64,000 bases of DNA from Leptotrichia shahii (GTDB taxonomy: Bacteria > Fusobacteriota > Fusobacteriia > Fusobacteriales > Leptotrichiaceae): assembly GCF_008327825.1 (NCBI RefSeq), contig NZ_AP019827.1, positions 1-64,000 on the forward strand. Reading direction: 5' to 3'. The position numbers and the translations under genes were made by a program. Below are positions 1 to 64,000 of this stretch, piece by piece. Positions within the stretch are counted from its first letter, which is position 1; each line of letters begins with the position of its first letter. Under the pieces are notes generated by a model that was not told the DNA's origin, ran no database searches, and saw nothing but the letters and a program-made list of their open reading frames with translations.

Positions 1-180
1 AATTAGTTATTTCTATATAAAATTTATCTTACTTAAATAAGTCATTTGAAGAATAAAAAAGTTTATTTTCTAATTTGTAACTTTTATTTTAATTATTAAA
101 ATGTTTTTTTGAATAGTATTTTCAATTTTCCACATTCCTATAATAACTAATATAATATATATTACTATATATATTATTAT

Positions 181-461
181 TATGCACTGTGGAAATGTGG
201 AAACACCGATGAATAAAGGGATTGCCAGAGAATAACCTGTGGAAAACTTTTGCTGATTTTGTGGAAAACTTTTTTCCACAAAGTTGTCCACACGCTTATC
301 AACATAAGATGTGGAAAACTAAATTAGTTGTGGAAAACCTGTGGAAAGTCTCTAAAAATCGGGATGTAAAATTTTGTGGGAAAGTATAAAAATAAATGAT
401 ACAGCTATTATAAATATTGGGTTAATGGATATTTTTAATATGTGGAAAAGTGTGTGGAAAA
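181..461. other. oriC: oriC, left DnaA-box cluster upstream of dnaA
   Basis: This is a non-coding stretch with about a dozen copies of TGTGGAAAA or its complement TTTTCCACA, close to the DnaA box TTATCCACA. Copies are visible at 188, 196, 238, 260, 272, 284 (TTGTCCACA), 310, 329, 340, 441 and 453, in both orientations. The flanking bases 120-180 are almost pure A/T. Clusters of this kind beside dnaA mark the replication origin in many bacteria, and DnaA autoregulation is also likely here. Bases 1-180 contain no recognisable gene. Confidence 0.85.
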
Positions 462-476
462 CTTTTTTTCAAAATC

Positions 477-505
477 TTGATTATTTATTTTATATATGTT
501 ATAGT
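477..505 (+). promoter_or_regulatory. Predicted dnaA promoter
   Basis: TTGATT (477-482) and TATAGT (500-505) are separated by 17 bases and lie about 70 bases before the dnaA start. Two DnaA boxes (441-461) sit directly upstream, which would allow autoregulation. Predicted by eye only. Confidence 0.5.
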
Positions 506-574
506 TAAATCAAATTAGAGACTACACGATGGTGATTCACTATAAATTATAATATTAAAGAAGGGAAATAGCAG

Positions 575-1924
575 ATGGATGTCGTGAAATTGTGGGAAAA
601 AGTAAAAAAAATTATGAAAAGGAAGATTAATGAAGGAGAGTTTGAACTTTTTTTTGAGAATGTAAAGGCAGTAAAAATAGAAGATAATGTATTTACACTT
701 ACTTGTAATTCCAAGTTAATAAAGGAAAGTGTGGAAAAGTATAAAAGCCAGATGGAAGAAATTGTGGAAATTGTGACAGATGAGGAAATTAAAATGAACT
801 TTGAAGTAAAAAAACAGGATGTAATGCTGTATAAATCTGAAACACACAGATTTCCGAAACAAGCAAGGGAAAAAGCTCCAATTCATACAGGATTAAATCC
901 TAAACATAGGCTTGATAATTTTGTAGTTGGGGAAAACAGCAGGCTAGCATATAACGCATGTCTTGCAGTTGTGAAAAATCCGACTGTTTATAATCCACTT
1001 TTCATCTTTGGAAGCTCAGGGCTTGGAAAAACTCATCTTATGCAGGCTGTGGGAAATACAATTTTAGAAAAAGATCCAACAAAACGAGTTTATTACTCCA
1101 CTTCAGAAGAATTTGCAAATGAGTTTTTCAAAGTTTTAAATAGTGGACGGATTCAGCATTTTCGTGACACCTTTCGTGCTTTAGACGTGCTTCTTTTGGA
1201 TGACATACAGTTTTTTGAAAAGGTGTTTGGACGTGGAGAAGGAACTGTGGAAGAGGAGTTTTTCCACACCTTTAACAAGTTGCAGGAACTAGGAAAGCAA
1301 ATAATAATGATAAGCGACAAGTCGCCAAAGGAAATAAAAAATTTGTCAAAACGTCTAGAATCAAGATTTTTGTCAGGCTTAACTGTGGAAATACAAAGTC
1401 CAGGCTATGAAACTCGCATGATGATTTTAAAAAATATGGCAGAAGCACAAGGAATCGAGATAGATGACAGTATACTAGAATATATTTCAGATTCCTTAAA
1501 TACAAATGTAAGGGAATTGGAAGGAACGCTTACAAACCTTAACGCAAGGGCAAAACTGTTAAATGAACAAATAACATTGGAATTAGTGCAGGAAATGCTT
1601 ATGCACAATGTAAAGCGGGAACAATCTAAAATGACAGCTCAAAAAGTAATAGAAATGATTTCTGCACATTATAGCGTCAGTGTGGCCGATATGAAATCTA
1701 AAAAACGTCAAAAAAAGATAGTTGAAACAAGACAAACCGCAATGTATCTTTTAAAAAACAATGATGATCTTGATTTAAGCCTGACTGCAATCGGTGGACT
1801 TTTTGGTGGAAAAGATCATAGTACAGTTATAAGCAGTATTAGAAAAATTGATAAGAAAATAAAGGAAGATATTGTATTTAAGAAGGAAATTGACACGTTA
1901 AATAAGAAAATATTCAAGGTATAA
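575..1924 (+). CDS. dnaA: Chromosomal replication initiator protein DnaA
   Basis: The 449-residue length is normal for DnaA. Domain I is at about residues 1-80. The AAA+ domain has Walker A GSSGLGKT (146-153) and Walker B LLLDD (206-210). The C-terminal helix-turn-helix domain IV carries the family signature around GGKDHSTVISSIRKI. DnaA binds the boxes found on both sides of this gene, melts the origin and helps load the replicative helicase. The ATG is preceded by AAGAAGGG at a normal distance. DnaA-box-like 9-mers (TGTGGAAAA, TTTTCCACA) also occur inside the coding sequence, for example near 731 and 1260. The usual neighbour dnaN does not follow; a second box cluster does. Confidence 0.98.
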   Translation: MDVVKLWEKVKKIMKRKINEGEFELFFENVKAVKIEDNVFTLTCNSKLIKESVEKYKSQMEEIVEIVTDEEIKMNFEVKKQDVMLYKSETHRFPKQAREKAPIHTGLNPKHRLDNFVVGENSRLAYNACLAVVKNPTVYNPLFIFGSSGLGKTHLMQAVGNTILEKDPTKRVYYSTSEEFANEFFKVLNSGRIQHFRDTFRALDVLLLDDIQFFEKVFGRGEGTVEEEFFHTFNKLQELGKQIIMISDKSPKEIKNLSKRLESRFLSGLTVEIQSPGYETRMMILKNMAEAQGIEIDDSILEYISDSLNTNVRELEGTLTNLNARAKLLNEQITLELVQEMLMHNVKREQSKMTAQKVIEMISAHYSVSVADMKSKKRQKKIVETRQTAMYLLKNNDDLDLSLTAIGGLFGGKDHSTVISSIRKIDKKIKEDIVFKKEIDTLNKKIFKV

Positions 1925-1928
1925 AAGA

Positions 1929-2485
1929 TTGTGGAAAGTATGTGGAAAACTTTGTTGGAAACTCACACCAAAAGATCTAGAGTTTTCCACAGTGGAAAAG
2001 TTTTTCAACAATCTAAATTTTTATAAATATTTATTATAAAAACAATTATATTTTTATTAATAAAAAAAATAATTTTTAATGTTGTGGAAAAGTAAAAAAT
2101 AATTATCCACAGTATGTTGAAAAGTTTTCCACAAAAATTGTGGAAAAAGATTGGTAAAATTTCCGATTAAAACTAGTATTGTGGAAAAGTTAAATCTTAT
2201 TGTGTAAAACTGTAATTTAGTTATCCACATTATTAAAAAAGATTTTCCACATTTGTTGATAAAATAATATTAGTTAATTTTTAGTTAAATATAAATTGTT
2301 AAAAAATTATATAAATAAAAAATATGAAAAGTTTTCCACATAGACAAAAATTATATCCACAATGCAATGTGGAAAAATAATTGATTAGAGAAGATAGTAA
2401 AGATGAGGATAAAATGCAATTGTGGAAAAGATGTGGAAAAAATTGTGGAAAAAGTTTTCCACAAAAAAAATGAGTTTTCCACAGA
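1929..2485. other. oriC: oriC, right DnaA-box cluster between dnaA and the S4-domain gene
   Basis: This 616-base gap between genes holds at least 15 DnaA-box-like 9-mers in both orientations. They include exact TTATCCACA at 2103 and 2220, and TGTGGAAAA/TTTTCCACA at about 1940, 1983, 2082, 2123, 2180, 2332, 2367, 2420, 2431, 2442, 2455 and 2474. A nearly pure A/T segment (about 2275-2330) lies among them and is a candidate unwinding element. With the left cluster it forms a bipartite origin, as known in Bacillus and Helicobacter. Which half melts cannot be told by eye. Confidence 0.85.
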
Positions 2486-2540
2486 AAAATTAACCATTAA
2501 TTTTATTAATGATTAAAAAAAAATAGAAGGAGAAAAGAAA

Positions 2541-2774
2541 ATGAAAAATATAGATAGTGAAATTGAAGAAATTACGATAAATACAGAGTTTATAAAATTG
2601 GATCAGCTTTTGAAGTGGGCAAACTTTACAGGTTCTGGAGTGGAAGCGAAAATGTTTATTTTGAATGGAGAAGTGAAAGTAAATGATGCTGTGGAAACTA
2701 GACGTGGGAAAAAAATTTATGATGGGGATGTTGTGGAGTTTGCTGGGGAAAAGATAGTTATAAGAATAAAATAG
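2541..2774 (+). CDS. S4-domain RNA-binding protein, YaaA/RlbA family
   Basis: This 77-residue protein is almost entirely an S4 RNA-binding fold: LDQLLKWANFTGSGVEAK, then a ..NGEVKVNDAVETRRGKK.. strand-turn typical of the family. Homologues sit between dnaA/dnaN and recF in many Gram-positive bacteria, where they are linked to ribosome biogenesis. RBS GAAGGAG precedes the ATG. It begins the group continuing to recF and the DciA-like gene. The family assignment is firm; the exact RNA target is unknown. Confidence 0.88.
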   Translation: MKNIDSEIEEITINTEFIKLDQLLKWANFTGSGVEAKMFILNGEVKVNDAVETRRGKKIYDGDVVEFAGEKIVIRIK

Positions 2775-2821
2775 AAATAATTTTTTGAGATTTAGTATAG
2801 TTTGAAGGGGAAAAAATAGCA

Positions 2822-3940
2822 ATGTATTTGGATCAGATTAGTTTTAATAACTTTCGGTGCCTTGTGGATGGAAAGTTGAAGTTTGACAGGTATTTTAATT
2901 TAATATATGGGAGAAATGGACAGGGAAAGACATCACTTATTGAGGCTGTCTATTTTTTAGCTACGGGGAAAAGTTTTAGGACTAAGAAGGTTAAGGAGAT
3001 TCGCAAGTATAATTTGAACAGGTTAATTGTGTTTGGGAAATACCAGCATAGGGATTTATCAGAAAATGTTATTGCTATTGATGTGAATGAGGATAGGAGG
3101 GATTTTTATATTGACAGGGAAAAAAATAAATATATAAATTATGTGGGACTTTTGAATATTATTTCATTTATTCCTGAAGATATTGAGCTAATTATTGGGA
3201 ATCCTGGAGTTAGGAGAAGTTTTTTTAATTATGAAATTTCGCAGGCAAAAAGGGAATATTTGCAGTCGATTGTAAATTTTGAGAAAATATTGAAGGTGAG
3301 AAATAAACTTATAAAGGAAAAAAAGACTGGAGAGGAAATTTATAGGATTTATAATGAGAAATTTATCGAGGAAGGGCTGAATATTGTTTTAAATCGTCAG
3401 GAATTTATAAAAAAATTGTCAATTTTGCTGAATTTAAATTATAGAAAATTATTTGATGAAAATTCAGAGCTTAGATTAAAATATGACTGTTTTCTTGGGG
3501 ATGTGGAAAAAAAGAGCAGGGAAGAGTTAAAGGAAAATTTTGAGTTAATGTGTAAAAGAAAAAGTGAAAGGGAAAAATTTTTGGGGTATAGTTTGCTTGG
3601 ACCACAAAAGGATGATTTTATCTTTGAATTAAATGGGAAAAATGCAAAGGCATATTCTTCTCAAGGAGAAAAAAAATCTATAATTTTTTCGCTGAAAATC
3701 TCAGAAATTGATATTTTAATAAAAGAAAAAAATGAGTATCCGATCTTTATTATGGATGACATTGCTTCGTATTTTGATGAAGTGAGAAAAAAGAGCATTT
3801 TAAATTATTTTTTGAATAAAAAAATTCAATGCTTTATAACTTCAACAGAGGATTTGGGGATAGAAGGGAAAAAATTCATTGTGGAAAAGGGAAAAGTTAT
3901 AGAAAAAATAAATAAAAGGATTGAAAATGGAAGGAATTAG
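2822..3940 (+). CDS. recF: DNA replication and repair protein RecF
   Basis: A 372-residue SMC/ABC-type ATPase that acts with RecO and RecR to load RecA at gaps in DNA. Walker A is GRNGQGKTS (about residues 30-38). The ABC signature-like SSQGEKKSIIFSLKI and Walker B FIMDDIASYFD are in the C-terminal third. Length and N-terminal motif (F..NFR....GKL.F...) match the family. It lies 47 bases after the S4 gene, and its 3' end overlaps the next gene, so the two are probably translationally coupled. Confidence 0.97.
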   Translation: MYLDQISFNNFRCLVDGKLKFDRYFNLIYGRNGQGKTSLIEAVYFLATGKSFRTKKVKEIRKYNLNRLIVFGKYQHRDLSENVIAIDVNEDRRDFYIDREKNKYINYVGLLNIISFIPEDIELIIGNPGVRRSFFNYEISQAKREYLQSIVNFEKILKVRNKLIKEKKTGEEIYRIYNEKFIEEGLNIVLNRQEFIKKLSILLNLNYRKLFDENSELRLKYDCFLGDVEKKSREELKENFELMCKRKSEREKFLGYSLLGPQKDDFIFELNGKNAKAYSSQGEKKSIIFSLKISEIDILIKEKNEYPIFIMDDIASYFDEVRKKSILNYFLNKKIQCFITSTEDLGIEGKKFIVEKGKVIEKINKRIENGRN

Positions 3941-4970
3941 AGAATTAAAAAGTTTAGCATTAGAGGCGATTGAGAAAAAAAGTTCGCTTTGGAAAAATGA
4001 GAAATATATTTTTTTTAAAATTAAAAGAAATTGGAAGCAGATCGTGAATGGTCCGATTGGTGAAAAAACTTATGCGAAGGGGCTGTTTAATAAAAATTTG
4101 GTTGTGGTTATTAATGATAATGTTATTTATCATACAGCAATAATGTGTACAGAGGTTATAAAGGAGAAAATAAATACTTTCTTGAATGGAGAATTTGTGG
4201 AAAGTATCGAGTTTGTAAAAATAAATTATAAAGTAAAACGTGATTTGCTGGATGAACTTATTGAAAATGAGGAAAATAGGGGGACAATTCGGATTGGAGA
4301 AATTCTGAGAGGAAATGCTGGAGAAAAAAGGAAAAATGTTGAATTGGAAAATAAAATTACAGAAAAGATAAGGGATATTGTGCTTTCTTCAAAGGAAATT
4401 AAGGAAATTCATGAGAATATTGATAAAATTGATAAAAAATACGAGGACATTGCTAGAAGTTTGGAAAAAATTGCAATAAAATTGAAAAAAAGAGAAAAAT
4501 ATTTGAAAAGTATTGGATATGTTGAATGTGAGAAATGTAAAATTCTATTTTTACAGGAAAGCAATGAAAAAATGTGTTTTGAATGCAGAATGAATGAGAA
4601 AAATCAGAAATTTCAGAAAATGTCAAATTTGATAAAAGATAATCCATACATGTCTGAAAAACAAGCAGTCAGAATAACAGATACAGATAAATCCACATAT
4701 TATAAGGCACGGGATATCTTGGCACAGCAGACTTATAACGATATGCTTTATTATTGTGTCGAAAAAAATAAGGAAATTTCTATAAATGGAGATTATGAGT
4801 TTGAAATTAGGAGTGAATCACGGGAAGATGTGGAAAAATGGATAAAAAATTATGTGGATTATAAAATTGGGAGTGATAATGAGGAAGTTTTTAGGATTGA
4901 AAGGAAGGCGATTTTGAGAAGGTTGAAAAGGGATGTTAGGTTTAGGCTTGAAAATAGTAGGAAATATTGA
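3927..4970 (+). CDS. DciA-like (DUF721) protein with C-terminal zinc-ribbon-like extension
   Basis: The first ~100 residues resemble DUF721/DciA, the helicase-loading partner of DnaB in bacteria without DnaC/DnaI (WKQIVNGPIGEKTYAKG, then a hydrophobic strand pair and TFLNGEFVESIEFV). The rest is unusual: a charged, probably coiled-coil stretch (about 130-195), then two CxxC pairs (CEKC, and CFEC 14 residues later) and a possible helix-turn-helix (MSEKQAVRITDTDKSTYYKA). An upstream TTG at 3921 is open, but AAAAGGA abuts it; ATG 3927 has correct spacing, so it was chosen. It overlaps recF by 14 bases. DciA role is inferred from the N-terminus and the dnaA/recF setting. Confidence 0.75.
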   Translation: MEGIRELKSLALEAIEKKSSLWKNEKYIFFKIKRNWKQIVNGPIGEKTYAKGLFNKNLVVVINDNVIYHTAIMCTEVIKEKINTFLNGEFVESIEFVKINYKVKRDLLDELIENEENRGTIRIGEILRGNAGEKRKNVELENKITEKIRDIVLSSKEIKEIHENIDKIDKKYEDIARSLEKIAIKLKKREKYLKSIGYVECEKCKILFLQESNEKMCFECRMNEKNQKFQKMSNLIKDNPYMSEKQAVRITDTDKSTYYKARDILAQQTYNDMLYYCVEKNKEISINGDYEFEIRSESREDVEKWIKNYVDYKIGSDNEEVFRIERKAILRRLKRDVRFRLENSRKY

Positions 4971-5111
4971 TCTTATTTTATCATTTTATTGAAAAATTAC
5001 AATTATTTCAAAAAATATGTTAAAATAATATATCTTGTATTATTTTTTATTTAATAGCATTTGCTACTGGCTATTTGATTTAAAAGGAGTGAAAGAGGGT
5101 AAAAATAAATA

Positions 5112-5900
5112 ATGAAAAAAATATTTTTGATAGTTGGAATAATGTTGGGAATTAATGGATTTTCAAGCGAAAATATTGATAACAATGCAAAAATGAAGCA
5201 GTCTGTAATAGTTACAGCATATACTTATCCAGATGGAAAAAATTCCTTTTGGGATGATATTTTGGCACTTGGGAAAGATAAAATTCCCTATGTGCTGATA
5301 AATCCAGATAACGGAGCAGGGAAAAAAGTTGAAATGCATTATCTGGCTCAAATTATGAAAAATAAGGAAGCTGAGATAAAAAACATTGCTTATATTTCTA
5401 CAAATTATCAGAAAAGAAATATTGAGAAAGTAAAAGATGAAGTTGACAGGTATTTTGAGTTTTACGGCAAAGATAATATAAATGGATTCTTTTTTGATGA
5501 AATTGCTTTAGATACTTTGCAGCAGGTAAATTATATGAGGGAAATTTTTGATTATGTAAAAGGGAAGTCTAAAAGTAATCTTGTAATTGCTAATCCAGGA
5601 GCACCGATTACTGATGCAATTTCGCCTTATGCGGATATTTTTGTGACAAGTGAGGTAAGTGCAAATGTGTATATTAATAAGTTTGAGAAGCCCAAATCTG
5701 ATTTTGAAAAAAATAAGGTGAATGCAAAACATATCTGGCATATTGTGCACAGCGCTAATCCTAAGGAATATGCAAAGATTATAAGATTATCAAGAGAGAG
5801 AAATGCAGGGTGGCTGATGATAACAGATGATGTTATTCCAAATCCTTATGACAGGAAGCCATCTAAATTTGTAGAAATGGTAAATATGATTAATAATTGA
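5112..5900 (+). CDS. Secreted spherulation-specific family 4 protein (Sph3/GH135-like)
   Basis: 262 residues starting with a signal peptide (MKKIFLIVGIMLGINGFSS). The mature part has the spherulin-4 pattern: a YTYPDG-type N-terminal strand, IAYISTNY, then the acidic strand end GFFFDEIA and later YADIFVTSE. Fungal Sph3 members of this fold (GH135) cleave galactosaminogalactan, so a polysaccharide hydrolase acting in the periplasm or outside is plausible. Substrate is unknown. The Asp-Glu pair in FFFDE is the likely catalytic region. It stands alone, 141 bases after the DciA-like gene, with an RBS-rich leader. Confidence 0.72.
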   Translation: MKKIFLIVGIMLGINGFSSENIDNNAKMKQSVIVTAYTYPDGKNSFWDDILALGKDKIPYVLINPDNGAGKKVEMHYLAQIMKNKEAEIKNIAYISTNYQKRNIEKVKDEVDRYFEFYGKDNINGFFFDEIALDTLQQVNYMREIFDYVKGKSKSNLVIANPGAPITDAISPYADIFVTSEVSANVYINKFEKPKSDFEKNKVNAKHIWHIVHSANPKEYAKIIRLSRERNAGWLMITDDVIPNPYDRKPSKFVEMVNMINN

Positions 5901-6021
5901 TTTTATTATTATCATTAGATTTGCTAGAAAGTAACCAAAAATAAAAAAATTAAATTTGAAAAATACTGTATTAATAGACTTTTATAAATTACAAAAGAAT
6001 TTAAATATAAATGGAGAAAAA

Positions 6022-7050
6022 ATGTATATTAAAGAATTATTGAAGGAAGCGGATAAGTCGATGGAAAATTACAAGTATGATGATGCGCTTGTGTATTTGA
6101 AGTCAGTGCTTGAAATTGATGAGAGCAACTATTCGGCGCTTATGACACTTTCCAAAATTTATACAGATTTTGGGATGTTTGAGGAAGCGAAGGAGTATGC
6201 TGAAAAATTGTATAAAAAGTATCCTGAGAGTAAGGATACACTTTTTACGTTGGGATTTATTTATCAGTCGCTTGGGAGACTGAAAAAGGCGATTTCGCTT
6301 TATAAAAAATTTTTAGAAATAGAAAAAAATTATTTTGTGTATCTTAACATGGGAATGTCCTACGCTTTATTGAAGTATTATAGAAAGGCAATTGAAAATA
6401 TTAATATGGCGATAGAAATGGAGCCTGAAAGCTCAGAAGCGTATGTTGAAAAGGGGGATTGCCTTACAATGATGGGAAAATATGATGATGCGATTTCTGA
6501 ATATGAAAAATTGCTGAATTCTAAATTTAATGAGGTGGAGGAATTTTCGCTTTATGCACGAATGGGCGATACGATGGCTTATACGAATGATATAAAGGAA
6601 GTTATAAAATATTATAATATTGCTATAAATTGTGAAAATGTGGAAGATTACATATTTGAAGATTATTTTGAGATATTATTTAGAGCAGAACAATATGAGG
6701 AAATAAGACTTTTGCTTTTAAATTATGAAAATGCAACGAATGAAAATAAGGAGCTTTCACGAATAAAAATGCTGAATTTGCAAGGAAGATTTTTTGTGAA
6801 AGTTGCAGATTATGAAAACGCACAGAAAGTTTGTGATAAAATGATAATTTTAGAGCCTGAAAATTTTCGCCATTATGTGAATTTAGCTTATGTTCTAGAA
6901 TTACAGCATAAATACGATGAGGCACTTGAATATGTAGATAAAATGGGAAAAATTATGGAAGATAAGGAATTTACAAAGGAACTGAAAAAAAGAATAAAGA
7001 AAAATAAGAAAAAATTTGAAAAGGAAAATAAGGAAAGATCTGAAAAATAA
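6022..7050 (+). CDS. Tetratricopeptide repeat protein
   Basis: About 342 residues composed of repeated TPR units, e.g. YKYDDALVYLKSVLEIDESN, ALMTLSKIYTDFGMFEEAKE, LGRLKKAISLYKKFLEI and KYDDAISEYEKLL. It has no signal peptide or membrane segment and a lysine-rich tail. ATG 6022 was chosen because GGAG (6013-6016) stands at the right distance; an upstream TTG at 5956 is open but has no RBS. TPRs mediate protein contacts. The next gene begins 28 bases after its stop, so a link with that kinase-like protein is possible. Partner unknown. Confidence 0.85.
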   Translation: MYIKELLKEADKSMENYKYDDALVYLKSVLEIDESNYSALMTLSKIYTDFGMFEEAKEYAEKLYKKYPESKDTLFTLGFIYQSLGRLKKAISLYKKFLEIEKNYFVYLNMGMSYALLKYYRKAIENINMAIEMEPESSEAYVEKGDCLTMMGKYDDAISEYEKLLNSKFNEVEEFSLYARMGDTMAYTNDIKEVIKYYNIAINCENVEDYIFEDYFEILFRAEQYEEIRLLLLNYENATNENKELSRIKMLNLQGRFFVKVADYENAQKVCDKMIILEPENFRHYVNLAYVLELQHKYDEALEYVDKMGKIMEDKEFTKELKKRIKKNKKKFEKENKERSEK

Positions 7051-7078
7051 AAAATTTGGAAGTTATGGAGATTTTAAT

Positions 7079-7993
7079 ATGGAAGAAAAAAAATTTGAAG
7101 TTAATGGTAAATATGATGAAGAAATATTAATTAACATATTAAAAAATTTTGATAAAGCTGGGGAATATGTTGTAGAACCTGGGAGAAATGAGATAAAAAG
7201 ATTTGAGATAAATTTTGAAAACAATTTGGAAAAAGTAAGTAAGAAAAGAAAAAAACATAACAAAATTGATGATTTTAAAAAGAAAAAAATGATAAATATA
7301 AAAAAATTTAAGCAAAAGGATTTTATTACAAATTTTTTTTACAAATTTAAAGGTTCAAAGGCAAAACGTTCTTATGAATATGCAAAAAAATTATTGAAAT
7401 ATAAAATAAAGACACCAGAGCCGATTGCTTATTTTGATGAATTTGTGAATGAGGATAATAAAAAAAACAGTTATTATATAAGCGAAGAATTAAAATATGA
7501 TTTTACCTGCAGGGAAGTTTTCTGGCCTGAAGATATTGAGGAGGAAAAGGCTAAGCAAGGTGAAAATTATAAAATAAATGAAGAAATGGAAAGAATGCTT
7601 TCCAAAGTGGAAAAAAATCGTGAAAAAATAATAAAGCAGTTTGCAAAATTTTCGTTTAATTTGCATGAAAATGGAGTGGAATTTGAGGATTATTCTCCTG
7701 GAAATGTACTAATTAAAGATAAAAGCGGGAATTATGACTTTTATCTTGTGGATTTAAATAGAATGAAATTTAACGTGAAACTTAATTTAAATAGAAGAAT
7801 GAAAAATGTGTCAAGAATGATGGAGAATGAAAAAATAGCTAGAATTTTTGCTAATGAATATGCGAAGTGTTATAAACAGCGGGAAGAGATAGTTTTTAGA
7901 TATTTGAGATATTATATTAGAAAACATAAGAGATATGTATATTTTAAGGATATTACTCGTCCAGTAAGGAATGTTTTTAAAAGAAAAAAATAA
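7079..7993 (+). CDS. Lipopolysaccharide core kinase-like protein (WaaP/InaA-type fold)
   Basis: About 304 residues resembling the Kdo/WaaP branch of small protein-kinase-like enzymes that phosphorylate LPS core sugars. The catalytic-loop equivalent is NLHENGVEFEDYSPGNVLI and the metal-binding strand is DFYLVDLNRMKF. An upstream KAKRSYEYAKKLLKYKIKTPEPIAYF segment matches the N-lobe. ATG 7079 has GGAG eight bases upstream; an ORF start at 7016 lies inside the TPR gene and was rejected. A related, shorter protein is encoded at 54980-55651. The acceptor cannot be told from sequence. Confidence 0.72.
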   Translation: MEEKKFEVNGKYDEEILINILKNFDKAGEYVVEPGRNEIKRFEINFENNLEKVSKKRKKHNKIDDFKKKKMINIKKFKQKDFITNFFYKFKGSKAKRSYEYAKKLLKYKIKTPEPIAYFDEFVNEDNKKNSYYISEELKYDFTCREVFWPEDIEEEKAKQGENYKINEEMERMLSKVEKNREKIIKQFAKFSFNLHENGVEFEDYSPGNVLIKDKSGNYDFYLVDLNRMKFNVKLNLNRRMKNVSRMMENEKIARIFANEYAKCYKQREEIVFRYLRYYIRKHKRYVYFKDITRPVRNVFKRKK

Positions 7994-8080
7994 TATAGTC
8001 TTATTTGATAATTTTAAAAACTAAAAGATTTTATATTTAAAGTTTATACAAAGTATTTTTATAAATGATTTTTTATTTCA

Positions 8081-8116
8081 TTTTTATGTTTTTTCTATTT
8101 TTATAAAGCAAAGGGA
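8081..8116 (+). repeat. Short dispersed repeat, copy 1 (partner at 62500-62533)
   Basis: About 33 bases, TTTATGTTTTTTCT followed by a T-run and ATAAAGCAAAGGG, recur almost exactly at 62500-62533, also after the end of a gene. The rest of this 238-base gap (7994-8231) before mnmG holds no gene I can see. Confidence 0.5.
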
Positions 8117-8231
8117 AAAAATTACTAATAAAATTAATAAATAAAAATTTAAGATTATAAAAAAGCCTTTTAGAATTAGAATTTGAATAAGTTTAGCAAA
8201 AAAATAATAAGTTGAAAGGAAAATTTAAAAA

Positions 8232-10124
8232 ATGAAAAATTATGACATAATTGTTGTTGGAGCGGGACATGCTGGGGTGGAAGCAGCTCTTGCTGCGGCA
8301 AGACATGGATTGAAAACAGCGTTATTTACAATATATCTTGACAATATTGCGATGATGTCGTGCAATCCGTCGGTTGGAGGGCCGGGAAAAAGCCATCTGG
8401 TGTCAGAACTTGGAATGCTTGGCGGAGAAATGGCAAGGCATATTGACAATTACAATTTGCAGTTAAAGAATTTGAATCATACGAAGGGTCTGGCTTCACG
8501 AATTACAAGGGCTCAAGCCGATAAATACTGGTATAGGGTTAAAATGAGGGAAATTATCGAAAAGCAGGAAAATCTGGATTTGGTACAGGGAATAGTTGTG
8601 GATTTGATTGTGGAAAATAAAAAGGTTATGGGAGTTGAAGACAATCTTGGGATAAAATATGGTGCAAAGGCTGTTGTTTTGTGTACAGGGACGTTCTTGG
8701 GCGGAGAATATGTGATGGGAGATGTAAAATATTCTTCAGGGCGGCAAGGAGAGCCTGCAAGTGTGGATTTACCTAATAAACTTGTGGAATATGGCTTTGA
8801 GCTGGATAGATACCAGACTGCCACTCCTCCGAGAATTGCCAAATCTTCAATTGATTTTTCAAAAACAGAGGAATTAAAGGGAGAGGACAAGCCACGATAT
8901 TTTTCTTACGAAACAAAAAAAGAATATAATTCTACTTTACCAACTTGGCTTACATTCACCACACCTGAAACAATAAGAGTGGGACAGGAAATGCTTAAAT
9001 ATTCGCCCATTGTTACTGGAATTGTAAGTACGAAGGGTCCACGACATTGTCCTTCACTTGATAGGAAGATTATGAACTTTCCAGAAAAAACAAATCATCA
9101 GATATTTCTGGAGCAGGAATCTATAGAATCTGACGAAATCTACATAAATGGATTTACGACAGCAATGCCTCCATTTGCACAGGAAGCAATGTTAAAGACG
9201 ATTAGTGGGCTAGAAAATGCCAAAATTGTACGTTACGGGTATGCTGTGGAATATAACTTTGTACCTGCGTATCAGTTAAAATTAACTCTTGAAACAAAAG
9301 TTCTGGATGGACTTTACACAGCGGGAACGATTAATGGAACGAGCGGATATGAAGAGGCTGCCTGTCAAGGATTTATGGCAGGAGTGAATGCTGCGAGAAA
9401 AATTTTAGGGAAAAAGGAAATTGTGATTGACAGAAGTGAAGGATATATAGGGGTTTTGATTGATGATATAATAAATAAAAAAACGGCAGAGCCTTATCGT
9501 GTACTGCCTTCAAGAGCTGAATACAGACTGACTTTGCGTCAAGATAACATTTTTATAAGACTTTTGGAAAAAGCGAAGGAAATTGGGTTATTAAATGCTG
9601 AAAAATTAGCCGAACTTAAAAATACGTGTCAGGAAATTGAAAATGAAGTTGAAAGATTGAAAGGAATTACGGTTTATCCGACTAAGGAAAATAATGAAAA
9701 ATTACTTGAAATTGTAGAAAAACAAAATCAATCTGAAAGTGCGGAAATTGAAAAAAATAGTAAAAATAGCATGAACAGCCCTGTTTCAGCCTTTGAATTT
9801 CTTGCAAGAAAAGAAATTAACTATGATAATTTAAGTGAATTTGTGGAAACTGTGGAATTATCAAATTTAGCGAAGGAACAAGTGGAAATAAATGCAAAAT
9901 ATAACGTATTTATTGAAAGAGAAAAGGCACAGATTGAGAAGTTTAAAAAGCTGGAAAAAATGGTAATTCCAAAGGACTTTGACTATGAAAGCGTCAAAGG
10001 GCTTAGCAATATTGCTATTTCTGGGCTTGTGTATGGACAGCCTGAAACGATTGGACAGGCTAGTAGAATTAGTGGAGTTACTTATAATGATATTTCGCTT
10101 TTAATTGCAATTTTGAAGAATTAA
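8232..10124 (+). CDS. mnmG: tRNA uridine 5-carboxymethylaminomethyl modification enzyme MnmG (GidA)
   Basis: 630 residues, full length. The N-terminal FAD-binding motif GAGHAGVEAALAAARHG is at residues 11-27, followed by the conserved MSCNPSVGGPGKSHLV and the second signature GLYTAGTINGTSGYEEAA. MnmG works with the GTPase MnmE to modify the wobble uridine of several tRNAs. RBS GAAAGGA precedes the ATG. It is monocistronic here; mnmE is not in the window. The segment at about residues 495-525 is Ser/Asn/Glu-rich and may be a flexible insertion. Confidence 0.97.
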   Translation: MKNYDIIVVGAGHAGVEAALAAARHGLKTALFTIYLDNIAMMSCNPSVGGPGKSHLVSELGMLGGEMARHIDNYNLQLKNLNHTKGLASRITRAQADKYWYRVKMREIIEKQENLDLVQGIVVDLIVENKKVMGVEDNLGIKYGAKAVVLCTGTFLGGEYVMGDVKYSSGRQGEPASVDLPNKLVEYGFELDRYQTATPPRIAKSSIDFSKTEELKGEDKPRYFSYETKKEYNSTLPTWLTFTTPETIRVGQEMLKYSPIVTGIVSTKGPRHCPSLDRKIMNFPEKTNHQIFLEQESIESDEIYINGFTTAMPPFAQEAMLKTISGLENAKIVRYGYAVEYNFVPAYQLKLTLETKVLDGLYTAGTINGTSGYEEAACQGFMAGVNAARKILGKKEIVIDRSEGYIGVLIDDIINKKTAEPYRVLPSRAEYRLTLRQDNIFIRLLEKAKEIGLLNAEKLAELKNTCQEIENEVERLKGITVYPTKENNEKLLEIVEKQNQSESAEIEKNSKNSMNSPVSAFEFLARKEINYDNLSEFVETVELSNLAKEQVEINAKYNVFIEREKAQIEKFKKLEKMVIPKDFDYESVKGLSNIAISGLVYGQPETIGQASRISGVTYNDISLLIAILKN

Positions 10125-10228
10125 AAATATTATATTAATTGAAATTCATAAATTTTTATGAATGATAAATAAAATAAGAATAGATGACTGTAAAAGTAAA
10201 ATTTTTAAAAAATTATCAATAATGTATT

Positions 10229-10345
10229 CACAGTAAGAGGTTAAGACCTCTTGTCAGAAAGTGGAGAAAGTAAGAAATTAAACATAAAGAAATACAGTGT
10301 TTATTGGAGTTTTTAGAATTTTACAAATGATTAAAAAAGGAGAAG
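10229..10345 (+). repeat. Hairpin-leader repeat, copy upstream of pth
   Basis: A perfect 7-bp hairpin AAGAGGT-TAAG-ACCTCTT (10235-10252) is followed by TGTCAGAAAGTGG and, further on, ACAAATGATTAAAAAA. The same order of blocks recurs at about 56015-56110. Related hairpin-plus-GCCAG elements occur at 26952 and 53611. The hairpin ends about 100 bases before the pth start. It could be a terminator for mnmG or a regulatory leader; no clear T-run follows it. Confidence 0.55.
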
Positions 10346-10352
10346 TAATTTA

Positions 10353-10919
10353 ATGAAATTAATAGTAGGACTTGGAAATCCTGGAGAACAGTATAAATTA
10401 ACAAGGCATAATATTGGGTTTATATTTATTGATGAATATTTGAAGGAAAATAATATAAGCGATATGAGGGAAAAATTTAAATCGCTATTTGTTCAGACAA
10501 ATTATAATGGGGATAAGGTTTTTTATCAAAAGCCGACTACATTTATGAATTTGAGTGGAGAAGCGATTGGAGAGGCTGTCAGATTTTTTAAGATTGATCC
10601 AAAAACTGAACTTTTTGTAATTTATGATGATATGGATATGCAGTTTGGAAAATTGAAAATTAAGCAAAATGGAAGTGCTGGTGGGCATAATGGGATAAAA
10701 TCCATTATTTCACATGTTGGAAATGAATTTGTACGGATAAAGTTTGGAATTGGAAAGCCGAAGACGAAAGAAGAGACATTGGGATTTGTACTTGGGAAAT
10801 TTTCACCTGAAGAAAAGGAAGTTTTAAAAGATTCGAGAGAAAAAATTTTTAATTTGATTGATGATATAAAAGATGATATGACAACTCAAAAATTAATGAA
10901 TAAATATAACACTAAATAA
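10353..10919 (+). CDS. pth: Peptidyl-tRNA hydrolase
   Basis: 188 residues, normal length. N-terminal MKLIVGLGNPGEQYKLTRHNIGF contains the conserved Asn and the catalytic His (HNIGF). FMNLSGEAIG, VIYDDMDMQFGKLKIK and GSAGGHNGIKSI are further family blocks. The enzyme recycles peptidyl-tRNA dropped by stalled ribosomes. RBS AAAAGGAG precedes the ATG. It stands alone between two intergenic regions. Confidence 0.97.
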   Translation: MKLIVGLGNPGEQYKLTRHNIGFIFIDEYLKENNISDMREKFKSLFVQTNYNGDKVFYQKPTTFMNLSGEAIGEAVRFFKIDPKTELFVIYDDMDMQFGKLKIKQNGSAGGHNGIKSIISHVGNEFVRIKFGIGKPKTKEETLGFVLGKFSPEEKEVLKDSREKIFNLIDDIKDDMTTQKLMNKYNTK

Positions 10920-10992
10920 ATTGTTTAATATAATAATGGCTCTGTTGCAGGTCTTTTTATCAAGAAGTGAAGGTGAAGGACTGATAAAAAAA

Positions 10993-11018
10993 TAATTATC
11001 TTCATTTGTAGATAATTA
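10993..11018. terminator. Possible hairpin terminator after pth
   Basis: TAATTATCT (10993-11001) pairs perfectly with AGATAATTA (11010-11018) across an 8-base loop. The stem is A/T-rich and lacks a run of T, so termination is uncertain. The 209-base gap 10920-11128 holds nothing else recognisable. Confidence 0.35.
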
Positions 11019-11128
11019 ATATAAAATAATAAAAAAAGTGGGAAAAAAATTCTATAGGAATTTTGGATAAAATAAAATCAAGTTAAAAATAATTCAGTAG
11101 AAAAAAGAAAAAATAATGGAGTAATTTT

Positions 11129-12766
11129 ATGAGAAAAAAAGCTGTTCCTGTGGGGATTGAAGATTTTGAAAGAATAATAAATGAAGACTACTATTACGTA
11201 GATAAAACGATGCTAATAGAGAAATTATTGATAAACAGAACTCCTGTGACGCTTTTTACAAGACCACGTAGATTCGGAAAAACACTGAATATGTCGATGT
11301 TGAAATATTTTTTTGATGTGAAAGATAAAGAAGAGAATAAAAAGCTTTTTGAAAATTTGAAAATATATGATAGTGAATATATGAGCGAACAGGGAAAATA
11401 TCCTGTAATTTTCATTTCATTGAAGGATTTAAAAGAAGATACTTGGGAGGAATGTCTTGAAAGCATTAAGGATATCATGTATAAAATTTTTAATGAATAT
11501 AACTTTTTAAGGGAAAAATTAAATATTGTTGAAAAAAGACAATTTGATAAAATTTGGGAAATAACAGGAAATGAGAGAAATTTTAAAACTTCGCTTTTAG
11601 ATTTATCAAATTATTTAAATAAATATTATGGAGAAAAAGTCATAATTTTGATAGATGAATATGATGCTCCAATAATAAATGCTTTTGATAAAGGATATTA
11701 CAATGAAGCAATCAATTTTTTTCAAACATTTTACAGTTCAGCACTAAAGACAAACAATTCCTTGAAATATGGTATTTTGACAGGAATAACAAGGATTATA
11801 AAGGAAGGGATATTTTCTGGCTTAAATAATCTTTATGTGAATACAATTTTAAGTAAGGATTATTTAGAATATTTTGGGCTCTTTGAGAGCGAAGTGATTG
11901 AAATGCTTGAGTATTTTGATATGAAATATAAGATTGAAGAGGTTAGAGAATGGTATGATGGATATATTTTTGGAGAAAGTGAAGTATACAATCCTTGGTC
12001 TATTGTAAATTATGTGAGAGAAAAAGAAATTAAAGCATACTGGGCAAATGTTTCAGGGAATACACTTTTGGAGAATATGCTTGATAATGCTGGAGAAAGT
12101 GTCTACGATGACTTAAAACGATTTACTGACGGAGAAAGCATTGAAAAATATATTTCAGATGGAACTACGATAAAAAGTCTTTTAAATAATGATGATGAAA
12201 TATGGCAATTACTCTTATACAGCGGGTATTTGACAAAGGATGAAAAGCAGAAGGAAATAGATGTAACTTCAGAATATACAGATGTTTATAACTTGAGAAT
12301 TCCAAATAAGGAAATACGAAAATATTTTGGGAATATGTTCTTAAATAGATTTTTTGGAACAGAAGTGAAAACGAATACTTTGATAAAAGCTCTTGAAAAT
12401 GGAGACATTAAGAAATTTGAGAAAACATTGGGAGAAATAATGATAAATATGCTGAGTCATTTTGATTTAGATAAGGAAATGGAGAAGATTTATCAAGTAT
12501 TTATGATAGGGCTTGTAGGATTTTTGATGGGGAAATATGAGATTATTTCAAATGATGAGAGTGGATATGGAAGATATGACCTTGCGATGATTCCGATAAA
12601 AAGTAATGAGAAGGCTTACCTTATGGAATTTAAAATATCGAAGACGAAAAAGGGGATGGAAGAGAAAGCACAGAAGGCGTTAAAACAGATTGATGAGAAA
12701 AAATATGATACGAAGCTGAAGGCAAGAGGGATAAAGAATATTTTGAAGATTCAGATAGTTCAATAA
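11129..12766 (+). CDS. AAA-ATPase-like / PD-(D/E)XK nuclease-like protein (PF09820 + PF08011 type)
   Basis: 545 residues. The N-terminus has the hallmark of the AAA-ATPase_like family: VGIEDFERIINEDYYYVDKT, then a P-loop TRPRRFGKTLNMSM. Walker B is VIILIDEYDAP. The C-terminus carries a PD-(D/E)XK-like core: GYGRYDLAMIP followed by AYLMEFKIS (D...ExK). These proteins are abundant in anaerobes and often occur as multiple paralogues; their function is unproven, with mobile-element or defence roles suspected. It has its own RBS-poor start (TGGAG) and is followed 38 bases later by a small unknown gene. Confidence 0.85.
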   Translation: MRKKAVPVGIEDFERIINEDYYYVDKTMLIEKLLINRTPVTLFTRPRRFGKTLNMSMLKYFFDVKDKEENKKLFENLKIYDSEYMSEQGKYPVIFISLKDLKEDTWEECLESIKDIMYKIFNEYNFLREKLNIVEKRQFDKIWEITGNERNFKTSLLDLSNYLNKYYGEKVIILIDEYDAPIINAFDKGYYNEAINFFQTFYSSALKTNNSLKYGILTGITRIIKEGIFSGLNNLYVNTILSKDYLEYFGLFESEVIEMLEYFDMKYKIEEVREWYDGYIFGESEVYNPWSIVNYVREKEIKAYWANVSGNTLLENMLDNAGESVYDDLKRFTDGESIEKYISDGTTIKSLLNNDDEIWQLLLYSGYLTKDEKQKEIDVTSEYTDVYNLRIPNKEIRKYFGNMFLNRFFGTEVKTNTLIKALENGDIKKFEKTLGEIMINMLSHFDLDKEMEKIYQVFMIGLVGFLMGKYEIISNDESGYGRYDLAMIPIKSNEKAYLMEFKISKTKKGMEEKAQKALKQIDEKKYDTKLKARGIKNILKIQIVQ

Positions 12767-12804
12767 GAATTAAGAATGTCTAGATAAAATAATTGGAGAA
12801 AAAT

Positions 12805-13368
12805 ATGAAAGATATAAAAGAAGCGTATAACAAAAAAATGAGAAAAATGTTTACAGAAAATATGAAAAATATATTTACTGAAGATATGTTGAAAAAATAT
12901 GATGAAAATATGTTAAATGTATTGAGAGAAGTTGGGGTAGATATATTAAATGTAAATTATGAAGAAGCGAATAAAAAAATAGTGAATATTAATAAACAAG
13001 AAATATATGAAATAATATGGAATATGGCTGATATTACAGAAAGTTTCACTTTTTATGGATTTTCACAGTATATGTATAAAAAAACAGAAAATGTAATTTG
13101 GTTGAATTTGTCAGCAAGTTTGCTATCATTTACATTTTGTTGTGTAGAAGGAGCTTATGCTGTTGGTATTTTTCATGCTAGAGAAGCAGTAGGAATTGAA
13201 AAAAATCTTGAAAATTTAGTGACTTTATTAAGTTTTTATGGTCTTCCAGAATATTTAATGGATGATGAAGAGGCAGAGAACATAGCAAAAGAAATTTTAG
13301 AGTTAGATAAGAATAATGAAAGAGCGATTTGTGTATTGAATGAAATTTTAAATTCTAAAAAAGAATAA
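12805..13368 (+). CDS. Hypothetical protein following the AAA/PD-(D/E)XK gene
   Basis: About 187 residues; I do not recognise the family. The N-terminus is Met/Lys-rich and amphipathic with an imperfect repeat (MFTENMKNIFTEDMLKKYDENML). The middle holds a mildly hydrophobic segment (VIWLNLSASLLSFTFCCVEGAYAVG) and the C-terminal third is acidic. ATG 12805 is preceded by GGAG with 6-base spacing; a TTG at 12793 is open but poorly placed. The short gap suggests co-transcription with the preceding ATPase gene. Confidence 0.7.
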   Translation: MKDIKEAYNKKMRKMFTENMKNIFTEDMLKKYDENMLNVLREVGVDILNVNYEEANKKIVNINKQEIYEIIWNMADITESFTFYGFSQYMYKKTENVIWLNLSASLLSFTFCCVEGAYAVGIFHAREAVGIEKNLENLVTLLSFYGLPEYLMDDEEAENIAKEILELDKNNERAICVLNEILNSKKE

Positions 13369-13415
13369 CTAGAGAAAGAAGTTTTATGTATATTGAGCTA
13401 ATTATATCAAATTTT

Positions 13416-13489
13416 CCCATATAACTTCTACAATCCAAAATTATTTATACCAAAAATTGATTCTTTGAACTGTATGAATGTTATATGGG
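13416..13489. repeat. Spaced 10-bp inverted repeat in a convergent gap
   Basis: CCCATATAAC (13416-13425) and its exact complement GTTATATGGG (13480-13489) flank 54 bases; CTTTTT follows the second arm. It lies between the convergent hypothetical gene and tpx. A near-palindrome also exists at 13536-13557. Either could terminate transcription. No gene is visible in 13369-13627. Confidence 0.35.
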
Positions 13490-13627
13490 CTTTTTAGAGA
13501 ATATTTTTCAGTTATATGATGATATTTTCTGAACTAGTTTTCAAAATTTTTGAAACTGCCAAAAGAAAAGTAGCCATTATTCATATTTCTGATTTTTATA
13601 TTTAATAATAAATAACTAGTATCAGGA

Positions 13628-14146
13628 TTATTTAGTTAATTCTTTTATTATTTCCAATGCCTTTTCATAATTTGGATGTTCCCCAATTTCTGGAACGTAT
13701 TCTACATATTGAATAATTCCATTTTTATCAACAATAACGACTCCTCTAGCTAACAATCTTAATTCTTTTATTACAAATCCATATTTTGTTCCAAAGTCTA
13801 AATCTTTGTGATCTGAAGCTGTTAAGGCATTTTCAATTCCTTTATCTGCACAATATCTTTTAAGTGCAAACGGCAAGTCAACTGAAATTGTAAGCAGCTG
13901 TACATCGTCCCCAAAACTTGCGGCTTCTTGGTTAAATCTAGCCAGCTGTAATGCACATACTCCAGTGTCAACTGATGGGAATACTGCAATTACAACAACT
14001 TTTCCCTTATAGTCGCTTAATTTTACTTCCTTTAATTCAGGTGATAAAACTGTAAAATCAGGTGCTGCTTGTCCAGCTTTTACTTCATTTCCCACAAGAG
14101 TTACGGGATTTCCCTTGAATGTCACTTTATTTTTTATTTCTGCCAT
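13628..14146 (-). CDS. tpx: Thiol peroxidase, Tpx-type (atypical 2-Cys peroxiredoxin)
   Basis: 172 residues, normal length. The peroxidatic cysteine is in FPSVDTGVC and the resolving cysteine in LKRYCADKG, about 34 residues later, the spacing of Tpx enzymes. VTFKGNPVTLVG at the N-terminus and APDFTVLSPEL are further signatures. It reduces hydrogen and alkyl peroxides with thioredoxin, useful to an oral-type anaerobe under oxygen stress. RBS AAAGGAGTC precedes the ATG on the minus strand. The ArsR-like gene lies 111 bases upstream. Confidence 0.95.
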   Translation of the reverse strand: MAEIKNKVTFKGNPVTLVGNEVKAGQAAPDFTVLSPELKEVKLSDYKGKVVVIAVFPSVDTGVCALQLARFNQEAASFGDDVQLLTISVDLPFALKRYCADKGIENALTASDHKDLDFGTKYGFVIKELRLLARGVVIVDKNGIIQYVEYVPEIGEHPNYEKALEIIKELTK

Positions 14147-14257
14147 TTTTCGACTCCTTTATTTTAATTTTTTTGTATTTACAAGTATCTACTGTTTGTA
14201 ATTATAACATATTTAAAATTATTTGTACAGAAAAATTATTTGATTTTCAAATAATAA

Positions 14258-14632
14258 TTATCTTTTTTCTAAAATATGCGTCATTCCCTGTTCCACAATA
14301 TGTTTTATATGCTCATCTTCCAGCGAATAATATACTACTTTTCCCTCTTTTCTATATTTTACAAATCTTCCTTGCTTCAATACTCTCAGCTGATGTGAAA
14401 TAGCAGATTGAGTCATTTTTAAAAGATATGCGATATCGCAAACACACATTTCCTCTTGAAATAATGCACTTAAAATTTTCATTCTAGTTGTATCTCCCAA
14501 TATTTTGAAAAAATCTGACAAATCGTATACAACTTCTTCTTCTGGCATTGTCTTTTCCACTTTTTCTACGATACTTTTATGTATAACTTTTACTTCACAA
14601 TTTTCATTTTCTTCTTCTATTATTTTAGTCAT
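14258..14632 (-). CDS. ArsR/SmtB-family metal-responsive repressor
   Basis: About 124 residues with a winged helix (LGDTTRMKILSALFQEEMCVCDIAYLLKMTQSAISHQLRVLKQGRFV). The pair of Cys in MCVCDI matches the CadC/ArsR metal site at alpha-3. The last helix, DEHIKHIVEQGMTHILE, has the D..H..(8-11)..H..E arrangement of the SmtB/CzrA zinc site, and a Cys is in the N-terminal arm. Zinc, cadmium or lead sensing is therefore likely. ATG 14632 follows GGGAGAG; an in-frame GTG at 14644 is inside the RBS. No metal efflux gene is adjacent, so its regulon lies elsewhere or is autoregulatory. Confidence 0.85.
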   Translation of the reverse strand: MTKIIEEENENCEVKVIHKSIVEKVEKTMPEEEVVYDLSDFFKILGDTTRMKILSALFQEEMCVCDIAYLLKMTQSAISHQLRVLKQGRFVKYRKEGKVVYYSLEDEHIKHIVEQGMTHILEKR

Positions 14633-14651
14633 TTTCTCTCCCACGTTTTAA

Positions 14652-14681
14652 AATATATGTTAATATTATATCACATATTGA
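14652..14681 (-). promoter_or_regulatory. Possible promoter/operator of the ArsR-family gene
   Basis: A minus-strand TATAAT (complement of 14665-14670) is flanked by an imperfect dyad, AATATATGT ... ACATATT, of the size bound by SmtB/ArsR dimers. It lies about 20 bases before the ArsR start codon. Predicted by eye; the -35 is weak. Confidence 0.4.
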
Positions 14682-14865
14682 AATAGTGTGGAAGTAAACT
14701 ATTTACATAATTAGGTCTATTGAAAAAAAAAGATATTTGTGATATAAATTTATATATGAAATAAGAGTTATTAAATACACAAGGATAAAAAGAGCATGTG
14801 TTTTTAAGTAATTTTTTTCGATGTAGTCTAAAATAGATAATTTATAAAAAAAGGAGTAAGATTTA

Positions 14866-15762
14866 ATGAAAAAGAATAAATGTAGATTACTAATTTTGGT
14901 TAGTGTTATTGTAATTTCGATGACTTCTTTTGGGATGTCTAGTAAAAATATGGAAAAATCACCTTCAAAACCAAAAATTGAGAATGTAGATGCAACTGTT
15001 AACACTAATGATAATACTAATACTGATGTAAAAAAGGCTGGGCTTAAAATTTCAAAGGAGGAATTAAATGTTGTAGCTGATAAGATTTTTAAAAATGAAG
15101 CTGGAGGTAAAAAAGAGGATATTGTTTATTGGAATACTGGTGAGGATTTTCCTTCACTTGGAATTGGACATTTTATATGGTATAGAGCGGGGCAAAGGGG
15201 AAAATTTGCTGAAAGTTTTCCGCAGCTTGTGGCTTATTATAGGGCTCATGATATAAAATTACCTAAAATTATTGAGGAAAATGAATATTCTCCTTGGGCA
15301 AATAGTGATGAGCTTTTTAGATTGAAAAGAATTATGGATAATGATATTACTGAATTGACTAATTTTTTGTATAATACGAAAGATATTCAAGTTGCATTCA
15401 TTTTTGAAAGATTGGAAAATTCTTTGGAAAAGATGATGGCGATTTCAGATAATCCAGAAAATGTAAAAAAACAATTTTATCGTGTTGCCCAGTCACCAAA
15501 CGGACTTTATCCTTTGATTGACTATGTTAATTTCAAGGGAGAAGGAACAACTAGAACCGAAACTTACAATGGAGAAGGATGGGGGCTTCTTCAAGTATTG
15601 GAAAATATGAAAGGGACAGGAAGTGGAAAAGCGGCTCTTGAAGAGTTTAGCAATTCTGCAAAAGCTGTTCTTGAAAGACGTGTAAAAAATGCTGGTCCTG
15701 ACAGTAATGAGAAAAAATGGCTGCAAGGATGGTTAAATCGTTGTAATACTTATAAAAATTAA
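14866..15762 (+). CDS. Secreted conserved protein, possibly lysozyme-fold
   Basis: 298 residues. The N-terminus is a signal peptide (LLILVSVIVISMTSFGMSS) followed by a low-complexity Asn/Thr linker (VDATVNTNDNTNTDV). The conserved core begins ISKEELNVVADKIFKNEAGG and contains FPSLGIGHFIWY and GEGWGLLQVLENM. A Glu in KNEAGG plus GIGH recalls the catalytic region of phage-type lysozymes, but I cannot confirm the fold. Homologue-like proteins with GENFASLGIGHFIWY-type motifs occur widely as uncharacterised secreted proteins. RBS AAAAGGAG precedes the ATG; a terminator follows the stop. Confidence 0.65.
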   Translation: MKKNKCRLLILVSVIVISMTSFGMSSKNMEKSPSKPKIENVDATVNTNDNTNTDVKKAGLKISKEELNVVADKIFKNEAGGKKEDIVYWNTGEDFPSLGIGHFIWYRAGQRGKFAESFPQLVAYYRAHDIKLPKIIEENEYSPWANSDELFRLKRIMDNDITELTNFLYNTKDIQVAFIFERLENSLEKMMAISDNPENVKKQFYRVAQSPNGLYPLIDYVNFKGEGTTRTETYNGEGWGLLQVLENMKGTGSGKAALEEFSNSAKAVLERRVKNAGPDSNEKKWLQGWLNRCNTYKN

Positions 15763-15782
15763 ACTTAAAAAATTATATCAGG

Positions 15783-15813
15783 TAGTCTAAATTTTTGTTT
15801 AGGCTATTTTTTT
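15783..15813 (+). terminator. Rho-independent terminator after the secreted protein gene
   Basis: TAGTCTAAA (15783-15791) pairs with TTTAGGCTA (15798-15806) with one G-T wobble and is followed directly by a run of seven to eight T. Confidence 0.75.
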
Positions 15814-15913
15814 GTTTTTTATGAAATTTCAGTAAATATATTATATTTAGAGAACTATTATTTGTTCATAAATAAAATTAATAGTAAAAAAATATTTTTA
15901 TAGATAAAATTAC

Positions 15914-15943
15914 TTGCAAATATAACTAAATATAAGATATAAT
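15914..15943 (+). promoter_or_regulatory. Predicted promoter of the opp operon
   Basis: TTGCAA (15914-15919) and a perfect TATAAT (15938-15943) are 18 bases apart, about 35 bases before the oppB start. Confidence 0.6.
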
Positions 15944-15978
15944 ATAGATATATAAAATTTTAGCGAAAGGAAGCGAGT

Positions 15979-16959
15979 ATGAAAAATATTTTAAAATTTT
16001 TAGTTAAGAGAATTGCAATGGGTCTTGTAACGTTATGGCTAGTTATTACGATTACATTTTTTCTGATACACATGTTACCTGGTGACCCGTTTCAAAGTGA
16101 AAAAGCGATTCCGCCTAAAGTAAAGGAAAACTTGATGGCAAAATACCATCTAGACCGTCCACTTGGCGAACAATATGTTGAATATTTAAAAAATATAGCA
16201 AAGGGAGATTTAGGATCGTCTATGAAAGTCCGTGGGAGAACTGTTAATGATGTAATTAACCAGAGTTTTCTTACATCAGCTGATTTAGGAGCTAGATCTA
16301 TTATATTTGCATTAGTTTTGGGTATTCCGCTTGGAATTATTGCGGCTCTTAAAAGAGGGAAATATCAGGACAGGCTGGCTATGATTGTGGCTATAATTGG
16401 AATATCGGTGCCAAGTTTTGTACTAGCGGGACTTATGCAGAAGTACTTTGTCGATATACATAATGGATTTTTAATTGACAATGGATTTTTGCCAGAATTT
16501 TTTAGAATTCGTTTGTCTGGATGGGATAGCCCAGAGAAGAAGATCCTTCCAGTTGTGGCACTTGGACTTTATACAGTGGCATTAATTGCACGTTTATTGA
16601 GGGATAAGATGATTGAAGTAATGGGACAGGATTATATAAGGTTGGCTGTTGCAAAGGGTGTGAAACCTAAAAATATTGTATTTAAGCACGCTTTAAGAAA
16701 TGCGATTTTACCGATTATTACAATAATGGGACCAACAATTGCGGCAGTTTTGACAGGTTCATTTGTAATTGAAAAGATGTTTTCAATTCCAGGATTAGGA
16801 AAATATTTTGTAGACAGTATTAATGACAGGGATTATACAATGGTGCTTGGAGTTACGGTGTTTTATGCGATATTTCTTATCATAATGATGATACTTGTAG
16901 ACATTGTGTATGTTTTAGTTGATCCTAAGATTAAACTTGGAAAAGGAGATGAAGTGTAG
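15979..16959 (+). CDS. oppB: Oligopeptide ABC transporter permease OppB
   Basis: 326 residues, inner-membrane permease with six predicted transmembrane segments. It has the N-terminal MGLVTLWLVITITFFLIHMLPGDPF typical of OppB/DppB and the EAA loop ...DYIRLAVAKGVKPKNIVFKHALRNA, which docks on the ATPase subunits. GAAAGGAAGCG precedes the ATG. Its stop overlaps the oppC GTG by one base. With oppC it forms the peptide channel. Confidence 0.95.
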   Translation: MKNILKFLVKRIAMGLVTLWLVITITFFLIHMLPGDPFQSEKAIPPKVKENLMAKYHLDRPLGEQYVEYLKNIAKGDLGSSMKVRGRTVNDVINQSFLTSADLGARSIIFALVLGIPLGIIAALKRGKYQDRLAMIVAIIGISVPSFVLAGLMQKYFVDIHNGFLIDNGFLPEFFRIRLSGWDSPEKKILPVVALGLYTVALIARLLRDKMIEVMGQDYIRLAVAKGVKPKNIVFKHALRNAILPIITIMGPTIAAVLTGSFVIEKMFSIPGLGKYFVDSINDRDYTMVLGVTVFYAIFLIIMMILVDIVYVLVDPKIKLGKGDEV

Positions 16960-17924
16960 TGGCAAAAAACGTAGAAAAAGTTATAACTGGAAATGATTAT
17001 ATACCGACACCTGAAGATTTTAAAATCGTAGGTCCAGATACAGCTCAAAGTGAAGAAATCTACAAACCAAGTTTAACATTTTGGCAGGATGGATGGAGAA
17101 GATTCAAGAAAAATAAATTGGCTCTATCGTTTTTAGGAATAACAATTATTTTTTTATTTTTAGCAATTTTTGGGCAGCATTTGACAAAATATTCATACAG
17201 GGCGCAAGATTTATCATCAAAATTTTTAAGTCCTTCAAAGGGAATTGCAAGTGGGCATTACTTGGGAACAGATAATTTAGGTCGTGACTTATTTGCCAGA
17301 CTTTCTCAAGGAATAAGAATTTCAATGGAATTATCAATAATAACAGCTGCGATCTGTGTTGTTTTTGGAACAATTTATGGAGCTGTTTCAGCGTATTTTG
17401 GCGGAATTATTGATACAATTATGACTAGAATTGTGGAAATTTTACTAATTATTCCATCAATGATTTACATAATCTTATTAATGGTTGTTATGGGAAATAG
17501 TGTAAAAACAATAATTATCGCAATGTCACTTACAAGATGGCTAAATTACTCACTGCTTGTGCGTGGAGAAGTTTTGAAAATCAAGGAAAATGAATTTGTA
17601 TTGGCTTCAAAATCACTTGGTGGAAATTTCTTGTGGATAACTCTAAAGCATTTGATTCCAAATACGTTAAGTGTAATAATAATAAGACTTACAACAGATA
17701 TACCAAATATTATCTTTACAGAAGCATTTTTAAGTTTCATCGGGCTTGGAGTACCAATTCCACAGGCTTCATTAGGAAATTTGGTATTTGATGGTTTCGT
17801 AAATATGACTTCATATCCATATTTATTTGTTATTCCATCAGTTGTAATTTCATTAATCACATTGGCATTTAACATCGTCGGAGATGCTTTAAATGATGCA
17901 TTGAATCCAAAACTAAGAGATTAA
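16959..17924 (+). CDS. oppC: Oligopeptide ABC transporter permease OppC
   Basis: 321 residues. Starts with GTG, overlapping the oppB stop by one base, so it is translationally coupled. The cytoplasmic N-terminus carries the OppC_N motif (WQDGWRRFKKNKLALSFLGI), then HYLGTDNLGRDLFARLSQG and the EAA motif FVLASKSLGGNFLWITLKHLIPN. It partners OppB in the inner membrane. Confidence 0.95.
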   Translation: MAKNVEKVITGNDYIPTPEDFKIVGPDTAQSEEIYKPSLTFWQDGWRRFKKNKLALSFLGITIIFLFLAIFGQHLTKYSYRAQDLSSKFLSPSKGIASGHYLGTDNLGRDLFARLSQGIRISMELSIITAAICVVFGTIYGAVSAYFGGIIDTIMTRIVEILLIIPSMIYIILLMVVMGNSVKTIIIAMSLTRWLNYSLLVRGEVLKIKENEFVLASKSLGGNFLWITLKHLIPNTLSVIIIRLTTDIPNIIFTEAFLSFIGLGVPIPQASLGNLVFDGFVNMTSYPYLFVIPSVVISLITLAFNIVGDALNDALNPKLRD

Positions 17925-18004
17925 AAATTTAAAAATTTTATAAAATTTACTATTCTATAATTTAATATTATTTTTCTTAATTTCATTTATTTTAGTTTAC
18001 TTAA

Positions 18005-18075
18005 GCAAGGGTATCAAACGCCATACCCTTGCATCTCCGCTTTACGCAAAACTTTCTTTAACGAAATTTTGCTTT
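18005..18075 (-). repeat. Structured intergenic repeat, copy 1 (partner near 62813-62979)
   Basis: A perfect 10-bp hairpin GCAAGGGTAT / ATACCCTTGC (18005-18032) encloses CAAACGCC. It is followed by a second inverted pair GCAAAA...TTTTGC (18046-18072). In reverse complement, the same loop GGCGTTTG, the flanking AGTTTTGCGTAAAGCG and GCAAAATTTCGTTAAA occur near 62.8-63.0 kb, where the stem sequence differs but remains perfectly paired. It separates oppC from oppD and may end or attenuate the transcript. Confidence 0.65.
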
Positions 18076-18191
18076 AATAATTAAATAAAAAAGTTAAATG
18101 AATTAAAAATAAATAGAGTTAATAAAGAAAAAGTATTTAGTTATAAAAGTTATGTAAAAACAATCCATATTAATACAGAGAGGATTAGATA

Positions 18192-19241
18192 ATGGGAAAA
18201 AAATTATTAGAAGTGAAAGACTTGAGTGTTTCTTTTAATACGTATGCTGGGGAAGTGCAGGCTCTTAGAGGGATTAGCTTTTCTGTAGATAGAGGGGAAA
18301 CACTTGCGATCGTTGGGGAGTCTGGTTCAGGGAAATCAGTTACTGTGCAAACGATTATGAGATTGATACCGATGCCTCCAGGAGAAATAAAAAATGGAGA
18401 AATTCTTTTTGATGGGGAAGACTTGGTAAAAGCTCCTCTTGAGAGAATGCGTGAACTTCGTGGCGGTAGAATTGGGATGATATTTCAAGATCCTATGACA
18501 TCGCTTAATCCAACTATTAAAGTTGGAAAGCAAATTATGGAAGGAATTTTAATTCATAAAAAAGTAACAAAAGAAGAAGCAAGACAAAAAGCAGTTGAAA
18601 TGCTTAGAAAAGTTGGGATTCCTAAACCTGAAGAAAGATTTCATCAGTATCCACATGAATTTTCTGGAGGAATGCGGCAAAGGGCTGTTATAGCGATTGC
18701 TCTTTCGTGTGAGCCAGACTTGTTAATTTGTGATGAGCCGACAACAGCTTTGGATGTTACGATTCAGGCACAGATCTTGGATTTGATAAATGAATTAAAA
18801 AAAGAGCTGAATATAGCAGTAATACTTATAACACATGATTTGGGTGTAGTTGCCGAAACTGCTGATAGAGTAGTTGTTATGTATGCTGGAGAGAAATTGG
18901 AGGAAGCTCCTGTAAGGGAACTATTTAAAAATCCAAAACATCCATATACTTGGGGACTTTTAAAATCACTGCCAAGATTGGATATGAAAATTGGAGAAAA
19001 ACTGGCTTCTATTCCAGGGACACCTCCAGATTTGCTTAATCCGCCTGTGGGAGATCCATTTGCAGCACGTTCTGAATATGCAATGAAAATTGACTATGAA
19101 AGAAAACCTCCGTTAATTGATTTGGGAAATGGGCACTTTGTAAAGTCGTGGCTTTATGTAAAGGGTGCTCCAAAAGTAAATTCCCCTTTTGAATCGATAG
19201 AATCTGATAAAGCAGAAAATAAAGAAATGGAGGGGAAATAA
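18192..19241 (+). CDS. oppD: Oligopeptide ABC transporter ATP-binding protein OppD
   Basis: 349 residues. Walker A is GESGSGKS, the ABC signature is FSGGMRQR, Walker B is LLICDEPTTALD and the switch His is in LITHDLGVVAE. The C-terminal oligopeptide-transporter extension (HPYTWGLLKSLPRLD...IPGTPPDLLNPPVG) is present but lacks the CxxxxC...C cluster usual for an Fe-S site (a Ser/Ala-rich version is seen). RBS GAGAGG precedes the ATG. It overlaps oppF by one base. Confidence 0.95.
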   Translation: MGKKLLEVKDLSVSFNTYAGEVQALRGISFSVDRGETLAIVGESGSGKSVTVQTIMRLIPMPPGEIKNGEILFDGEDLVKAPLERMRELRGGRIGMIFQDPMTSLNPTIKVGKQIMEGILIHKKVTKEEARQKAVEMLRKVGIPKPEERFHQYPHEFSGGMRQRAVIAIALSCEPDLLICDEPTTALDVTIQAQILDLINELKKELNIAVILITHDLGVVAETADRVVVMYAGEKLEEAPVRELFKNPKHPYTWGLLKSLPRLDMKIGEKLASIPGTPPDLLNPPVGDPFAARSEYAMKIDYERKPPLIDLGNGHFVKSWLYVKGAPKVNSPFESIESDKAENKEMEGK

Positions 19242-20191
19242 TGGCATCAAACGAAAATAGGAATGAAAAATTAATAGAAATGAAAAATTTAAAAAAATAT
19301 TTTCCAATGAAAAAAAGACAAGTACTAAAGGCTGTAGAAAACGTTACAATGGACATTTACAAAGGTGAAATTCTAAGTCTTGTAGGAGAATCAGGTTCTG
19401 GAAAAACTACACTTGGAAGAACTGTCAGCAGACTTTATGCAAAGACAAATGGAGATATTTTATTTAATGGAAAGCCAGTGGAAGCTTATGGAAGAAAAGA
19501 ATTTACAAAAAAAGTTCAAATGATATTTCAAGATCCGCAGGCTTCGCTGAATCCAAGAATGACTGTTGGAGATATTGTTGCTGAAGGGATTGATATTCAT
19601 AAGTTAGCAAGCTCAAAGCAGGAAAGAATGGAAAAAGTCTATAAGTTATTGGAAATTGTTGGATTGAATAGGGAACATGCGAGCCGTTTTCCACATGAGT
19701 TTTCAGGTGGACAAAGACAGAGAATTGGGATTGCAAGAGCACTTGCAGTTGATCCAGAAGTGCTTGTATGTGATGAGCCAATTTCGGCTTTAGATGTATC
19801 AATTCAGGCTCAAGTTGTAAATTTATTAAAGGATTTGCAAAGGGAAAGAAACTTGACATTATTATTTATTGCCCATGACTTGTCAATGGTAAAATATATT
19901 TCAGACAGGGTGGCGGTTATGTATCGTGGAAAAGTGGTTGAACTAGGAACTCCTGAAGCTGTTTATGGTGACCCTGTTCACAGCTACACAAAATCACTTA
20001 TTTCAGCTGTACCAATAGCAGACCCTGATTACAAAAAAACATCAAAAATCAATATGGATGAATCTTATTTGAGAAGTCCAATGGGAGATGTGTCTGAAAT
20101 AGGGGTTGTTCCTGAAACGCCTGAATTAACTGAATATAGACCTGGACATTTTGTAGAAACTTCTTTTTTAGAAGAAAAAGGGCTTATTTAG
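19241..20191 (+). CDS. oppF: Oligopeptide ABC transporter ATP-binding protein OppF
   Basis: 316 residues. Walker A is GESGSGKTT, the signature is FSGGQRQRIGIARALAV, and Walker B is VLVCDEPISALD. The N-terminal LKKYFPMKKRQVLKAVENV is the OppF type. RBS GGAGGGGAA lies inside the end of oppD, and the start codon overlaps the oppD stop. It forms the ATPase heterodimer with OppD. Confidence 0.95.
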   Translation: MASNENRNEKLIEMKNLKKYFPMKKRQVLKAVENVTMDIYKGEILSLVGESGSGKTTLGRTVSRLYAKTNGDILFNGKPVEAYGRKEFTKKVQMIFQDPQASLNPRMTVGDIVAEGIDIHKLASSKQERMEKVYKLLEIVGLNREHASRFPHEFSGGQRQRIGIARALAVDPEVLVCDEPISALDVSIQAQVVNLLKDLQRERNLTLLFIAHDLSMVKYISDRVAVMYRGKVVELGTPEAVYGDPVHSYTKSLISAVPIADPDYKKTSKINMDESYLRSPMGDVSEIGVVPETPELTEYRPGHFVETSFLEEKGLI

Positions 20192-20255
20192 AAAATTTTG
20201 AATATTTTTGAAACAATTTTTATAAAAATTTATGTTGGAAAGGGATTATCGAGAT

Positions 20256-21857
20256 ATGAAAAAAACTTTTTTAATAATTTGCTTAATGTTATCAATGTTT
20301 GTTGTTTCTTGTGGAAAAGGAGGAAAAGGTTCGGGAAATTCAGTATCATTTAATATGGAAGCTGAGCCGACTTCGTTGGATCCGCAAATTTTGACTGATA
20401 TGAGTGGACTTTTTGTAACAAGTATGACTTATGAAAGTCTTGTAAGATTGAATGAAAAAAATGAAATTATTCCTGCTGGAGCTGAAAGCTGGACTAAATC
20501 AGACGATGGAAAAGTATGGACATTTAAAATTAGACAAGGAATGAAATGGTCAAATGGAGATCCAGTTACATCAAAAGACTACTACAATGGTATAAAAAGA
20601 GGAATTGAACCAAAAACAGCCTCTGAGTATGCATTTCTTGCATATTATATTGAAAATGCAGAAGATTATAATACTGGAAAATTAAAGGATTTTGGAAAAG
20701 TTGGGATAAAGGCAAAGGATGATTATACACTTGAATTTAGATTGTCACAACCTGCACCATTCTTTTTAAAAACATTAATTATGCCAATTTATTTCCCAGT
20801 TAATGAAAAGGCATTGGCTACCAACGGAGATGGATATGCAACTGAAGCTAAAAAGTCTATCTATAATGGACCGTTTATAATAGAAAAATGGGTACACAAC
20901 AACAAAGTTGTCATGAAAAAGAATCCTAACTACTGGAATGCTAAAAATATAAAGGTTGATACACTTACAGGCTTAATTGTAACTGACTTTGAAGCTGCTA
21001 CAAACCTATTTGAAAATAGAGAATTGGATTTGACAAAAATTTCTGTGGAAAAAATGGCAAACTATGAAGGAAAACCTGAATTGCATAAATTCCCTAATGG
21101 AAGAGTTTACTATTTAGGATTTAATACATCAAATCCTGTGTTGAAAAATCAAAAGGTAAGAGAGGCATTATCTCTTGCAATTGATAGAAAAGAACTTGTA
21201 AGCAGTATTTTAAATGGAGCTGGAATTGTAGGTTCTGGAATTGTTTCAAATGGAACAGCTGGAGAAAAAGGCGATTTCAGGGCAGAAGCTGGAGACTTAT
21301 TTGCTGGATTTGCAAAAGTTAATGCAAAACAATTGTTTGATGAAGGGCTGAAGGAACTTAAAATGACGCCTGCACAAGTTAAATTGCATCTTTTGGTAGA
21401 TGAAAATGGAACTGGTAAAAAGGAAGCTGAATTTTATCAATCTCAATGGAAGGATAAACTGGGAATTGATGTCGATGTGGAAGTTCTTACTAAAAAAGAA
21501 AGAATTGCACGTGCAAAAGCTGGAGACTTTGAAATTGTAAGATATGCTTGGGGACCTGATTATGCAGATCCTATGACTTATTTGGAAATTTTCCATTCAA
21601 AGGCAAAGGATATTAACTTCGCTAAATATTCAAATCCTGAGTATGATGAATTAATCGACTTGGCTAAAGTTAATCAAGATAATAAAACTAGAATGGATGC
21701 AATGAAAAAAGCCGAAAAATTATTAGCAAATAATTTTACATATTCAACACTTTATTATGAAGTGGGAGTTTATTTGATAAATCCTAAATTAAAGGGAGTT
21801 GTAATACGTTCAGTTGGAGATTCTATCGACTTTTATAACGCATCTATAACAAAATAA
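20256..21857 (+). CDS. oppA: Peptide ABC transporter substrate-binding lipoprotein, OppA paralogue 1
   Basis: About 533 residues of the family 5 solute-binding proteins. The lipoprotein signal is LMLSMFVVSC, with the lipidated Cys followed by GKGG. Family blocks: AEPTSLDPQILTDMSGLFV, WTFKIRQGMKWSNGDPVTSKDY, KVREALSLAIDRKELV. ATG 20256 fits the signal peptide; an earlier ATG at 20232 would add eight charged residues before it. It is the most divergent of four consecutive paralogues and lies 64 bases after oppF. It delivers peptides to OppBCDF at the periplasmic face. Confidence 0.9.
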   Translation: MKKTFLIICLMLSMFVVSCGKGGKGSGNSVSFNMEAEPTSLDPQILTDMSGLFVTSMTYESLVRLNEKNEIIPAGAESWTKSDDGKVWTFKIRQGMKWSNGDPVTSKDYYNGIKRGIEPKTASEYAFLAYYIENAEDYNTGKLKDFGKVGIKAKDDYTLEFRLSQPAPFFLKTLIMPIYFPVNEKALATNGDGYATEAKKSIYNGPFIIEKWVHNNKVVMKKNPNYWNAKNIKVDTLTGLIVTDFEAATNLFENRELDLTKISVEKMANYEGKPELHKFPNGRVYYLGFNTSNPVLKNQKVREALSLAIDRKELVSSILNGAGIVGSGIVSNGTAGEKGDFRAEAGDLFAGFAKVNAKQLFDEGLKELKMTPAQVKLHLLVDENGTGKKEAEFYQSQWKDKLGIDVDVEVLTKKERIARAKAGDFEIVRYAWGPDYADPMTYLEIFHSKAKDINFAKYSNPEYDELIDLAKVNQDNKTRMDAMKKAEKLLANNFTYSTLYYEVGVYLINPKLKGVVIRSVGDSIDFYNASITK

Positions 21858-21906
21858 TTTTTAATTTTGTCAAATTTATTTGATGAAAGAAAGGATGAGT
21901 GTAAAT

Positions 21907-23496
21907 ATGAAAAAAATATTACTGGTATTTACAATATTGCTGGCTTTTATAATTTCATGTGGAAAAAGCAGCGATTCTGAAACATTGAAACTTAATTTGA
22001 AGGAGGAGGGAAAATCTTATGATCCGCAGCTTGCGAATGATTCTACTGGAGAATTTGTGGATTCGCTTGTTACTGAAACATTGACAAGACAGTCGGATGA
22101 TGGAAAATCTCTTCCTGGAGTGGCTGAAAAATGGGAACACAATGCAGATTCAACAGTTTGGACATTCCATTTGAGAAAAAATGCAAAATGGAGCAATGGA
22201 GATCCAATTACAGCAAAGGACTTTAGAGATGGTTGGGTTAGAGCACTAGATCCTAAGACAGCTGGAGAATATGCAGATAAATTGTTTTACATAAAAAATG
22301 CTGAACAATTTAATGCTGGAAAAATTAAAGATGAAAATCAATTGGGGATAAAAGTTATTGATGATTACACATTGCAAGTAACATTAAATAATCCTCTTAC
22401 ATATTTTGATTCAATTGTAAGAATTCAAACTTATGCTCCGCTAAATAAAAAGTTCTATGAAAAAGTAGGAGATAAATATATGACATCTCCTGAAACTTCG
22501 ATTTCATCAGGTGTTTATGTAATAAAATCTTGGACAAGAGATTCTGAAATTGTATTTGAAAAAAATGAAAATTACTGGAACAAGGATAATATTAAATTGA
22601 AATATGTAAAAATGTTATTTATAAATGATCCATCTGCAAGTGTAAATGCCTTTAAAAACAAAGAAATTGATTCTACAAATATTTCAATAGAACAAGCGAA
22701 GGAATTTAAAAATGATAAACGTAAAATACTAACAAAAGATGGTTCTGTATGGTATATGACATATAATATGAAAAATAAAGTGCTTGCGAACAAAAAAATT
22801 AGACAGGCGTTGTCGCTTGCTGTAGACAGGGAAAAAATGATTACAGATGTGCTTGACAATACAGGGGAAGCTGCGTATACTTATACGACAAAAGGTGTTG
22901 GAATAATCGGTATTTCAAAAGACTTTTCTGAAGAAGCAGGAAAAATTTTCCCAGCTTATAATCCACAAAAGGCAAAACAATTGCTAGCTGAAGGGTTAAA
23001 GGAACTAGGATTACAAAAATTACCTGAATTGACAATGATTTTCAATGATTCTGGAAATAACAAGGTTATATCTGAATATATTCAAGAAAGTTTGAGAACA
23101 AATTTAGGAGTAAATATTAATATTGAAGGAATGACATTCCAATCAAGATTGGACAAAATGCAACATAGAGATTATGAAATTGCTCTAGCTGGATATAATG
23201 GAGATTATAACGATGCTATTACTTATTTGGATAGATTCTTGACAAAGGATGGAAATAACTATTCAGATTACTCAAATCCACGTTACGATGAACTTGTTAA
23301 AAAAGTTAAAAGTTCTGGAAATCAGGAAGAAAGAGTAAAAAATATGATTGAAATGGAAAAAATAATAGCTGAAGATATGCCTGTGGGATTGCTTTACTAT
23401 AGACAAAATACTAAGCTGTTAAATCCAAGAGTTCATAATATTGTATTTAGCCCAATAGGAAAAGACTTTGTGCTGGATAATACTTATATAAAATAA
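21907..23496 (+). CDS. oppA: Peptide ABC transporter substrate-binding lipoprotein, OppA paralogue 2
   Basis: About 529 residues. Lipobox LLAFIISC. Motifs: EGKSYDPQLANDSTGEFVDS, WTFHLRKNAKWSNGDPITAKDF, KIRQALSLAVDREKM. Upstream in-frame starts at 21880 and 21895 exist, but only ATG 21907 puts a clean signal peptide first. Much of the sequence parallels paralogues 3 and 4, which suggests tandem duplication followed by change of ligand specificity. Confidence 0.9.
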   Translation: MKKILLVFTILLAFIISCGKSSDSETLKLNLKEEGKSYDPQLANDSTGEFVDSLVTETLTRQSDDGKSLPGVAEKWEHNADSTVWTFHLRKNAKWSNGDPITAKDFRDGWVRALDPKTAGEYADKLFYIKNAEQFNAGKIKDENQLGIKVIDDYTLQVTLNNPLTYFDSIVRIQTYAPLNKKFYEKVGDKYMTSPETSISSGVYVIKSWTRDSEIVFEKNENYWNKDNIKLKYVKMLFINDPSASVNAFKNKEIDSTNISIEQAKEFKNDKRKILTKDGSVWYMTYNMKNKVLANKKIRQALSLAVDREKMITDVLDNTGEAAYTYTTKGVGIIGISKDFSEEAGKIFPAYNPQKAKQLLAEGLKELGLQKLPELTMIFNDSGNNKVISEYIQESLRTNLGVNINIEGMTFQSRLDKMQHRDYEIALAGYNGDYNDAITYLDRFLTKDGNNYSDYSNPRYDELVKKVKSSGNQEERVKNMIEMEKIIAEDMPVGLLYYRQNTKLLNPRVHNIVFSPIGKDFVLDNTYIK

Positions 23497-23531
23497 TCAA
23501 AAAAAATTTTTATAGAGGAAGGGAAGTTATT

Positions 23532-25121
23532 ATGAAAAAGATAATAATTTTATTGGCAATGTTAATTTTTGCCATTTCTTGTGGAAAAAATGGTGGAAGT
23601 GGAAAAACATTTACATTGAACCTAATAGATGAGCCAAAATCTATTGATCCGCAAATATCGACGGATGTTAATGGTGGAACTGTTGATGACCTTGTAACGG
23701 AAGGATTGACCAGAAAAGGAAAAAACGGAACATTTGTGCCAGGACTTGCGAAAAGCTGGGATAAATCGGCTGACGGACTAAAATGGACATTTCATCTAAG
23801 AGATGGAATAAAATGGAGCAATGGAGATCCAATTACAGCACAAGACTTTAAAAATGGATGGTTACGTGCGTTAAATCCTCAAACTGCTTCACAGTATTCG
23901 TATATGCTTTATCCAATAAAAAATGCTGAAAAATATAATAAAAAGGCAGTTTCAGCTGAAAAAGTCGGAATAAAAGTTATTAATGACAAAACTTTAGAAG
24001 TGGAATTGGAAGCTCCTGTTCCATATTTTGACAGTTTAGTTGCATTTAAGACATATATGCCATTAAATCAGAAATTCTTTGACAAAACAGGTGACAGCTA
24101 TTTTACTGAAGCTAATAAAACTTTGTCTTCTGGAGCATACACAATGGAAAAATGGACACATGGTTCAGAAATAGTATTTAAGAAAAATCCTAATTATTGG
24201 GATGCTGCTAATGTGAAAGTTGAAAATATTGTTTATAAAATAATTCCTGATAATAATTCTTCATTAAATGCATTTAACAATAAGGAAGTTGATGTAACTT
24301 CAATTACAGCTGAACAAGCAAAAGGATTTAAAGGCAATCCTAAAATGATTTCAAAAAATGATGGTTCAGTATGGTATTTGCTATTTAACTTTAATAACAA
24401 GACTTTAGCAAACTTGAAGGTAAGAAAAGCTCTTCTTATGGCAATCGACAGAGAAGGATTGGTAAACAATGTATTAAATGGATATGGAACAGCTGCAAAA
24501 ACTCTTGTACCAAAGGGAATCGGAATAAAGGGATTAGATAATAAAGACTTTACAGAAGGTGTTCCTACTTCAACATTAGGATATAATCCTGTAGAAGCAA
24601 AAAAATTGCTTGCAGAAGGATTAAAGGAAGTTGGAGAATCTAATTTTCCTAAGATGTCAATGCTACTTAATGAAAGTGGAAATAATAAGGTTATTGCAGA
24701 ATATATTCAAGAACAATTGAGAAAAAATTTAAATATTGAATTGAATTTGGAACCTATGACTGCTCAAGAAAGATGGTCAAGAATGAGTCAAAAGAACTTT
24801 GATATAGTATTTGCTGGATGGTCTGGAGATTATCCTGATGCAATTACATATCTTGATTTATTTGAATCATCAGGTGGAAATAACAATGGTTCATACAGCA
24901 ATCCTCAATATGATGCATTAGTTAAAACTGTAAAAGGTACAGATGACCAAAAAGTAAGAATGGATGCACTTGTAAAACTTGAAGGAATAATCGCACAAGA
25001 TTTACCAGTAGGTGTACTTTTCCACAGGGAAAAACAATACTTAGTTGATAAACGTGTAAAAGGACTTGAATTTACACCAATTGGTGGAGAATATTATTTT
25101 GGAAACTTGTCATTAAAATAG
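23532..25121 (+). CDS. oppA: Peptide ABC transporter substrate-binding lipoprotein, OppA paralogue 3
   Basis: 529 residues. Lipobox AMLIFAISC. Motifs: DEPKSIDPQISTDVNGGTVDD, WTFHLRDGIKWSNGDPITAQDF, KVRKALLMAIDREGLV, and C-terminal AGWSGDYPDAITYLDLF. RBS GAGGAAGGGAAG. It lies 35 bases after paralogue 2 and is closest to paralogue 4 by eye. Same role as its neighbours; ligand unknown. Confidence 0.92.
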   Translation: MKKIIILLAMLIFAISCGKNGGSGKTFTLNLIDEPKSIDPQISTDVNGGTVDDLVTEGLTRKGKNGTFVPGLAKSWDKSADGLKWTFHLRDGIKWSNGDPITAQDFKNGWLRALNPQTASQYSYMLYPIKNAEKYNKKAVSAEKVGIKVINDKTLEVELEAPVPYFDSLVAFKTYMPLNQKFFDKTGDSYFTEANKTLSSGAYTMEKWTHGSEIVFKKNPNYWDAANVKVENIVYKIIPDNNSSLNAFNNKEVDVTSITAEQAKGFKGNPKMISKNDGSVWYLLFNFNNKTLANLKVRKALLMAIDREGLVNNVLNGYGTAAKTLVPKGIGIKGLDNKDFTEGVPTSTLGYNPVEAKKLLAEGLKEVGESNFPKMSMLLNESGNNKVIAEYIQEQLRKNLNIELNLEPMTAQERWSRMSQKNFDIVFAGWSGDYPDAITYLDLFESSGGNNNGSYSNPQYDALVKTVKGTDDQKVRMDALVKLEGIIAQDLPVGVLFHREKQYLVDKRVKGLEFTPIGGEYYFGNLSLK

Positions 25122-25192
25122 TGATTTGAAATCTTTAAATAAATTCTTTAATTAACAAAAAAATTGTAAAAATAAAAAGTTTAGAGAAGTAG

Positions 25193-25213
25193 CAAGGGGT
25201 TTTTAATCCCTTG
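25193..25213 (+). repeat. Hairpin upstream of oppA paralogue 4 (possible member of the hairpin-leader family)
   Basis: CAAGGG (25193-25198) pairs with CCCTTG (25208-25213), followed by TGAAAAAAATAAAAT. The hairpin ends 88 bases before the oppA4 ATG, similar to the elements before pth, gmhB and htrA, though the flanking match is weaker. It could reduce read-through from paralogue 3. Confidence 0.4.
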
Positions 25214-25301
25214 TGAAAAAAATAAAATTATTAAAAATAATGATTTAAAAAATTTTTGAAAATAGTTATTCTTTAATTTGAAATAAGGAGGAAATAAATT
25301 A

Positions 25302-26885
25302 ATGAAAAAAATATTTCTAATATTGACATTGCTGGTATTTGCACTTTCGTGTGGGAAAAAAAGTGGAAGTGGGAGTACATTCACTTTAAATATAGTTACA
25401 GAGCCATCGTCAATTGATCCGCAAATAACTACAGATATTCCTGGAGGAACTGTTGATGAATTGATTTTGGAAGGGCTTTTAAGAAAAGATAAAACAGGGA
25501 AATCTGTAGCTGGAATTGCCCAAAAATGGGAAAAATCAAAAGATGGACTTGTGTGGACATTTCATTTAAGAGATGGAGTTAAATGGAGCAATGGTGACCC
25601 TGTAACTGCAAAGGACTTTAAAGCGGGATGGATTCGTGGATTGAATCCTGACACAGCAGGAAGCAATGCGAGCATGTTATTTGTAATAAAAAATGGAGAA
25701 AAATATAATGCTAAAAAAGTTTCAGAAAATGAAGTTGGAATAAAAGTTATTGATGATAAAACTTTACAAGTAACCTTGGAATCACCTACTCCATACTTTG
25801 ATGACTTGGTTACGTTTAAATCATTTATGCCATTAAATCAAAAATTTTATAATGAAGCAAAGGACAAATACTTTACAGAAGCAAAATATACAATTTCAAA
25901 CGGTCCCTATACTTTGGAAAAATGGACTCATGATTCAGAGTTAAAATTTAAGAAAAATCCTAATTACTGGGATGCAGGCAATGTAAAAATTGATAATGTT
26001 GAATTAAAAATAATTGCAACTGATTCAGCTGTTAATGCCTTTAAAAATAAGGAAGTTGATGTAACAGCGGTAACTTTCGAGCAAGCTAAGGAATTTGCAG
26101 GAAAACCAGAACTTGTAAAAGCAAATGATGGTGGAATCTATTATTTATTGTTTAATACAAAAGAAAATGTATTTAAAAATGCAAAAGTAAGACGTGCAAT
26201 AACTATGGCAATAAATAAGGAAGAACTTGTAAATAAAGTGCTGGAAGGATCTGAAAAATTAACTAAGACATTTACTCCATCTGGAATTGGATTAAATGGC
26301 GTTTCAAAAGATTTTCCAGCAGAAGTAGCAACTGACCAGCCTAAATTTAACGTAGCAGAAGCTAAAAAATTACTTGCGGAAGGACTTAAAGAAGAAGGGC
26401 TTTCAGAACTTCCAAGATTTGAAATTTTATTTAACGACACAGGAAGCAGAAAAGCTATTGCTGAATACATTCAAGAAAGTTTAAGAAATAACTTAGGTGC
26501 AAATGTTGAATTAGATAAGGTAAGCGGTAAGGAACGTATCGAAAGAACTAAGAAGAGAGATTACCAAATCTCACTGCAAAACTGGACTGGAGATTTCCTA
26601 GATCCAATCACATATTTAGATTTATTTGATAGTACAAATGCAAATAACCGTGGAGATTTCAAAAATGTAAAATATGATGAATTGACTAAAATTGTAAAAA
26701 GTTCTGCTGATCCAAAAGTAAGAGTTCCAGCAATGATCCAAATGGAAAAACTTATTTCAGAAGAACAACCAGTTACAATCTTATTCCAAAAACAAAAACT
26801 TTATTTAGTAAATCCAAAAGTTAAAAATTTGGGATTTGTGTCAATTGGTGGTGAATTCTTTATTAGAGATGTTGTAATGAACTAG
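25302..26885 (+). CDS. oppA: Peptide ABC transporter substrate-binding lipoprotein, OppA paralogue 4
   Basis: 527 residues. Lipobox LLVFALSC. Motifs: TEPSSIDPQITTDIPGGTVDE, WTFHLRDGVKWSNGDPVTAKDF, KVRRAITMAINKEELV. RBS AAGGAGG. A 180-base gap with a hairpin separates it from paralogue 3, so it may be expressed differently from the first three. Confidence 0.92.
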   Translation: MKKIFLILTLLVFALSCGKKSGSGSTFTLNIVTEPSSIDPQITTDIPGGTVDELILEGLLRKDKTGKSVAGIAQKWEKSKDGLVWTFHLRDGVKWSNGDPVTAKDFKAGWIRGLNPDTAGSNASMLFVIKNGEKYNAKKVSENEVGIKVIDDKTLQVTLESPTPYFDDLVTFKSFMPLNQKFYNEAKDKYFTEAKYTISNGPYTLEKWTHDSELKFKKNPNYWDAGNVKIDNVELKIIATDSAVNAFKNKEVDVTAVTFEQAKEFAGKPELVKANDGGIYYLLFNTKENVFKNAKVRRAITMAINKEELVNKVLEGSEKLTKTFTPSGIGLNGVSKDFPAEVATDQPKFNVAEAKKLLAEGLKEEGLSELPRFEILFNDTGSRKAIAEYIQESLRNNLGANVELDKVSGKERIERTKKRDYQISLQNWTGDFLDPITYLDLFDSTNANNRGDFKNVKYDELTKIVKSSADPKVRVPAMIQMEKLISEEQPVTILFQKQKLYLVNPKVKNLGFVSIGGEFFIRDVVMN

Positions 26886-26951
26886 TTTTGGCTAAAACAA
26901 AAATTTAAGAATAATATTTTATATTCCCCATTTAAATAGCAGATTTTTTTA

Positions 26952-27025
26952 CAAGAGGTCAAGATCCCTTGCCAGTAAATAAACAAAATATAATTTCTGT
27001 TTTTTAAATGGGTTTAATATTATTA
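26952..27025 (+). repeat. Hairpin-leader repeat, copy upstream of gmhB
   Basis: CAAGAGGTCAAGATCCCTTG forms an imperfect hairpin (26952-26971), followed by CCAGTAAAT, AAAATAT and TTTTTTAAATGGGTTTAATAT. The order and sequence closely match the element at 53611-53680 before htrA. The hairpin ends about 86 bases before the gmhB ATG. Confidence 0.55.
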
Positions 27026-27057
27026 AACTAAAAAAATAAAAAAGGAAATATAATTTT

Positions 27058-27624
27058 ATGAAAAATAAATTTGTCCTACTGGACAGAGATGGAGTTATAA
27101 ATATAGAAAAATCGTACTTACATAAAATAGAAGATTTTGAATATGAAAAAAATGTGGTGGAAGGACTTTTAAGATTGCGGGATTTGGGATATAGATTTGC
27201 GATTATAACGAATCAGGCAGGAATTGCGAGAGGATATTACACAGAAGAGGATTATTTGAAGTTACAGAGTTTTATTGAAGATGATTTATTTAAAAAAGGA
27301 ATAAAAATTGAAAAGTCTTACTTTTGTCCACATCACCCAAATGTTACTGGAAAATATGGAATAGAATGTGATTGCCGAAAGCCAAATACGGGGAATTTTG
27401 AGTTGGCGATAAAGGAGTTTGATATTGATGTGAAAAATTCTTTTATGATTGGGGATAAGATAACTGATTTAATTCCTGCAGAAAAATTGGGAATCACACC
27501 TGTTTTGGTAAAGACGGGATATGGTTTGGAAAGTTTGAAAAAACTTGAAGGAACTAAGTTAAATTCTATAGTTGTAAATGATATTTTGGATTTTTCAGAA
27601 GTATTAAAAAATATGAGAAATTAA
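27058..27624 (+). CDS. gmhB: D-glycero-D-manno-heptose-1,7-bisphosphate 7-phosphatase
   Basis: 188 residues, HAD superfamily. Motif I is LLDRDGVIN, motif II ITNQAG, motif III DCRKPNTG and motif IV MIGDKITDL. The zinc-loop residues CPHHP...CDC between motifs II and III are specific for GmhB. It makes heptose-1-phosphate for ADP-heptose, the precursor of LPS inner core, which fits the LPS-kinase-like genes elsewhere in the window. RBS AAAAGGAAAT. It stands alone between a repeat element and a terminator. Confidence 0.93.
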   Translation: MKNKFVLLDRDGVINIEKSYLHKIEDFEYEKNVVEGLLRLRDLGYRFAIITNQAGIARGYYTEEDYLKLQSFIEDDLFKKGIKIEKSYFCPHHPNVTGKYGIECDCRKPNTGNFELAIKEFDIDVKNSFMIGDKITDLIPAEKLGITPVLVKTGYGLESLKKLEGTKLNSIVVNDILDFSEVLKNMRN

Positions 27625-27673
27625 AAAATAATACAAGTTTTCATTTTGGAAATGGATTTATTATAAGTTTTTT

Positions 27674-27698
27674 AACAAGGGGTTAAGCTCCCCTTGTT
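27674..27698. terminator. Bidirectional terminator between gmhB and cobA-hemD
   Basis: AACAAGGGG (27674-27682) pairs perfectly with CCCCTTGTT (27690-27698) around TTAAGCT. T-rich sequence follows on the plus strand and TTATAATAAA-type A/T sequence on the other side. It separates convergent genes. The stem resembles the hairpins of the leader-repeat family. Confidence 0.8.
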
Positions 27699-27708
27699 TT
27701 AATATTAT

Positions 27709-29199
27709 TTATTTTTTACAAAATCTAACTAATATTTCTTGAAATAGCCCTTCTTCAGTATATTTTTTCCCTTCTATCCCAACTTTTATTCCATATTTTT
27801 CAATAGTTTTTGTAGTAACAGGACCAATCGAAGCAATAACCTTATTTTTCAGAATTTCTTTTATTTCTTCATTTTCACTCAAGTTTATGCTGTCAGCAAA
27901 GGCTTTAAAGGTTGACGAGCTTAAAAACATTAAAATGTCGCTTTCTTTTATGTATTTTTCAGCTTTTTCCTTTTCTGCTTTAACTTTCTGAGTTTTATAC
28001 ACTACAAGTTTTTCATAATTTCGATTGTATAAATCTGAATATTTTTTTTCATTTACTGGAGAAATGTCAGATACTATAAACAGTATTTTTTCTCCTTCCT
28101 TAGTAAAATTCACACTTTCGCTAGCCAGTCTTTCTACCGTGTATTCTTCTGGATAAAAATCTGGAATTATTTTATATTTTTCAATTTCTTCAGCAGTCTT
28201 TTCTCCCACTACACCTATTTTAGCATTTCCTAAAGTACGAATATCCTTTACTTTTCTCATAAATCCAATAACAGAATTTATGCTGTTAAATAGAAGGGTG
28301 CTGTATTCCTTCAAATCAGGCATTTCAAAATCGACATATTCTATATTAATAAATGGAAGGCTCAAAGCCTGTCCGCCAAGTTCATTTATTTTATTTGATA
28401 TATTTCCCTGTTTTTCCCTATTTCTTGTGACAAGAATATTTTTCCCAAATAACGGCTTATTCTCAAACCATTTCATTTTTTTCCGTAAATTCACCACTTC
28501 TCCAATCAAAATAATGGCAGGCGATTTTACATTATGTTCTTTTACTGTATTTACTATTGTTTCCAATGTTCCTGTGTAAGTTTTCTGTCTTGTCGTTGTT
28601 CCATCTTTTATTATTGCGACAGGTGTTTTCGGATTTTTTCCGTTATTTATCAAGTTTTCTGCTATTTTTTCAAGATTGTTTAATCCCATTAAAAAGACTA
28701 AAGTTCCTTCCAATTTTGCAATAACTGGGAAATCAAGTTCTATTCCCTTAAATTGCGTATGTCCAGTAAATACGTGAAAAGAAGTGTTGATTCCTCTGTG
28801 AGTTACAGGAATTCCAGCATAAGCTGGCACAGCAATTGAAGAAGTTATCCCCGGAATTACTTCAAAATCTATATTTTCAGCAACCAAAGCCTCTATTTCC
28901 TCTCCCCCTCGCCCAAATACAAACGGATCTCCTCCTTTTAATCTCAATACTAAAAGTCCCTCTTTACCTTTTTCCACAAGTTTTTTATTTATTTCCGCCT
29001 GCAATTTTCCTCCAGCAGTATTTTCTTTTCCCATATAAATCAGTTCTACATCAGACTTTGCATACTGTAAGATATTTTTATTTACAAGCCTGTCGTAAAC
29101 AATGCAGTCAGCTTTTTCTATCACGTTTTTCAATTTTAAAGTTATAAGTTTCTCATCCCCACAGCCTGCTCCTGCGATATAAACTTTACTTTTTTCCAT
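27709..29199 (-). CDS. cobA-hemD: Uroporphyrinogen-III C-methyltransferase / uroporphyrinogen-III synthase fusion
   Basis: 496 residues with two domains. Residues 1-240 are SUMT (CobA): VYIAGAGCGDEKLITLK, KGGDPFVFGRGGEE, IPGITSSIAVPAYAGIPVTHRG. Note Cys in place of the usual Pro in GAGPGD. Residues about 250-496 are HemD (KNILVTRNREKQGNISNKI..., IASIGPVTTKTIEKYGI). HemD closes the tetrapyrrole ring and SUMT methylates it to precorrin-2, sending flux to sirohaem and cobalamin. Such fusions are common in clostridia and fusobacteria. Its start overlaps the end of hemC by 14 bases. Confidence 0.95.
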   Translation of the reverse strand: MEKSKVYIAGAGCGDEKLITLKLKNVIEKADCIVYDRLVNKNILQYAKSDVELIYMGKENTAGGKLQAEINKKLVEKGKEGLLVLRLKGGDPFVFGRGGEEIEALVAENIDFEVIPGITSSIAVPAYAGIPVTHRGINTSFHVFTGHTQFKGIELDFPVIAKLEGTLVFLMGLNNLEKIAENLINNGKNPKTPVAIIKDGTTTRQKTYTGTLETIVNTVKEHNVKSPAIILIGEVVNLRKKMKWFENKPLFGKNILVTRNREKQGNISNKINELGGQALSLPFINIEYVDFEMPDLKEYSTLLFNSINSVIGFMRKVKDIRTLGNAKIGVVGEKTAEEIEKYKIIPDFYPEEYTVERLASESVNFTKEGEKILFIVSDISPVNEKKYSDLYNRNYEKLVVYKTQKVKAEKEKAEKYIKESDILMFLSSSTFKAFADSINLSENEEIKEILKNKVIASIGPVTTKTIEKYGIKVGIEGKKYTEEGLFQEILVRFCKK

Positions 29200-30154
29200 C
29201 TTTTGTCTCCTCTTTTTTTATTTCTTCAGCCAGTTTTTGTGCAGTTTCTTTTGGATTTTTCTTATTTCCTTCAACTTCTTTAAATATTCTGTTTCCATTA
29301 TCATTAAACATTCCCTTTAATTTCAATATATTTCCCTCAATGACCGATGAACAGCCTATCGGAGTATGGCATCCTCCATCAAAAATTTTTGAAAATTCTC
29401 TTTCAGCTTTACACATTATCGTAACTTCATCATCATTTATAATTTTCAGAAGATTTAGTATTTTATTATCATTTTCCCTGCATTGAATACACAAAATCCC
29501 TTGTCCTGGTGCTGGTATAAATGAATCTGTATCAAAATATTCAGTAATTCTGTTTTCCAGCCCAACTCTTTTTAATCCAGCCGCAGCCAGCACAATCGCA
29601 TCATATTCTCCATCATCAAGTTTTTTTAGCCTTGTGTGAATATTTCCACGAATTGCTTTTATCTTTACATCATTTCGTAAATTTAGAAGCTCCTTTTCCC
29701 GTCTTATGCTCCCTGTCCCAATTACAGAATTTTCTGCAAGTTCCTTTAATTTTTCTCCATTTTTTGAAACAAGCACATCTCGGTTATCTTCCCTCATTGG
29801 AAAACATGCATTCAAAAGCCCTTCTGGAGTGTTCTGTGGCATATCCTTTAACGAATGTACCGCCAAATCTATTTTATTTTCCAGCATTTCCTTTTCAATT
29901 TCCTTCACAAATAAGTCCTTTTGCGTAGTTCCTTTTATTTTTGTAAAGTCCCTTAGGTCTTTATCTCCCTTTGTAACTATAACTTTCAGTTCTATTTCCA
30001 GTGGATTTTTTTTCTCAAATCCTTCAATTTCACAAAAATTCTCCACACTTCTTAATTCATCATATTTTTTAATAAGCATTTCCTTCACTTTTTCCGCTTG
30101 TGCAAGTGCCAAAATGCTTCCTCTCGTTCCAATAATTATTTTATTTGATTTCAT
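29186..30154 (-). CDS. hemC: Porphobilinogen deaminase (hydroxymethylbilane synthase)
   Basis: 322 residues. N-terminal IIIGTRGSILALAQAE, TKGDKDLRDF, AVHSLKDMP, GSIRREKELL and the cofactor-binding cysteine in GGCHTPIG are all present. It joins four porphobilinogen units into hydroxymethylbilane. The start overlaps the hemA stop by four bases (ATGA), so the pair is translationally coupled. hemB and hemL are not in the window. Confidence 0.96.
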   Translation of the reverse strand: MKSNKIIIGTRGSILALAQAEKVKEMLIKKYDELRSVENFCEIEGFEKKNPLEIELKVIVTKGDKDLRDFTKIKGTTQKDLFVKEIEKEMLENKIDLAVHSLKDMPQNTPEGLLNACFPMREDNRDVLVSKNGEKLKELAENSVIGTGSIRREKELLNLRNDVKIKAIRGNIHTRLKKLDDGEYDAIVLAAAGLKRVGLENRITEYFDTDSFIPAPGQGILCIQCRENDNKILNLLKIINDDEVTIMCKAEREFSKIFDGGCHTPIGCSSVIEGNILKLKGMFNDNGNRIFKEVEGNKKNPKETAQKLAEEIKKEETKDGKK

Positions 30155-31191
30155 CTATTTTCACCCATCTCAATATTTTTCTGATTTGTATATTTTCTTC
30201 TTTTTTCAAGTTTTTCCGCTATTTTTTTCAACTGCTCCTCAATAATGTAAGAATATTTTTCTACAATTTCATCCCGCTTTTCCACATTTTTATTATATTC
30301 ATCCCAAATATCCTCCAAATAATAAAGCGAAGCATTTTCAAACTCCCTTATACTTGCCTCAATATCTCTCGGAACGGCTAAATCAAGGAAAAACCGTTTT
30401 TTTCCATCATTCAAAATATTTTGAATTTTCGCTGTTTCAAGAATCAAATGTGGTGCAGAAGTGGCACTTATTACAATATCCATATTTTTTATAACATTAT
30501 ATTTCTCATTAAATTCTGCAGTTTGAACATCTGGATACACTTTCTGCAATTCAATTGATCGTCGTAAACTTCTATTTGTCATTGTCAAATAGCAATTGTT
30601 CATTTTGTGAAGAAGTGCAAGAATTGACTGGCTCAAATCTCCCACTCCAATTACAAATATTTTTTTATTTTCAAGGCTCTCAAATTTTGTTCTTATAAAT
30701 TTTACAGCTATCGAATCAAGTGAAATATTTTTTTCATTTATCTTGCTTTCCGCCCTAAATCTTTTCCCAGTTTCTATCGCCTGATTAAACATTATATTCA
30801 AAAAAGAAGACGTAATATTTTTGTCAAGAGCGTCAAAATATGCTTTTTTAAGCTGTACAAGAATCTGATCCTCTCCCTTTATTATCGAATCCAGCCCACA
30901 AATCACCCGCAGTAAATAATGCACCGCCTCGCTCCCTTTGTAAACCTTCATCTTCTCAATCTTAAAATCTCTTTTTAGTTTCTCAACCTCAAATTCCTTG
31001 TAAACATCCAAATAAAGCTCTATTCTCAAGCAAGTTTCAACAACAACATATCCTTTTATAACCATTTTATCCATATACTCGCTCAAAATATGCCGATACC
31101 CCTCTTTTACAAACTTTTCCCTTTCTTCCAAACTCAAATTTTTATAACTAAAACTTAGAATATAAAAATTTTTTACTAAATTTTCATTCAT
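30151..31191 (-). CDS. hemA: Glutamyl-tRNA reductase
   Basis: 346 residues, somewhat shorter than the ~420 of typical HemA. The catalytic Cys is in VETCLRIELYL, where most enzymes have TCNRTE. The NADPH-binding core is KKIFVIGVGDLSQSILALL, and VICGLDSIIKGEDQIL and RFFLDLAVPRDIE are family blocks. It makes glutamate-1-semialdehyde, the first committed step of tetrapyrrole synthesis. It begins only 24 bases after the end of the ptuB-like gene, so it may be transcribed with the defence genes upstream. Confidence 0.93.
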   Translation of the reverse strand: MNENLVKNFYILSFSYKNLSLEEREKFVKEGYRHILSEYMDKMVIKGYVVVETCLRIELYLDVYKEFEVEKLKRDFKIEKMKVYKGSEAVHYLLRVICGLDSIIKGEDQILVQLKKAYFDALDKNITSSFLNIMFNQAIETGKRFRAESKINEKNISLDSIAVKFIRTKFESLENKKIFVIGVGDLSQSILALLHKMNNCYLTMTNRSLRRSIELQKVYPDVQTAEFNEKYNVIKNMDIVISATSAPHLILETAKIQNILNDGKKRFFLDLAVPRDIEASIREFENASLYYLEDIWDEYNKNVEKRDEIVEKYSYIIEEQLKKIAEKLEKRRKYTNQKNIEMGENR

Positions 31192-31215
31192 TTTTTTCTC
31201 TCTCCGTTTTTTTAT

Positions 31216-31833
31216 TTATTTTTTAGTTTCAGATTTTAAATTTTTTAAAAGAAATTCTTTTAGCGTAGGAAATTTTGTTATGTATTTTAAATTTTCAATA
31301 TTAATTACTATTTTCCCTTCTTTTCTTGAAGAATTTTGATAAATAAAACTTTTTCTGCTTTCACATAATTTTTTTTGATTCAAATTTAAAATTTCTATTG
31401 TTTTCATTGCCATTTCATACTCTATTCCATTTTCATATTTTGGAATTATTTCGCCTGTACTAATACTATATTCAAAATAATCTCTAGGATTATATTCAAC
31501 TGGATTCACAAAATTATCATCCCATTTGTTCCCTTTTGTTGAACCACAAGTTTGATTTTCAAGACAACCAGTCAAAAAATTACTGTAATTATGAAACAAC
31601 TTTGGAAATTTGTCTTTAGGTTTTATATGCTCAATTTGACTTTTCTCAACAGAAATCTGTCTTTCACAATAAGGACAAAAATAATTTTCATCTATTTTCT
31701 GCTCATTTTCAAGCATATACTCTTTTAGTTTTCCCTTTATTTTAAAATCAAAATCTTTCCAGCTTTTTGGATTACTTTTCTTTTTAAATTCCGCAAAAAA
31801 TTTTGGCTCATCGTTTTTATCTATTTTCAGCAT
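31216..31833 (-). CDS. ptuB: Septu-like HNH endonuclease PtuB (TIGR02646-type)
   Basis: 205 residues. The HNH/zinc core has CPYCERQIS, then IEHIKPKDKF, LTGCLENQTCGSTKGN and FVNPVEYNP. This is the pattern of TIGR02646 proteins, which serve as the nuclease PtuB in Septu systems and in PtuAB-type retrons. The partner ATPase gene is directly upstream and overlaps it by 17 bases. RBS GGGGAG precedes the ATG inside the ptuA end. No reverse transcriptase is adjacent, so a stand-alone Septu-like system is the likely reading. Confidence 0.85.
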   Translation of the reverse strand: MLKIDKNDEPKFFAEFKKKSNPKSWKDFDFKIKGKLKEYMLENEQKIDENYFCPYCERQISVEKSQIEHIKPKDKFPKLFHNYSNFLTGCLENQTCGSTKGNKWDDNFVNPVEYNPRDYFEYSISTGEIIPKYENGIEYEMAMKTIEILNLNQKKLCESRKSFIYQNSSRKEGKIVINIENLKYITKFPTLKEFLLKNLKSETKK

Positions 31834-33079
31834 TTTTTCTCCCCTTTTTTATTTGCAAATCCATATCCACTAAAAATAAATCTCTATCGTCTTCTCCTAG
31901 AATATTTTTTATTTTACTGTATTTTCTCTCAAATTCAGAATTTTCATAATTGTCATTCCTAATCATTTCTTTTACTTGATTAAGAAGTTCATGGACACTA
32001 GGATTTCTATCTGTTTCAAGCCCCATTATATCTTCCAGAATTCTTTCCATAGTCTGTCCATACGAATCTCCAAAATTTTCTCCAGTTCTAACTTCCACGA
32101 CACCATTCTTATTTTTTACTAGCAAAATTATACTTTCTTTCTCAACGCTCCCTAAAATATGCGGAGAATGTGTTGCTAAAATTATCTGATTATTCTTCCC
32201 AATTTTTTTATAAACATCAATAATTTTTTGTTGCCATCTCGGATGTAACGACAATTCAGGCTCATCAATCATAATTATGGAATTTTCAGGCTCCAACATT
32301 TTTATCGCCAAAGTCCGTAAAAACAACTGTTTTTCCCCCGAAGAAAGTTCATTTATTCCAAATTTTTTTCCACTAGAATTAGTAAAAATCGGCATACTAT
32401 TCTCATCTTTCGATATTTCTGAAAGTTTTACATCCAACTCCAAAATTTCAAAAATTCCATTAATTTCCGCAAAAACTTTTTTTCTAACTTGTCCCATTGT
32501 CAAATCTTCCTCTTCATTCGCAACTCTTGAAATCCGAGTTGCAATATAGGACGGAATATCCTTGATTTCGTATGAATCTACAATATTAATAAAACTATAT
32601 TCTTTTTTTAAATTTGTTTGAGCTTTTTTAATTTCTTCAAAATTAATCTCAGTTGGAACATAAATTATTTTGGGAAATATTTTTAATTTTCCAAAACTTC
32701 TGCTTATTATTTTTGAATTATAATTTTGATTTTCTGTTTTATTGTGTCTGTAATCATAGTTATAAAATTTTATATTTTTCAAGCAATCTGTAAATTCAAT
32801 ATCCTTTTGTGCTTCTTTTTCAACTTCTGTCAATCCTTCACTATTCATAAGACTTTCCAAAACTTCTCTTTCATTCTCTTCATAAAATAATTCCACATTA
32901 ACAGCTTTGCTTCTAAACATTTCAAACCAATAACGAATGCTTTCCAAAACTCTAGTTTTTCCACTCCCATTAATTCCAGCCAGAACTATCAAATCCAAAA
33001 CTTTTCCTTCTGACTCAAAGTTTATATTTAAGTTTTCAAGTCCGTTGTATTCTTCTATGTGAAGATTTTTTATTTTCAT
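31817..33079 (-). CDS. ptuA: Septu-like AAA/ABC-type ATPase PtuA
   Basis: 420 residues. Walker A is LAGINGSGKTRVLES, the ABC signature is ELSSGEKQLFLRTLA, Walker B is SIIMIDEPELSLHPRWQQ, and the switch His is in ILATHSPHILGS. Size and neighbouring HNH gene fit PtuA, which in studied Septu systems forms a complex that holds and controls PtuB during phage infection. AAGGAG precedes the ATG. Its 3' end overlaps ptuB. An ordinary stand-alone AAA15-type ATPase is the alternative. Confidence 0.83.
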   Translation of the reverse strand: MKIKNLHIEEYNGLENLNINFESEGKVLDLIVLAGINGSGKTRVLESIRYWFEMFRSKAVNVELFYEENEREVLESLMNSEGLTEVEKEAQKDIEFTDCLKNIKFYNYDYRHNKTENQNYNSKIISRSFGKLKIFPKIIYVPTEINFEEIKKAQTNLKKEYSFINIVDSYEIKDIPSYIATRISRVANEEEDLTMGQVRKKVFAEINGIFEILELDVKLSEISKDENSMPIFTNSSGKKFGINELSSGEKQLFLRTLAIKMLEPENSIIMIDEPELSLHPRWQQKIIDVYKKIGKNNQIILATHSPHILGSVEKESIILLVKNKNGVVEVRTGENFGDSYGQTMERILEDIMGLETDRNPSVHELLNQVKEMIRNDNYENSEFERKYSKIKNILGEDDRDLFLVDMDLQIKKGRKNAENR

Positions 33080-33103
33080 TTGTGGTTACTCCTTTCTTAT
33101 AAT

Positions 33104-35128
33104 TTATTGAAACTTTTTTATATCTCCAAATACTTTCTTTATATTTCCAGAAAATTCTGAAATATCATCTATATAAAATATTTTAAGATTTTTAATTGCT
33201 CTAGTTACAGAAACATATAACAAATTCCTTGCTTCATTATGTTTTTTTAAATCTTTTTCTTCAATTTTCTTATTGTAATTTTTAAAAAAATCAAAAAAAA
33301 GATTTTTGTTATTTCTTCCAAAAGAATTTTCCATTATTATAACAACATTTTCAAATTCCCTACCTTTTGTTCCATGATACGTATGATAATATATTTTTTC
33401 TCCTTTTTCTTCTATTAAATATCTGTACCAATTAAAATATTGATTAATCTCAATTTTCAAAAAATTTTCAACTTCATTTATATTATTTCCATATTCATCA
33501 TCAAAAAGTTCTTGAATAATATATTTTTTTATATTTTCTAAGGATATATCTTCAATTTGAAATACATTTTTTACTATTTTTTTGTAATCTAAATCTTCAT
33601 TTCTATTATACAATTCAAATATTTTTTCTAAATAATCATTTAAAGTTTCTTTTTTGCTATTTCTAATTTCTACCATAATTTTTTTTAAAGTTCTTAATTG
33701 TTTTAAATTTTTCCCTCTGTAGACTTTACTGAAAATATCTGTTACAAAAGTTTTTTCATTTTGCAAATCATTTAAAAATTTGCTTATTCTAAAAAAGAAA
33801 CTAGGAATACTTCCTAATTTTGTCATGTCATTTGAAAATAATTCTGACGTTAATTGGTTATAATTCTTTTTATAATAGTCACTTTTATAAAAAAAATCAT
33901 AAATATCTTGAAAACCAGAATATTCTGCAATTAACTTGTTTGTTAATATAAAACAATGTAAAGGACTATCTTGTGTTATATTCCATTCTTTCTCTACTTT
34001 TTCTAAAAAGGCTTTTATTTCTTCTTCTTTTCCAGAAAAAAACTCTATTGTTCCACCGTCACTATCTTCATATATAGATTCTTGAGGAAATTCATTCTTT
34101 TTAATTTTATTTGCAACTTCAATAATTTCTTTAGCAGATCTTCTATTATATTTTTTATAGACATTATCTAAATCAGTATGCAATTCTTTTATTGATTCAC
34201 CTACTCCACTATTATAAATATTCTGTACATAATCTCCAAAATATCCGACATAAAATTTATGATTAATTTTTTTTGAATATTCATCTAATAAATTCATTAT
34301 TTTAACTACTTTTTCATCAGTATCTTGATACTCATCTATAAAAATATAAGGATATTTATCAATTATTATTTGTTTTAATAAGTCAAATTTTTTTATCATT
34401 CTATATCCGTATTCTAGTAGAGTATCATGGCTTATTTTCATTTTATGTAACACATCAAAATTAAATAAAGGCGTATACTCTATATTTTTATATTTTTTAT
34501 TTTCTATTTCTTTTAGACAATTTTCAAGTTTAGATATTTTTTTTAGTTTTTTATAAATTTCTTTAAAATTCGTAACTTTCATATCAAAAAAGATTTCATC
34601 AGAAATATTTTCTTTTTTCAATTCTTCTTCAAAATTATCTTTATTCAAAAATTGTATTTTTATATTAGTTTTCGATATGATTTCATTAATATAACTTTTT
34701 TCTTCTTTATTATACAACAAATATTTCTTATTCTTCTTCAATTTTTCATTTTCTTCTTTTATCTTCTCTTTAGTATATTCAAAATGAATTTCTACTAACT
34801 TAGATTGATAAAGTTTATTATTTATCAAACTCCAAATCCTTTCATGAATTGTTGAAACTAAAATAAGATTAGTATTTCCCAATCTTTCTTTTATTTCGTT
34901 TGTTGCAACATTCGTATAAGTTATACATATTACTTTTTTATTTTTATTCTCTAAATTTCTTCCTTCTTCTCTTATAACATATTTTAAGCATTCAATTAGA
35001 GAATAGGTTTTCCCTGCACCTGCTCCCGCATTAAAAAGAGTACTTTTATTTTTAGATATATTTTTAAATAAATTTTTTAAAATTTCTTTTTCTTTTAATA
35101 AATTTTTATCATTTATTTTTGATAACAT
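33104..35128 (-). CDS. gajB: Gabija-like UvrD/Rep-family helicase GajB
   Basis: 674 residues, SF1A helicase. Walker A is LFNAGAGAGKTYSLIE, motif Ia VICITYTNVATNEIKERL, Walker B YIFIDEYQDTDEKV and motif V/VI ...YHGTKGREFENVVI... LLYVSVTRAIKNLKIF. Its start overlaps the end of the OLD-type nuclease gene by 20 bases, the gajA-gajB arrangement. It is longer than the founding GajB of about 490 residues, so it may be a divergent subfamily. The GajA-GajB complex degrades DNA on nucleotide depletion in characterised Gabija systems. Confidence 0.8.
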   Translation of the reverse strand: MLSKINDKNLLKEKEILKNLFKNISKNKSTLFNAGAGAGKTYSLIECLKYVIREEGRNLENKNKKVICITYTNVATNEIKERLGNTNLILVSTIHERIWSLINNKLYQSKLVEIHFEYTKEKIKEENEKLKKNKKYLLYNKEEKSYINEIISKTNIKIQFLNKDNFEEELKKENISDEIFFDMKVTNFKEIYKKLKKISKLENCLKEIENKKYKNIEYTPLFNFDVLHKMKISHDTLLEYGYRMIKKFDLLKQIIIDKYPYIFIDEYQDTDEKVVKIMNLLDEYSKKINHKFYVGYFGDYVQNIYNSGVGESIKELHTDLDNVYKKYNRRSAKEIIEVANKIKKNEFPQESIYEDSDGGTIEFFSGKEEEIKAFLEKVEKEWNITQDSPLHCFILTNKLIAEYSGFQDIYDFFYKSDYYKKNYNQLTSELFSNDMTKLGSIPSFFFRISKFLNDLQNEKTFVTDIFSKVYRGKNLKQLRTLKKIMVEIRNSKKETLNDYLEKIFELYNRNEDLDYKKIVKNVFQIEDISLENIKKYIIQELFDDEYGNNINEVENFLKIEINQYFNWYRYLIEEKGEKIYYHTYHGTKGREFENVVIIMENSFGRNNKNLFFDFFKNYNKKIEEKDLKKHNEARNLLYVSVTRAIKNLKIFYIDDISEFSGNIKKVFGDIKKFQ

Positions 35129-36455
35129 TTTTTATTTCACCATTTTCTCTGAGTAATTTGTCTAATTGATCTAACCCTTTCTTTATATACTCTGGTAATT
35201 CAGGAATTTTATTATTCTTATTAGTTGTTACAATATGATAAAATAATTCGTTCGCTAATTCTGTTTTTTTGTTATTTTCTCCTATCCTAAATTGCCATTC
35301 ATAAGAATTTTTTTTATTATTTTCATAATCATTCTTGACTATTCTTGAATAAGTTCTTTGTAAAATATTCTTAAGTACTTTATTTAATATCTTATTATCA
35401 AAATTAGTTAATATAAATGCTTCTTCAAAACTTGTAGGATAATATTCATAAATTTTATTCTGGTAACATACAATTATATTTTTATTCTTTATATATTCTT
35501 CCTTAATTATATTAACAATCATTTCATTATTTTTATTAAAAAATTTTAAAGTGGTATTAGTTGATTGCATATTTTCTTCAATTTTTTCTATTTGGCTTAT
35601 ATCATTTTTTTTCTTCCCATTTTTTCCCTCTATTTTTTCTCGTTTAATATCCAAATCTGTTATTATTAAAACTGGTAATTCTATCAGTTCAAATAATTCT
35701 TTATACAAATGTCCGTATGCTCCACCTATATTAAATATTGTTATGTATTTTTGTTTTAAATATTCATTTTCATCTATATACAAAGGTAACAAATTATATT
35801 CTGTATCCCCTTCAACCAAAATAACTGCATCTGAAAAAAATAATTCCGAAACTTTAAATTTTATATGTTTTTTTATAAATTTTAAATGCTCCATTTTTTT
35901 ATTCGTTTCTAAATTCTTCGGAGTTATTTTTTCATCTTTTAAAATAATTATTCTCGACTCATTGTTTTTAAAAGTTACATAGTTTATATTATCAAATCCA
36001 TCTCCACTATGAATTTTACTATTCAAAATATGTGATGAATGTGTTGATATAACTAATTGACTGTTAAGATTTTTTTTATCTTCTTTTGACAATAACTTAT
36101 TTATCGCATCATTTATATATTTTATGAATAATTCTTGCATTTGTGGATGCATATACGTTTCAGGTTCTTCAATACATATTAAATTAATTTTACTATTTGA
36201 CATATCCCCTTCATATTTATCAATGTAATCAATTAAATTAGCAATAATCATAACAAGATTTGTATATCCAAGTCCAAATTGATTTTCTGGAATAGGAATT
36301 TCTTTATCAAGATATTGATAATTAACTAAATCGTTTAATGCTTTATCTAAAGACAAATCAGAATTCAAAAAAATCTTTAAATTATCTTGAGAAATTACAC
36401 TTGATAATGTATCATTAATATTATTTGTTTGTCCGATAGTAATAGTTTCGGTCAA
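35109..36455 (-). CDS. gajA: Gabija-like OLD nuclease GajA, C-terminal part (separated by a -1 frameshift)
   Basis: This frame encodes the rest of the ATPase and the Toprim nuclease. The Walker B/ABC half is LICIEEPETYMHPQMQELF and the switch His is in VISTHSSHIL. The Toprim Glu motif is AVILVEGDTEYNLLPLY and its Asp motif VLIITDLDI. The frame stays open upstream of 36455 to a TAG at 36575-36577, encoding FKNAFNKIISYRFNEKH, which continues smoothly from the N-terminal part. There is no credible start codon or RBS of its own. The joined protein would be about 697 residues. Confidence 0.8.
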   Translation of the reverse strand: MTETITIGQTNNINDTLSSVISQDNLKIFLNSDLSLDKALNDLVNYQYLDKEIPIPENQFGLGYTNLVMIIANLIDYIDKYEGDMSNSKINLICIEEPETYMHPQMQELFIKYINDAINKLLSKEDKKNLNSQLVISTHSSHILNSKIHSGDGFDNINYVTFKNNESRIIILKDEKITPKNLETNKKMEHLKFIKKHIKFKVSELFFSDAVILVEGDTEYNLLPLYIDENEYLKQKYITIFNIGGAYGHLYKELFELIELPVLIITDLDIKREKIEGKNGKKKNDISQIEKIEENMQSTNTTLKFFNKNNEMIVNIIKEEYIKNKNIIVCYQNKIYEYYPTSFEEAFILTNFDNKILNKVLKNILQRTYSRIVKNDYENNKKNSYEWQFRIGENNKKTELANELFYHIVTTNKNNKIPELPEYIKKGLDQLDKLLRENGEIKNVIKNK

Positions 36456-36550
36456 ATCTTTATTTAACTCATCAAATTTACTTTCTACTTTTTCTTTGTT
36501 TGGAAAATACTTACTTGATTTAGGATGTTTTTCATTAAAACGATAGCTAA

Positions 36551-37201
36551 TTATTTTATTAAATGCATTTTTAAACTATTCTTATCCGAAACATTATTTG
36601 CTTTAATAGAAACAACATTTATTAATTTATCCAATTTAAAATTTTCTATTTCAATATCATCATTTCTATAAAATTTTGTTTTGTACCCTATTTTATTCAT
36701 TTGTTCTATAATTTTTAAAAATTTTTCTGTTCCCGATATTTTTTTATTTATTATTTTATCAAATTCACCTAAAAATTCTTGTGATTCTTCCAAAACAATT
36801 TTAATTTTTAATTCTATTTCAGTATCATCTAAGTCTTCTAAAGTCATCAATGGAACTAAATTTGTTATATCATCATTTTTGTTTTTTTCCAAATTTATTA
36901 TTAATTTAAACTCTATTTCAGGAAATTGTTTGTTTGTATTCTCATTTTCATAACCTTCAAATAATTTTTTTAAATAAAAAAAATTAAAATCTGAACCTGT
37001 AAATTTACCATTTACTAAAGTATCTAATGCTTCTATTATTGTTGTTTTTCCTGAATTATTTTTTCCGATAATTAGAGTTGTATTTTGTGCTACATTAATT
37101 TCAGTTCCTTCAGGAGTATCTTTAGAATTTATGAACTCAACGATATTATTTTTATCTCCAAATTTTCTAAAATTTTTTATTTCCAAACTTTTTAAGTACA
37201 T
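36551..37201 (-). CDS. gajA: Gabija-like OLD nuclease GajA, N-terminal part
   Basis: About 216 residues: N-terminal ATPase lobe of an OLD-family protein, MYLKSLEIKNFRKFG, then Walker A TTLIIGKNNSGKTTIIEAL. It stops just after the slippery heptamer, before the Walker B half. ATG 37201 is preceded by GGAGG at 5 bases; the ATG at 37213 overlaps that RBS and was rejected. It lies 55 bases after the end of the type IIG gene. Alone it would lack both Walker B and the Toprim nuclease and is unlikely to work. Confidence 0.8.
   Translation of the reverse strand: MYLKSLEIKNFRKFGDKNNIVEFINSKDTPEGTEINVAQNTTLIIGKNNSGKTTIIEALDTLVNGKFTGSDFNFFYLKKLFEGYENENTNKQFPEIEFKLIINLEKNKNDDITNLVPLMTLEDLDDTEIELKIKIVLEESQEFLGEFDKIINKKISGTEKFLKIIEQMNKIGYKTKFYRNDDIEIENFKLDKLINVVSIKANNVSDKNSLKMHLIK
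36568..36575 (-). other. -1 slippery heptamer / A-tract at the gajA frame junction
   Basis: On the minus strand the codons read AGT TTA AAA ATG, i.e. heptamer T TTA AAA (36569-36575) of the X XXY YYZ class. A -1 slip here gives Ser-Leu-Lys-Asn-Ala-Phe and enters the C-terminal frame exactly; without it translation stops at TAA (36551-36553) six codons on. One extra A in the A5 run would give the same protein, so a one-base deletion or sequencing error is the alternative. Confidence 0.7.
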
Positions 37202-37267
37202 ATTTTCCTCCATTTATTTTTCTTTTTGAAAAAATTATAATTTTAATATCTTTCAAAATTAAAAAAT

Positions 37268-40200
37268 TTAATTCTCCTCAATAATTCTAATCTCCTCCTC
37301 ACTCAACCCATACAGCTCATAAACCATCCCATCAATCTCTTTATCCGTTTTTGTAATTTCATTGTTTAATGTTTCTGCTTTTGATTTTTCTGCAATGAAA
37401 TAATCCTCCCAATCAGCTTTTTGCGAAAGGCTTAATTTCACTTTTACTTTTGATAACTCTTTTATAAATTCATCAAAATTCAATAAATACCAATTTTGTA
37501 ATTTAGTAGAAATTTTTTCTAAACCAAGTTCTCTCATAATCATTCGTTGGAATTTTTGTGAAATTTCTTGAAGGTTTTTGTTTAAAAATAACATTTTATC
37601 AGCTTTTTCGATAAATGGTTCTTGTTTTTGTAATGAAATTTCTTTTATTGGAAATTTTCCCACTCCATTTGAAAAATATTCATAAACTCCACTTCCTGTT
37701 TGTTTTCCAATAGAACTGTAACGAAATTTAAATAATTTTGAATTTAATATTGTTAATAAATATTTAAGTTTAATTTTTTCATTTGTATCAAAAATAACTG
37801 TCGTATTTGTTAATCCGATATATTCTTTTGTATCATCATAACAAAATTCATTAGTTGTACTTCTATAAGAACACCATATTTTATTTAAATGATAATATTC
37901 TTTGTGCATCGGTCTTGAATATCTCCACCAAATTCTACCCTCATTTTTAACTGTTGCTCTGTCATTTAATTTTTCTCTATTTTTTTCTAAATATTCTTTT
38001 ATTTCTATAGGTAAATCTTCAAAATTTTCTATATTTTCAAAATATAGTAATTTTTTTTGACTGTTTTTTATTGTATATTTACTTATTGCTTCTCCACTAA
38101 TGTGATTTTTCATAAACTCATTTGGGAAATTTAAGTTATTACTTCCAAATAAAAATATATCATTTGCTGCTGTTTCCATTCCCTTTCCTATTATTACTAA
38201 ATCTTGTAATTTTGGATTATTTTCATCTATTTTGGTATTTAATTTTTGTATTTGTTTATCAACTATTGCAAATACATCATCTTTTTTTAATTCAATTTCA
38301 TATTCTTTATTTCCATTCAAATATTTTAAAATTTCATCATTACTGTAATTTTTTTCTTTTAAATTTATTCCTTTAACTTTTCTATTTTCTTTACCAAACA
38401 TCACTATACAAGATGTTATAGAAGCCTCTTCAAAAATCATATATTTTTCAAAATTTATTATTTTTTCTAACCTTCTCTTTTCAACAATATAATTTCTTAA
38501 TTTTTGAGCTTTATCTGAAAATAAAAAAGCATTTGAGATTATAAAGCCTACTTCTCCTTTTGATATTTTCAATGCCTTATAAATAAAGTAAAATAATATA
38601 TCACTTTTATCTTGCCATATTTCTGAATATTTATCCATTAAATAACTTACTATTGGTGATTTCGCTCCAAATGTTTGAACATTGAAATACGGCGGATTCC
38701 CTACCACAACATCAAATCCACCATTTTTAAACACTTGCGGAAACTCTTTTTCCCAATCAAATGCCAATTCCCCAGCAATTTCAGCATCATCAATCAACGA
38801 ATTTCCACATTTTATATTATTTTCAAGTGTAGCCAATGTTTTATTTTTATCAGCAGTTTTTAGCCACAATGATAATTTCGTGATTTCTACACTTTCCTTA
38901 TTCAAATCCACTCCAAATATATTATTTTGCAAGATTTCCTTTGTTGTATCTGAAAACAAATCTTTTATTCCAGTTAAATCAAAAATTTTATCGTTTAAGT
39001 AATTGTTATAATTTAATAAATATTCAAAGGCTGTGATTAGGAATGCTCCGCTTCCACAAGCTGGATCTACGATTTTTATATTTTTTACAGCCTCTCTGTA
39101 TTTTGTCCAAAATTCTATATGCTTTTTTAAATTTTCACTATAAATTCTTTTTTCATAAGTTCTTTTTTCATTTTTTTTACGAGTATACTCTATTTCAAAA
39201 TCTTTTTCTGTAAGTTCAGGAAGTTTATCTTCGCCTAGCTCTTTTCGTTTGTCGTCAAGCCAGTTTTTTATCGAATTTTCTACAATGTATTTGGTTATAT
39301 ATTTTGGTGTGTAAAAAATTCCGTCTTTTTTACGTTTCCCTTTTTTCTTGTCAAATTCTTCCCCATTTAATTCTTTTTTCAAATCCTCTATATCGCTTAT
39401 AGATTGCTCAAAAATATGCCCTAATATATTTTCATTCAGTTCAGAGTCAAAATCATATTCAGATATTTTTTTCATTTCTTCAAAAACTTCATTATCCACA
39501 TAAAGACTCTCTAAAATATCGTCATTTTTAAATAAACCTCCATTAAAATGAGAAATATTTTTTCTCGGATTTCCTAAATTTATCCAATTGCAAAGCATTT
39601 TAAAAACTTCAAAAACATCTCCAAAGTTTTTACCTTTTTCCAAAGTTTTATGAAAAATATTATTTGGCAATAATCCTTTGTCTTCACAAAAGCAGATAAA
39701 CAGGAATCTATCCAATAATTTTTGAACTTTTTCAATTATCGTATTTTCATTTACTGTGGGATTATTTTTCCGCATATTTTCAAAGATATGTAATCTAATA
39801 GCTTTATATTCGTTATAAAATTTCTTCTCAATTTCAGATTGATTTTTCTGATATTCTTCAGAAAGTTCTATTGTTTTTGCCTTTTTCTTTTCAGTTCCTA
39901 CCAAAGCGTAAAATGAAAGAATGTAAATAAATTTCTTAAATTCTAAATCATCTTTTAATTTTTCAAGAAAAAACACTTGATATTCTGTCATATCATTTGA
40001 CCTGTAAAGCCTTATTTCCTTATAGTTTGAAACTATAACCCATTGACAGTTCTTTCCATATTTTGGAGCATAGTTAAAAGCCTGTTCTACAGGCGTTCTT
40101 GTATCACCGGTTCTTTTCTGCCTTACATCTAGCGAAACTTTTGCACCTTTCAGCTCAATTACAGCCCTGACATCTTTTTTTCCATCTGCATCAAAAAATC

Positions 40201-40489
40201 CCAAAACTCCATCAGCCTTCTGCCCATCTAACTTTGTTTTAGTTTCTCTTTCTAAATTCCATTCATTTTTTCCATCCGATTTATTCACAGCTCTCAATAC
40301 AGTTGTAAAAATATCGTACAAAAATTCTCCTTGAAATTCTTCTTCTTTCGATTTATCCAAAACACCATTTTCAAGATTATTTATCCATTTATTTAGTGCC
40401 TTTCTTCTTTCAGAAAACTTATGTTTACTTAAATCGACTTCTTCTTCAGCTTTTTTAGCTAGTATTTTCTGATTAAATAAGTTATTCAT
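37268..40489 (-). CDS. Type IIG/Eco57I-like restriction-modification protein
   Basis: 1073 residues combining nuclease, methyltransferase and recognition regions. The N-terminal PD-(D/E)XK-like segment is at about residues 85-130 (ADGKKDVRAVIELKGAKV). SAM-binding motif I is IVDPACGSGAFLITAF and motif IV is VVGNPPYFNVQ at about residue 597, an N6-adenine methylase type. The C-terminal ~400 residues resemble a TaqI-type target-recognition domain (YIGLTNTTVIF, KFRYSSIGKQTGSGVYEYFS). Single-chain enzymes of this type both cut and methylate. A good promoter lies upstream; it is the first gene of the defence run. Confidence 0.9.
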   Translation of the reverse strand: MNNLFNQKILAKKAEEEVDLSKHKFSERRKALNKWINNLENGVLDKSKEEEFQGEFLYDIFTTVLRAVNKSDGKNEWNLERETKTKLDGQKADGVLGFFDADGKKDVRAVIELKGAKVSLDVRQKRTGDTRTPVEQAFNYAPKYGKNCQWVIVSNYKEIRLYRSNDMTEYQVFFLEKLKDDLEFKKFIYILSFYALVGTEKKKAKTIELSEEYQKNQSEIEKKFYNEYKAIRLHIFENMRKNNPTVNENTIIEKVQKLLDRFLFICFCEDKGLLPNNIFHKTLEKGKNFGDVFEVFKMLCNWINLGNPRKNISHFNGGLFKNDDILESLYVDNEVFEEMKKISEYDFDSELNENILGHIFEQSISDIEDLKKELNGEEFDKKKGKRKKDGIFYTPKYITKYIVENSIKNWLDDKRKELGEDKLPELTEKDFEIEYTRKKNEKRTYEKRIYSENLKKHIEFWTKYREAVKNIKIVDPACGSGAFLITAFEYLLNYNNYLNDKIFDLTGIKDLFSDTTKEILQNNIFGVDLNKESVEITKLSLWLKTADKNKTLATLENNIKCGNSLIDDAEIAGELAFDWEKEFPQVFKNGGFDVVVGNPPYFNVQTFGAKSPIVSYLMDKYSEIWQDKSDILFYFIYKALKISKGEVGFIISNAFLFSDKAQKLRNYIVEKRRLEKIINFEKYMIFEEASITSCIVMFGKENRKVKGINLKEKNYSNDEILKYLNGNKEYEIELKKDDVFAIVDKQIQKLNTKIDENNPKLQDLVIIGKGMETAANDIFLFGSNNLNFPNEFMKNHISGEAISKYTIKNSQKKLLYFENIENFEDLPIEIKEYLEKNREKLNDRATVKNEGRIWWRYSRPMHKEYYHLNKIWCSYRSTTNEFCYDDTKEYIGLTNTTVIFDTNEKIKLKYLLTILNSKLFKFRYSSIGKQTGSGVYEYFSNGVGKFPIKEISLQKQEPFIEKADKMLFLNKNLQEISQKFQRMIMRELGLEKISTKLQNWYLLNFDEFIKELSKVKVKLSLSQKADWEDYFIAEKSKAETLNNEITKTDKEIDGMVYELYGLSEEEIRIIEEN

Positions 40490-40531
40490 AACAAATTTCT
40501 CGCTCCTTATTTTTCATAAATCATTATCTAC

Positions 40532-40560
40532 ATTCTAGTAATTTTTCTGTTCTTTGTCAA
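40532..40560 (-). promoter_or_regulatory. Predicted promoter of the defence gene run
   Basis: On the minus strand TTGACA (complement of 40555-40560) and TAGAAT (complement of 40532-40537) are 17 bases apart, about 43 bases before the type IIG start. No comparable promoter was seen before gajA, gajB, ptuA, ptuB or hemA. Confidence 0.65.
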
Positions 40561-40717
40561 TTTATTAATTAAAAATATTTATATTGATGATACTATTAAT
40601 ATTTTATGTAAAAATATATCTATGCTAAACATGTACTCCTCAATTTTTTATCAAGCTGAAAAATAAAATTTTTAAAAAAGAAAAAAGTTTACAATACTGA
40701 TAATTTCTATAATATCT

Positions 40718-40765
40718 AAAAAAAAACATTCTTTAATATCAGAGTTTTCTAATTATTAAAGAATG
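40718..40765 (-). terminator. Rho-independent terminator of the autotransporter gene
   Basis: CATTCTTTAATA (40727-40738) and TATTAAAGAATG (40754-40765) form a perfect 12-bp stem. On the minus strand it is followed by a run of nine T (A-run 40718-40726). The remainder of the 297-base gap 40490-40786 holds only the promoter noted at 40532-40560. Confidence 0.85.
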
Positions 40766-40786
40766 TATTTTATAAATTTAGTTTAA

Positions 40787-43700
40787 TCAAAAGTTGATTC
40801 TAACTCCTGTTGTGTATACATTACTGTTTCCTTTACCTTTTTTGCTGTCAACAGAACCATCGTAATTTACATACCAGCCAAAATTTTTATTTACTTCTGT
40901 TAATGCTCCTGCACCTATCCAAGTTTTATTTTTTGAAAGTCCGATACCTTTTACTTTAAATTTTGCTCCTGGAAGTCCAGTATATCTTGCATCAAAGCTT
41001 AAATCTTCATCTTTAAAGGCTTTTTGGTGAGTTACGTATCCTTGGAAAGTTGTTTTGCTTCCACTAGACCAATTTACAGATTTTCCAACTCTAAGTCCTA
41101 CTAATGCTGCAGTCTGGCTGTAATTTTTCCTAGTCGCTGTAAGTCCAAATTGGCTTTCTTTTTCAGAGAATGAACCTCTTTGAAGTGTGTCGTGAGTTAA
41201 TCCTGCAAATGGTGTTAAGACAAAATCTTCATTTTTATTTTTAATGTCATACCCTGTTTCCAAGTATCCTGAATAAATTTTATCGTTATGATTAATTTTT
41301 GCTCGTGAATAGTCATTGCTACTTAAAATAATATCTCTTTCAACATCGCTGTCAACAAATCCTGCTCCCAGACGACCTTGCAAATACAATGGCTTATTTT
41401 TATTGCCTAATCTTCCATATAACGAAACTCCAAAATTATTTGCATTAGATTTTCCACCATATCTATCAAATTTAACATCAGCTTTTGAATAAGATAATGC
41501 CGTTCCTAAAATTAAATTTTCACCAAATTGCTTGTCAACTCCTACTTGTCCTCCAAATACTTTTGTATCTCCTGTTCCGTATCCATCTTGCTTTAATTTT
41601 CCATTTGCACCAAAACCTGATACCCAAAGTCCGAATTTATCCCCAACATTGTCGAGCGTTCCAAGCATTACAAGTCTATTTGATAAATCTTTATTTACAG
41701 TTTGTGAATGTTGAAAAGTCAATGCTTGAGCTGAAGCATAGATTTGTCCTGATAAACTGTCTAAAACAGCAGCCCTATTTAAAGAAGTAAGAGCTTGTAA
41801 AGTCGCAGCCTTTCTTTCAAATTGGGCAATGTTTTCAGCAGTTCCATTTTCAATTATTTCATCTAGTTTTTGAAAGGCTGTTTCGATATTTTGTGCTGTA
41901 TTTTCTTGCATTATATCAGTTTCCTTAAATTCTTTTACATAATCCAGCACATTTTTCCTGCTTAAATTAACATTCAATAGATTTCCTTTAACTTCCGTTG
42001 AACCATTTACCAATTCAGTTGTTTCAACATTTGCAAAATTTCCTTTAATCCCTTTTCCTGCTTCAATTACAGCTGTCGATAATGGTTTTGCTGTAATATA
42101 TCTTCCGTTGCTCAAAGTTTGTAATGTTGCACTCTCTCCATTTAAATTCACTGTTCCATTAACTATAAGTTTAGAACCAATTTCTGCTTTTGTTATAGAA
42201 CCAGCTGTTGCTATATAATTTCCCGTTATAATAGCTCCAGAACCTCTATTTTCAAAAGTCCCTCCATTATTGTAGATACTTTTTGGCTCACCATCCTTTT
42301 TATTTATTATAGCCGTTGGATAAGTTACCAGTGTTCCTTGTGAATTTATTGTTATATCAGAAGTATTATTTCCATATATTTCTAATTTTCCTTCATCTAT
42401 GGTAGTATTTCCAGCATAACTATTATTCCCTGTCAAAATTAATGTTCCGTTTCCAGATTTTTTTAATCCACCGTCACCTTTAATATCATTTTCAAAAATT
42501 GAAGTCATCGAATTTCCGATATTTGCATTAAATTGTCCCTTTAATCCGTTATCTGAAGCTTTTTTACCAACAAGAAGAATATTGTCAAATTGAGCAGGTC
42601 CTTTTAATGCTTTTTCTTCATTCAAATATCCCCATCCATATCTTGAACTTACATCTCCATTACCGATTAATAATGTATTTATTTTAGTTGCTGTCGTTAA
42701 AATTGTCTGCTGAATTTCGTGTCCTGTCATCCAAGGAAATCTTTCTTTAACTTTTGCAGCTGTTGCTGTAACCCTTGGAGCCGCATTTGATGAACCTGGT
42801 GAAGAACAACCTGGCAATTCACAACGTCCATTTGCGGAAATAGTCCAATATGCTGCACTTTCTCCTGCCCATGCAAAATGTTTTGGAAAATCTTTTGCAC
42901 TTCCGTCAGCCTGTTCTTCTAAACCTACTACTGCTATCCAACCTTTTTGTAATGAAGGGATTGCTATTGGTAACCCCGACTGAACAGATACTGCTGTAAG
43001 CTCAGTTTTATCTGCTTTATAATTTCCAGCTGCCCAGACAAATAGTGAACCTTCATTAACAGCTTTTTTGTAGAAATTTATTAACTCATCTACCTTTTGA
43101 TCCATTTTATCTTGAGTCCAGATTCCAACAGTTTTAATAGATTCCCATAAATCGTTTCTATAAGTTGCAGGAGAAAATTCTTGAGGTATTCCAAGAGATT
43201 GGTTGTATATTCTTACACCTTTAGCTTGTAATTCTTTGTATCTATCTACATTTATAATTAATCCAGTACTTTGTGTTCCCAAAGATACTCCGTGTATTGT
43301 GGCTCCTTTTGCTCCATTACCGCTTTCACCACCAAGTATTGTAGCTACTCTCAATCCGTGATCATTTTTACTTGGACTATGACCTGTAGCAACTGGATAA
43401 TTTGAATCTAGTCTTCCTTTAAATTCATCTTTTTTTACTTTCTCGAAAGTTTGTCCAACTTTGTAATATTTCATTGTTTCATTATCAGTAATAAAATCTT
43501 CATCTAAAACTGCCACTTGTACACCTTTTCCAGTCATTATGCCCTGATTTGTAGGTTTTTCAAAATTATTTGGGATGGGTACTTGACTTTGTTGTCCAGA
43601 ATTAGAACTGTTGTTTGTTGTAGAATTTCCAGTACTTTGTCCAGAGTTAGAATTATTGTTTGATTCAGAATTTCCAATATCCTGACTTGGATTAAAATTA

Positions 43701-43858
43701 CTTTTGTCACCAATATTTCCGGGGATTTGAGATGGATTTTCAGTTGGTTTATTTGGATTAGGTGTAGGAGTTGCTTGAGATGTCTGTGAACCGCCGCCAC
43801 CGCCGCCGCAGCTGGATAACGTGGCAATCAAGCCAATTAATAACAGTATTTTTTTCAT
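40787..43858 (-). CDS. Subtilisin-family (S8) autotransporter, probable surface lipoprotein
   Basis: 1023 residues. A signal with lipobox (GLIATLSSC, Cys17) is followed by six Gly and a Ser/Asn/Gln/Pro-rich linker (about 20-105). The S8 protease domain has Asp in VQVAVLDEDF (D119), His in KNDHGLRVATILGG (H167) and Ser in SPGSSNAAPRVTA. A passenger repeat (KSGNGTLILTGNNSYAGNTT) is near residue 470. The last ~280 residues are a beta-barrel (FGLWVSGFGANGKL...) ending in Phe. It resembles NalP-type lipidated autotransporters. Target proteins are unknown. Confidence 0.92.
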   Translation of the reverse strand: MKKILLLIGLIATLSSCGGGGGGSQTSQATPTPNPNKPTENPSQIPGNIGDKSNFNPSQDIGNSESNNNSNSGQSTGNSTTNNSSNSGQQSQVPIPNNFEKPTNQGIMTGKGVQVAVLDEDFITDNETMKYYKVGQTFEKVKKDEFKGRLDSNYPVATGHSPSKNDHGLRVATILGGESGNGAKGATIHGVSLGTQSTGLIINVDRYKELQAKGVRIYNQSLGIPQEFSPATYRNDLWESIKTVGIWTQDKMDQKVDELINFYKKAVNEGSLFVWAAGNYKADKTELTAVSVQSGLPIAIPSLQKGWIAVVGLEEQADGSAKDFPKHFAWAGESAAYWTISANGRCELPGCSSPGSSNAAPRVTATAAKVKERFPWMTGHEIQQTILTTATKINTLLIGNGDVSSRYGWGYLNEEKALKGPAQFDNILLVGKKASDNGLKGQFNANIGNSMTSIFENDIKGDGGLKKSGNGTLILTGNNSYAGNTTIDEGKLEIYGNNTSDITINSQGTLVTYPTAIINKKDGEPKSIYNNGGTFENRGSGAIITGNYIATAGSITKAEIGSKLIVNGTVNLNGESATLQTLSNGRYITAKPLSTAVIEAGKGIKGNFANVETTELVNGSTEVKGNLLNVNLSRKNVLDYVKEFKETDIMQENTAQNIETAFQKLDEIIENGTAENIAQFERKAATLQALTSLNRAAVLDSLSGQIYASAQALTFQHSQTVNKDLSNRLVMLGTLDNVGDKFGLWVSGFGANGKLKQDGYGTGDTKVFGGQVGVDKQFGENLILGTALSYSKADVKFDRYGGKSNANNFGVSLYGRLGNKNKPLYLQGRLGAGFVDSDVERDIILSSNDYSRAKINHNDKIYSGYLETGYDIKNKNEDFVLTPFAGLTHDTLQRGSFSEKESQFGLTATRKNYSQTAALVGLRVGKSVNWSSGSKTTFQGYVTHQKAFKDEDLSFDARYTGLPGAKFKVKGIGLSKNKTWIGAGALTEVNKNFGWYVNYDGSVDSKKGKGNSNVYTTGVRINF

Positions 43859-44063
43859 TTTTTATTTGCTACTTAATCCTAATTTATTATTGATAATTAG
43901 GACAAATTTTGTATATCTGTCAAATTATTATAAAAAGTAGCCTCTCCTTTCTTTCTTAATATATAATTTAAAGTATTTATATTTTTATAATTATTATAAA
44001 CTAATTATCCATTTTAATTATACCATAGGAAATGAAAAAAGCAATTGAAATTTTCAAATTTGC

Positions 44064-44690
44064 CTATTTTCTTAAAATTACCACATTCATTCCAAATTTC
44101 TCTTCATAATTCACCAATTCATTTGCTTTAAATTGATAAATCTTCTCATTCTCGTAAGATAAATTTTCTCCAACAAAAATTTCCACATTCTCAAAATTAT
44201 TTTCCAGTAATCTTTGTGCTATTTTCTGTGGTGTATTTTCTTTAAAATCAGTCAACAATCCAATTTTCTCATACTCATTTAATTTTTCCACAAAATCGAA
44301 TTCCTTCCCATGAACACTGGCAATACAAGCATCATACCAATATTCTGAAATTTTTGCGAACATATACTGAACCGATGAAATTCCTGGAATAACTTCTAGC
44401 TCTTCACTTTCAAAATGTTTTTTCATAAAAGTCAAAAGGCTATAAAATCCGGTATCTCCAGACACAATCACGGAAATCTTTTTATGTCGATTCTCATTTA
44501 TGAAATCCAGAACTTTTTGCAAATCAGCTGAAATGTAGCAATATTCCTTATTTGCCGCATACTCTCCCAAACTTTCAATATGCCGTTTTCCACCGACAAT
44601 TACTTCCGATTCCTTAATTTTCTTCAAAACAATCGGCAATGTATAGTCTAAATTTCCAGGCCCAAGCCCTAGAATTTGTATTTTTTCCAT
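44064..44690 (-). CDS. cbiE: Cobalt-precorrin-7 (C5)-methyltransferase CbiE
   Basis: About 208 residues, SAM-dependent tetrapyrrole methylase fold: ILGLGPGNLDYTLPIVLKKI at the N-terminus, VIVSGDTGFYSLL and VIPGISSVQYMFAKI. Size and sequence fit CbiE rather than the longer CbiE-CbiT fusion; cbiT is not beside it. ATG 44690 follows AGAGG; an in-frame ATG at 44705 lies upstream of that RBS. Last gene of the minus-strand cbi cluster. Confidence 0.85.
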   Translation of the reverse strand: MEKIQILGLGPGNLDYTLPIVLKKIKESEVIVGGKRHIESLGEYAANKEYCYISADLQKVLDFINENRHKKISVIVSGDTGFYSLLTFMKKHFESEELEVIPGISSVQYMFAKISEYWYDACIASVHGKEFDFVEKLNEYEKIGLLTDFKENTPQKIAQRLLENNFENVEIFVGENLSYENEKIYQFKANELVNYEEKFGMNVVILRK

Positions 44691-44755
44691 TTTTCCTCTT
44701 TTCAAAACTATAATTTTTTACAATATTTATTTTTATAACAAGCAAAAAGAAAATT

Positions 44756-45862
44756 TTAGAAATCTTTAAAAAAGTCCTTGCTTTGTCCAATAACCTTTTT
44801 TTCAGCCGATAAAATCAACGTTTCTACCTCCAAATCCCAGCCATTTTTTCTGCAATGTTCCTCACATTTTTGTTTTGCCTTTTCAGCTAACAAATTGAAA
44901 ACTTCCTTTTTTTCAATGTATCCAGAGGCTTCTTCAGTCGTATTTGATTCCAGAATTTTGTATATATTTTCCAATTTTTCTCCAACTAATAAGGCATTTG
45001 CAGCTAAAATTTCCATTTTCGCATCAGAAACTCGGCTGTGTGTATGAAAAATCCCTCCTGCCACTTTTACAAATTTTCCCAACTCACCAATAAAATAAAC
45101 TTTCTTAACCTCAAATTCACACGCTTTGTCAAACATATATCCGACAAAATTACTAATTACAACACCTTCTTTAGCTCTTTTTGGAAATTCCTTGCTCAAA
45201 AACATTTTTCCACGATTTCCAAAAAGAAATATTGCTGTTTTCGTATTAAAATATGTCAAATTCTGTTTCAATTCTATCGCCAAAGAGGCTTTCCATGACT
45301 CTTCAGACATCGGTCGCACAATTCCCATTGTTCCGAGAATCGAAATTCCGCCTATAATTCCTAACTTTCCATTCATTGTTTTTTTTGCAGCTTCCTCACC
45401 CAAAGGCACACTTATTTCAACATCGACTCCTTTTCCATTTGGAAGAAACTCCTCAACAATATTTATCAACATTTTCATTGGCGTTGGATTAATCGCTGAT
45501 TTTCCAACTTCAACAGGAAGTCCAACTTTTGTAACTTTTCCAACTCCTTTTCCTCCAAAAATATTGATTTTATCATCTTTTCTAAAACTCACTTTTGAAA
45601 CAATCTCTAAACCGTGTGTCACATCAGGGTCATCTCCCCCGTCTTTTACAACAGTCGCCGTCGCATAATCCTTTGTCTTTTCAAAAGATTTAATCCCAAT
45701 TTTTATCCTTTGACCTGCTGGAACGTCTATTTCAACTGCTTCAATTTTTTCGACTTTCCCAAGCAAAAGTAACAATGCCGCCTTAGTCGCTGCCGTTGCT
45801 GAACTTCCAGTAGTATATCCATATCGCAATTTTCTACCGTTAAAATATACATAATTTTCCAT
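44756..45862 (-). CDS. cbiD: Cobalt-precorrin-5B C1-methyltransferase CbiD
   Basis: 368 residues. The diagnostic N-terminal block LRYGYTTGSSATAATKAAL and DGGDDPDVTHGLEIV are clear, as are GVGKVTKVGLPVEVGKSAINPTP and GGIFHTHSR. It methylates C1 in anaerobic cobalamin synthesis. It lies 65 bases before cbiE and 155 bases after cbiC; no promoter is obvious in the gap, which holds nothing else. Confidence 0.96.
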   Translation of the reverse strand: MENYVYFNGRKLRYGYTTGSSATAATKAALLLLLGKVEKIEAVEIDVPAGQRIKIGIKSFEKTKDYATATVVKDGGDDPDVTHGLEIVSKVSFRKDDKINIFGGKGVGKVTKVGLPVEVGKSAINPTPMKMLINIVEEFLPNGKGVDVEISVPLGEEAAKKTMNGKLGIIGGISILGTMGIVRPMSEESWKASLAIELKQNLTYFNTKTAIFLFGNRGKMFLSKEFPKRAKEGVVISNFVGYMFDKACEFEVKKVYFIGELGKFVKVAGGIFHTHSRVSDAKMEILAANALLVGEKLENIYKILESNTTEEASGYIEKKEVFNLLAEKAKQKCEEHCRKNGWDLEVETLILSAEKKVIGQSKDFFKDF

Positions 45863-46017
45863 TTTTTATTTCTCCAAAATTGTACTAAAGTATATCTGAA
45901 AATACTTTAAATCAATAATTTATATTATCTTTCATTGTAAAAAATTAAAATACAAAAATTAAAATAAACTTTCAGATATTGATAAATTCACTAATTAATT
46001 TTCACATAAAATTATAA

Positions 46018-46674
46018 TTAATTATTAAAATATTTATCCCTTTCGTACATTTGATAAAGGATTCCGTGCATTATACCGACTGCAACTGTGCTTCCACCTT
46101 TCGTCCCATTCGTTCTTATAAACGGAACATTGTATTTTGAAAGCTCAGCCTTCGATTCAGGACATCCCACAAATCCAACTGGAACTCCAACTATTAATTT
46201 TGGTACATTTTCTCCTTCTTTATCCATTTTTTCAAGCAATGTAAACAACGCTGTTGGTGCATTCCCAATCACAAAAATTTTCGTTTGCGGATCCTTTAAC
46301 GCTCTTTCCAATCCAACCATCGAACGTGTAATCCCTCTTTCTTTCGCCTCTTTCGCCACATCTGGATCCGCTACCAAGCAATAAGCCTCAGCTCCAAATT
46401 TTTTCAATCCATTTTTATTTAAACCGTTAACAATCATATTAGTATCGCAATAAATTCTGCAATTCCCAGCTTCTAATGCTTCTTTCGCCGACTCAATCGG
46501 ATTATTTTGAAATTGAACAATATTTACATAATCAAAATCTCCTGTAGTATGAATCAGTCTTTTCACAATTAATTGCTCTTCCTCACTAAAATGGTCAGCT
46601 TTCCCAGCCAACCCTTCAGTTATTATTTCAAAACTTCTCACTTCTATTGATTTTGGATCTTTAATATATGACAT
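46018..46674 (-). CDS. cbiC: Cobalt-precorrin-8 methylmutase CbiC
   Basis: 218 residues. The catalytic His is in VKRLIHTTGDFDY; CRIYCDTNMIVNG and VGVPVGFVGCPESKAEL are family signatures. It moves a methyl group from C11 to C12 to give cobyrinate. A 199-base gap with an IS605-end-like remnant separates it from cbiA. Confidence 0.96.
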   Translation of the reverse strand: MSYIKDPKSIEVRSFEIITEGLAGKADHFSEEEQLIVKRLIHTTGDFDYVNIVQFQNNPIESAKEALEAGNCRIYCDTNMIVNGLNKNGLKKFGAEAYCLVADPDVAKEAKERGITRSMVGLERALKDPQTKIFVIGNAPTALFTLLEKMDKEGENVPKLIVGVPVGFVGCPESKAELSKYNVPFIRTNGTKGGSTVAVGIMHGILYQMYERDKYFNN

Positions 46675-46784
46675 ATTTCATTGTGCGATAATAACTACCA
46701 CACTCTCCTTTCTTTTTATCATTTTTCACACTTCTAATTCATTATTTTTCAAAAAAATCAAAAATTTCTCATTTTTTTAACAAT

Positions 46785-46832
46785 CGTGAAATACTCCCAA
46801 TTGTAGAAGACAGAAACTTCTTGCTATCTTTT
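46785..46832 (-). repeat. Solo IS200/IS605-type end remnant between cbiA and cbiC
   Basis: Read on the minus strand, GATAGCAAGAAGT, CTTCTACAA, GGGAG and TATTTCAC follow one another. The first blocks match the left end of the IS605-type element at 56117-56150, and the GGGAGTA.TTCAC end matches its right end at 57844-57856. No transposase is present. The rest of 46675-46873 holds nothing recognisable. Confidence 0.55.
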
Positions 46833-46873
46833 GATAAAAATTTTTAAAATTAAAATTTCTCTTCAAAATCTTC

Positions 46874-48229
46874 TTAATTTCTCTTCACATTCAACAAGAA
46901 CTCAAGAAACTCCACATTCGAGTAAAAATGAATATGTGGATACCCAGCTATCGCATTATTTTTCACATACCCACATTTCCACTCTTTCCCATTATTCTTG
47001 TAAATATCATAAAAATAGCCTTTTGAGTTATTTCTGTCCACTTCATTATTTTCCAAAATTTCCGAATAATGAAATTCATGCCCTCGCAATTTTATCCCAT
47101 TTGAAGTTTCAATATTGACATACCCAAACCTTCCAATATTTAAGCGTTTTCTCATCCCAATTTCAATATTGAAAATTCCGCACATATCAAAAATTTCTCC
47201 ATTTAATAAACGTAATTTTTTTGCCAAATACATAAATCCACCACATTCTGCAAATATTCTCACGTTATTTTTACACGTTTCAACAATACTATTTTTCATA
47301 GAAATATTTTCACTTAACTCTTTTGCAAATAATTCGGGATAGCCTCCACCAAAATAGATAAAATCTATATTTTCAGGAATTTCCTTATCACGAATTGGAC
47401 TGAACTCAACTATTTCTACTCCACAAAATTTCATCAAATCAATATTTGCTTCATAGTAAAACGAGAACGCTTCATCTCTTGCAATCGCTACTCTTTTTCC
47501 TTTAAATTTATCTTTTAGATGTCCTATTTTCGCATAATTGTCCATATTTCGACTTGACTCAAATTCTTGTGCAATTTCTTTTATTCGTTTCAAATTCAAG
47601 CAATTTTGTGCAATTTCCTTAAATAACTCCTGTTTTCGTGCATTATCTTCTTCAAAAGCCTGTTTCAAGCCTAAATGTCGACTCTCTGTAGCAAGTAGCT
47701 CATTTCTAGGAATGTAGCCCAAACATTCAATTCCCGTATATTTCTCAACTGCTTCCTTCAAGCTCTCATACAATTTTTGTGAAGAAACATTGTTAAGAAT
47801 CACACCTTTTATATTCATTCGTTCATCAAACATCTTAAATCCAAGAACTTCTGCCGCAATACTCGTCGAAATCGCCTTAGCATTCACAACTAGAATCACA
47901 GGAATATCAAGTACTCTCGCCAAATGAGCCGTACTAAAATTGTCTTTTTCGTTCCCAATTCCATCATAAAGTCCCATAACACCCTCAACAATAGAAATAT
48001 CCCTGCCTTGCGAATACATCTCAAATATCTGTCTCACAGCGTCCTCATCTGTCATAAAAATATCCAAATTGTGTGAATGGTGTCCTGTAAATACCTCATG
48101 ATGAGTCAGATCAATGTAATCTGGTCCTACCTTAAACGGAGCTACATTTTCCAAAGCAGACATTAAAATACTACTTACTGTAGTTTTACCACTCCCGCTC
48201 ATCGTTCCTGATATTAATATTTTTTTCAT
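46874..48229 (-). CDS. cbiA: Cobyrinate a,c-diamide synthase CbiA
   Basis: 451 residues. The N-terminal P-loop domain has ISGTMSGSGKTTVSSILM and KVGPDYIDLTHHEVFTG; the C-terminal glutaminase domain has the Cys in RIFAECGGFMYLAKKL. It amidates two side chains of cobyrinate. It overlaps cbiO by four bases, so the transport and synthesis genes are one unit. Confidence 0.96.
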   Translation of the reverse strand: MKKILISGTMSGSGKTTVSSILMSALENVAPFKVGPDYIDLTHHEVFTGHHSHNLDIFMTDEDAVRQIFEMYSQGRDISIVEGVMGLYDGIGNEKDNFSTAHLARVLDIPVILVVNAKAISTSIAAEVLGFKMFDERMNIKGVILNNVSSQKLYESLKEAVEKYTGIECLGYIPRNELLATESRHLGLKQAFEEDNARKQELFKEIAQNCLNLKRIKEIAQEFESSRNMDNYAKIGHLKDKFKGKRVAIARDEAFSFYYEANIDLMKFCGVEIVEFSPIRDKEIPENIDFIYFGGGYPELFAKELSENISMKNSIVETCKNNVRIFAECGGFMYLAKKLRLLNGEIFDMCGIFNIEIGMRKRLNIGRFGYVNIETSNGIKLRGHEFHYSEILENNEVDRNNSKGYFYDIYKNNGKEWKCGYVKNNAIAGYPHIHFYSNVEFLEFLLNVKRN

Positions 48230-49032
48230 AACAAATTTTTTTCCTCCAAAAATTTATAATAATCATTTTCATCAAGATTTTTATACTTGAGATAACTTTT
48301 AATTTTCAACACGTTTGGCACATTCAAATTTAGTTTTTTCAAAAATTCAAAATCCTCAAAGACTTCATCTTTATTACCTTGCCTTACAATTTTCCCTTTA
48401 TCAAGAACATAAATATAATCAGCAAATTCATAAGCGAAATCCGCATCATGTGTCGAAACCACAAGAGTTTTTCCAGCTTTGGAAAAATTATCCAAAATTT
48501 CAGAAACGCTTCTTGTATTTTTAGAATCCAGCCAAGCTGTCGGCTCATCTAAAATTAGTAATTCTGGCTCCATTGCCGTAATCGCCGCTATTGAAACCCG
48601 TTTTTTCTGACCGTAACTTAGGTGATGACAAGGTCTGTCCTTCAAATCTTCAATATTGATTTCCCTCATTGCTCTATTAACATTTTCTTCCACTTTTTCC
48701 TTAGAATATCCAAGATTTTCAGGTCCATAAGCCACTTCCTGAAAAACTAATGGAGCAAAAATTTGTATTTCAGGATCTTGAAAAATTATTCCAACTTTTC
48801 TCCTCAATTCCTCTAAGTTCTTTTTTTTATATTTAACCTTCTTCCCTTCAAAGTAAATATCCCCTTTTTGTGCCTTCAAAAGTCCATTCATTATTAAAAA
48901 TAAAGTTGATTTTCCTGAGCCATTTTCCCCAAGAAATAATGTTTTCTTACCTTTTTCAATATCCAGAGTTATATTTTTTAACGCTTCAGTTTCATTGTCA
49001 TACGAAAAAGTTATATTTTCAAGTTTAAGCAT
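48226..49032 (-). CDS. cbiO: Energy-coupling cobalt transporter ATPase CbiO
   Basis: 268 residues. Walker A LGENGSGKSTLFLIMNG, signature LSYGQKKRVSIAAITAM, Walker B LLILDEPTAWLD, switch His in VVSTHDADFA. It powers CbiMNQ cobalt uptake. It begins one base after the cbiQ stop and ends overlapping cbiA. Confidence 0.95.
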   Translation of the reverse strand: MLKLENITFSYDNETEALKNITLDIEKGKKTLFLGENGSGKSTLFLIMNGLLKAQKGDIYFEGKKVKYKKKNLEELRRKVGIIFQDPEIQIFAPLVFQEVAYGPENLGYSKEKVEENVNRAMREINIEDLKDRPCHHLSYGQKKRVSIAAITAMEPELLILDEPTAWLDSKNTRSVSEILDNFSKAGKTLVVSTHDADFAYEFADYIYVLDKGKIVRQGNKDEVFEDFEFLKKLNLNVPNVLKIKSYLKYKNLDENDYYKFLEEKNLL

Positions 49033-49033
49033 T

Positions 49034-49717
49034 TTATTTTACCACCAAATATAAGTTTATTGCAATTATTATTATTGCAAAAATTATTTCAAATCCAATT
49101 TTTTTGTATTTTCTATGAGAAAAGATGAATTCTTTTCCCATTCTTGATTCTACAGCTTTTATAGAATTAAGGTTGTAGTAATGTGTTTTTTTAAATATTG
49201 CGACTACCAACATTGGAAACGATTTCATCCCGTTTTTAAAACTGCCATATCCAAGCCGTACTTCCTGTGCATTTTTGAGCTTTTCCTTATTATCAAACAA
49301 TAAGAATATATATCTGTAAATTAATAAAAACATCTCCCTAAATATTTTTGGAAATTTCAGTTTTTCAAATATATAATCTAAATCTACAACTGGTGTCGAG
49401 CAAATAAGGAAATAAATTACTGATATTGACGAAAATGAACGTAACAAAAATGTCCAAATATCCGCTTTTATTAACCACAATGAAATTACGGTTGATAAAA
49501 TAAATAAAGCTGGAATAAAATTTAGCTTCAGCATATCTCTTGCTTTTACTTTAACAATAAACAGAAGAAGCAAATTAAACAGTATTAAATCAAAGATAAA
49601 TACTGCCTTACTTCTTGTATAAAGCAAAAATACTAATGTCATCATTGACAATGTAAATTTTATTCCAGGATTAATATTTTTTATGGGATTTGTGTAAGAT
49701 ATCTTATCTATGAGCAT
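49034..49717 (-). CDS. cbiQ: Energy-coupling cobalt transporter transmembrane protein CbiQ
   Basis: About 227 residues with several transmembrane segments (TLSMMTLVFLLYTRS, FNLLLLFIVKV, FIPALFILSTVISLWL) and the EAA-like arginine motif QEVRLGYGSFKNG contacting CbiO, and ESRMGKEFIFSHRKYK near the end. ATG 49717 is chosen because AAGGG stands upstream; a GTG at 49729 is directly against it. It overlaps cbiN by 14 bases. Confidence 0.92.
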   Translation of the reverse strand: MLIDKISYTNPIKNINPGIKFTLSMMTLVFLLYTRSKAVFIFDLILFNLLLLFIVKVKARDMLKLNFIPALFILSTVISLWLIKADIWTFLLRSFSSISVIYFLICSTPVVDLDYIFEKLKFPKIFREMFLLIYRYIFLLFDNKEKLKNAQEVRLGYGSFKNGMKSFPMLVVAIFKKTHYYNLNSIKAVESRMGKEFIFSHRKYKKIGFEIIFAIIIIAINLYLVVK

Positions 49718-50006
49718 TTTTTCTTTCACCCTTGAAATATCCTAAAACATACCCTACAACTCCTGCACCTATTGCCGCCTGCAACGCAAAAAGTAAACTT
49801 TCTGTTTCATCTCCAGGCAATTCTATTAAATTTTTAGCCCAAGGCTCATAATTAGGTTTTATCGTTTTAATTACTTCTTCTCCTTTATCATCTGAACCAC
49901 CAAATTCTGATTTTACAAGAAGCAATGGAACGACACCTATCAAAAGTATTAAAACTATTAAAATAATATTCTTTTTAAAAACACTTTTATTTTTATTCTC
50001 TGCCAT
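49704..50006 (-). CDS. cbiN: Cobalt transport protein CbiN
   Basis: 100 residues with two transmembrane helices flanking a periplasmic loop containing GGSDDKGEEVIKTIKPNYEPWAKN and a C-terminal FALQAAIGAGVVGYVLGYFKG, the CbiN pattern. Start overlaps the cbiM stop by one base. It interacts with CbiM in metal loading. Confidence 0.93.
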   Translation of the reverse strand: MAENKNKSVFKKNIILIVLILLIGVVPLLLVKSEFGGSDDKGEEVIKTIKPNYEPWAKNLIELPGDETESLLFALQAAIGAGVVGYVLGYFKGERKNAHR

Positions 50007-50713
50007 TACGCTTCCACCCCTTTTACTTCATATTTTTCAAGTATATTCATTACAACATTTGTAAGCAGTCCTTCAATTATAGCAAGTGGAATTTGAGTTA
50101 CTGCAAACACCATTCCAAATTTGATAAATGAAGCGAGTACTCCACCTTCAGGCGACGGATACGCAAGTGCCAGTTGAAAAGATGTAACAACATAAGTTGC
50201 AAGATCACCTATTGCCACTGCCAAAAATATTGCAACTGCCCTGTTCTTCTTAGCAAGTCCCTTATAAATCAAGTATGAGACAATCGGTCCAGCAATCGCC
50301 ATTGAAGCCGTATTCGCCCCAAGAGTAGTAAATCCTCCATGAGCAAGCAATCCAGCCTGAAATATCAATACAATTGTCCCTAAAATTGAAGTTGCAAACG
50401 GTCCATACAAAATAGCCGAAAGCCCTACTCCTGTTGGATGCGATGAACTTCCTGTAACTGACGGAATCTTCAATGCCGACAGCACAAAAATGAATGCTCC
50501 CGCCAATGCAAGCGTCATTTTATCTTTAATACTTCCCTTAGAAACAACCTGAAGCCTTTTTATTCCCAAAATCCAAAATGGAATACACACAACAAACCAC
50601 ACGATAACCCAATTTATTGGTAAAAATCCTTCCATAATGTGCATTGAATAACCGTTTACACCTATTAATAGCATACTAGTTAAAACTAAAAACAATAATG
50701 TTCTCTTTTTCAT
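50006..50713 (-). CDS. cbiM: Cobalt transport substrate-binding protein CbiM
   Basis: About 235 residues. After a signal-like helix comes [12 protein letters not shown], whose N-terminal His of the mature protein is the metal ligand, then the [18 protein letters not shown] and [22 protein letters not shown] blocks. ATG 50713 is preceded by AAGGAG; a GTG at 50728 is outside it. First gene of the riboswitch-controlled operon. Confidence 0.95.
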
Positions 50714-50752
50714 ACTTTCTCCTTCCACAATTTATTTGACATTAGACAATCT

Positions 50753-50776
50753 AAAAAAAAATCAGCTCAAAGCCGA
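50753..50776 (-). terminator. Terminator of the cobalamin riboswitch expression platform
   Basis: On the minus strand TCGGCT (complement of 50771-50776) pairs with AGCTGA (complement of 50762-50767), with one G-U, and is followed by a run of eight or nine T (A-run 50753-50761). It lies between the aptamer and cbiM, so control is probably by transcription termination. Confidence 0.7.
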
Positions 50777-50887
50777 ATTTAATATACGTCAAAATATCCA
50801 TAATAATTTTATGGAATAAATCAATAGTGATTTATTTTATTGATGTATATCAAATCTTCCCTTCCCAGAAAATTTTATATAAAAATA

Positions 50888-51040
50888 TTAGGTAAGTCTC
50901 CTGACTAACTTCATCCTACTTGTACCCTTCCCAAAATATTTACAATATTTCAGTGGATTTTTGTACTTTCGTCAGTTTCACAGTAGTGGGGGCTGTATCG
51001 GATTTTAACCGATTTCCTTATTAAGTTTGCAAAACGCCTA
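50888..51040 (-). promoter_or_regulatory. Cobalamin riboswitch aptamer
   Basis: The minus strand shows the conserved cobalamin-riboswitch series in order: ACAGCCCCCACTACTGTGA, then CCACTG, GGGAAGGG, AGTAGGATGAA and the B12-box-like AGTCAGGAGACTTACC. It lies upstream of cbiM in the 351-base gap 50729-51079. Binding of adenosylcobalamin should turn off the cobalt-uptake and cobalamin genes. Confidence 0.95.
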
Positions 51041-51055
51041 TTATTCTTTATAAAT

Positions 51056-51083
51056 ATTATATTATATTTCCTATATTTGTCAA
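51056..51083 (-). promoter_or_regulatory. Predicted promoter of the riboswitch-cbiMNQOACDE operon
   Basis: Minus-strand TTGACA (complement of 51078-51083) and TATAAT (complement of 51056-51061) are 16 bases apart. The -35 overlaps the cbiK stop codon, so the operon starts just after cbiK. Confidence 0.65.
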
Positions 51084-51829
51084 GCTAGATAATAAATATC
51101 TTTCAGTTTATCCATAAACATTTCACGAATAAACTTATATTCTCCCATTCCTTTTAAAACAGCTGTTACTTCATAGCCTTCATTTTTTAATATTGTTTTC
51201 CACGAATCTTCATCATCAGAAGACATATCATTTTTAGCATGATCTCCAGCCACTATCATAAGAGGTTTTAATAATATCCTTTTAAAGTCTTTTTCCTTCA
51301 TTTTTTCAATAATATCCTTAATAGTCACTTTTCCTTCAACAGTAGCTATGAAAATATTATTTTTTCCAGCTTTTAAATATTCATTCTGTAATTTCTGATA
51401 AGTACAATCTGCGGTACTTTCACTTCCATGCCCCATAAACACTATGGCATCATTTCCCTCAAGATCATTAAACTTTTCATTTTCTACAATTTTCTTAAAA
51501 TCATTGTCATCTATCAAAAGCGGCTTTGATATTTTTCCATATTTGTCATTAAGTTTTGAATATTCAATTCCATCTATAATATGCAGCGACATTGTTATTA
51601 TTTTTTCAAATCCTCTATCTTTCAAAGCTTTCAGCCCTTCCTCCTGATCAAATATGTGAATCCCTTCATTTTTTTCTATTATTCGTCTTATAATTCTTGA
51701 GGTATAAGCTCTTTCCACGTTTTCACTCCCATATTTTTCCTCCACTTCCCTTTGAATCAAATCAAGGCATTTTTCCCGTGTATCCCTATGTGATGTTCCA
51801 AAACTTGTTACTAAAATAGCTTTTTTCAT
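51080..51829 (-). CDS. cbiK: Sirohydrochlorin cobaltochelatase CbiK (anaerobic)
   Basis: 249 residues. N-terminal AILVTSFGTSHRDTREKCL and the two metal-binding His regions VFMGHGSES and VAGDHAKNDM identify the CbiK family. It inserts cobalt into sirohydrochlorin, the entry to anaerobic B12 synthesis. RBS GAAGGGAAGG. It lies between the ffh terminator and the cbi promoter, so it is upstream of and outside the riboswitch. Confidence 0.95.
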   Translation of the reverse strand: MKKAILVTSFGTSHRDTREKCLDLIQREVEEKYGSENVERAYTSRIIRRIIEKNEGIHIFDQEEGLKALKDRGFEKIITMSLHIIDGIEYSKLNDKYGKISKPLLIDDNDFKKIVENEKFNDLEGNDAIVFMGHGSESTADCTYQKLQNEYLKAGKNNIFIATVEGKVTIKDIIEKMKEKDFKRILLKPLMIVAGDHAKNDMSSDDEDSWKTILKNEGYEVTAVLKGMGEYKFIREMFMDKLKDIYYLA

Positions 51830-51860
51830 TTCTTTTTCCTTCCCTTCAAATTAATATTTT

Positions 51861-51893
51861 TATAAAAAAAGGCATTGAAATTTCCTATGCCTT
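51861..51893 (-). terminator. Terminator after ffh
   Basis: AAGGCAT (51869-51875) pairs with ATGCCTT (51887-51893) across an 11-base loop; on the minus strand a T-rich run follows (51861-51870). It ends 32 bases before the cbiK start, so cbiK probably depends on read-through or an overlapping promoter. Confidence 0.7.
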
Positions 51894-51910
51894 ACTGATT
51901 TCCATATTTT

Positions 51911-53248
51911 TTATTTTCTTCTGCCCTTCAAAAATCCTCCGCCAAGTCCTGGAATACCGCCACTGTTAAACATTTTCATCATTTGTTTCATTTGTTCAAA
52001 CTGTTTTATTAATTTATTTACATCATTCACTTGAACTCCGCTTCCTTTGGCAATTCTCATTTTACGGCTTCCATTTTTTAGAAGTTTTGGGTCACGTCTT
52101 TCCTGAACTGTCATTGAAAAAATGATTGCTTCAACCTTTTTCATTTCCTTTTCAGCCATTCCCATGTCAATCATGCTTGTGTCAACTCCAGGTATCATTT
52201 TCATAATTCCCGCAATTGATCCCATTTTTCTTATCATTTTAAATTGCTTTAAAAAATCTTCAAAATCAAATTGATTCTTTCTAAATTTTTCCTCCATTTT
52301 CTTGGCTTCTTTTTCATCAATGGCTTCCTGTGCTTTTTCTACAAGGGAAACAACGTCCCCCATTCCAAGAATACGTGAAGCAAGCCTGTCTGGGTGAAAT
52401 GGTGCGATGTCGTCCAGCTTTTCGCCTTCACTTATGAATTTAATTGGTTTCCCTGCAACTTCCTTTACTGAAAGGGCAGCTCCTCCACGAGTATCTCCAT
52501 CCAGTTTCGTAAGTACAACCCCAGTAATATCAAGCTGTTCATTAAATTCCTTTGCCACATTAACCGCATCCTGCCCAGTCATTCCATCAACGACAAGCAA
52601 AATCTCATTTGGATTAAAACTGTCCTTTATATCCTGCAATTCATGCATAAGCTGCTCATCAATGTGTAATCTTCCTGCCGTATCAATAATTACATAAGTT
52701 GCATGCTCCGCCTTTGAAGCCTCAATTCCCTGTTTTACGATTTCCAATGCATCTGTACTCTCATCAATCGTAAATACTGGAACTTTCACCTGCTCTCCCA
52801 ATACCTTTAATTGCTTTTTAGCAGCAGGTCTATAAACATCTGCTCCAATTAAAAACGGCTTTTCCCCTTTTGATTTCAGATGTTTAGCCAATTTTCCAGA
52901 AAATGTAGTTTTCCCAGCTCCTTGAAGTCCAGAAAGCATTATAATTGTAGGATTTTTCTCAGCTTTAGCAATTGAAACATTTGAACCTCCCAGCACTTCT
53001 ACCAATTCATCATTTACAATCTTAATGAATTGCTGTGTTGGATTAACCCCGCTAATAACCTGTTCCCCAAGAGCTTTTTCCCTAATTTTTGCCACAAAAT
53101 TCTTAGCCACAGTATAATTTACATCTGCCTCAAGCAATGCCAATCGCACTTCCCTTAAAGCATCTTTCATGTTATTTTCAGTCAACTTTCCCTGGCCGCT
53201 GACTTTTTTAAATATATCCTTAAATCTATCTCCTAAATTATTAAACAT
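51911..53248 (-). CDS. ffh: Signal recognition particle protein Ffh
   Basis: 445 residues. The N domain is followed by the SRP GTPase G domain (LSGLQGAGKTTFSGKLA, VIIDTAGRLHIDEQL, LTKLDGDTRGGAALS, GEKLDDIAPFHPDR) and a Met-rich M domain (MIRKMGSIAGIMKMIPG, MRIAKGSGV) that binds SRP RNA and signal sequences. The C-terminus is Gly/Met-rich (FNSGGIPGLGGGF). No SRP RNA gene was recognised nearby. Confidence 0.97.
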   Translation of the reverse strand: MFNNLGDRFKDIFKKVSGQGKLTENNMKDALREVRLALLEADVNYTVAKNFVAKIREKALGEQVISGVNPTQQFIKIVNDELVEVLGGSNVSIAKAEKNPTIIMLSGLQGAGKTTFSGKLAKHLKSKGEKPFLIGADVYRPAAKKQLKVLGEQVKVPVFTIDESTDALEIVKQGIEASKAEHATYVIIDTAGRLHIDEQLMHELQDIKDSFNPNEILLVVDGMTGQDAVNVAKEFNEQLDITGVVLTKLDGDTRGGAALSVKEVAGKPIKFISEGEKLDDIAPFHPDRLASRILGMGDVVSLVEKAQEAIDEKEAKKMEEKFRKNQFDFEDFLKQFKMIRKMGSIAGIMKMIPGVDTSMIDMGMAEKEMKKVEAIIFSMTVQERRDPKLLKNGSRKMRIAKGSGVQVNDVNKLIKQFEQMKQMMKMFNSGGIPGLGGGFLKGRRK

Positions 53249-53610
53249 TATTAATTTTTCTCCTTATTTTTATAATTATTTGTAAAAGTCTATGAAATTC
53301 AATTAATACAATATTTTTAAAACTTTATTTTTTTAATTTTGCTGAATATAGGATAACATATTATAGGAGAAAAAACAAGATAGAGAAATAGAGTTTATAT
53401 AGGCAAAAATTCTTATTTAATCGAGAAAATTTAAAATTTATCTAGCAAAATATTTATAAATTTACCAAAAATATTGCTAATAAATGAAATTCAAATAAAA
53501 ATCATAAGGATAAAAAACTTTTATTCACTAAAATATATCCAATCCTTTGGGCAGGAACTAATACTATTTCCCGTTAAAGTAATGGAACTATTGTAAATTC
53601 TGTTTAATAA

Positions 53611-53680
53611 GCGGTCTTGACCTCTTGCCAGAAAATGAATAAAAATATCTTCCATTTTTTAAATAGGGTTTAGTATAAAG
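53611..53680 (+). repeat. Hairpin-leader repeat, copy upstream of htrA-like gene
   Basis: GCGGTCTTGACCTCTTGCCAG and AATAAAAATAT, then CATTTTTTAAATAGGGTTTA, match the element at 26952-27025 in order and spacing. The inverted core ends about 85 bases before the next start codon. A TATAAT at 53690-53695, downstream of it, could be the -10 of the protease gene. The rest of 53249-53610 is A/T-rich with no gene visible. Confidence 0.55.
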
Positions 53681-53714
53681 TGATTTTGATATAATAGAAA
53701 CGAGGTAATTAAAT

Positions 53715-54938
53715 ATGACAAAAATGAATTTTATAAAAAAGGAAAATAAAAAATTTACTTTGCTTTCAATCTTATTTTTAGTTTTAAGCTGCTCTAATAA
53801 AACTGGAAATAATTCAGAAAGCATAGGTAACACAGCAAATACTGAACAGCAGAAAACAATTTCACCAGAAGAGCTGAAAAAATATACTAAGAATGCGGCA
53901 CAAATGCAAGATGCCTTTGTAGGCGTGCATAATAGCGTTAAAGATTCAATCGTAAATATTAGAACGAAAAAAACTGTTACAGTAAATACTTACAATCCTT
54001 TGGAAGAATTGCTATATGGACGTTCTGGAGGTCAAGAAAAACGTGAATCTGGTTCGCTTGGTTCAGGATTTGTAGTTTCAAAAGATGGGTATGTTGTTAC
54101 AAATAATCACGTTATTGACGGTGCAGATGAAATTTATGTGAAATTTTCAAATGGACGTGAATACCGTACAAAACTTGTAGGAACTTCGCCTGAAGTTGAT
54201 ATTGCCGTATTAAAAATAGATTCAAACGAAACATTTAAACCGCTGGAATTTGCAAATTCAGATCAAGTTCAAATTGGACAATGGTCAATTGCCTTTGGAA
54301 ATCCGTTAGGATTAAATGACTCAATGACTGTTGGAATCGTAAGTGCTGCTGGACGTAGTTCACTAGGAATTGAAGAAATTGAAAACTTTATTCAGACTGA
54401 TGCCGCAATTAACCAAGGAAATAGTGGAGGTCCATTAATTGACATAACAGGAAAGGTTATAGGAGTAAATACTGCGATTTATTCACAAAGTGGAGGAAGT
54501 GTAGGAATCGGATTTGCAATTCCTGCAAACTTAGTAATGACTGTAAAAGATTCAATTATTGCAACTGGTAAATTTGAAAAGCCATACATTGGTATATATT
54601 TAGGTAATTTAGATGCAGACAAAGTAAAAGCTCTTAACTTAAAATCTTCAAATGGAGTATTTGTAGCTGGTTCTGTTCCAAATGGTCCAGCCGCAGCAGC
54701 AGGAATTGCTCAAAATGACGTTATTACGGCAGTTGATGGAAAAGAAGTAAATTCTGCAGGTGCCTTCGTTGGAGAAATAGCCGCTAAAAAAGTTGGTCAA
54801 TCTGTAAAATTAACTATATTTAGAAATGGAAAACCAACAGAAGTATCAGTAACTCTTGTGAAAACTCCAAATGCCATCGAGCAGCAACGTATTATGCAAC
54901 AAAGACTGCAACAGCAACAACAACAATTTGATAGATAA
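53715..54938 (+). CDS. HtrA/DegP-family serine protease, predicted lipoprotein
   Basis: 407 residues. A lipobox (LFLVLSC) follows the N-terminal helix. The trypsin-like domain has the triad in VTNNHVIDGADE (His), EVDIAVLKID (Asp) and INQGNSGGPLID (Ser). One PDZ domain (about residues 290-385: PYIGIYLGNL..., NGVFVAGSVPNGPAAAAGI) follows, and a Gln-rich tail ends the protein. It degrades misfolded envelope proteins. A lipid anchor and a single PDZ differ from the two-PDZ soluble DegP. GAGG lies 9 bases before the ATG. Confidence 0.93.
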   Translation: MTKMNFIKKENKKFTLLSILFLVLSCSNKTGNNSESIGNTANTEQQKTISPEELKKYTKNAAQMQDAFVGVHNSVKDSIVNIRTKKTVTVNTYNPLEELLYGRSGGQEKRESGSLGSGFVVSKDGYVVTNNHVIDGADEIYVKFSNGREYRTKLVGTSPEVDIAVLKIDSNETFKPLEFANSDQVQIGQWSIAFGNPLGLNDSMTVGIVSAAGRSSLGIEEIENFIQTDAAINQGNSGGPLIDITGKVIGVNTAIYSQSGGSVGIGFAIPANLVMTVKDSIIATGKFEKPYIGIYLGNLDADKVKALNLKSSNGVFVAGSVPNGPAAAAGIAQNDVITAVDGKEVNSAGAFVGEIAAKKVGQSVKLTIFRNGKPTEVSVTLVKTPNAIEQQRIMQQRLQQQQQQFDR

Positions 54939-54945
54939 TAAAAAA

Positions 54946-54971
54946 ATCCCAGTCATTTATTTGACTGGGAT
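54946..54971. terminator. Bidirectional terminator between htrA-like and waaY-like genes
   Basis: ATCCCAGTCA (54946-54955) pairs perfectly with TGACTGGGAT (54962-54971) around TTTATT; A-run before and T-rich sequence after it serve both convergent genes. Confidence 0.88.
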
Positions 54972-54979
54972 ATATTTTT

Positions 54980-55651
54980 CTATCTATTTAAAATTTTTTC
55001 AGTTTTTCTTATATCTTTTTCTCTTGAAATAACATTGTATATTTTTTTAATTTCTTCTAACTTATCAATAATCCTTTTATTTTCTTCTCTAGAAAATTTT
55101 TTTACTGACAGAAAAAATTTCATAGATCCTTCAAAACTTCTAATAGATTTCGTCAAATAAAGCCATTTTCTAAAAAAAGGAGGTTTTCTAACAATGTCAT
55201 CAAAGTCAATAAACGCAATTCTTCCATTATTTTTATCCACAAAAAAATTTCCTAAGCTAAAGTCCATGTGATAATATCCTTTTTCAAAAAATTTCTTTTC
55301 AAATTTGTACCATAAATCAATTGTTTTGTATGTAATTTCAAAATCATTCTTTTCCATAAGATAATCATAATAGGATATAAAATTTCCATTAAATGTCTTA
55401 TTTATATTTTCCAAGACAGTTTCTATCTTTATGTGGAATGGAGTATATTTTATAACCTTATACCTTGTTATTTTCATAAAATTCAATTCTGGAAAATCTT
55501 TTTTCAAATATTCTGCAACTTTTAAGGAGTTTTTCCCTTTTTCTCTCGTTAAGCCAAAAAAAATTTTTATAGCTTTCCCCTTTTTATATTCATAAGTTTT
55601 ATAAAAAAAGTTTTTTTTATTATCTGTATTTAAATTTTTACTTTCTTGCAT
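54980..55651 (-). CDS. LPS core heptose kinase-like protein (WaaY/RfaY-type)
   Basis: 223 residues. The kinase-like catalytic loop is GYYHMDFSLGNFFVDKNNG and the metal-binding motif is IAFIDFDDIVRK, followed by FFRKWLYLTKS, an arrangement found in WaaY/RfaY-type kinases. The N-lobe is short (KGKAIKIFFGLTREKGKNSL). It is a smaller relative of the protein at 7079-7993. It stands alone. Substrate not provable from sequence. Confidence 0.72.
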   Translation of the reverse strand: MQESKNLNTDNKKNFFYKTYEYKKGKAIKIFFGLTREKGKNSLKVAEYLKKDFPELNFMKITRYKVIKYTPFHIKIETVLENINKTFNGNFISYYDYLMEKNDFEITYKTIDLWYKFEKKFFEKGYYHMDFSLGNFFVDKNNGRIAFIDFDDIVRKPPFFRKWLYLTKSIRSFEGSMKFFLSVKKFSREENKRIIDKLEEIKKIYNVISREKDIRKTEKILNR

Positions 55652-55932
55652 TTTATTATTTTTCCTTTAATTTTATTTTCTTTATTAATTCTAGCATATC
55701 TTATTTTTTATTTCAATCGTAGCATATCAAATTTTTTTTTAGAAATAAATAAAGCAAAATAATTAATTTGAAATTTGGTATTTTTGTTGCACTCAAGCGA
55801 ATTTAGTACGAGAAATAGTATTTTTTTCAGAATATTCTGTATTCAACTTTGTAATATAGTTTTATTATTTAATTTTTTTATAATTTTATAACCAAAAAAA
55901 CAGATAAATATAAATTTTTTCAAAAATTGATA

Positions 55933-55960
55933 TTGACAATACATTTTATTGAGGTATACT
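55933..55960 (+). promoter_or_regulatory. Strong predicted promoter upstream of the IS605-type element
   Basis: TTGACA (55933-55938) and TATACT (55955-55960) are 16 bases apart. The nearest plus-strand genes are those of the IS element 285 bases on. It may be the orphaned promoter of the PTS operon whose 5' genes are missing. The rest of 55652-56110 holds only the repeat listed separately. Confidence 0.55.
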
Positions 55961-56014
55961 AAAAATATGAAATAAAAAATTTTAATTTAGGCAGTTGTAA
56001 AAATAAATGAATGT

Positions 56015-56110
56015 ATAATCAAGGCCCTTTGTCAGAAAATGGGGGAACAAGAAAAATTAAATTACAGAGATATTATATTTATTTAAATTACAAATGGTTA
56101 AAAAATTTTA
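56015..56110 (+). repeat. Hairpin-leader repeat, degenerate copy beside the IS element
   Basis: AAGGCCCTTTGTCAGAAAAT (56021-56040), GAAAAATTAAATTACAGAGA and ACAAATGGTTAAAAAA match in order the blocks at 10229-10345 upstream of pth. The stem is weaker here. It ends where the IS left end begins, about 85 bases after the hairpin, as if a gene start had once followed. Confidence 0.5.
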
Positions 56111-56244
56111 ACAAAAGATAGCAAGAAGTCTCCAGTTTCTACAAGCGGGAGATGAATTGCTTTTTTTTGTAAAAAAAAATTGAAAAAAGGATATATTTAT
56201 GATATAATTTATTCAGTGAAATATTATAAAAGTAGGTAATAATA

Positions 56245-56643
56245 ATGTCATATAATAGTAATTATCATTCAGTATTTGATATAAATTATCATATGATTTT
56301 TTGTATAAAATATCGAAGAGAAGTAATTAATGATGAAATTTCTAATAGATTGAAAGAGATTTTTGAAAGAATATGTCCGAAGTATAACATTGTTCTTAAA
56401 GAATGGGAACATGATGTTGATCATATTCATATGTTGATTAATGCTATGCCTAATACTGAACTTTCTAAGTTTGTAAATACTTACAAAAGTGCTTCCAGCA
56501 GGTTGATAAAAAAAGAATTTCCTGAAATAAGGGGAAGATTGTGGAAAGAATATTTTTGGAGTAGAAGTTACTTAGTTGTAAGTGTTGGAGGTGCACCGTT
56601 AGAGATAATTAAAAAATATATTCAAAATCAAAAGGAGGTGTAA
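56245..56643 (+). CDS. tnpA: IS200/IS605 transposase TnpA (Y1 HUH family)
   Basis: 132 residues, normal length. The HUH metal motif is HDVDHIHMLI and the catalytic Tyr lies in the C-terminal helix LEIIKKYIQNQ. YHMIFCIKYRRE and LWKEYFWSRSYLVVSVGG are family signatures. It cuts and joins single-stranded DNA at the hairpin ends. AAAGTAGGTAATA leads the ATG. The gene looks intact. Confidence 0.95.
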   Translation: MSYNSNYHSVFDINYHMIFCIKYRREVINDEISNRLKEIFERICPKYNIVLKEWEHDVDHIHMLINAMPNTELSKFVNTYKSASSRLIKKEFPEIRGRLWKEYFWSRSYLVVSVGGAPLEIIKKYIQNQKEV

Positions 56644-56647
56644 TTTT

Positions 56648-57745
56648 ATGAAATATAATTTAGCATTCAAATACAGAATTTATCCAAATAAGGAGCAAGA
56701 ATTATTGATAAACAAGACTTTTGGATGTGTTCGTTTTGTTTACAATACGATTCTGTATACTGCTAATAAAATTTATGAAGAAACTGGGAAGAATAAAATA
56801 ATTACACCTGCCAGTTTGAAAAGTGAAAATCAATTTTTAAAAGAAGTAGACAGTCTGGCACTTTCAAATGCTCAATTAAATGTAAAACGATCGTTTACGA
56901 ATTTCTTTCAAAAGAGAGCGAAATTTCCGAGGTTCAAATCTAAAAAGAATAATGTTAAAAGTTACACGACAAATTGTGTGAATAATTCGATACGAATTGA
57001 GAAAGGTAAATATTTGATTTTGCCAAAATTGAAAAAAGTAAAATTGAAATATCATAGAGAAATACCGAAGGATTACAAGATAAAGTCAGTAACATTGACA
57101 AACAGTAATGGAAATTACTATGTTTCTATTTTGACAGAATTTGAAAAAGAAATTCAAAAAATGCCAAGTAATGATAAAGTAATTGGGCTTGATTTTTCTA
57201 TGTCTGAATTATTTGTCAGTTCTGAAAACCAAAGGGCTGATTATCCAAGATATTTTAGGATGTTGGAGAAAAAATTGAAAAAATTACAGAAATCATTATC
57301 GAGAAAAGTAAAATTTTCTAAAAATTGGTATAAACAAAAAATGAAAATATCAAAATTGCATGAGTATATCAAAAATTGTCGAAGAGATTTTCTACATAAA
57401 TTATCAAAAAAATTGTCTGAAGAATATAATGCTGTGGTTGTTGAGGATTTGAATATGAAAGGGATGAGTCAGGCATTAAATTTTGGGAAAAGTGTAGAAG
57501 ATAATGGATGGGGAATGTTTTTGAAAATGCTTGAGTACAAGTTGATGTTTTTAGGGAAACAATTTTTGAAGATAGATAAGTGGTTTCCATCATCGAAAAC
57601 TTGCAGTAAATGTGGAAATGTTAAAGAGGAACTGAAATTATCAGAAAGAAGTTATAAATGTGAGTGCTGTGGGATTGAAATTGATAGAGATTACAATGCG
57701 GCACTGAATATAAAAGATATTGGAAAAGAAATGTTGAAATATTAG
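56648..57745 (+). CDS. tnpB: RNA-guided endonuclease TnpB
   Basis: 365 residues, RuvC-like. The three acidic sites are visible: VIGLDFSM (D182), VVVEDLNMKGM (E266) and DRDYNAALNI (D346/D348). The zinc ribbon CSKCGN...YKCECCG lies between the last two. N-terminal FKYRIYPNKEQELLINKTFG is typical. TnpB proteins cut DNA guided by an RNA made from the right end of the element and favour retention of the IS. All catalytic residues are kept, so it is probably active. RBS GGAGGTG. Confidence 0.95.
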   Translation: MKYNLAFKYRIYPNKEQELLINKTFGCVRFVYNTILYTANKIYEETGKNKIITPASLKSENQFLKEVDSLALSNAQLNVKRSFTNFFQKRAKFPRFKSKKNNVKSYTTNCVNNSIRIEKGKYLILPKLKKVKLKYHREIPKDYKIKSVTLTNSNGNYYVSILTEFEKEIQKMPSNDKVIGLDFSMSELFVSSENQRADYPRYFRMLEKKLKKLQKSLSRKVKFSKNWYKQKMKISKLHEYIKNCRRDFLHKLSKKLSEEYNAVVVEDLNMKGMSQALNFGKSVEDNGWGMFLKMLEYKLMFLGKQFLKIDKWFPSSKTCSKCGNVKEELKLSERSYKCECCGIEIDRDYNAALNIKDIGKEMLKY

Positions 57746-57856
57746 GAAATAAAAAAACAGGGTAGGAACTACCCGAAGAGCTTGGTAAATATATTTGGCT
57801 AACAAAAGCAGATACTTCCCAAGAAGCTCCCGCTTCTAAAAGCGGGAGTAGTTCAC
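57746..57856 (+). ncRNA. Putative TnpB omega-RNA 3' region / IS right end
   Basis: Region from the tnpB stop to the right end, with GAACTACCCGAAGAGC and the hairpin CTCCCGCTT / AAGCGGGAG (57827-57848). In characterised IS605 elements the omega RNA overlaps the tnpB 3' end and this region, and the guide is the sequence just beyond. Here the guide would begin at CTTAGTTGG..., inside the EIIC remnant. RNA ends are not visible from DNA. Confidence 0.5.
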
Positions 57857-58013
57857 CTTAGTTGGTTTAGGTATTTTGGGACTATGTCTTGCAATCTTGT
57901 ACATTCAATTAAATCTTAAATATCACGCTTCTATTGTTTTGCCAAGTGGTGGAAATGATGGCGGTGGAGCCGGAATTGCAGAAGAAGCTGACGATGAATT
58001 GGAAGGACTATAG
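57857..58013 (+). pseudogene. Mannose-family PTS EIIC, C-terminal remnant
   Basis: Directly after the IS end an open frame encodes LVGLGILGLCLAILYIQLNL, then a Gly/Glu/Asp-rich tail ...AEEADDELEGL and TAG. A final transmembrane helix with this tail, just before an EIID gene, is what the end of a mannose-type EIIC looks like. About 50 residues remain; the rest, and EIIA/EIIB, are absent from the window. It has no start codon. Confidence 0.75.
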
Positions 58014-58025
58014 GAGGTAAGAAAA

Positions 58026-58865
58026 ATGGCAGAAAATAATGTAGAAAAAAAATTAACTGATAAAGATTTGAAAAGCATGTATTGGAGATCTACTACTTTA
58101 TTAGGTTCTTTTAACTTTGAAAGAATGCAGTCAATGGGATTTTGTGTAACGATGATTCCTGCAATAAAAAGACTTTATTCTAAGAAAGAAGATCAAGCAG
58201 CTGCATTAAAAAGACATTTGGAATTCTTTAACACTCAACCTTGGATTGGTTCAACTATAATGGGTGTTACGGCTGCGATGGAACAGGAAAAAGCAAATGG
58301 AGTAGACATTGATGATGCAACTATAAGTGGTATTAAAGTAGGGCTTATGGGACCACTTGCTGGAGTTGGAGATCCAATTTTCTGGGGAACATTAAGACCA
58401 GTTTTAGCGGCACTTGGAGCTTCACTAGCTATTGCTGGAGGAAATTTATTAGGTCCATTGATTTTCTTCATTGGAATAAATATCGCAAGAGTTTTGACTA
58501 GATGGTATGGATTAAAATATGGTTATGAAAAAGGTACTGAAATCGTTGGGGATATGGAAGGTGGAGTTATTCAAAAATTAACTCAAGGTGCTTCTATTTT
58601 AGGACTTTTCGTAATGGGAGCCTTGGTTTCTAAATGGACTTCAATAAATGTTCCGTTAGTATTGTCTAAATATAAAGATGCGACAGGAAAAGAAGTTGTA
58701 ACTACTGTCCAAAGTATCTTAGATTCTCTATTGCCTGGATTATTAGCTTTATTACTTACTTTTGCTTGTATGCACTTGTTGAAGAGAAAAGTAAATGCTA
58801 TTTGGATTATCTTTGGATTCTTTGCAATAGGAATAATTGGATTCTGGTTAGGAATTTTGGCATAA
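58026..58865 (+). CDS. PTS mannose/fructose/sorbose family EIID component
   Basis: 279 residues. N-terminal LTDKDLKSMYWRSTTLLGSFNFERMQSMGF, GSTIMGVTAAMEQEKANG and GLMGPLAGVGDPIFWGTLRP are EIID signatures, and the C-terminal half has several membrane helices. EIID pairs with EIIC in the membrane. AGGAGG precedes the ATG. Its EIIC partner is truncated by the IS element, so without another copy this EIID would have no channel. Confidence 0.93.
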   Translation: MAENNVEKKLTDKDLKSMYWRSTTLLGSFNFERMQSMGFCVTMIPAIKRLYSKKEDQAAALKRHLEFFNTQPWIGSTIMGVTAAMEQEKANGVDIDDATISGIKVGLMGPLAGVGDPIFWGTLRPVLAALGASLAIAGGNLLGPLIFFIGINIARVLTRWYGLKYGYEKGTEIVGDMEGGVIQKLTQGASILGLFVMGALVSKWTSINVPLVLSKYKDATGKEVVTTVQSILDSLLPGLLALLLTFACMHLLKRKVNAIWIIFGFFAIGIIGFWLGILA

Positions 58866-58866
58866 T

Positions 58867-59256
58867 ATGTTTAAAAAAATGATTTCAAAAGTAGAAAAAT
58901 TTGTGAAGGTTCCGCCAAAGGAAGGGTATATTAAAAATAGTTCTATTTTAGTTACAGGGCTTATGATTTTGGGAATGATTTTATATCCATTTACAAAAGG
59001 TTATGGAACAATAATAGCTTTAGCAGCGGCGCTAATTGTTATGGCTGGACAAAAGTTGCTGATAAAACAGGCTAAGAATGATTTTCGTGATATGTATTAC
59101 GCTAAAGACATGTACTTAAAGACTAAAAATACAGAATATTTAGATTTTATAGCAGCTCGTTCTAAACAGATGATTAACGATGTAAAAGTCTTGTCAGATA
59201 AAGCGAAGAAAGAAATAGCAGAACTTCAAAAATTTGTTGAAAAATATAAAAAGTAA
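58867..59256 (+). CDS. Hypothetical membrane protein in PTS operon
   Basis: 129 residues with two hydrophobic helices (ILVTGLMILGMILYPF and GTIIALAAALIVMAG) near the N-terminus and a charged, likely coiled-coil C-terminus (KQMINDVKVLSDKAKKEIAELQKF). Family not recognised. It starts one base after the EIID stop, so it belongs to the PTS operon and may have accompanied it. Confidence 0.75.
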   Translation: MFKKMISKVEKFVKVPPKEGYIKNSSILVTGLMILGMILYPFTKGYGTIIALAAALIVMAGQKLLIKQAKNDFRDMYYAKDMYLKTKNTEYLDFIAARSKQMINDVKVLSDKAKKEIAELQKFVEKYKK

Positions 59257-59302
59257 TTTTGTAATTATATTGAAAATATAAACTATAATTTAAATATTTA
59301 AG

Positions 59303-59453
59303 AGGGTGTCTCATAATTCAAAAATAATTTTTGCTAACATAAGTATTATATATTTTAAAAATCAACAGATATTATTTTTATTGATTTTATAAATATAGTA
59401 AAATATATAAAATTTATGATTTGTGAATTTTATTTATCTTATGAGACAGCCCC
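59303..59453. mobile_element. MITE-like element with 13-14 bp terminal inverted repeats
   Basis: GGGTGTCTCATAA (59304-59316) and TTATGAGACAGCCC (59439-59452) are inverted repeats with one base of difference, flanking about 120 A/T-rich bases without a gene. GGGCTGTCTCATAA-type ends are common in DDE transposons. A long T-run (59454-59462) follows, so it may also end transcription. Remaining bases of the 322-base gap 59257-59578 hold only the RBS of pheS. Confidence 0.7.
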
Positions 59454-59578
59454 TTTTTTTTCTTTTTTAGAAATGAAATAAAAAATTTAAACTTTTTTAT
59501 ATATTTAAAGTATGATATAATTAAAACATAAATTTTTATGGGAAAAATATTGAAATAGTGAAATAAATAGGAGGAAAA

Positions 59579-60598
59579 ATGTTAGACAGATTGGCACACT
59601 TGAGAGAAGAAGTGTTAGAAAAACTTGATAAAGTTGGAACTCTTGAGGAACTGAATGAATTGAGAGTAAAAATTTTAGGTAAAAAAGGAGAATTTACAGC
59701 GATAATGAAGGAAATGGGAAATATTGCCGCTGAAAAAAGAGCTGAGTTTGGAAAAACGACAAATGAAATAAAAAATGTGCTATTGGCAAAATTTGATGAA
59801 ACAACAGCTGGACTTAAGGAAATTGCTAAACAAAAAAGATTAAAAAATGAAACAATAGATGTGACTTTACCTGGAAGAAAAGCTAACATAGGATCGCTTC
59901 ATCCGCTTACTAAAACAGTTATGGAAATAAAAGATATAGTTTCTTCTATGGGATTTGACATTGTTGACGGACCTGAAGTTGAGTATGTAAAATATAATTT
60001 TGATGCATTGAATATTCCCAAAACGCATCCATCGAGGGAAATTACAGATACATTCTATATCAAAGAAAACGAAGTTGTGTTGAGAACCCAAACTTCTGGA
60101 ATGCAAATTAGATACATGGAAGACAGAAAGCCGCCATTTAGAATGATTTCAATTGGAAAAGTTTACCGTCCAGACTATGATGTGTCACATACGCCAATGT
60201 TTCACCAAATGGAAGGACTTATGGTTGGAGAAGACGTTTCTTTTGCAAATTTTAAAGCGATCTTGGAAAATATCGTGAAAAAAATATTTGGAGAAGACAG
60301 AAAAGTAAGATTTCGTCCACACTTTTTCCCATTTACAGAGCCATCGGCCGAAATGGATGTAGAATGTGGAGTTTGTAAAGGAGCTGGATGTAGAGTTTGT
60401 AAAGGGACTGGGTGGCTTGAAATTTTGGGAAGCGGAATGGTAAATCCGAAAGTTCTGGAAGGTGTTGGAATTGATCCGAAAAAATATCAAGGTTTTGCAT
60501 TTGGGCTAGGGCTTGAAAGAATTACAATGCTTAAATATGGAATTGATGATTTGAGAGCATTTTTTGAAAATGATGAGAGGTTTTTGAATCAATTTTAA
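59579..60598 (+). CDS. pheS: Phenylalanine--tRNA ligase alpha subunit
   Basis: 339 residues, normal. The N-terminal coiled coil is followed by the catalytic core: PSREITDTFYI, VVLRTQTSGMQIRYM (motif 2 region), MFHQMEGLMVG, the Cys-rich CGVCKGAGCRVCKGTGW loop, and motif 3 GFAFGLGLERITML. It pairs with PheT. RBS AGGAGG. pheT starts 2.5 kb downstream rather than directly next to it. No T-box signature was seen upstream. Confidence 0.97.
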   Translation: MLDRLAHLREEVLEKLDKVGTLEELNELRVKILGKKGEFTAIMKEMGNIAAEKRAEFGKTTNEIKNVLLAKFDETTAGLKEIAKQKRLKNETIDVTLPGRKANIGSLHPLTKTVMEIKDIVSSMGFDIVDGPEVEYVKYNFDALNIPKTHPSREITDTFYIKENEVVLRTQTSGMQIRYMEDRKPPFRMISIGKVYRPDYDVSHTPMFHQMEGLMVGEDVSFANFKAILENIVKKIFGEDRKVRFRPHFFPFTEPSAEMDVECGVCKGAGCRVCKGTGWLEILGSGMVNPKVLEGVGIDPKKYQGFAFGLGLERITMLKYGIDDLRAFFENDERFLNQF

Positions 60599-60618
60599 TT
60601 AGTATTGGGGGAGAAAAA

Positions 60619-60831
60619 ATGATATATAAGGTTGATGTTAATTCAAATTTAATAAATAAATTTAAAAAAGAAGTCAAAAAAATTGGAAAAAATGAAAATG
60701 AAGTATTATCTGCTTTGTTGCAGGAATATCTGGAAGATTTGAAAGATTCTGAAGATTTGGATAAAGCAATTGAGGAAAATGATGGAGAATTTTATTCTAG
60801 TGATGAATTTTGGGATTTAGTAGGTGTATAA
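60619..60831 (+). CDS. Antitoxin of a RelBE/ParDE-type module
   Basis: 70 residues: N-terminal ribbon-helix-helix-like segment (YKVDVNSNLINKFKKEVKKIGKNENEVLSALLQEYLED) and an acidic C-terminus (EENDGEFYSSDEFWDLVGV) that would wrap the toxin. Its stop overlaps the toxin start (TAATG). It lies 20 bases after pheS, with RBS GGGGGAG. Confidence 0.8.
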   Translation: MIYKVDVNSNLINKFKKEVKKIGKNENEVLSALLQEYLEDLKDSEDLDKAIEENDGEFYSSDEFWDLVGV

Positions 60832-61097
60832 TGGCTTATATTGTAGAATATGATAAAAGAGCATTAAAGAGTATATTAAAATTGGATAAAAAATCCCAAA
60901 AGCAAATAAAAACTTATATCAAGGAAATAATTGAAAAACTTGAAAATCCAGGTAGTCAGGGAAAAGCACTACAAGGCAAACATAAGGGAAAATGGCGATA
61001 TAGAGTTGGAAATTACAGAATCTTAGCTACAATCATTGATGAAAAAATAACAATTTATATTTTTGATATCGGGCATAGGAAAGAGATTTATAAATAA
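60831..61097 (+). CDS. RelE/ParE-superfamily toxin
   Basis: 88 residues: YIVEYDKRALKSILKLDKKSQKQI at the N-terminus, KALQGKHKGKWRYRVGNYRILATI in the core and a IYIFDIGHRKEIYK end, the pattern of RelE/YafQ-like mRNA interferases. ATG 60831 overlaps the antitoxin stop; an upstream in-frame start at 60810 was rejected because it lies in the antitoxin gene without an RBS. The conserved Arg and His/Lys at the C-terminus suggest an active toxin. Confidence 0.88.
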   Translation: MAYIVEYDKRALKSILKLDKKSQKQIKTYIKEIIEKLENPGSQGKALQGKHKGKWRYRVGNYRILATIIDEKITIYIFDIGHRKEIYK

Positions 61098-61118
61098 ATT
61101 TAAAAAGCGGAGAAAAAT

Positions 61119-61601
61119 ATGAAAATACGTAGATTTGAAGAAAAGGATGCTAAAAAAGTATCTGAATTGATTATTGATACATTGCGGAAAACAAATATAA
61201 AAGATTATTCTGCTGATTCAATAGAAAATCACGTAAATAATTTCCAGCCTGAAAATGTTCTTAAAAGAGCCTCGTGGACACATTTTTATGTTGCGCAAGA
61301 AAAAGGCAATATTATTGGATGTGGTGCAATTGCACCATATTGGGATAAAATTGATGAAAGTTCTTTATTTACTATTTTTATCTTGCCTGAATATCAGGGA
61401 AAGGGAATAGGACGAAAAATTATTGAAACATTGGAAAAAGATGAATATTTTTTAAGAGCCAAAAGAATCGAAGTACCTGCATCTATTACAGGTGTCCCGT
61501 TTTATAAGAAAATGGGATATAGTTGCAAAAATGGAGTGAACAAAGCAGATAATGAAGGAATTGTAAGAATGGAAAAATTTAGAAAAGATAAAGAGAGATA
61601 A
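61119..61601 (+). CDS. GNAT-family N-acetyltransferase
   Basis: 160 residues. The acetyl-CoA pyrophosphate loop is FILPEYQGKGIGRKIIETLE (Q/RxxGxG/A type), with IRRFEEKDAKKVSELI at the start and GVPFYKKMGYS near the end. Substrate unknown. It lies 21 bases after the toxin gene and may be part of the cargo between pheS and pheT. Confidence 0.9.
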   Translation: MKIRRFEEKDAKKVSELIIDTLRKTNIKDYSADSIENHVNNFQPENVLKRASWTHFYVAQEKGNIIGCGAIAPYWDKIDESSLFTIFILPEYQGKGIGRKIIETLEKDEYFLRAKRIEVPASITGVPFYKKMGYSCKNGVNKADNEGIVRMEKFRKDKER

Positions 61602-61610
61602 TTTTTGAAA

Positions 61611-62474
61611 ATGAAGGAAAAAATATTAGGAAAAACAGTTGGAAAAGCTGGAATTTCACAAGTTTTGATTATAAAAACCACATTTATTATGGCAATTTGT
61701 ATTATTTTGGGATTTTTCGTTGTAATTTCGTCGCTTGTGAACTGGGGGAAAAATTATTTTGAGTTTTTATTCTGGATTGGAATATTTATTATATCACTTG
61801 CACCAATTCAGTTTTTATGGCTAAAAATGGAAGAAAGTTCGGTTGGAAAATATATTTTTTATGAAAATGGCTTTGAAAGTATCTTGAAAAAGAAACAAAT
61901 ATTTTTTAAAGATGTAAAAAATTATTTCTATTTAAATTTGGAAAATGGTTCTGATAATGTTGGATTTCTTGTTAGTGAAGTGGAAAATAAAGAAAATTTA
62001 ATAAATAATAATTTGGAAAAAATTACAATAAATCTGAAATTAAACAAGATGACTTCAAGCTTGTTTGTAAAAAATTATGTTGAATTTGTTTTTAAAGATA
62101 AATTGAGCAAAGATTTAAAAAATAAGAATGATTTTGACTTTAAATTCGGAATTATTGAAGAAAATAATTTAATGAAAGACAAAATTTTTAGTTTAAATAT
62201 GGATAAAAACTTGGAAAAAGTCAAGATACATAAATATATTTTTTTAAATAAAGATGAAATTAGAGTGGAAAATCAAAATGGAAAACTTTTAGAAAATTAT
62301 TTTTGGAAGGAAATTGGAAAAATTACGGTTTTAGAAAATAAGAACAATAAAAATATACAAATTGAGAAGAAAACGGGAGAAATTGTTTTTTCAAAAAATA
62401 TGAAGTATATAGAAAAACCTGAATTATTTATAAAAGTAGCAAAAAAAATATTTTTAAATTTTATAAATAAATAA
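61611..62474 (+). CDS. Hypothetical membrane protein
   Basis: About 287 residues. Two transmembrane helices (IIKTTFIMAICIILGFFVVIS and YFEFLFWIGIFIISLAPIQFLWL) at the N-terminus precede a ~200-residue Lys/Asn/Glu-rich soluble part with repeated beta-strand-like segments. Family not recognised. ATG 61611 is used; a TTG at 61605 lies at a better distance from AAGAGAG and may be the true start. It follows the GNAT gene by 9 bases (or 3). Confidence 0.65.
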   Translation: MKEKILGKTVGKAGISQVLIIKTTFIMAICIILGFFVVISSLVNWGKNYFEFLFWIGIFIISLAPIQFLWLKMEESSVGKYIFYENGFESILKKKQIFFKDVKNYFYLNLENGSDNVGFLVSEVENKENLINNNLEKITINLKLNKMTSSLFVKNYVEFVFKDKLSKDLKNKNDFDFKFGIIEENNLMKDKIFSLNMDKNLEKVKIHKYIFLNKDEIRVENQNGKLLENYFWKEIGKITVLENKNNKNIQIEKKTGEIVFSKNMKYIEKPELFIKVAKKIFLNFINK

Positions 62475-62499
62475 CTATTAATAAATATTTTTTCTATAA

Positions 62500-62533
62500 T
62501 TTTATGTTTTTTCTTTTTTATAAAGCAAAGGGG
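62500..62533 (+). repeat. Short dispersed repeat, copy 2 (partner at 8081-8116)
   Basis: TTTATGTTTTTTCT, a T-run and ATAAAGCAAAGGGG match the copy after the LPS-kinase-like gene. Here the AAAGGG is part of a hairpin with CCCTTT (62528-62553), which could end the preceding transcript. Confidence 0.5.
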
Positions 62534-62639
62534 AACAGTCGCTATCCCTTTTTATTTCGCAATATTAATTATTTCAATTTCTTCAAATTATAACATCTGA
62601 ATATTTTGGCGAAAGTGCTACGCACTAATCCCAGCTTGT

Positions 62640-62980
62640 CTAAGCATTTTTTTGAAATAAAATTGAAACTCGCTTTTTAATAAAAGTTATTATAAACTCT
62701 CTAAATTTTAGTAATTTAAAAATCTTGAAAAAGCTCAGACAATCAATTTTATTCCAAAAAAATCACGACATTTTAATTTAATTACAATGATTGTTTGATT
62801 AAAACAAAAATCAAGCAAAATTTCGTTAAAAGAAAAAGAACTGTTTGAGATTTTTGAATGTAATTTAAATTGTAATTACTTAAAGAAATGAAATAATCTT
62901 TATTAAAAATCGAGTTTTCTTTTATAAGAAAGTTTTGCGTAAAGCGTGGGTGCAGGGAGATGGCGTTTGATCTCCCTGCT
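62640..62980. repeat. Palindrome-rich intergenic region with structured repeat copy 2
   Basis: Within the 635-base gap 62475-63109, GAAACTCGCTTTTTAATAAA (62665-62684) is inversely repeated with few changes at 62892-62919. TTTTTTTGAAATAAAATTGA (62648-) is inversely repeated at 62741-62762. A perfect hairpin GCAGGGAGAT / ATCTCCCTGC around GGCGTTTG is at 62952-62979. AGTTTTGCGTAAAGCG and GCAAAATTTCGTTAAA are shared with 18005-18075, separated here by about 100 extra bases. No gene is visible. Confidence 0.65.
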
Positions 62981-63109
62981 TAGAAAAACTTATGATAAAT
63001 AAAAAAAGAAAAAATAATTACTAATCAAAAAACTTGGATTACCATTTATTAATAAGATAGATTGTATAATATATTTGAAATAAAAAAAAGAAAAATAAGG
63101 AGAGAAAAA

Positions 63110-64000
63110 ATGCTAATTTCGTTAAACTGGTTAAAGCAGTATATAGATTTAGATGGAATAGGAATAAATGAAATGGAAAATGCCTTGACTATGATTGGTC
63201 AGGAAGTAGAAAAAATTGAAGTTTTAGGGGGAAATTTAGAAAATGTCGTAACGGCACAAATTATTGAAAAAGAGATGCACCCTGATTCTGACCATTTGAC
63301 GATTTGTAAAGTTGATAATGGAAAAGAAATTTTGGAAATCGTGTGTGGGGCACCTAATCATAAAGCTGGGGACAAAGTTGTGATGGCACAGGTTGGGGCA
63401 AAATTAGCTCCAGATTTTGTTATTAAAAAAGGTAAAATTAGAGGTGTAGAATCGAACGGAATGTTGTGTTCTGAAGAAGAATTAAATATTGGGAAAGATT
63501 CTTCTGGAATTATGATTTTACCTGAAGATACACCAGTTGGAGTGCCTATGAAAGAGTATTTGGGAATCAATGATACAGTTTTTGAATTGGAAATCACTCC
63601 AAATCGTCCTGATTGCTTGTCGCACATTGGGATTGCAAGAGAGCTGGGAGCTTATTATAATAAAGAGGTTAAATATCCAAGTTTTGCGATAAATTCGGAA
63701 AGTTCTGAAAAGACAGCTGATAACATTTCGGTTGAAATAGAAGACAGCAATTTGGCAAAAAGATATGTGGCTAGAATTATTAAAAATGTTACAGTTAAGG
63801 AAAGTCCAAAATGGTTGAAAGAAAGAGTGGAATCTATTGGAATTAGAAGTATTAACAATATTGTAGACGCTTCAAATTTCATAATGATGGAATTGAATCA
63901 ACCGAATCATACTTTTGATTTGGATAAAATTGAAGGTGGAAAAATTGTTGTTAGAGCGGGACATGAAAATGAAAAATTGGTTACGCTTGATGAGCAAGAA
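63110..64000 (+). CDS. pheT: Phenylalanine--tRNA ligase beta subunit (5' part, runs off window)
   Basis: The first 297 codons are in the window and the frame is still open at 64000. MLISLNWLKQYIDLDG, GQEVEKIEVLG, the tRNA-binding domain HPDSDHLTICKVDNG...VCGAPNHKAGDKV, GMLCSEEELNIG and FELEITPNRPDCLSHIGIARE are standard PheT blocks. AAGGAGAG precedes the ATG. It is separated from pheS by four genes and the palindromic region, so it needs its own promoter (a TATAAT-like stretch is near 63065). Confidence 0.96.
   Translation, partial: MLISLNWLKQYIDLDGIGINEMENALTMIGQEVEKIEVLGGNLENVVTAQIIEKEMHPDSDHLTICKVDNGKEILEIVCGAPNHKAGDKVVMAQVGAKLAPDFVIKKGKIRGVESNGMLCSEEELNIGKDSSGIMILPEDTPVGVPMKEYLGINDTVFELEITPNRPDCLSHIGIARELGAYYNKEVKYPSFAINSESSEKTADNISVEIEDSNLAKRYVARIIKNVTVKESPKWLKERVESIGIRSINNIVDASNFIMMELNQPNHTFDLDKIEGGKIVVRAGHENEKLVTLDEQE

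Follow-up and report, generated by a model that had tools for sequence, protein, structure and literature searches.

A single-base frameshift in the gajA gene of a Leptotrichia shahii Gabija operon is best explained by a lost A, real or introduced by assembly

The genome of Leptotrichia shahii (~2.16 Mb) carries, near the start of contig NZ_AP019827.1, a minus-strand defence island composed of a Type IIG restriction-modification gene, gajA, gajB and the Septu pair ptuA/ptuB. The island spans positions 31216-40489 of the window, by which we mean the whole stretch of 64,000 nucleotides analysed here (GC 30%), and its features are as follows.

37268..40489, minus strand: Type IIG restriction enzyme-methyltransferase, intact (PADLOC REase_MTase_IIG, E 4e-147; Pfam Eco57I)
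36551..37213, minus strand: gajA 5' ORF, 220 aa, N-terminal ATPase part with the Walker A motif GKNNSGKTT (PADLOC GajA PDLC00065 positions 1-208, E 9.6e-42; Pfam AAA_15 positions 1-175)
36551..36575, minus strand: frame-overlap zone of 25 nt in which both gajA frames are open, with T TTA AAA at its start and an A5 run
35109..36575, minus strand: gajA 3' open frame, 488 codons, with the remaining ATPase domain, Walker B and an OLD-like TOPRIM (PADLOC GajA PDLC00065 positions 214-665, E 2.9e-136; Pfam OLD-like_TOPRIM E 3.5e-17)
33104..35128, minus strand: gajB, UvrD-like helicase, intact, 674 aa (PADLOC GajB PDLC00128, E 4e-228)
31817..33079, minus strand: ptuA of the Septu system (PADLOC PtuA PDLC00289, E 7.6e-179)
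31216..31833, minus strand: ptuB of the Septu system (PADLOC PtuB PDLC00332, E 2e-55)

Gabija systems are recognised by an ABC-type ATPase and TOPRIM protein, GajA, adjoining the UvrD-like helicase GajB, and here the two models are matched consecutively and near full length, with the start of gajB overlapping the end of gajA. Once the two gajA frames are joined, the gene order, the domains and the near full model coverage are those of known Gabija systems (PDLC00065/PDLC00128); the one difference is that gajA, normally a single unbroken frame, carries a one-base frameshift at 36551-36575 in the present assembly. The operon itself is therefore real, an ordinary gajA-gajB Gabija of known kind. 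Its gajA has no close copy among the 12 other genomes of the genus, and a wider search covering those genomes, 98 genomes of the phylum, GTDB species contigs, viral contigs, plasmids and phages returned nothing above ~51% identity. In the syntenic region of the congener G001, restriction-modification sequence adjoins ptuA and Gabija is absent, while the Septu and restriction-modification parts are 92-96% identical to those of the window where best aligned. Gabija thus appears, from this arrangement, to have been recently inserted here or lost elsewhere.

In the frame of the 5' ORF, the minus-strand sequence around the break is GAT AAG AAT AGT TTA AAA ATG CAT TTA ATA AAA TAA. The -1 frame has a TAG directly before the TTT and is then open to the end of gajA, so that the two frames overlap by only 25 nt and the change of frame must fall within this zone, which contains T3, A5, T3 and A4. 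Either a -1 slip on T TTA AAA or one A added to the A5 run yields the identical protein, ...NSLKNAFNKII..., and the protein sequence alone cannot tell one from the other. The sequence-only reading of this DNA had placed the change of frame at T TTA AAA and described the halves as joining exactly to the residue, which both the frames and the translation confirm: across the SLK|NAF junction no residue is gained or lost. Its product of ~697 residues corresponds to the count from the second ATG, the first ATG giving 701. In terms of domains, the Pfam matches show that the cut divides the ATPase domain, Walker A lying on one side and Walker B on the other, with the 3' half resuming AAA_15 at positions 232-373 before the OLD-like TOPRIM domain.

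Searching with the joined GajA protein (tblastn) in a species-level contig collection, we found 14 relatives from other genera at 34-48% identity, and all 14 read through the site in one frame; 12 are near full length, and the remaining two, L011 and L015, span the site although their contigs end within the gene. In the same phylum, three homologues at a greater distance (two from the same family) are likewise in a single frame at this position. Across the junction the closest relatives align without gaps (L002, for instance, has CLSDAFNKIIQYRY and L007 SLTKAFNKIIKYRY), and the joined product keeps exactly their length. TTTAAAA is absent from the junction in all the homologues compared (the 14 and the three), where codons such as TTA TCA GAG or TTA ACA GAA are found instead. 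The sequence-only reading had pointed to relatives' gajA as the place to look for the same heptamer, and had named a lone broken strain among intact relatives as the contrary outcome; the site is not conserved, and the genome of the window is indeed the sole exception with a broken gajA frame, at species distance.

The most far-reaching proposal for this break was programmed -1 frameshifting on T TTA AAA, whereby one gene would provide a short ATPase fragment as well as full-length GajA. Like the sites of bacterial dnaX and of IS3-family transposases, the gajA site has an X XXY YYZ heptamer in the right phase, and the junction is exact to the residue; moreover, T TTA AAA is a Y_YY.A_AA.R motif, a class described as shift-prone in Escherichia coli (PMC4066793). 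Unlike those systems, it has neither a stem-loop or pseudoknot, nor an upstream SD-like element, nor conservation. The 34-91 nt that follow the site fold no better than their shuffles (z +0.57 to +1.28), and the 25 nt upstream form with the anti-SD a duplex of -3.3 kcal/mol, which 39% of random 25-mers from the window equal or better. Heptamers deprived of stimulators are weak in E. coli, shifting at most at about ten times a background of 0.055% (PMC4066793), and a programmed frameshift is called in the GeneTack survey only where the site is conserved (PMC3711429), whereas this one is missing from every relative compared. The heptamer is also expected by chance. In 153 genes from 264 kb of the genome (188 kb of coding sequence, 62,183 codons), there are 1011 in-phase X XXY YYZ heptamers, 106 of them TTTAAAA; the two halves of gajA hold 12 and 13 (about 25 in total, seven being TTTAAAA) and gajB another 25. 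Simulated one-base deletions leave an in-phase heptamer in the overlap zone in 24% of cases at random positions and in ~27% when placed in A or T runs at least four bases long (overall range 24-28%), TTTAAAN being left in 5% and 7%, respectively. The heptamer at the gajA break is thus no more than chance in a genome of 30% GC, and the claimed recoding signal is not supported as a real feature. Judged by their titles, none of the 17 papers that mention both Gabija and frameshifting describes recoding. A frameshift signal newly arisen in this lineage is conceivable, the nearest relative being only about 50% identical, but that T TTA AAA is kept in this one lineage as a working -1 site, metering full-length GajA against the ATPase fragment, is most improbable, as is programmed frameshifting at this site altogether. 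If true, it would be, to our knowledge, the first recoding-controlled Gabija nuclease, and would add a layer of translational control to a common anti-phage system.

Phase variation, which the sequence-only reading had also put forward, would mean that the population goes back and forth between A5, with Gabija off, and A6, with Gabija on. One added A does restore the frame exactly, and a second defence gene, AbiH-like, is likewise broken at A runs; that gene, however, has two breaks, which a single slip would not reverse. The tract is short and nothing special: the 188 kb of coding sequence contain 510 runs of exactly A6, and the mark used in the GeneTack survey was a poly-A/T run of at least 7 nt (PMC3711429). 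The idea is accordingly weak and we regard it as improbable, if a little less so than programmed frameshifting. The poorest candidate, in our estimate, is a split gene, with GajA made as two separate polypeptides, the second begun at an internal codon. In its favour, each half is a long open frame and gajB comes directly after them, but the cut separates Walker A from Walker B within one domain, none of the relatives compared shows a split, and the 3' frame lacks an ATG close to where it opens, the first start codon that it could use being a TTG at 36455, 98 nt past the stop. Transcriptional slippage was also considered and is unlikely on general grounds, A5 being short.

What fits the evidence best is the mutated A6 already listed among the possibilities in the sequence-only reading: the single-base frameshift in gajA is very probably the loss of one A from an A6 run, either by a recent spontaneous deletion in the strain or by an error of assembly. 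Assembly error, which had been named there only as an objection, becomes the twin explanation of the step from A6 to A5. T TTA AAA would then be the remnant, in an AT-rich genome, of an A6 run that followed TTT and was shortened by one base in this phase. Traces of full-length product may leak from it, but it would not be an evolved recoding signal. The GeneTack survey of 1106 genomes treated non-clustered, BLASTp-validated breaks as sequencing errors or recent indels (PMC3711429), and the gajA break resembles such singletons in being confined to one genome, with uninterrupted homologues, a homopolymer site and no conserved signal. It differs from them in sitting on a canonical slippery heptamer, of a kind common in AT-rich genomes. 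Two observations count against the lost A: apart from this break gajA is undamaged, and so is gajB, as would be the case for a gene that is still used, and the heptamer is of the class that is shift-prone in E. coli (PMC4066793).

Between the two forms of the loss the balance is roughly even. We give a real mutation about half of our confidence and an assembly error a smaller though still substantial part. Compared with related genomes, about 70 kb of conserved coding sequence (~36 kb from the window and ~33 kb from three stretches elsewhere) is free of isolated net frame breaks, and for this reason an error is no more likely than a genuine mutation, which is slightly favoured. The genome was sampled as 20 spaced stretches of 20 kb, and the other isolated broken gene in this sample is the AbiH-like one, also an accessory defence gene. 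For these two genes, a real loss of dispensable defence functions fits about as well as residual errors; in Streptococcus thermophilus, frameshifted and inactive restriction-modification genes are common (PMC11514479).

Other frame breaks in the assembly speak for the lost A as well. The AbiH-like abortive-infection gene lies at C1 about 1,016,855-1,018,689 (L025:16855-18689) and is read in three frames, with breaks at an A6 and an A7 run. At C1 1,810,700-1,815,000 (L029:10700-15000) there is a dense patch of about 40 frame-breaking differences that are almost purely deletions. An acyl-ACP-synthetase-like gene in this patch, which is one open frame of 831-844 aa in 12 of 12 congeners, falls into several frames here, with about 20 frame-breaking indels that are deletions almost without exception. 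The HlyD-like gene beside it, open in nine congeners at 416-429 aa, has in a 1.95-kb alignment to G012 (89% identity) 20 frame-breaking deletions, some of them outside the coding sequence, and no insertion. Such a bias towards deletions, with residues otherwise conserved, would be typical of unpolished reads, and suggests that the assembly is unpolished in this patch.

As written, the assembled allele should be inactive, since its product ends at residue 220, short of Walker B and the nuclease; in the 4:4 Gabija complex the tetrameric core consists of GajA, whose ATPase domain provides oligomerisation interfaces (PMC10781630). Gabija would therefore be off in this strain, and one A gained would restore gajA; if the assembly is wrong, the system would be intact. 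Two warnings follow for the reading of such breaks: slippery heptamers at gene breaks mean little near 30% GC, and deletion-rich patches, of which this assembly has one or more, mimic recoding or pseudogenes.

The candidates for frame breaks returned by a codon-score scan proved, on inspection of their starts, to be mostly normal operon junctions, and two apparent breaks in L094 were antisense or intergenic artefacts. On the minus strand at C1 about 1,504,000-1,508,800 (L093:3991-8831), near a GGAAGGGAG stretch, a frame of 1549 codons is followed by one of 68 codons with a 16-nt overlap and a good coding score, and this locus is a possible third isolated frame break.
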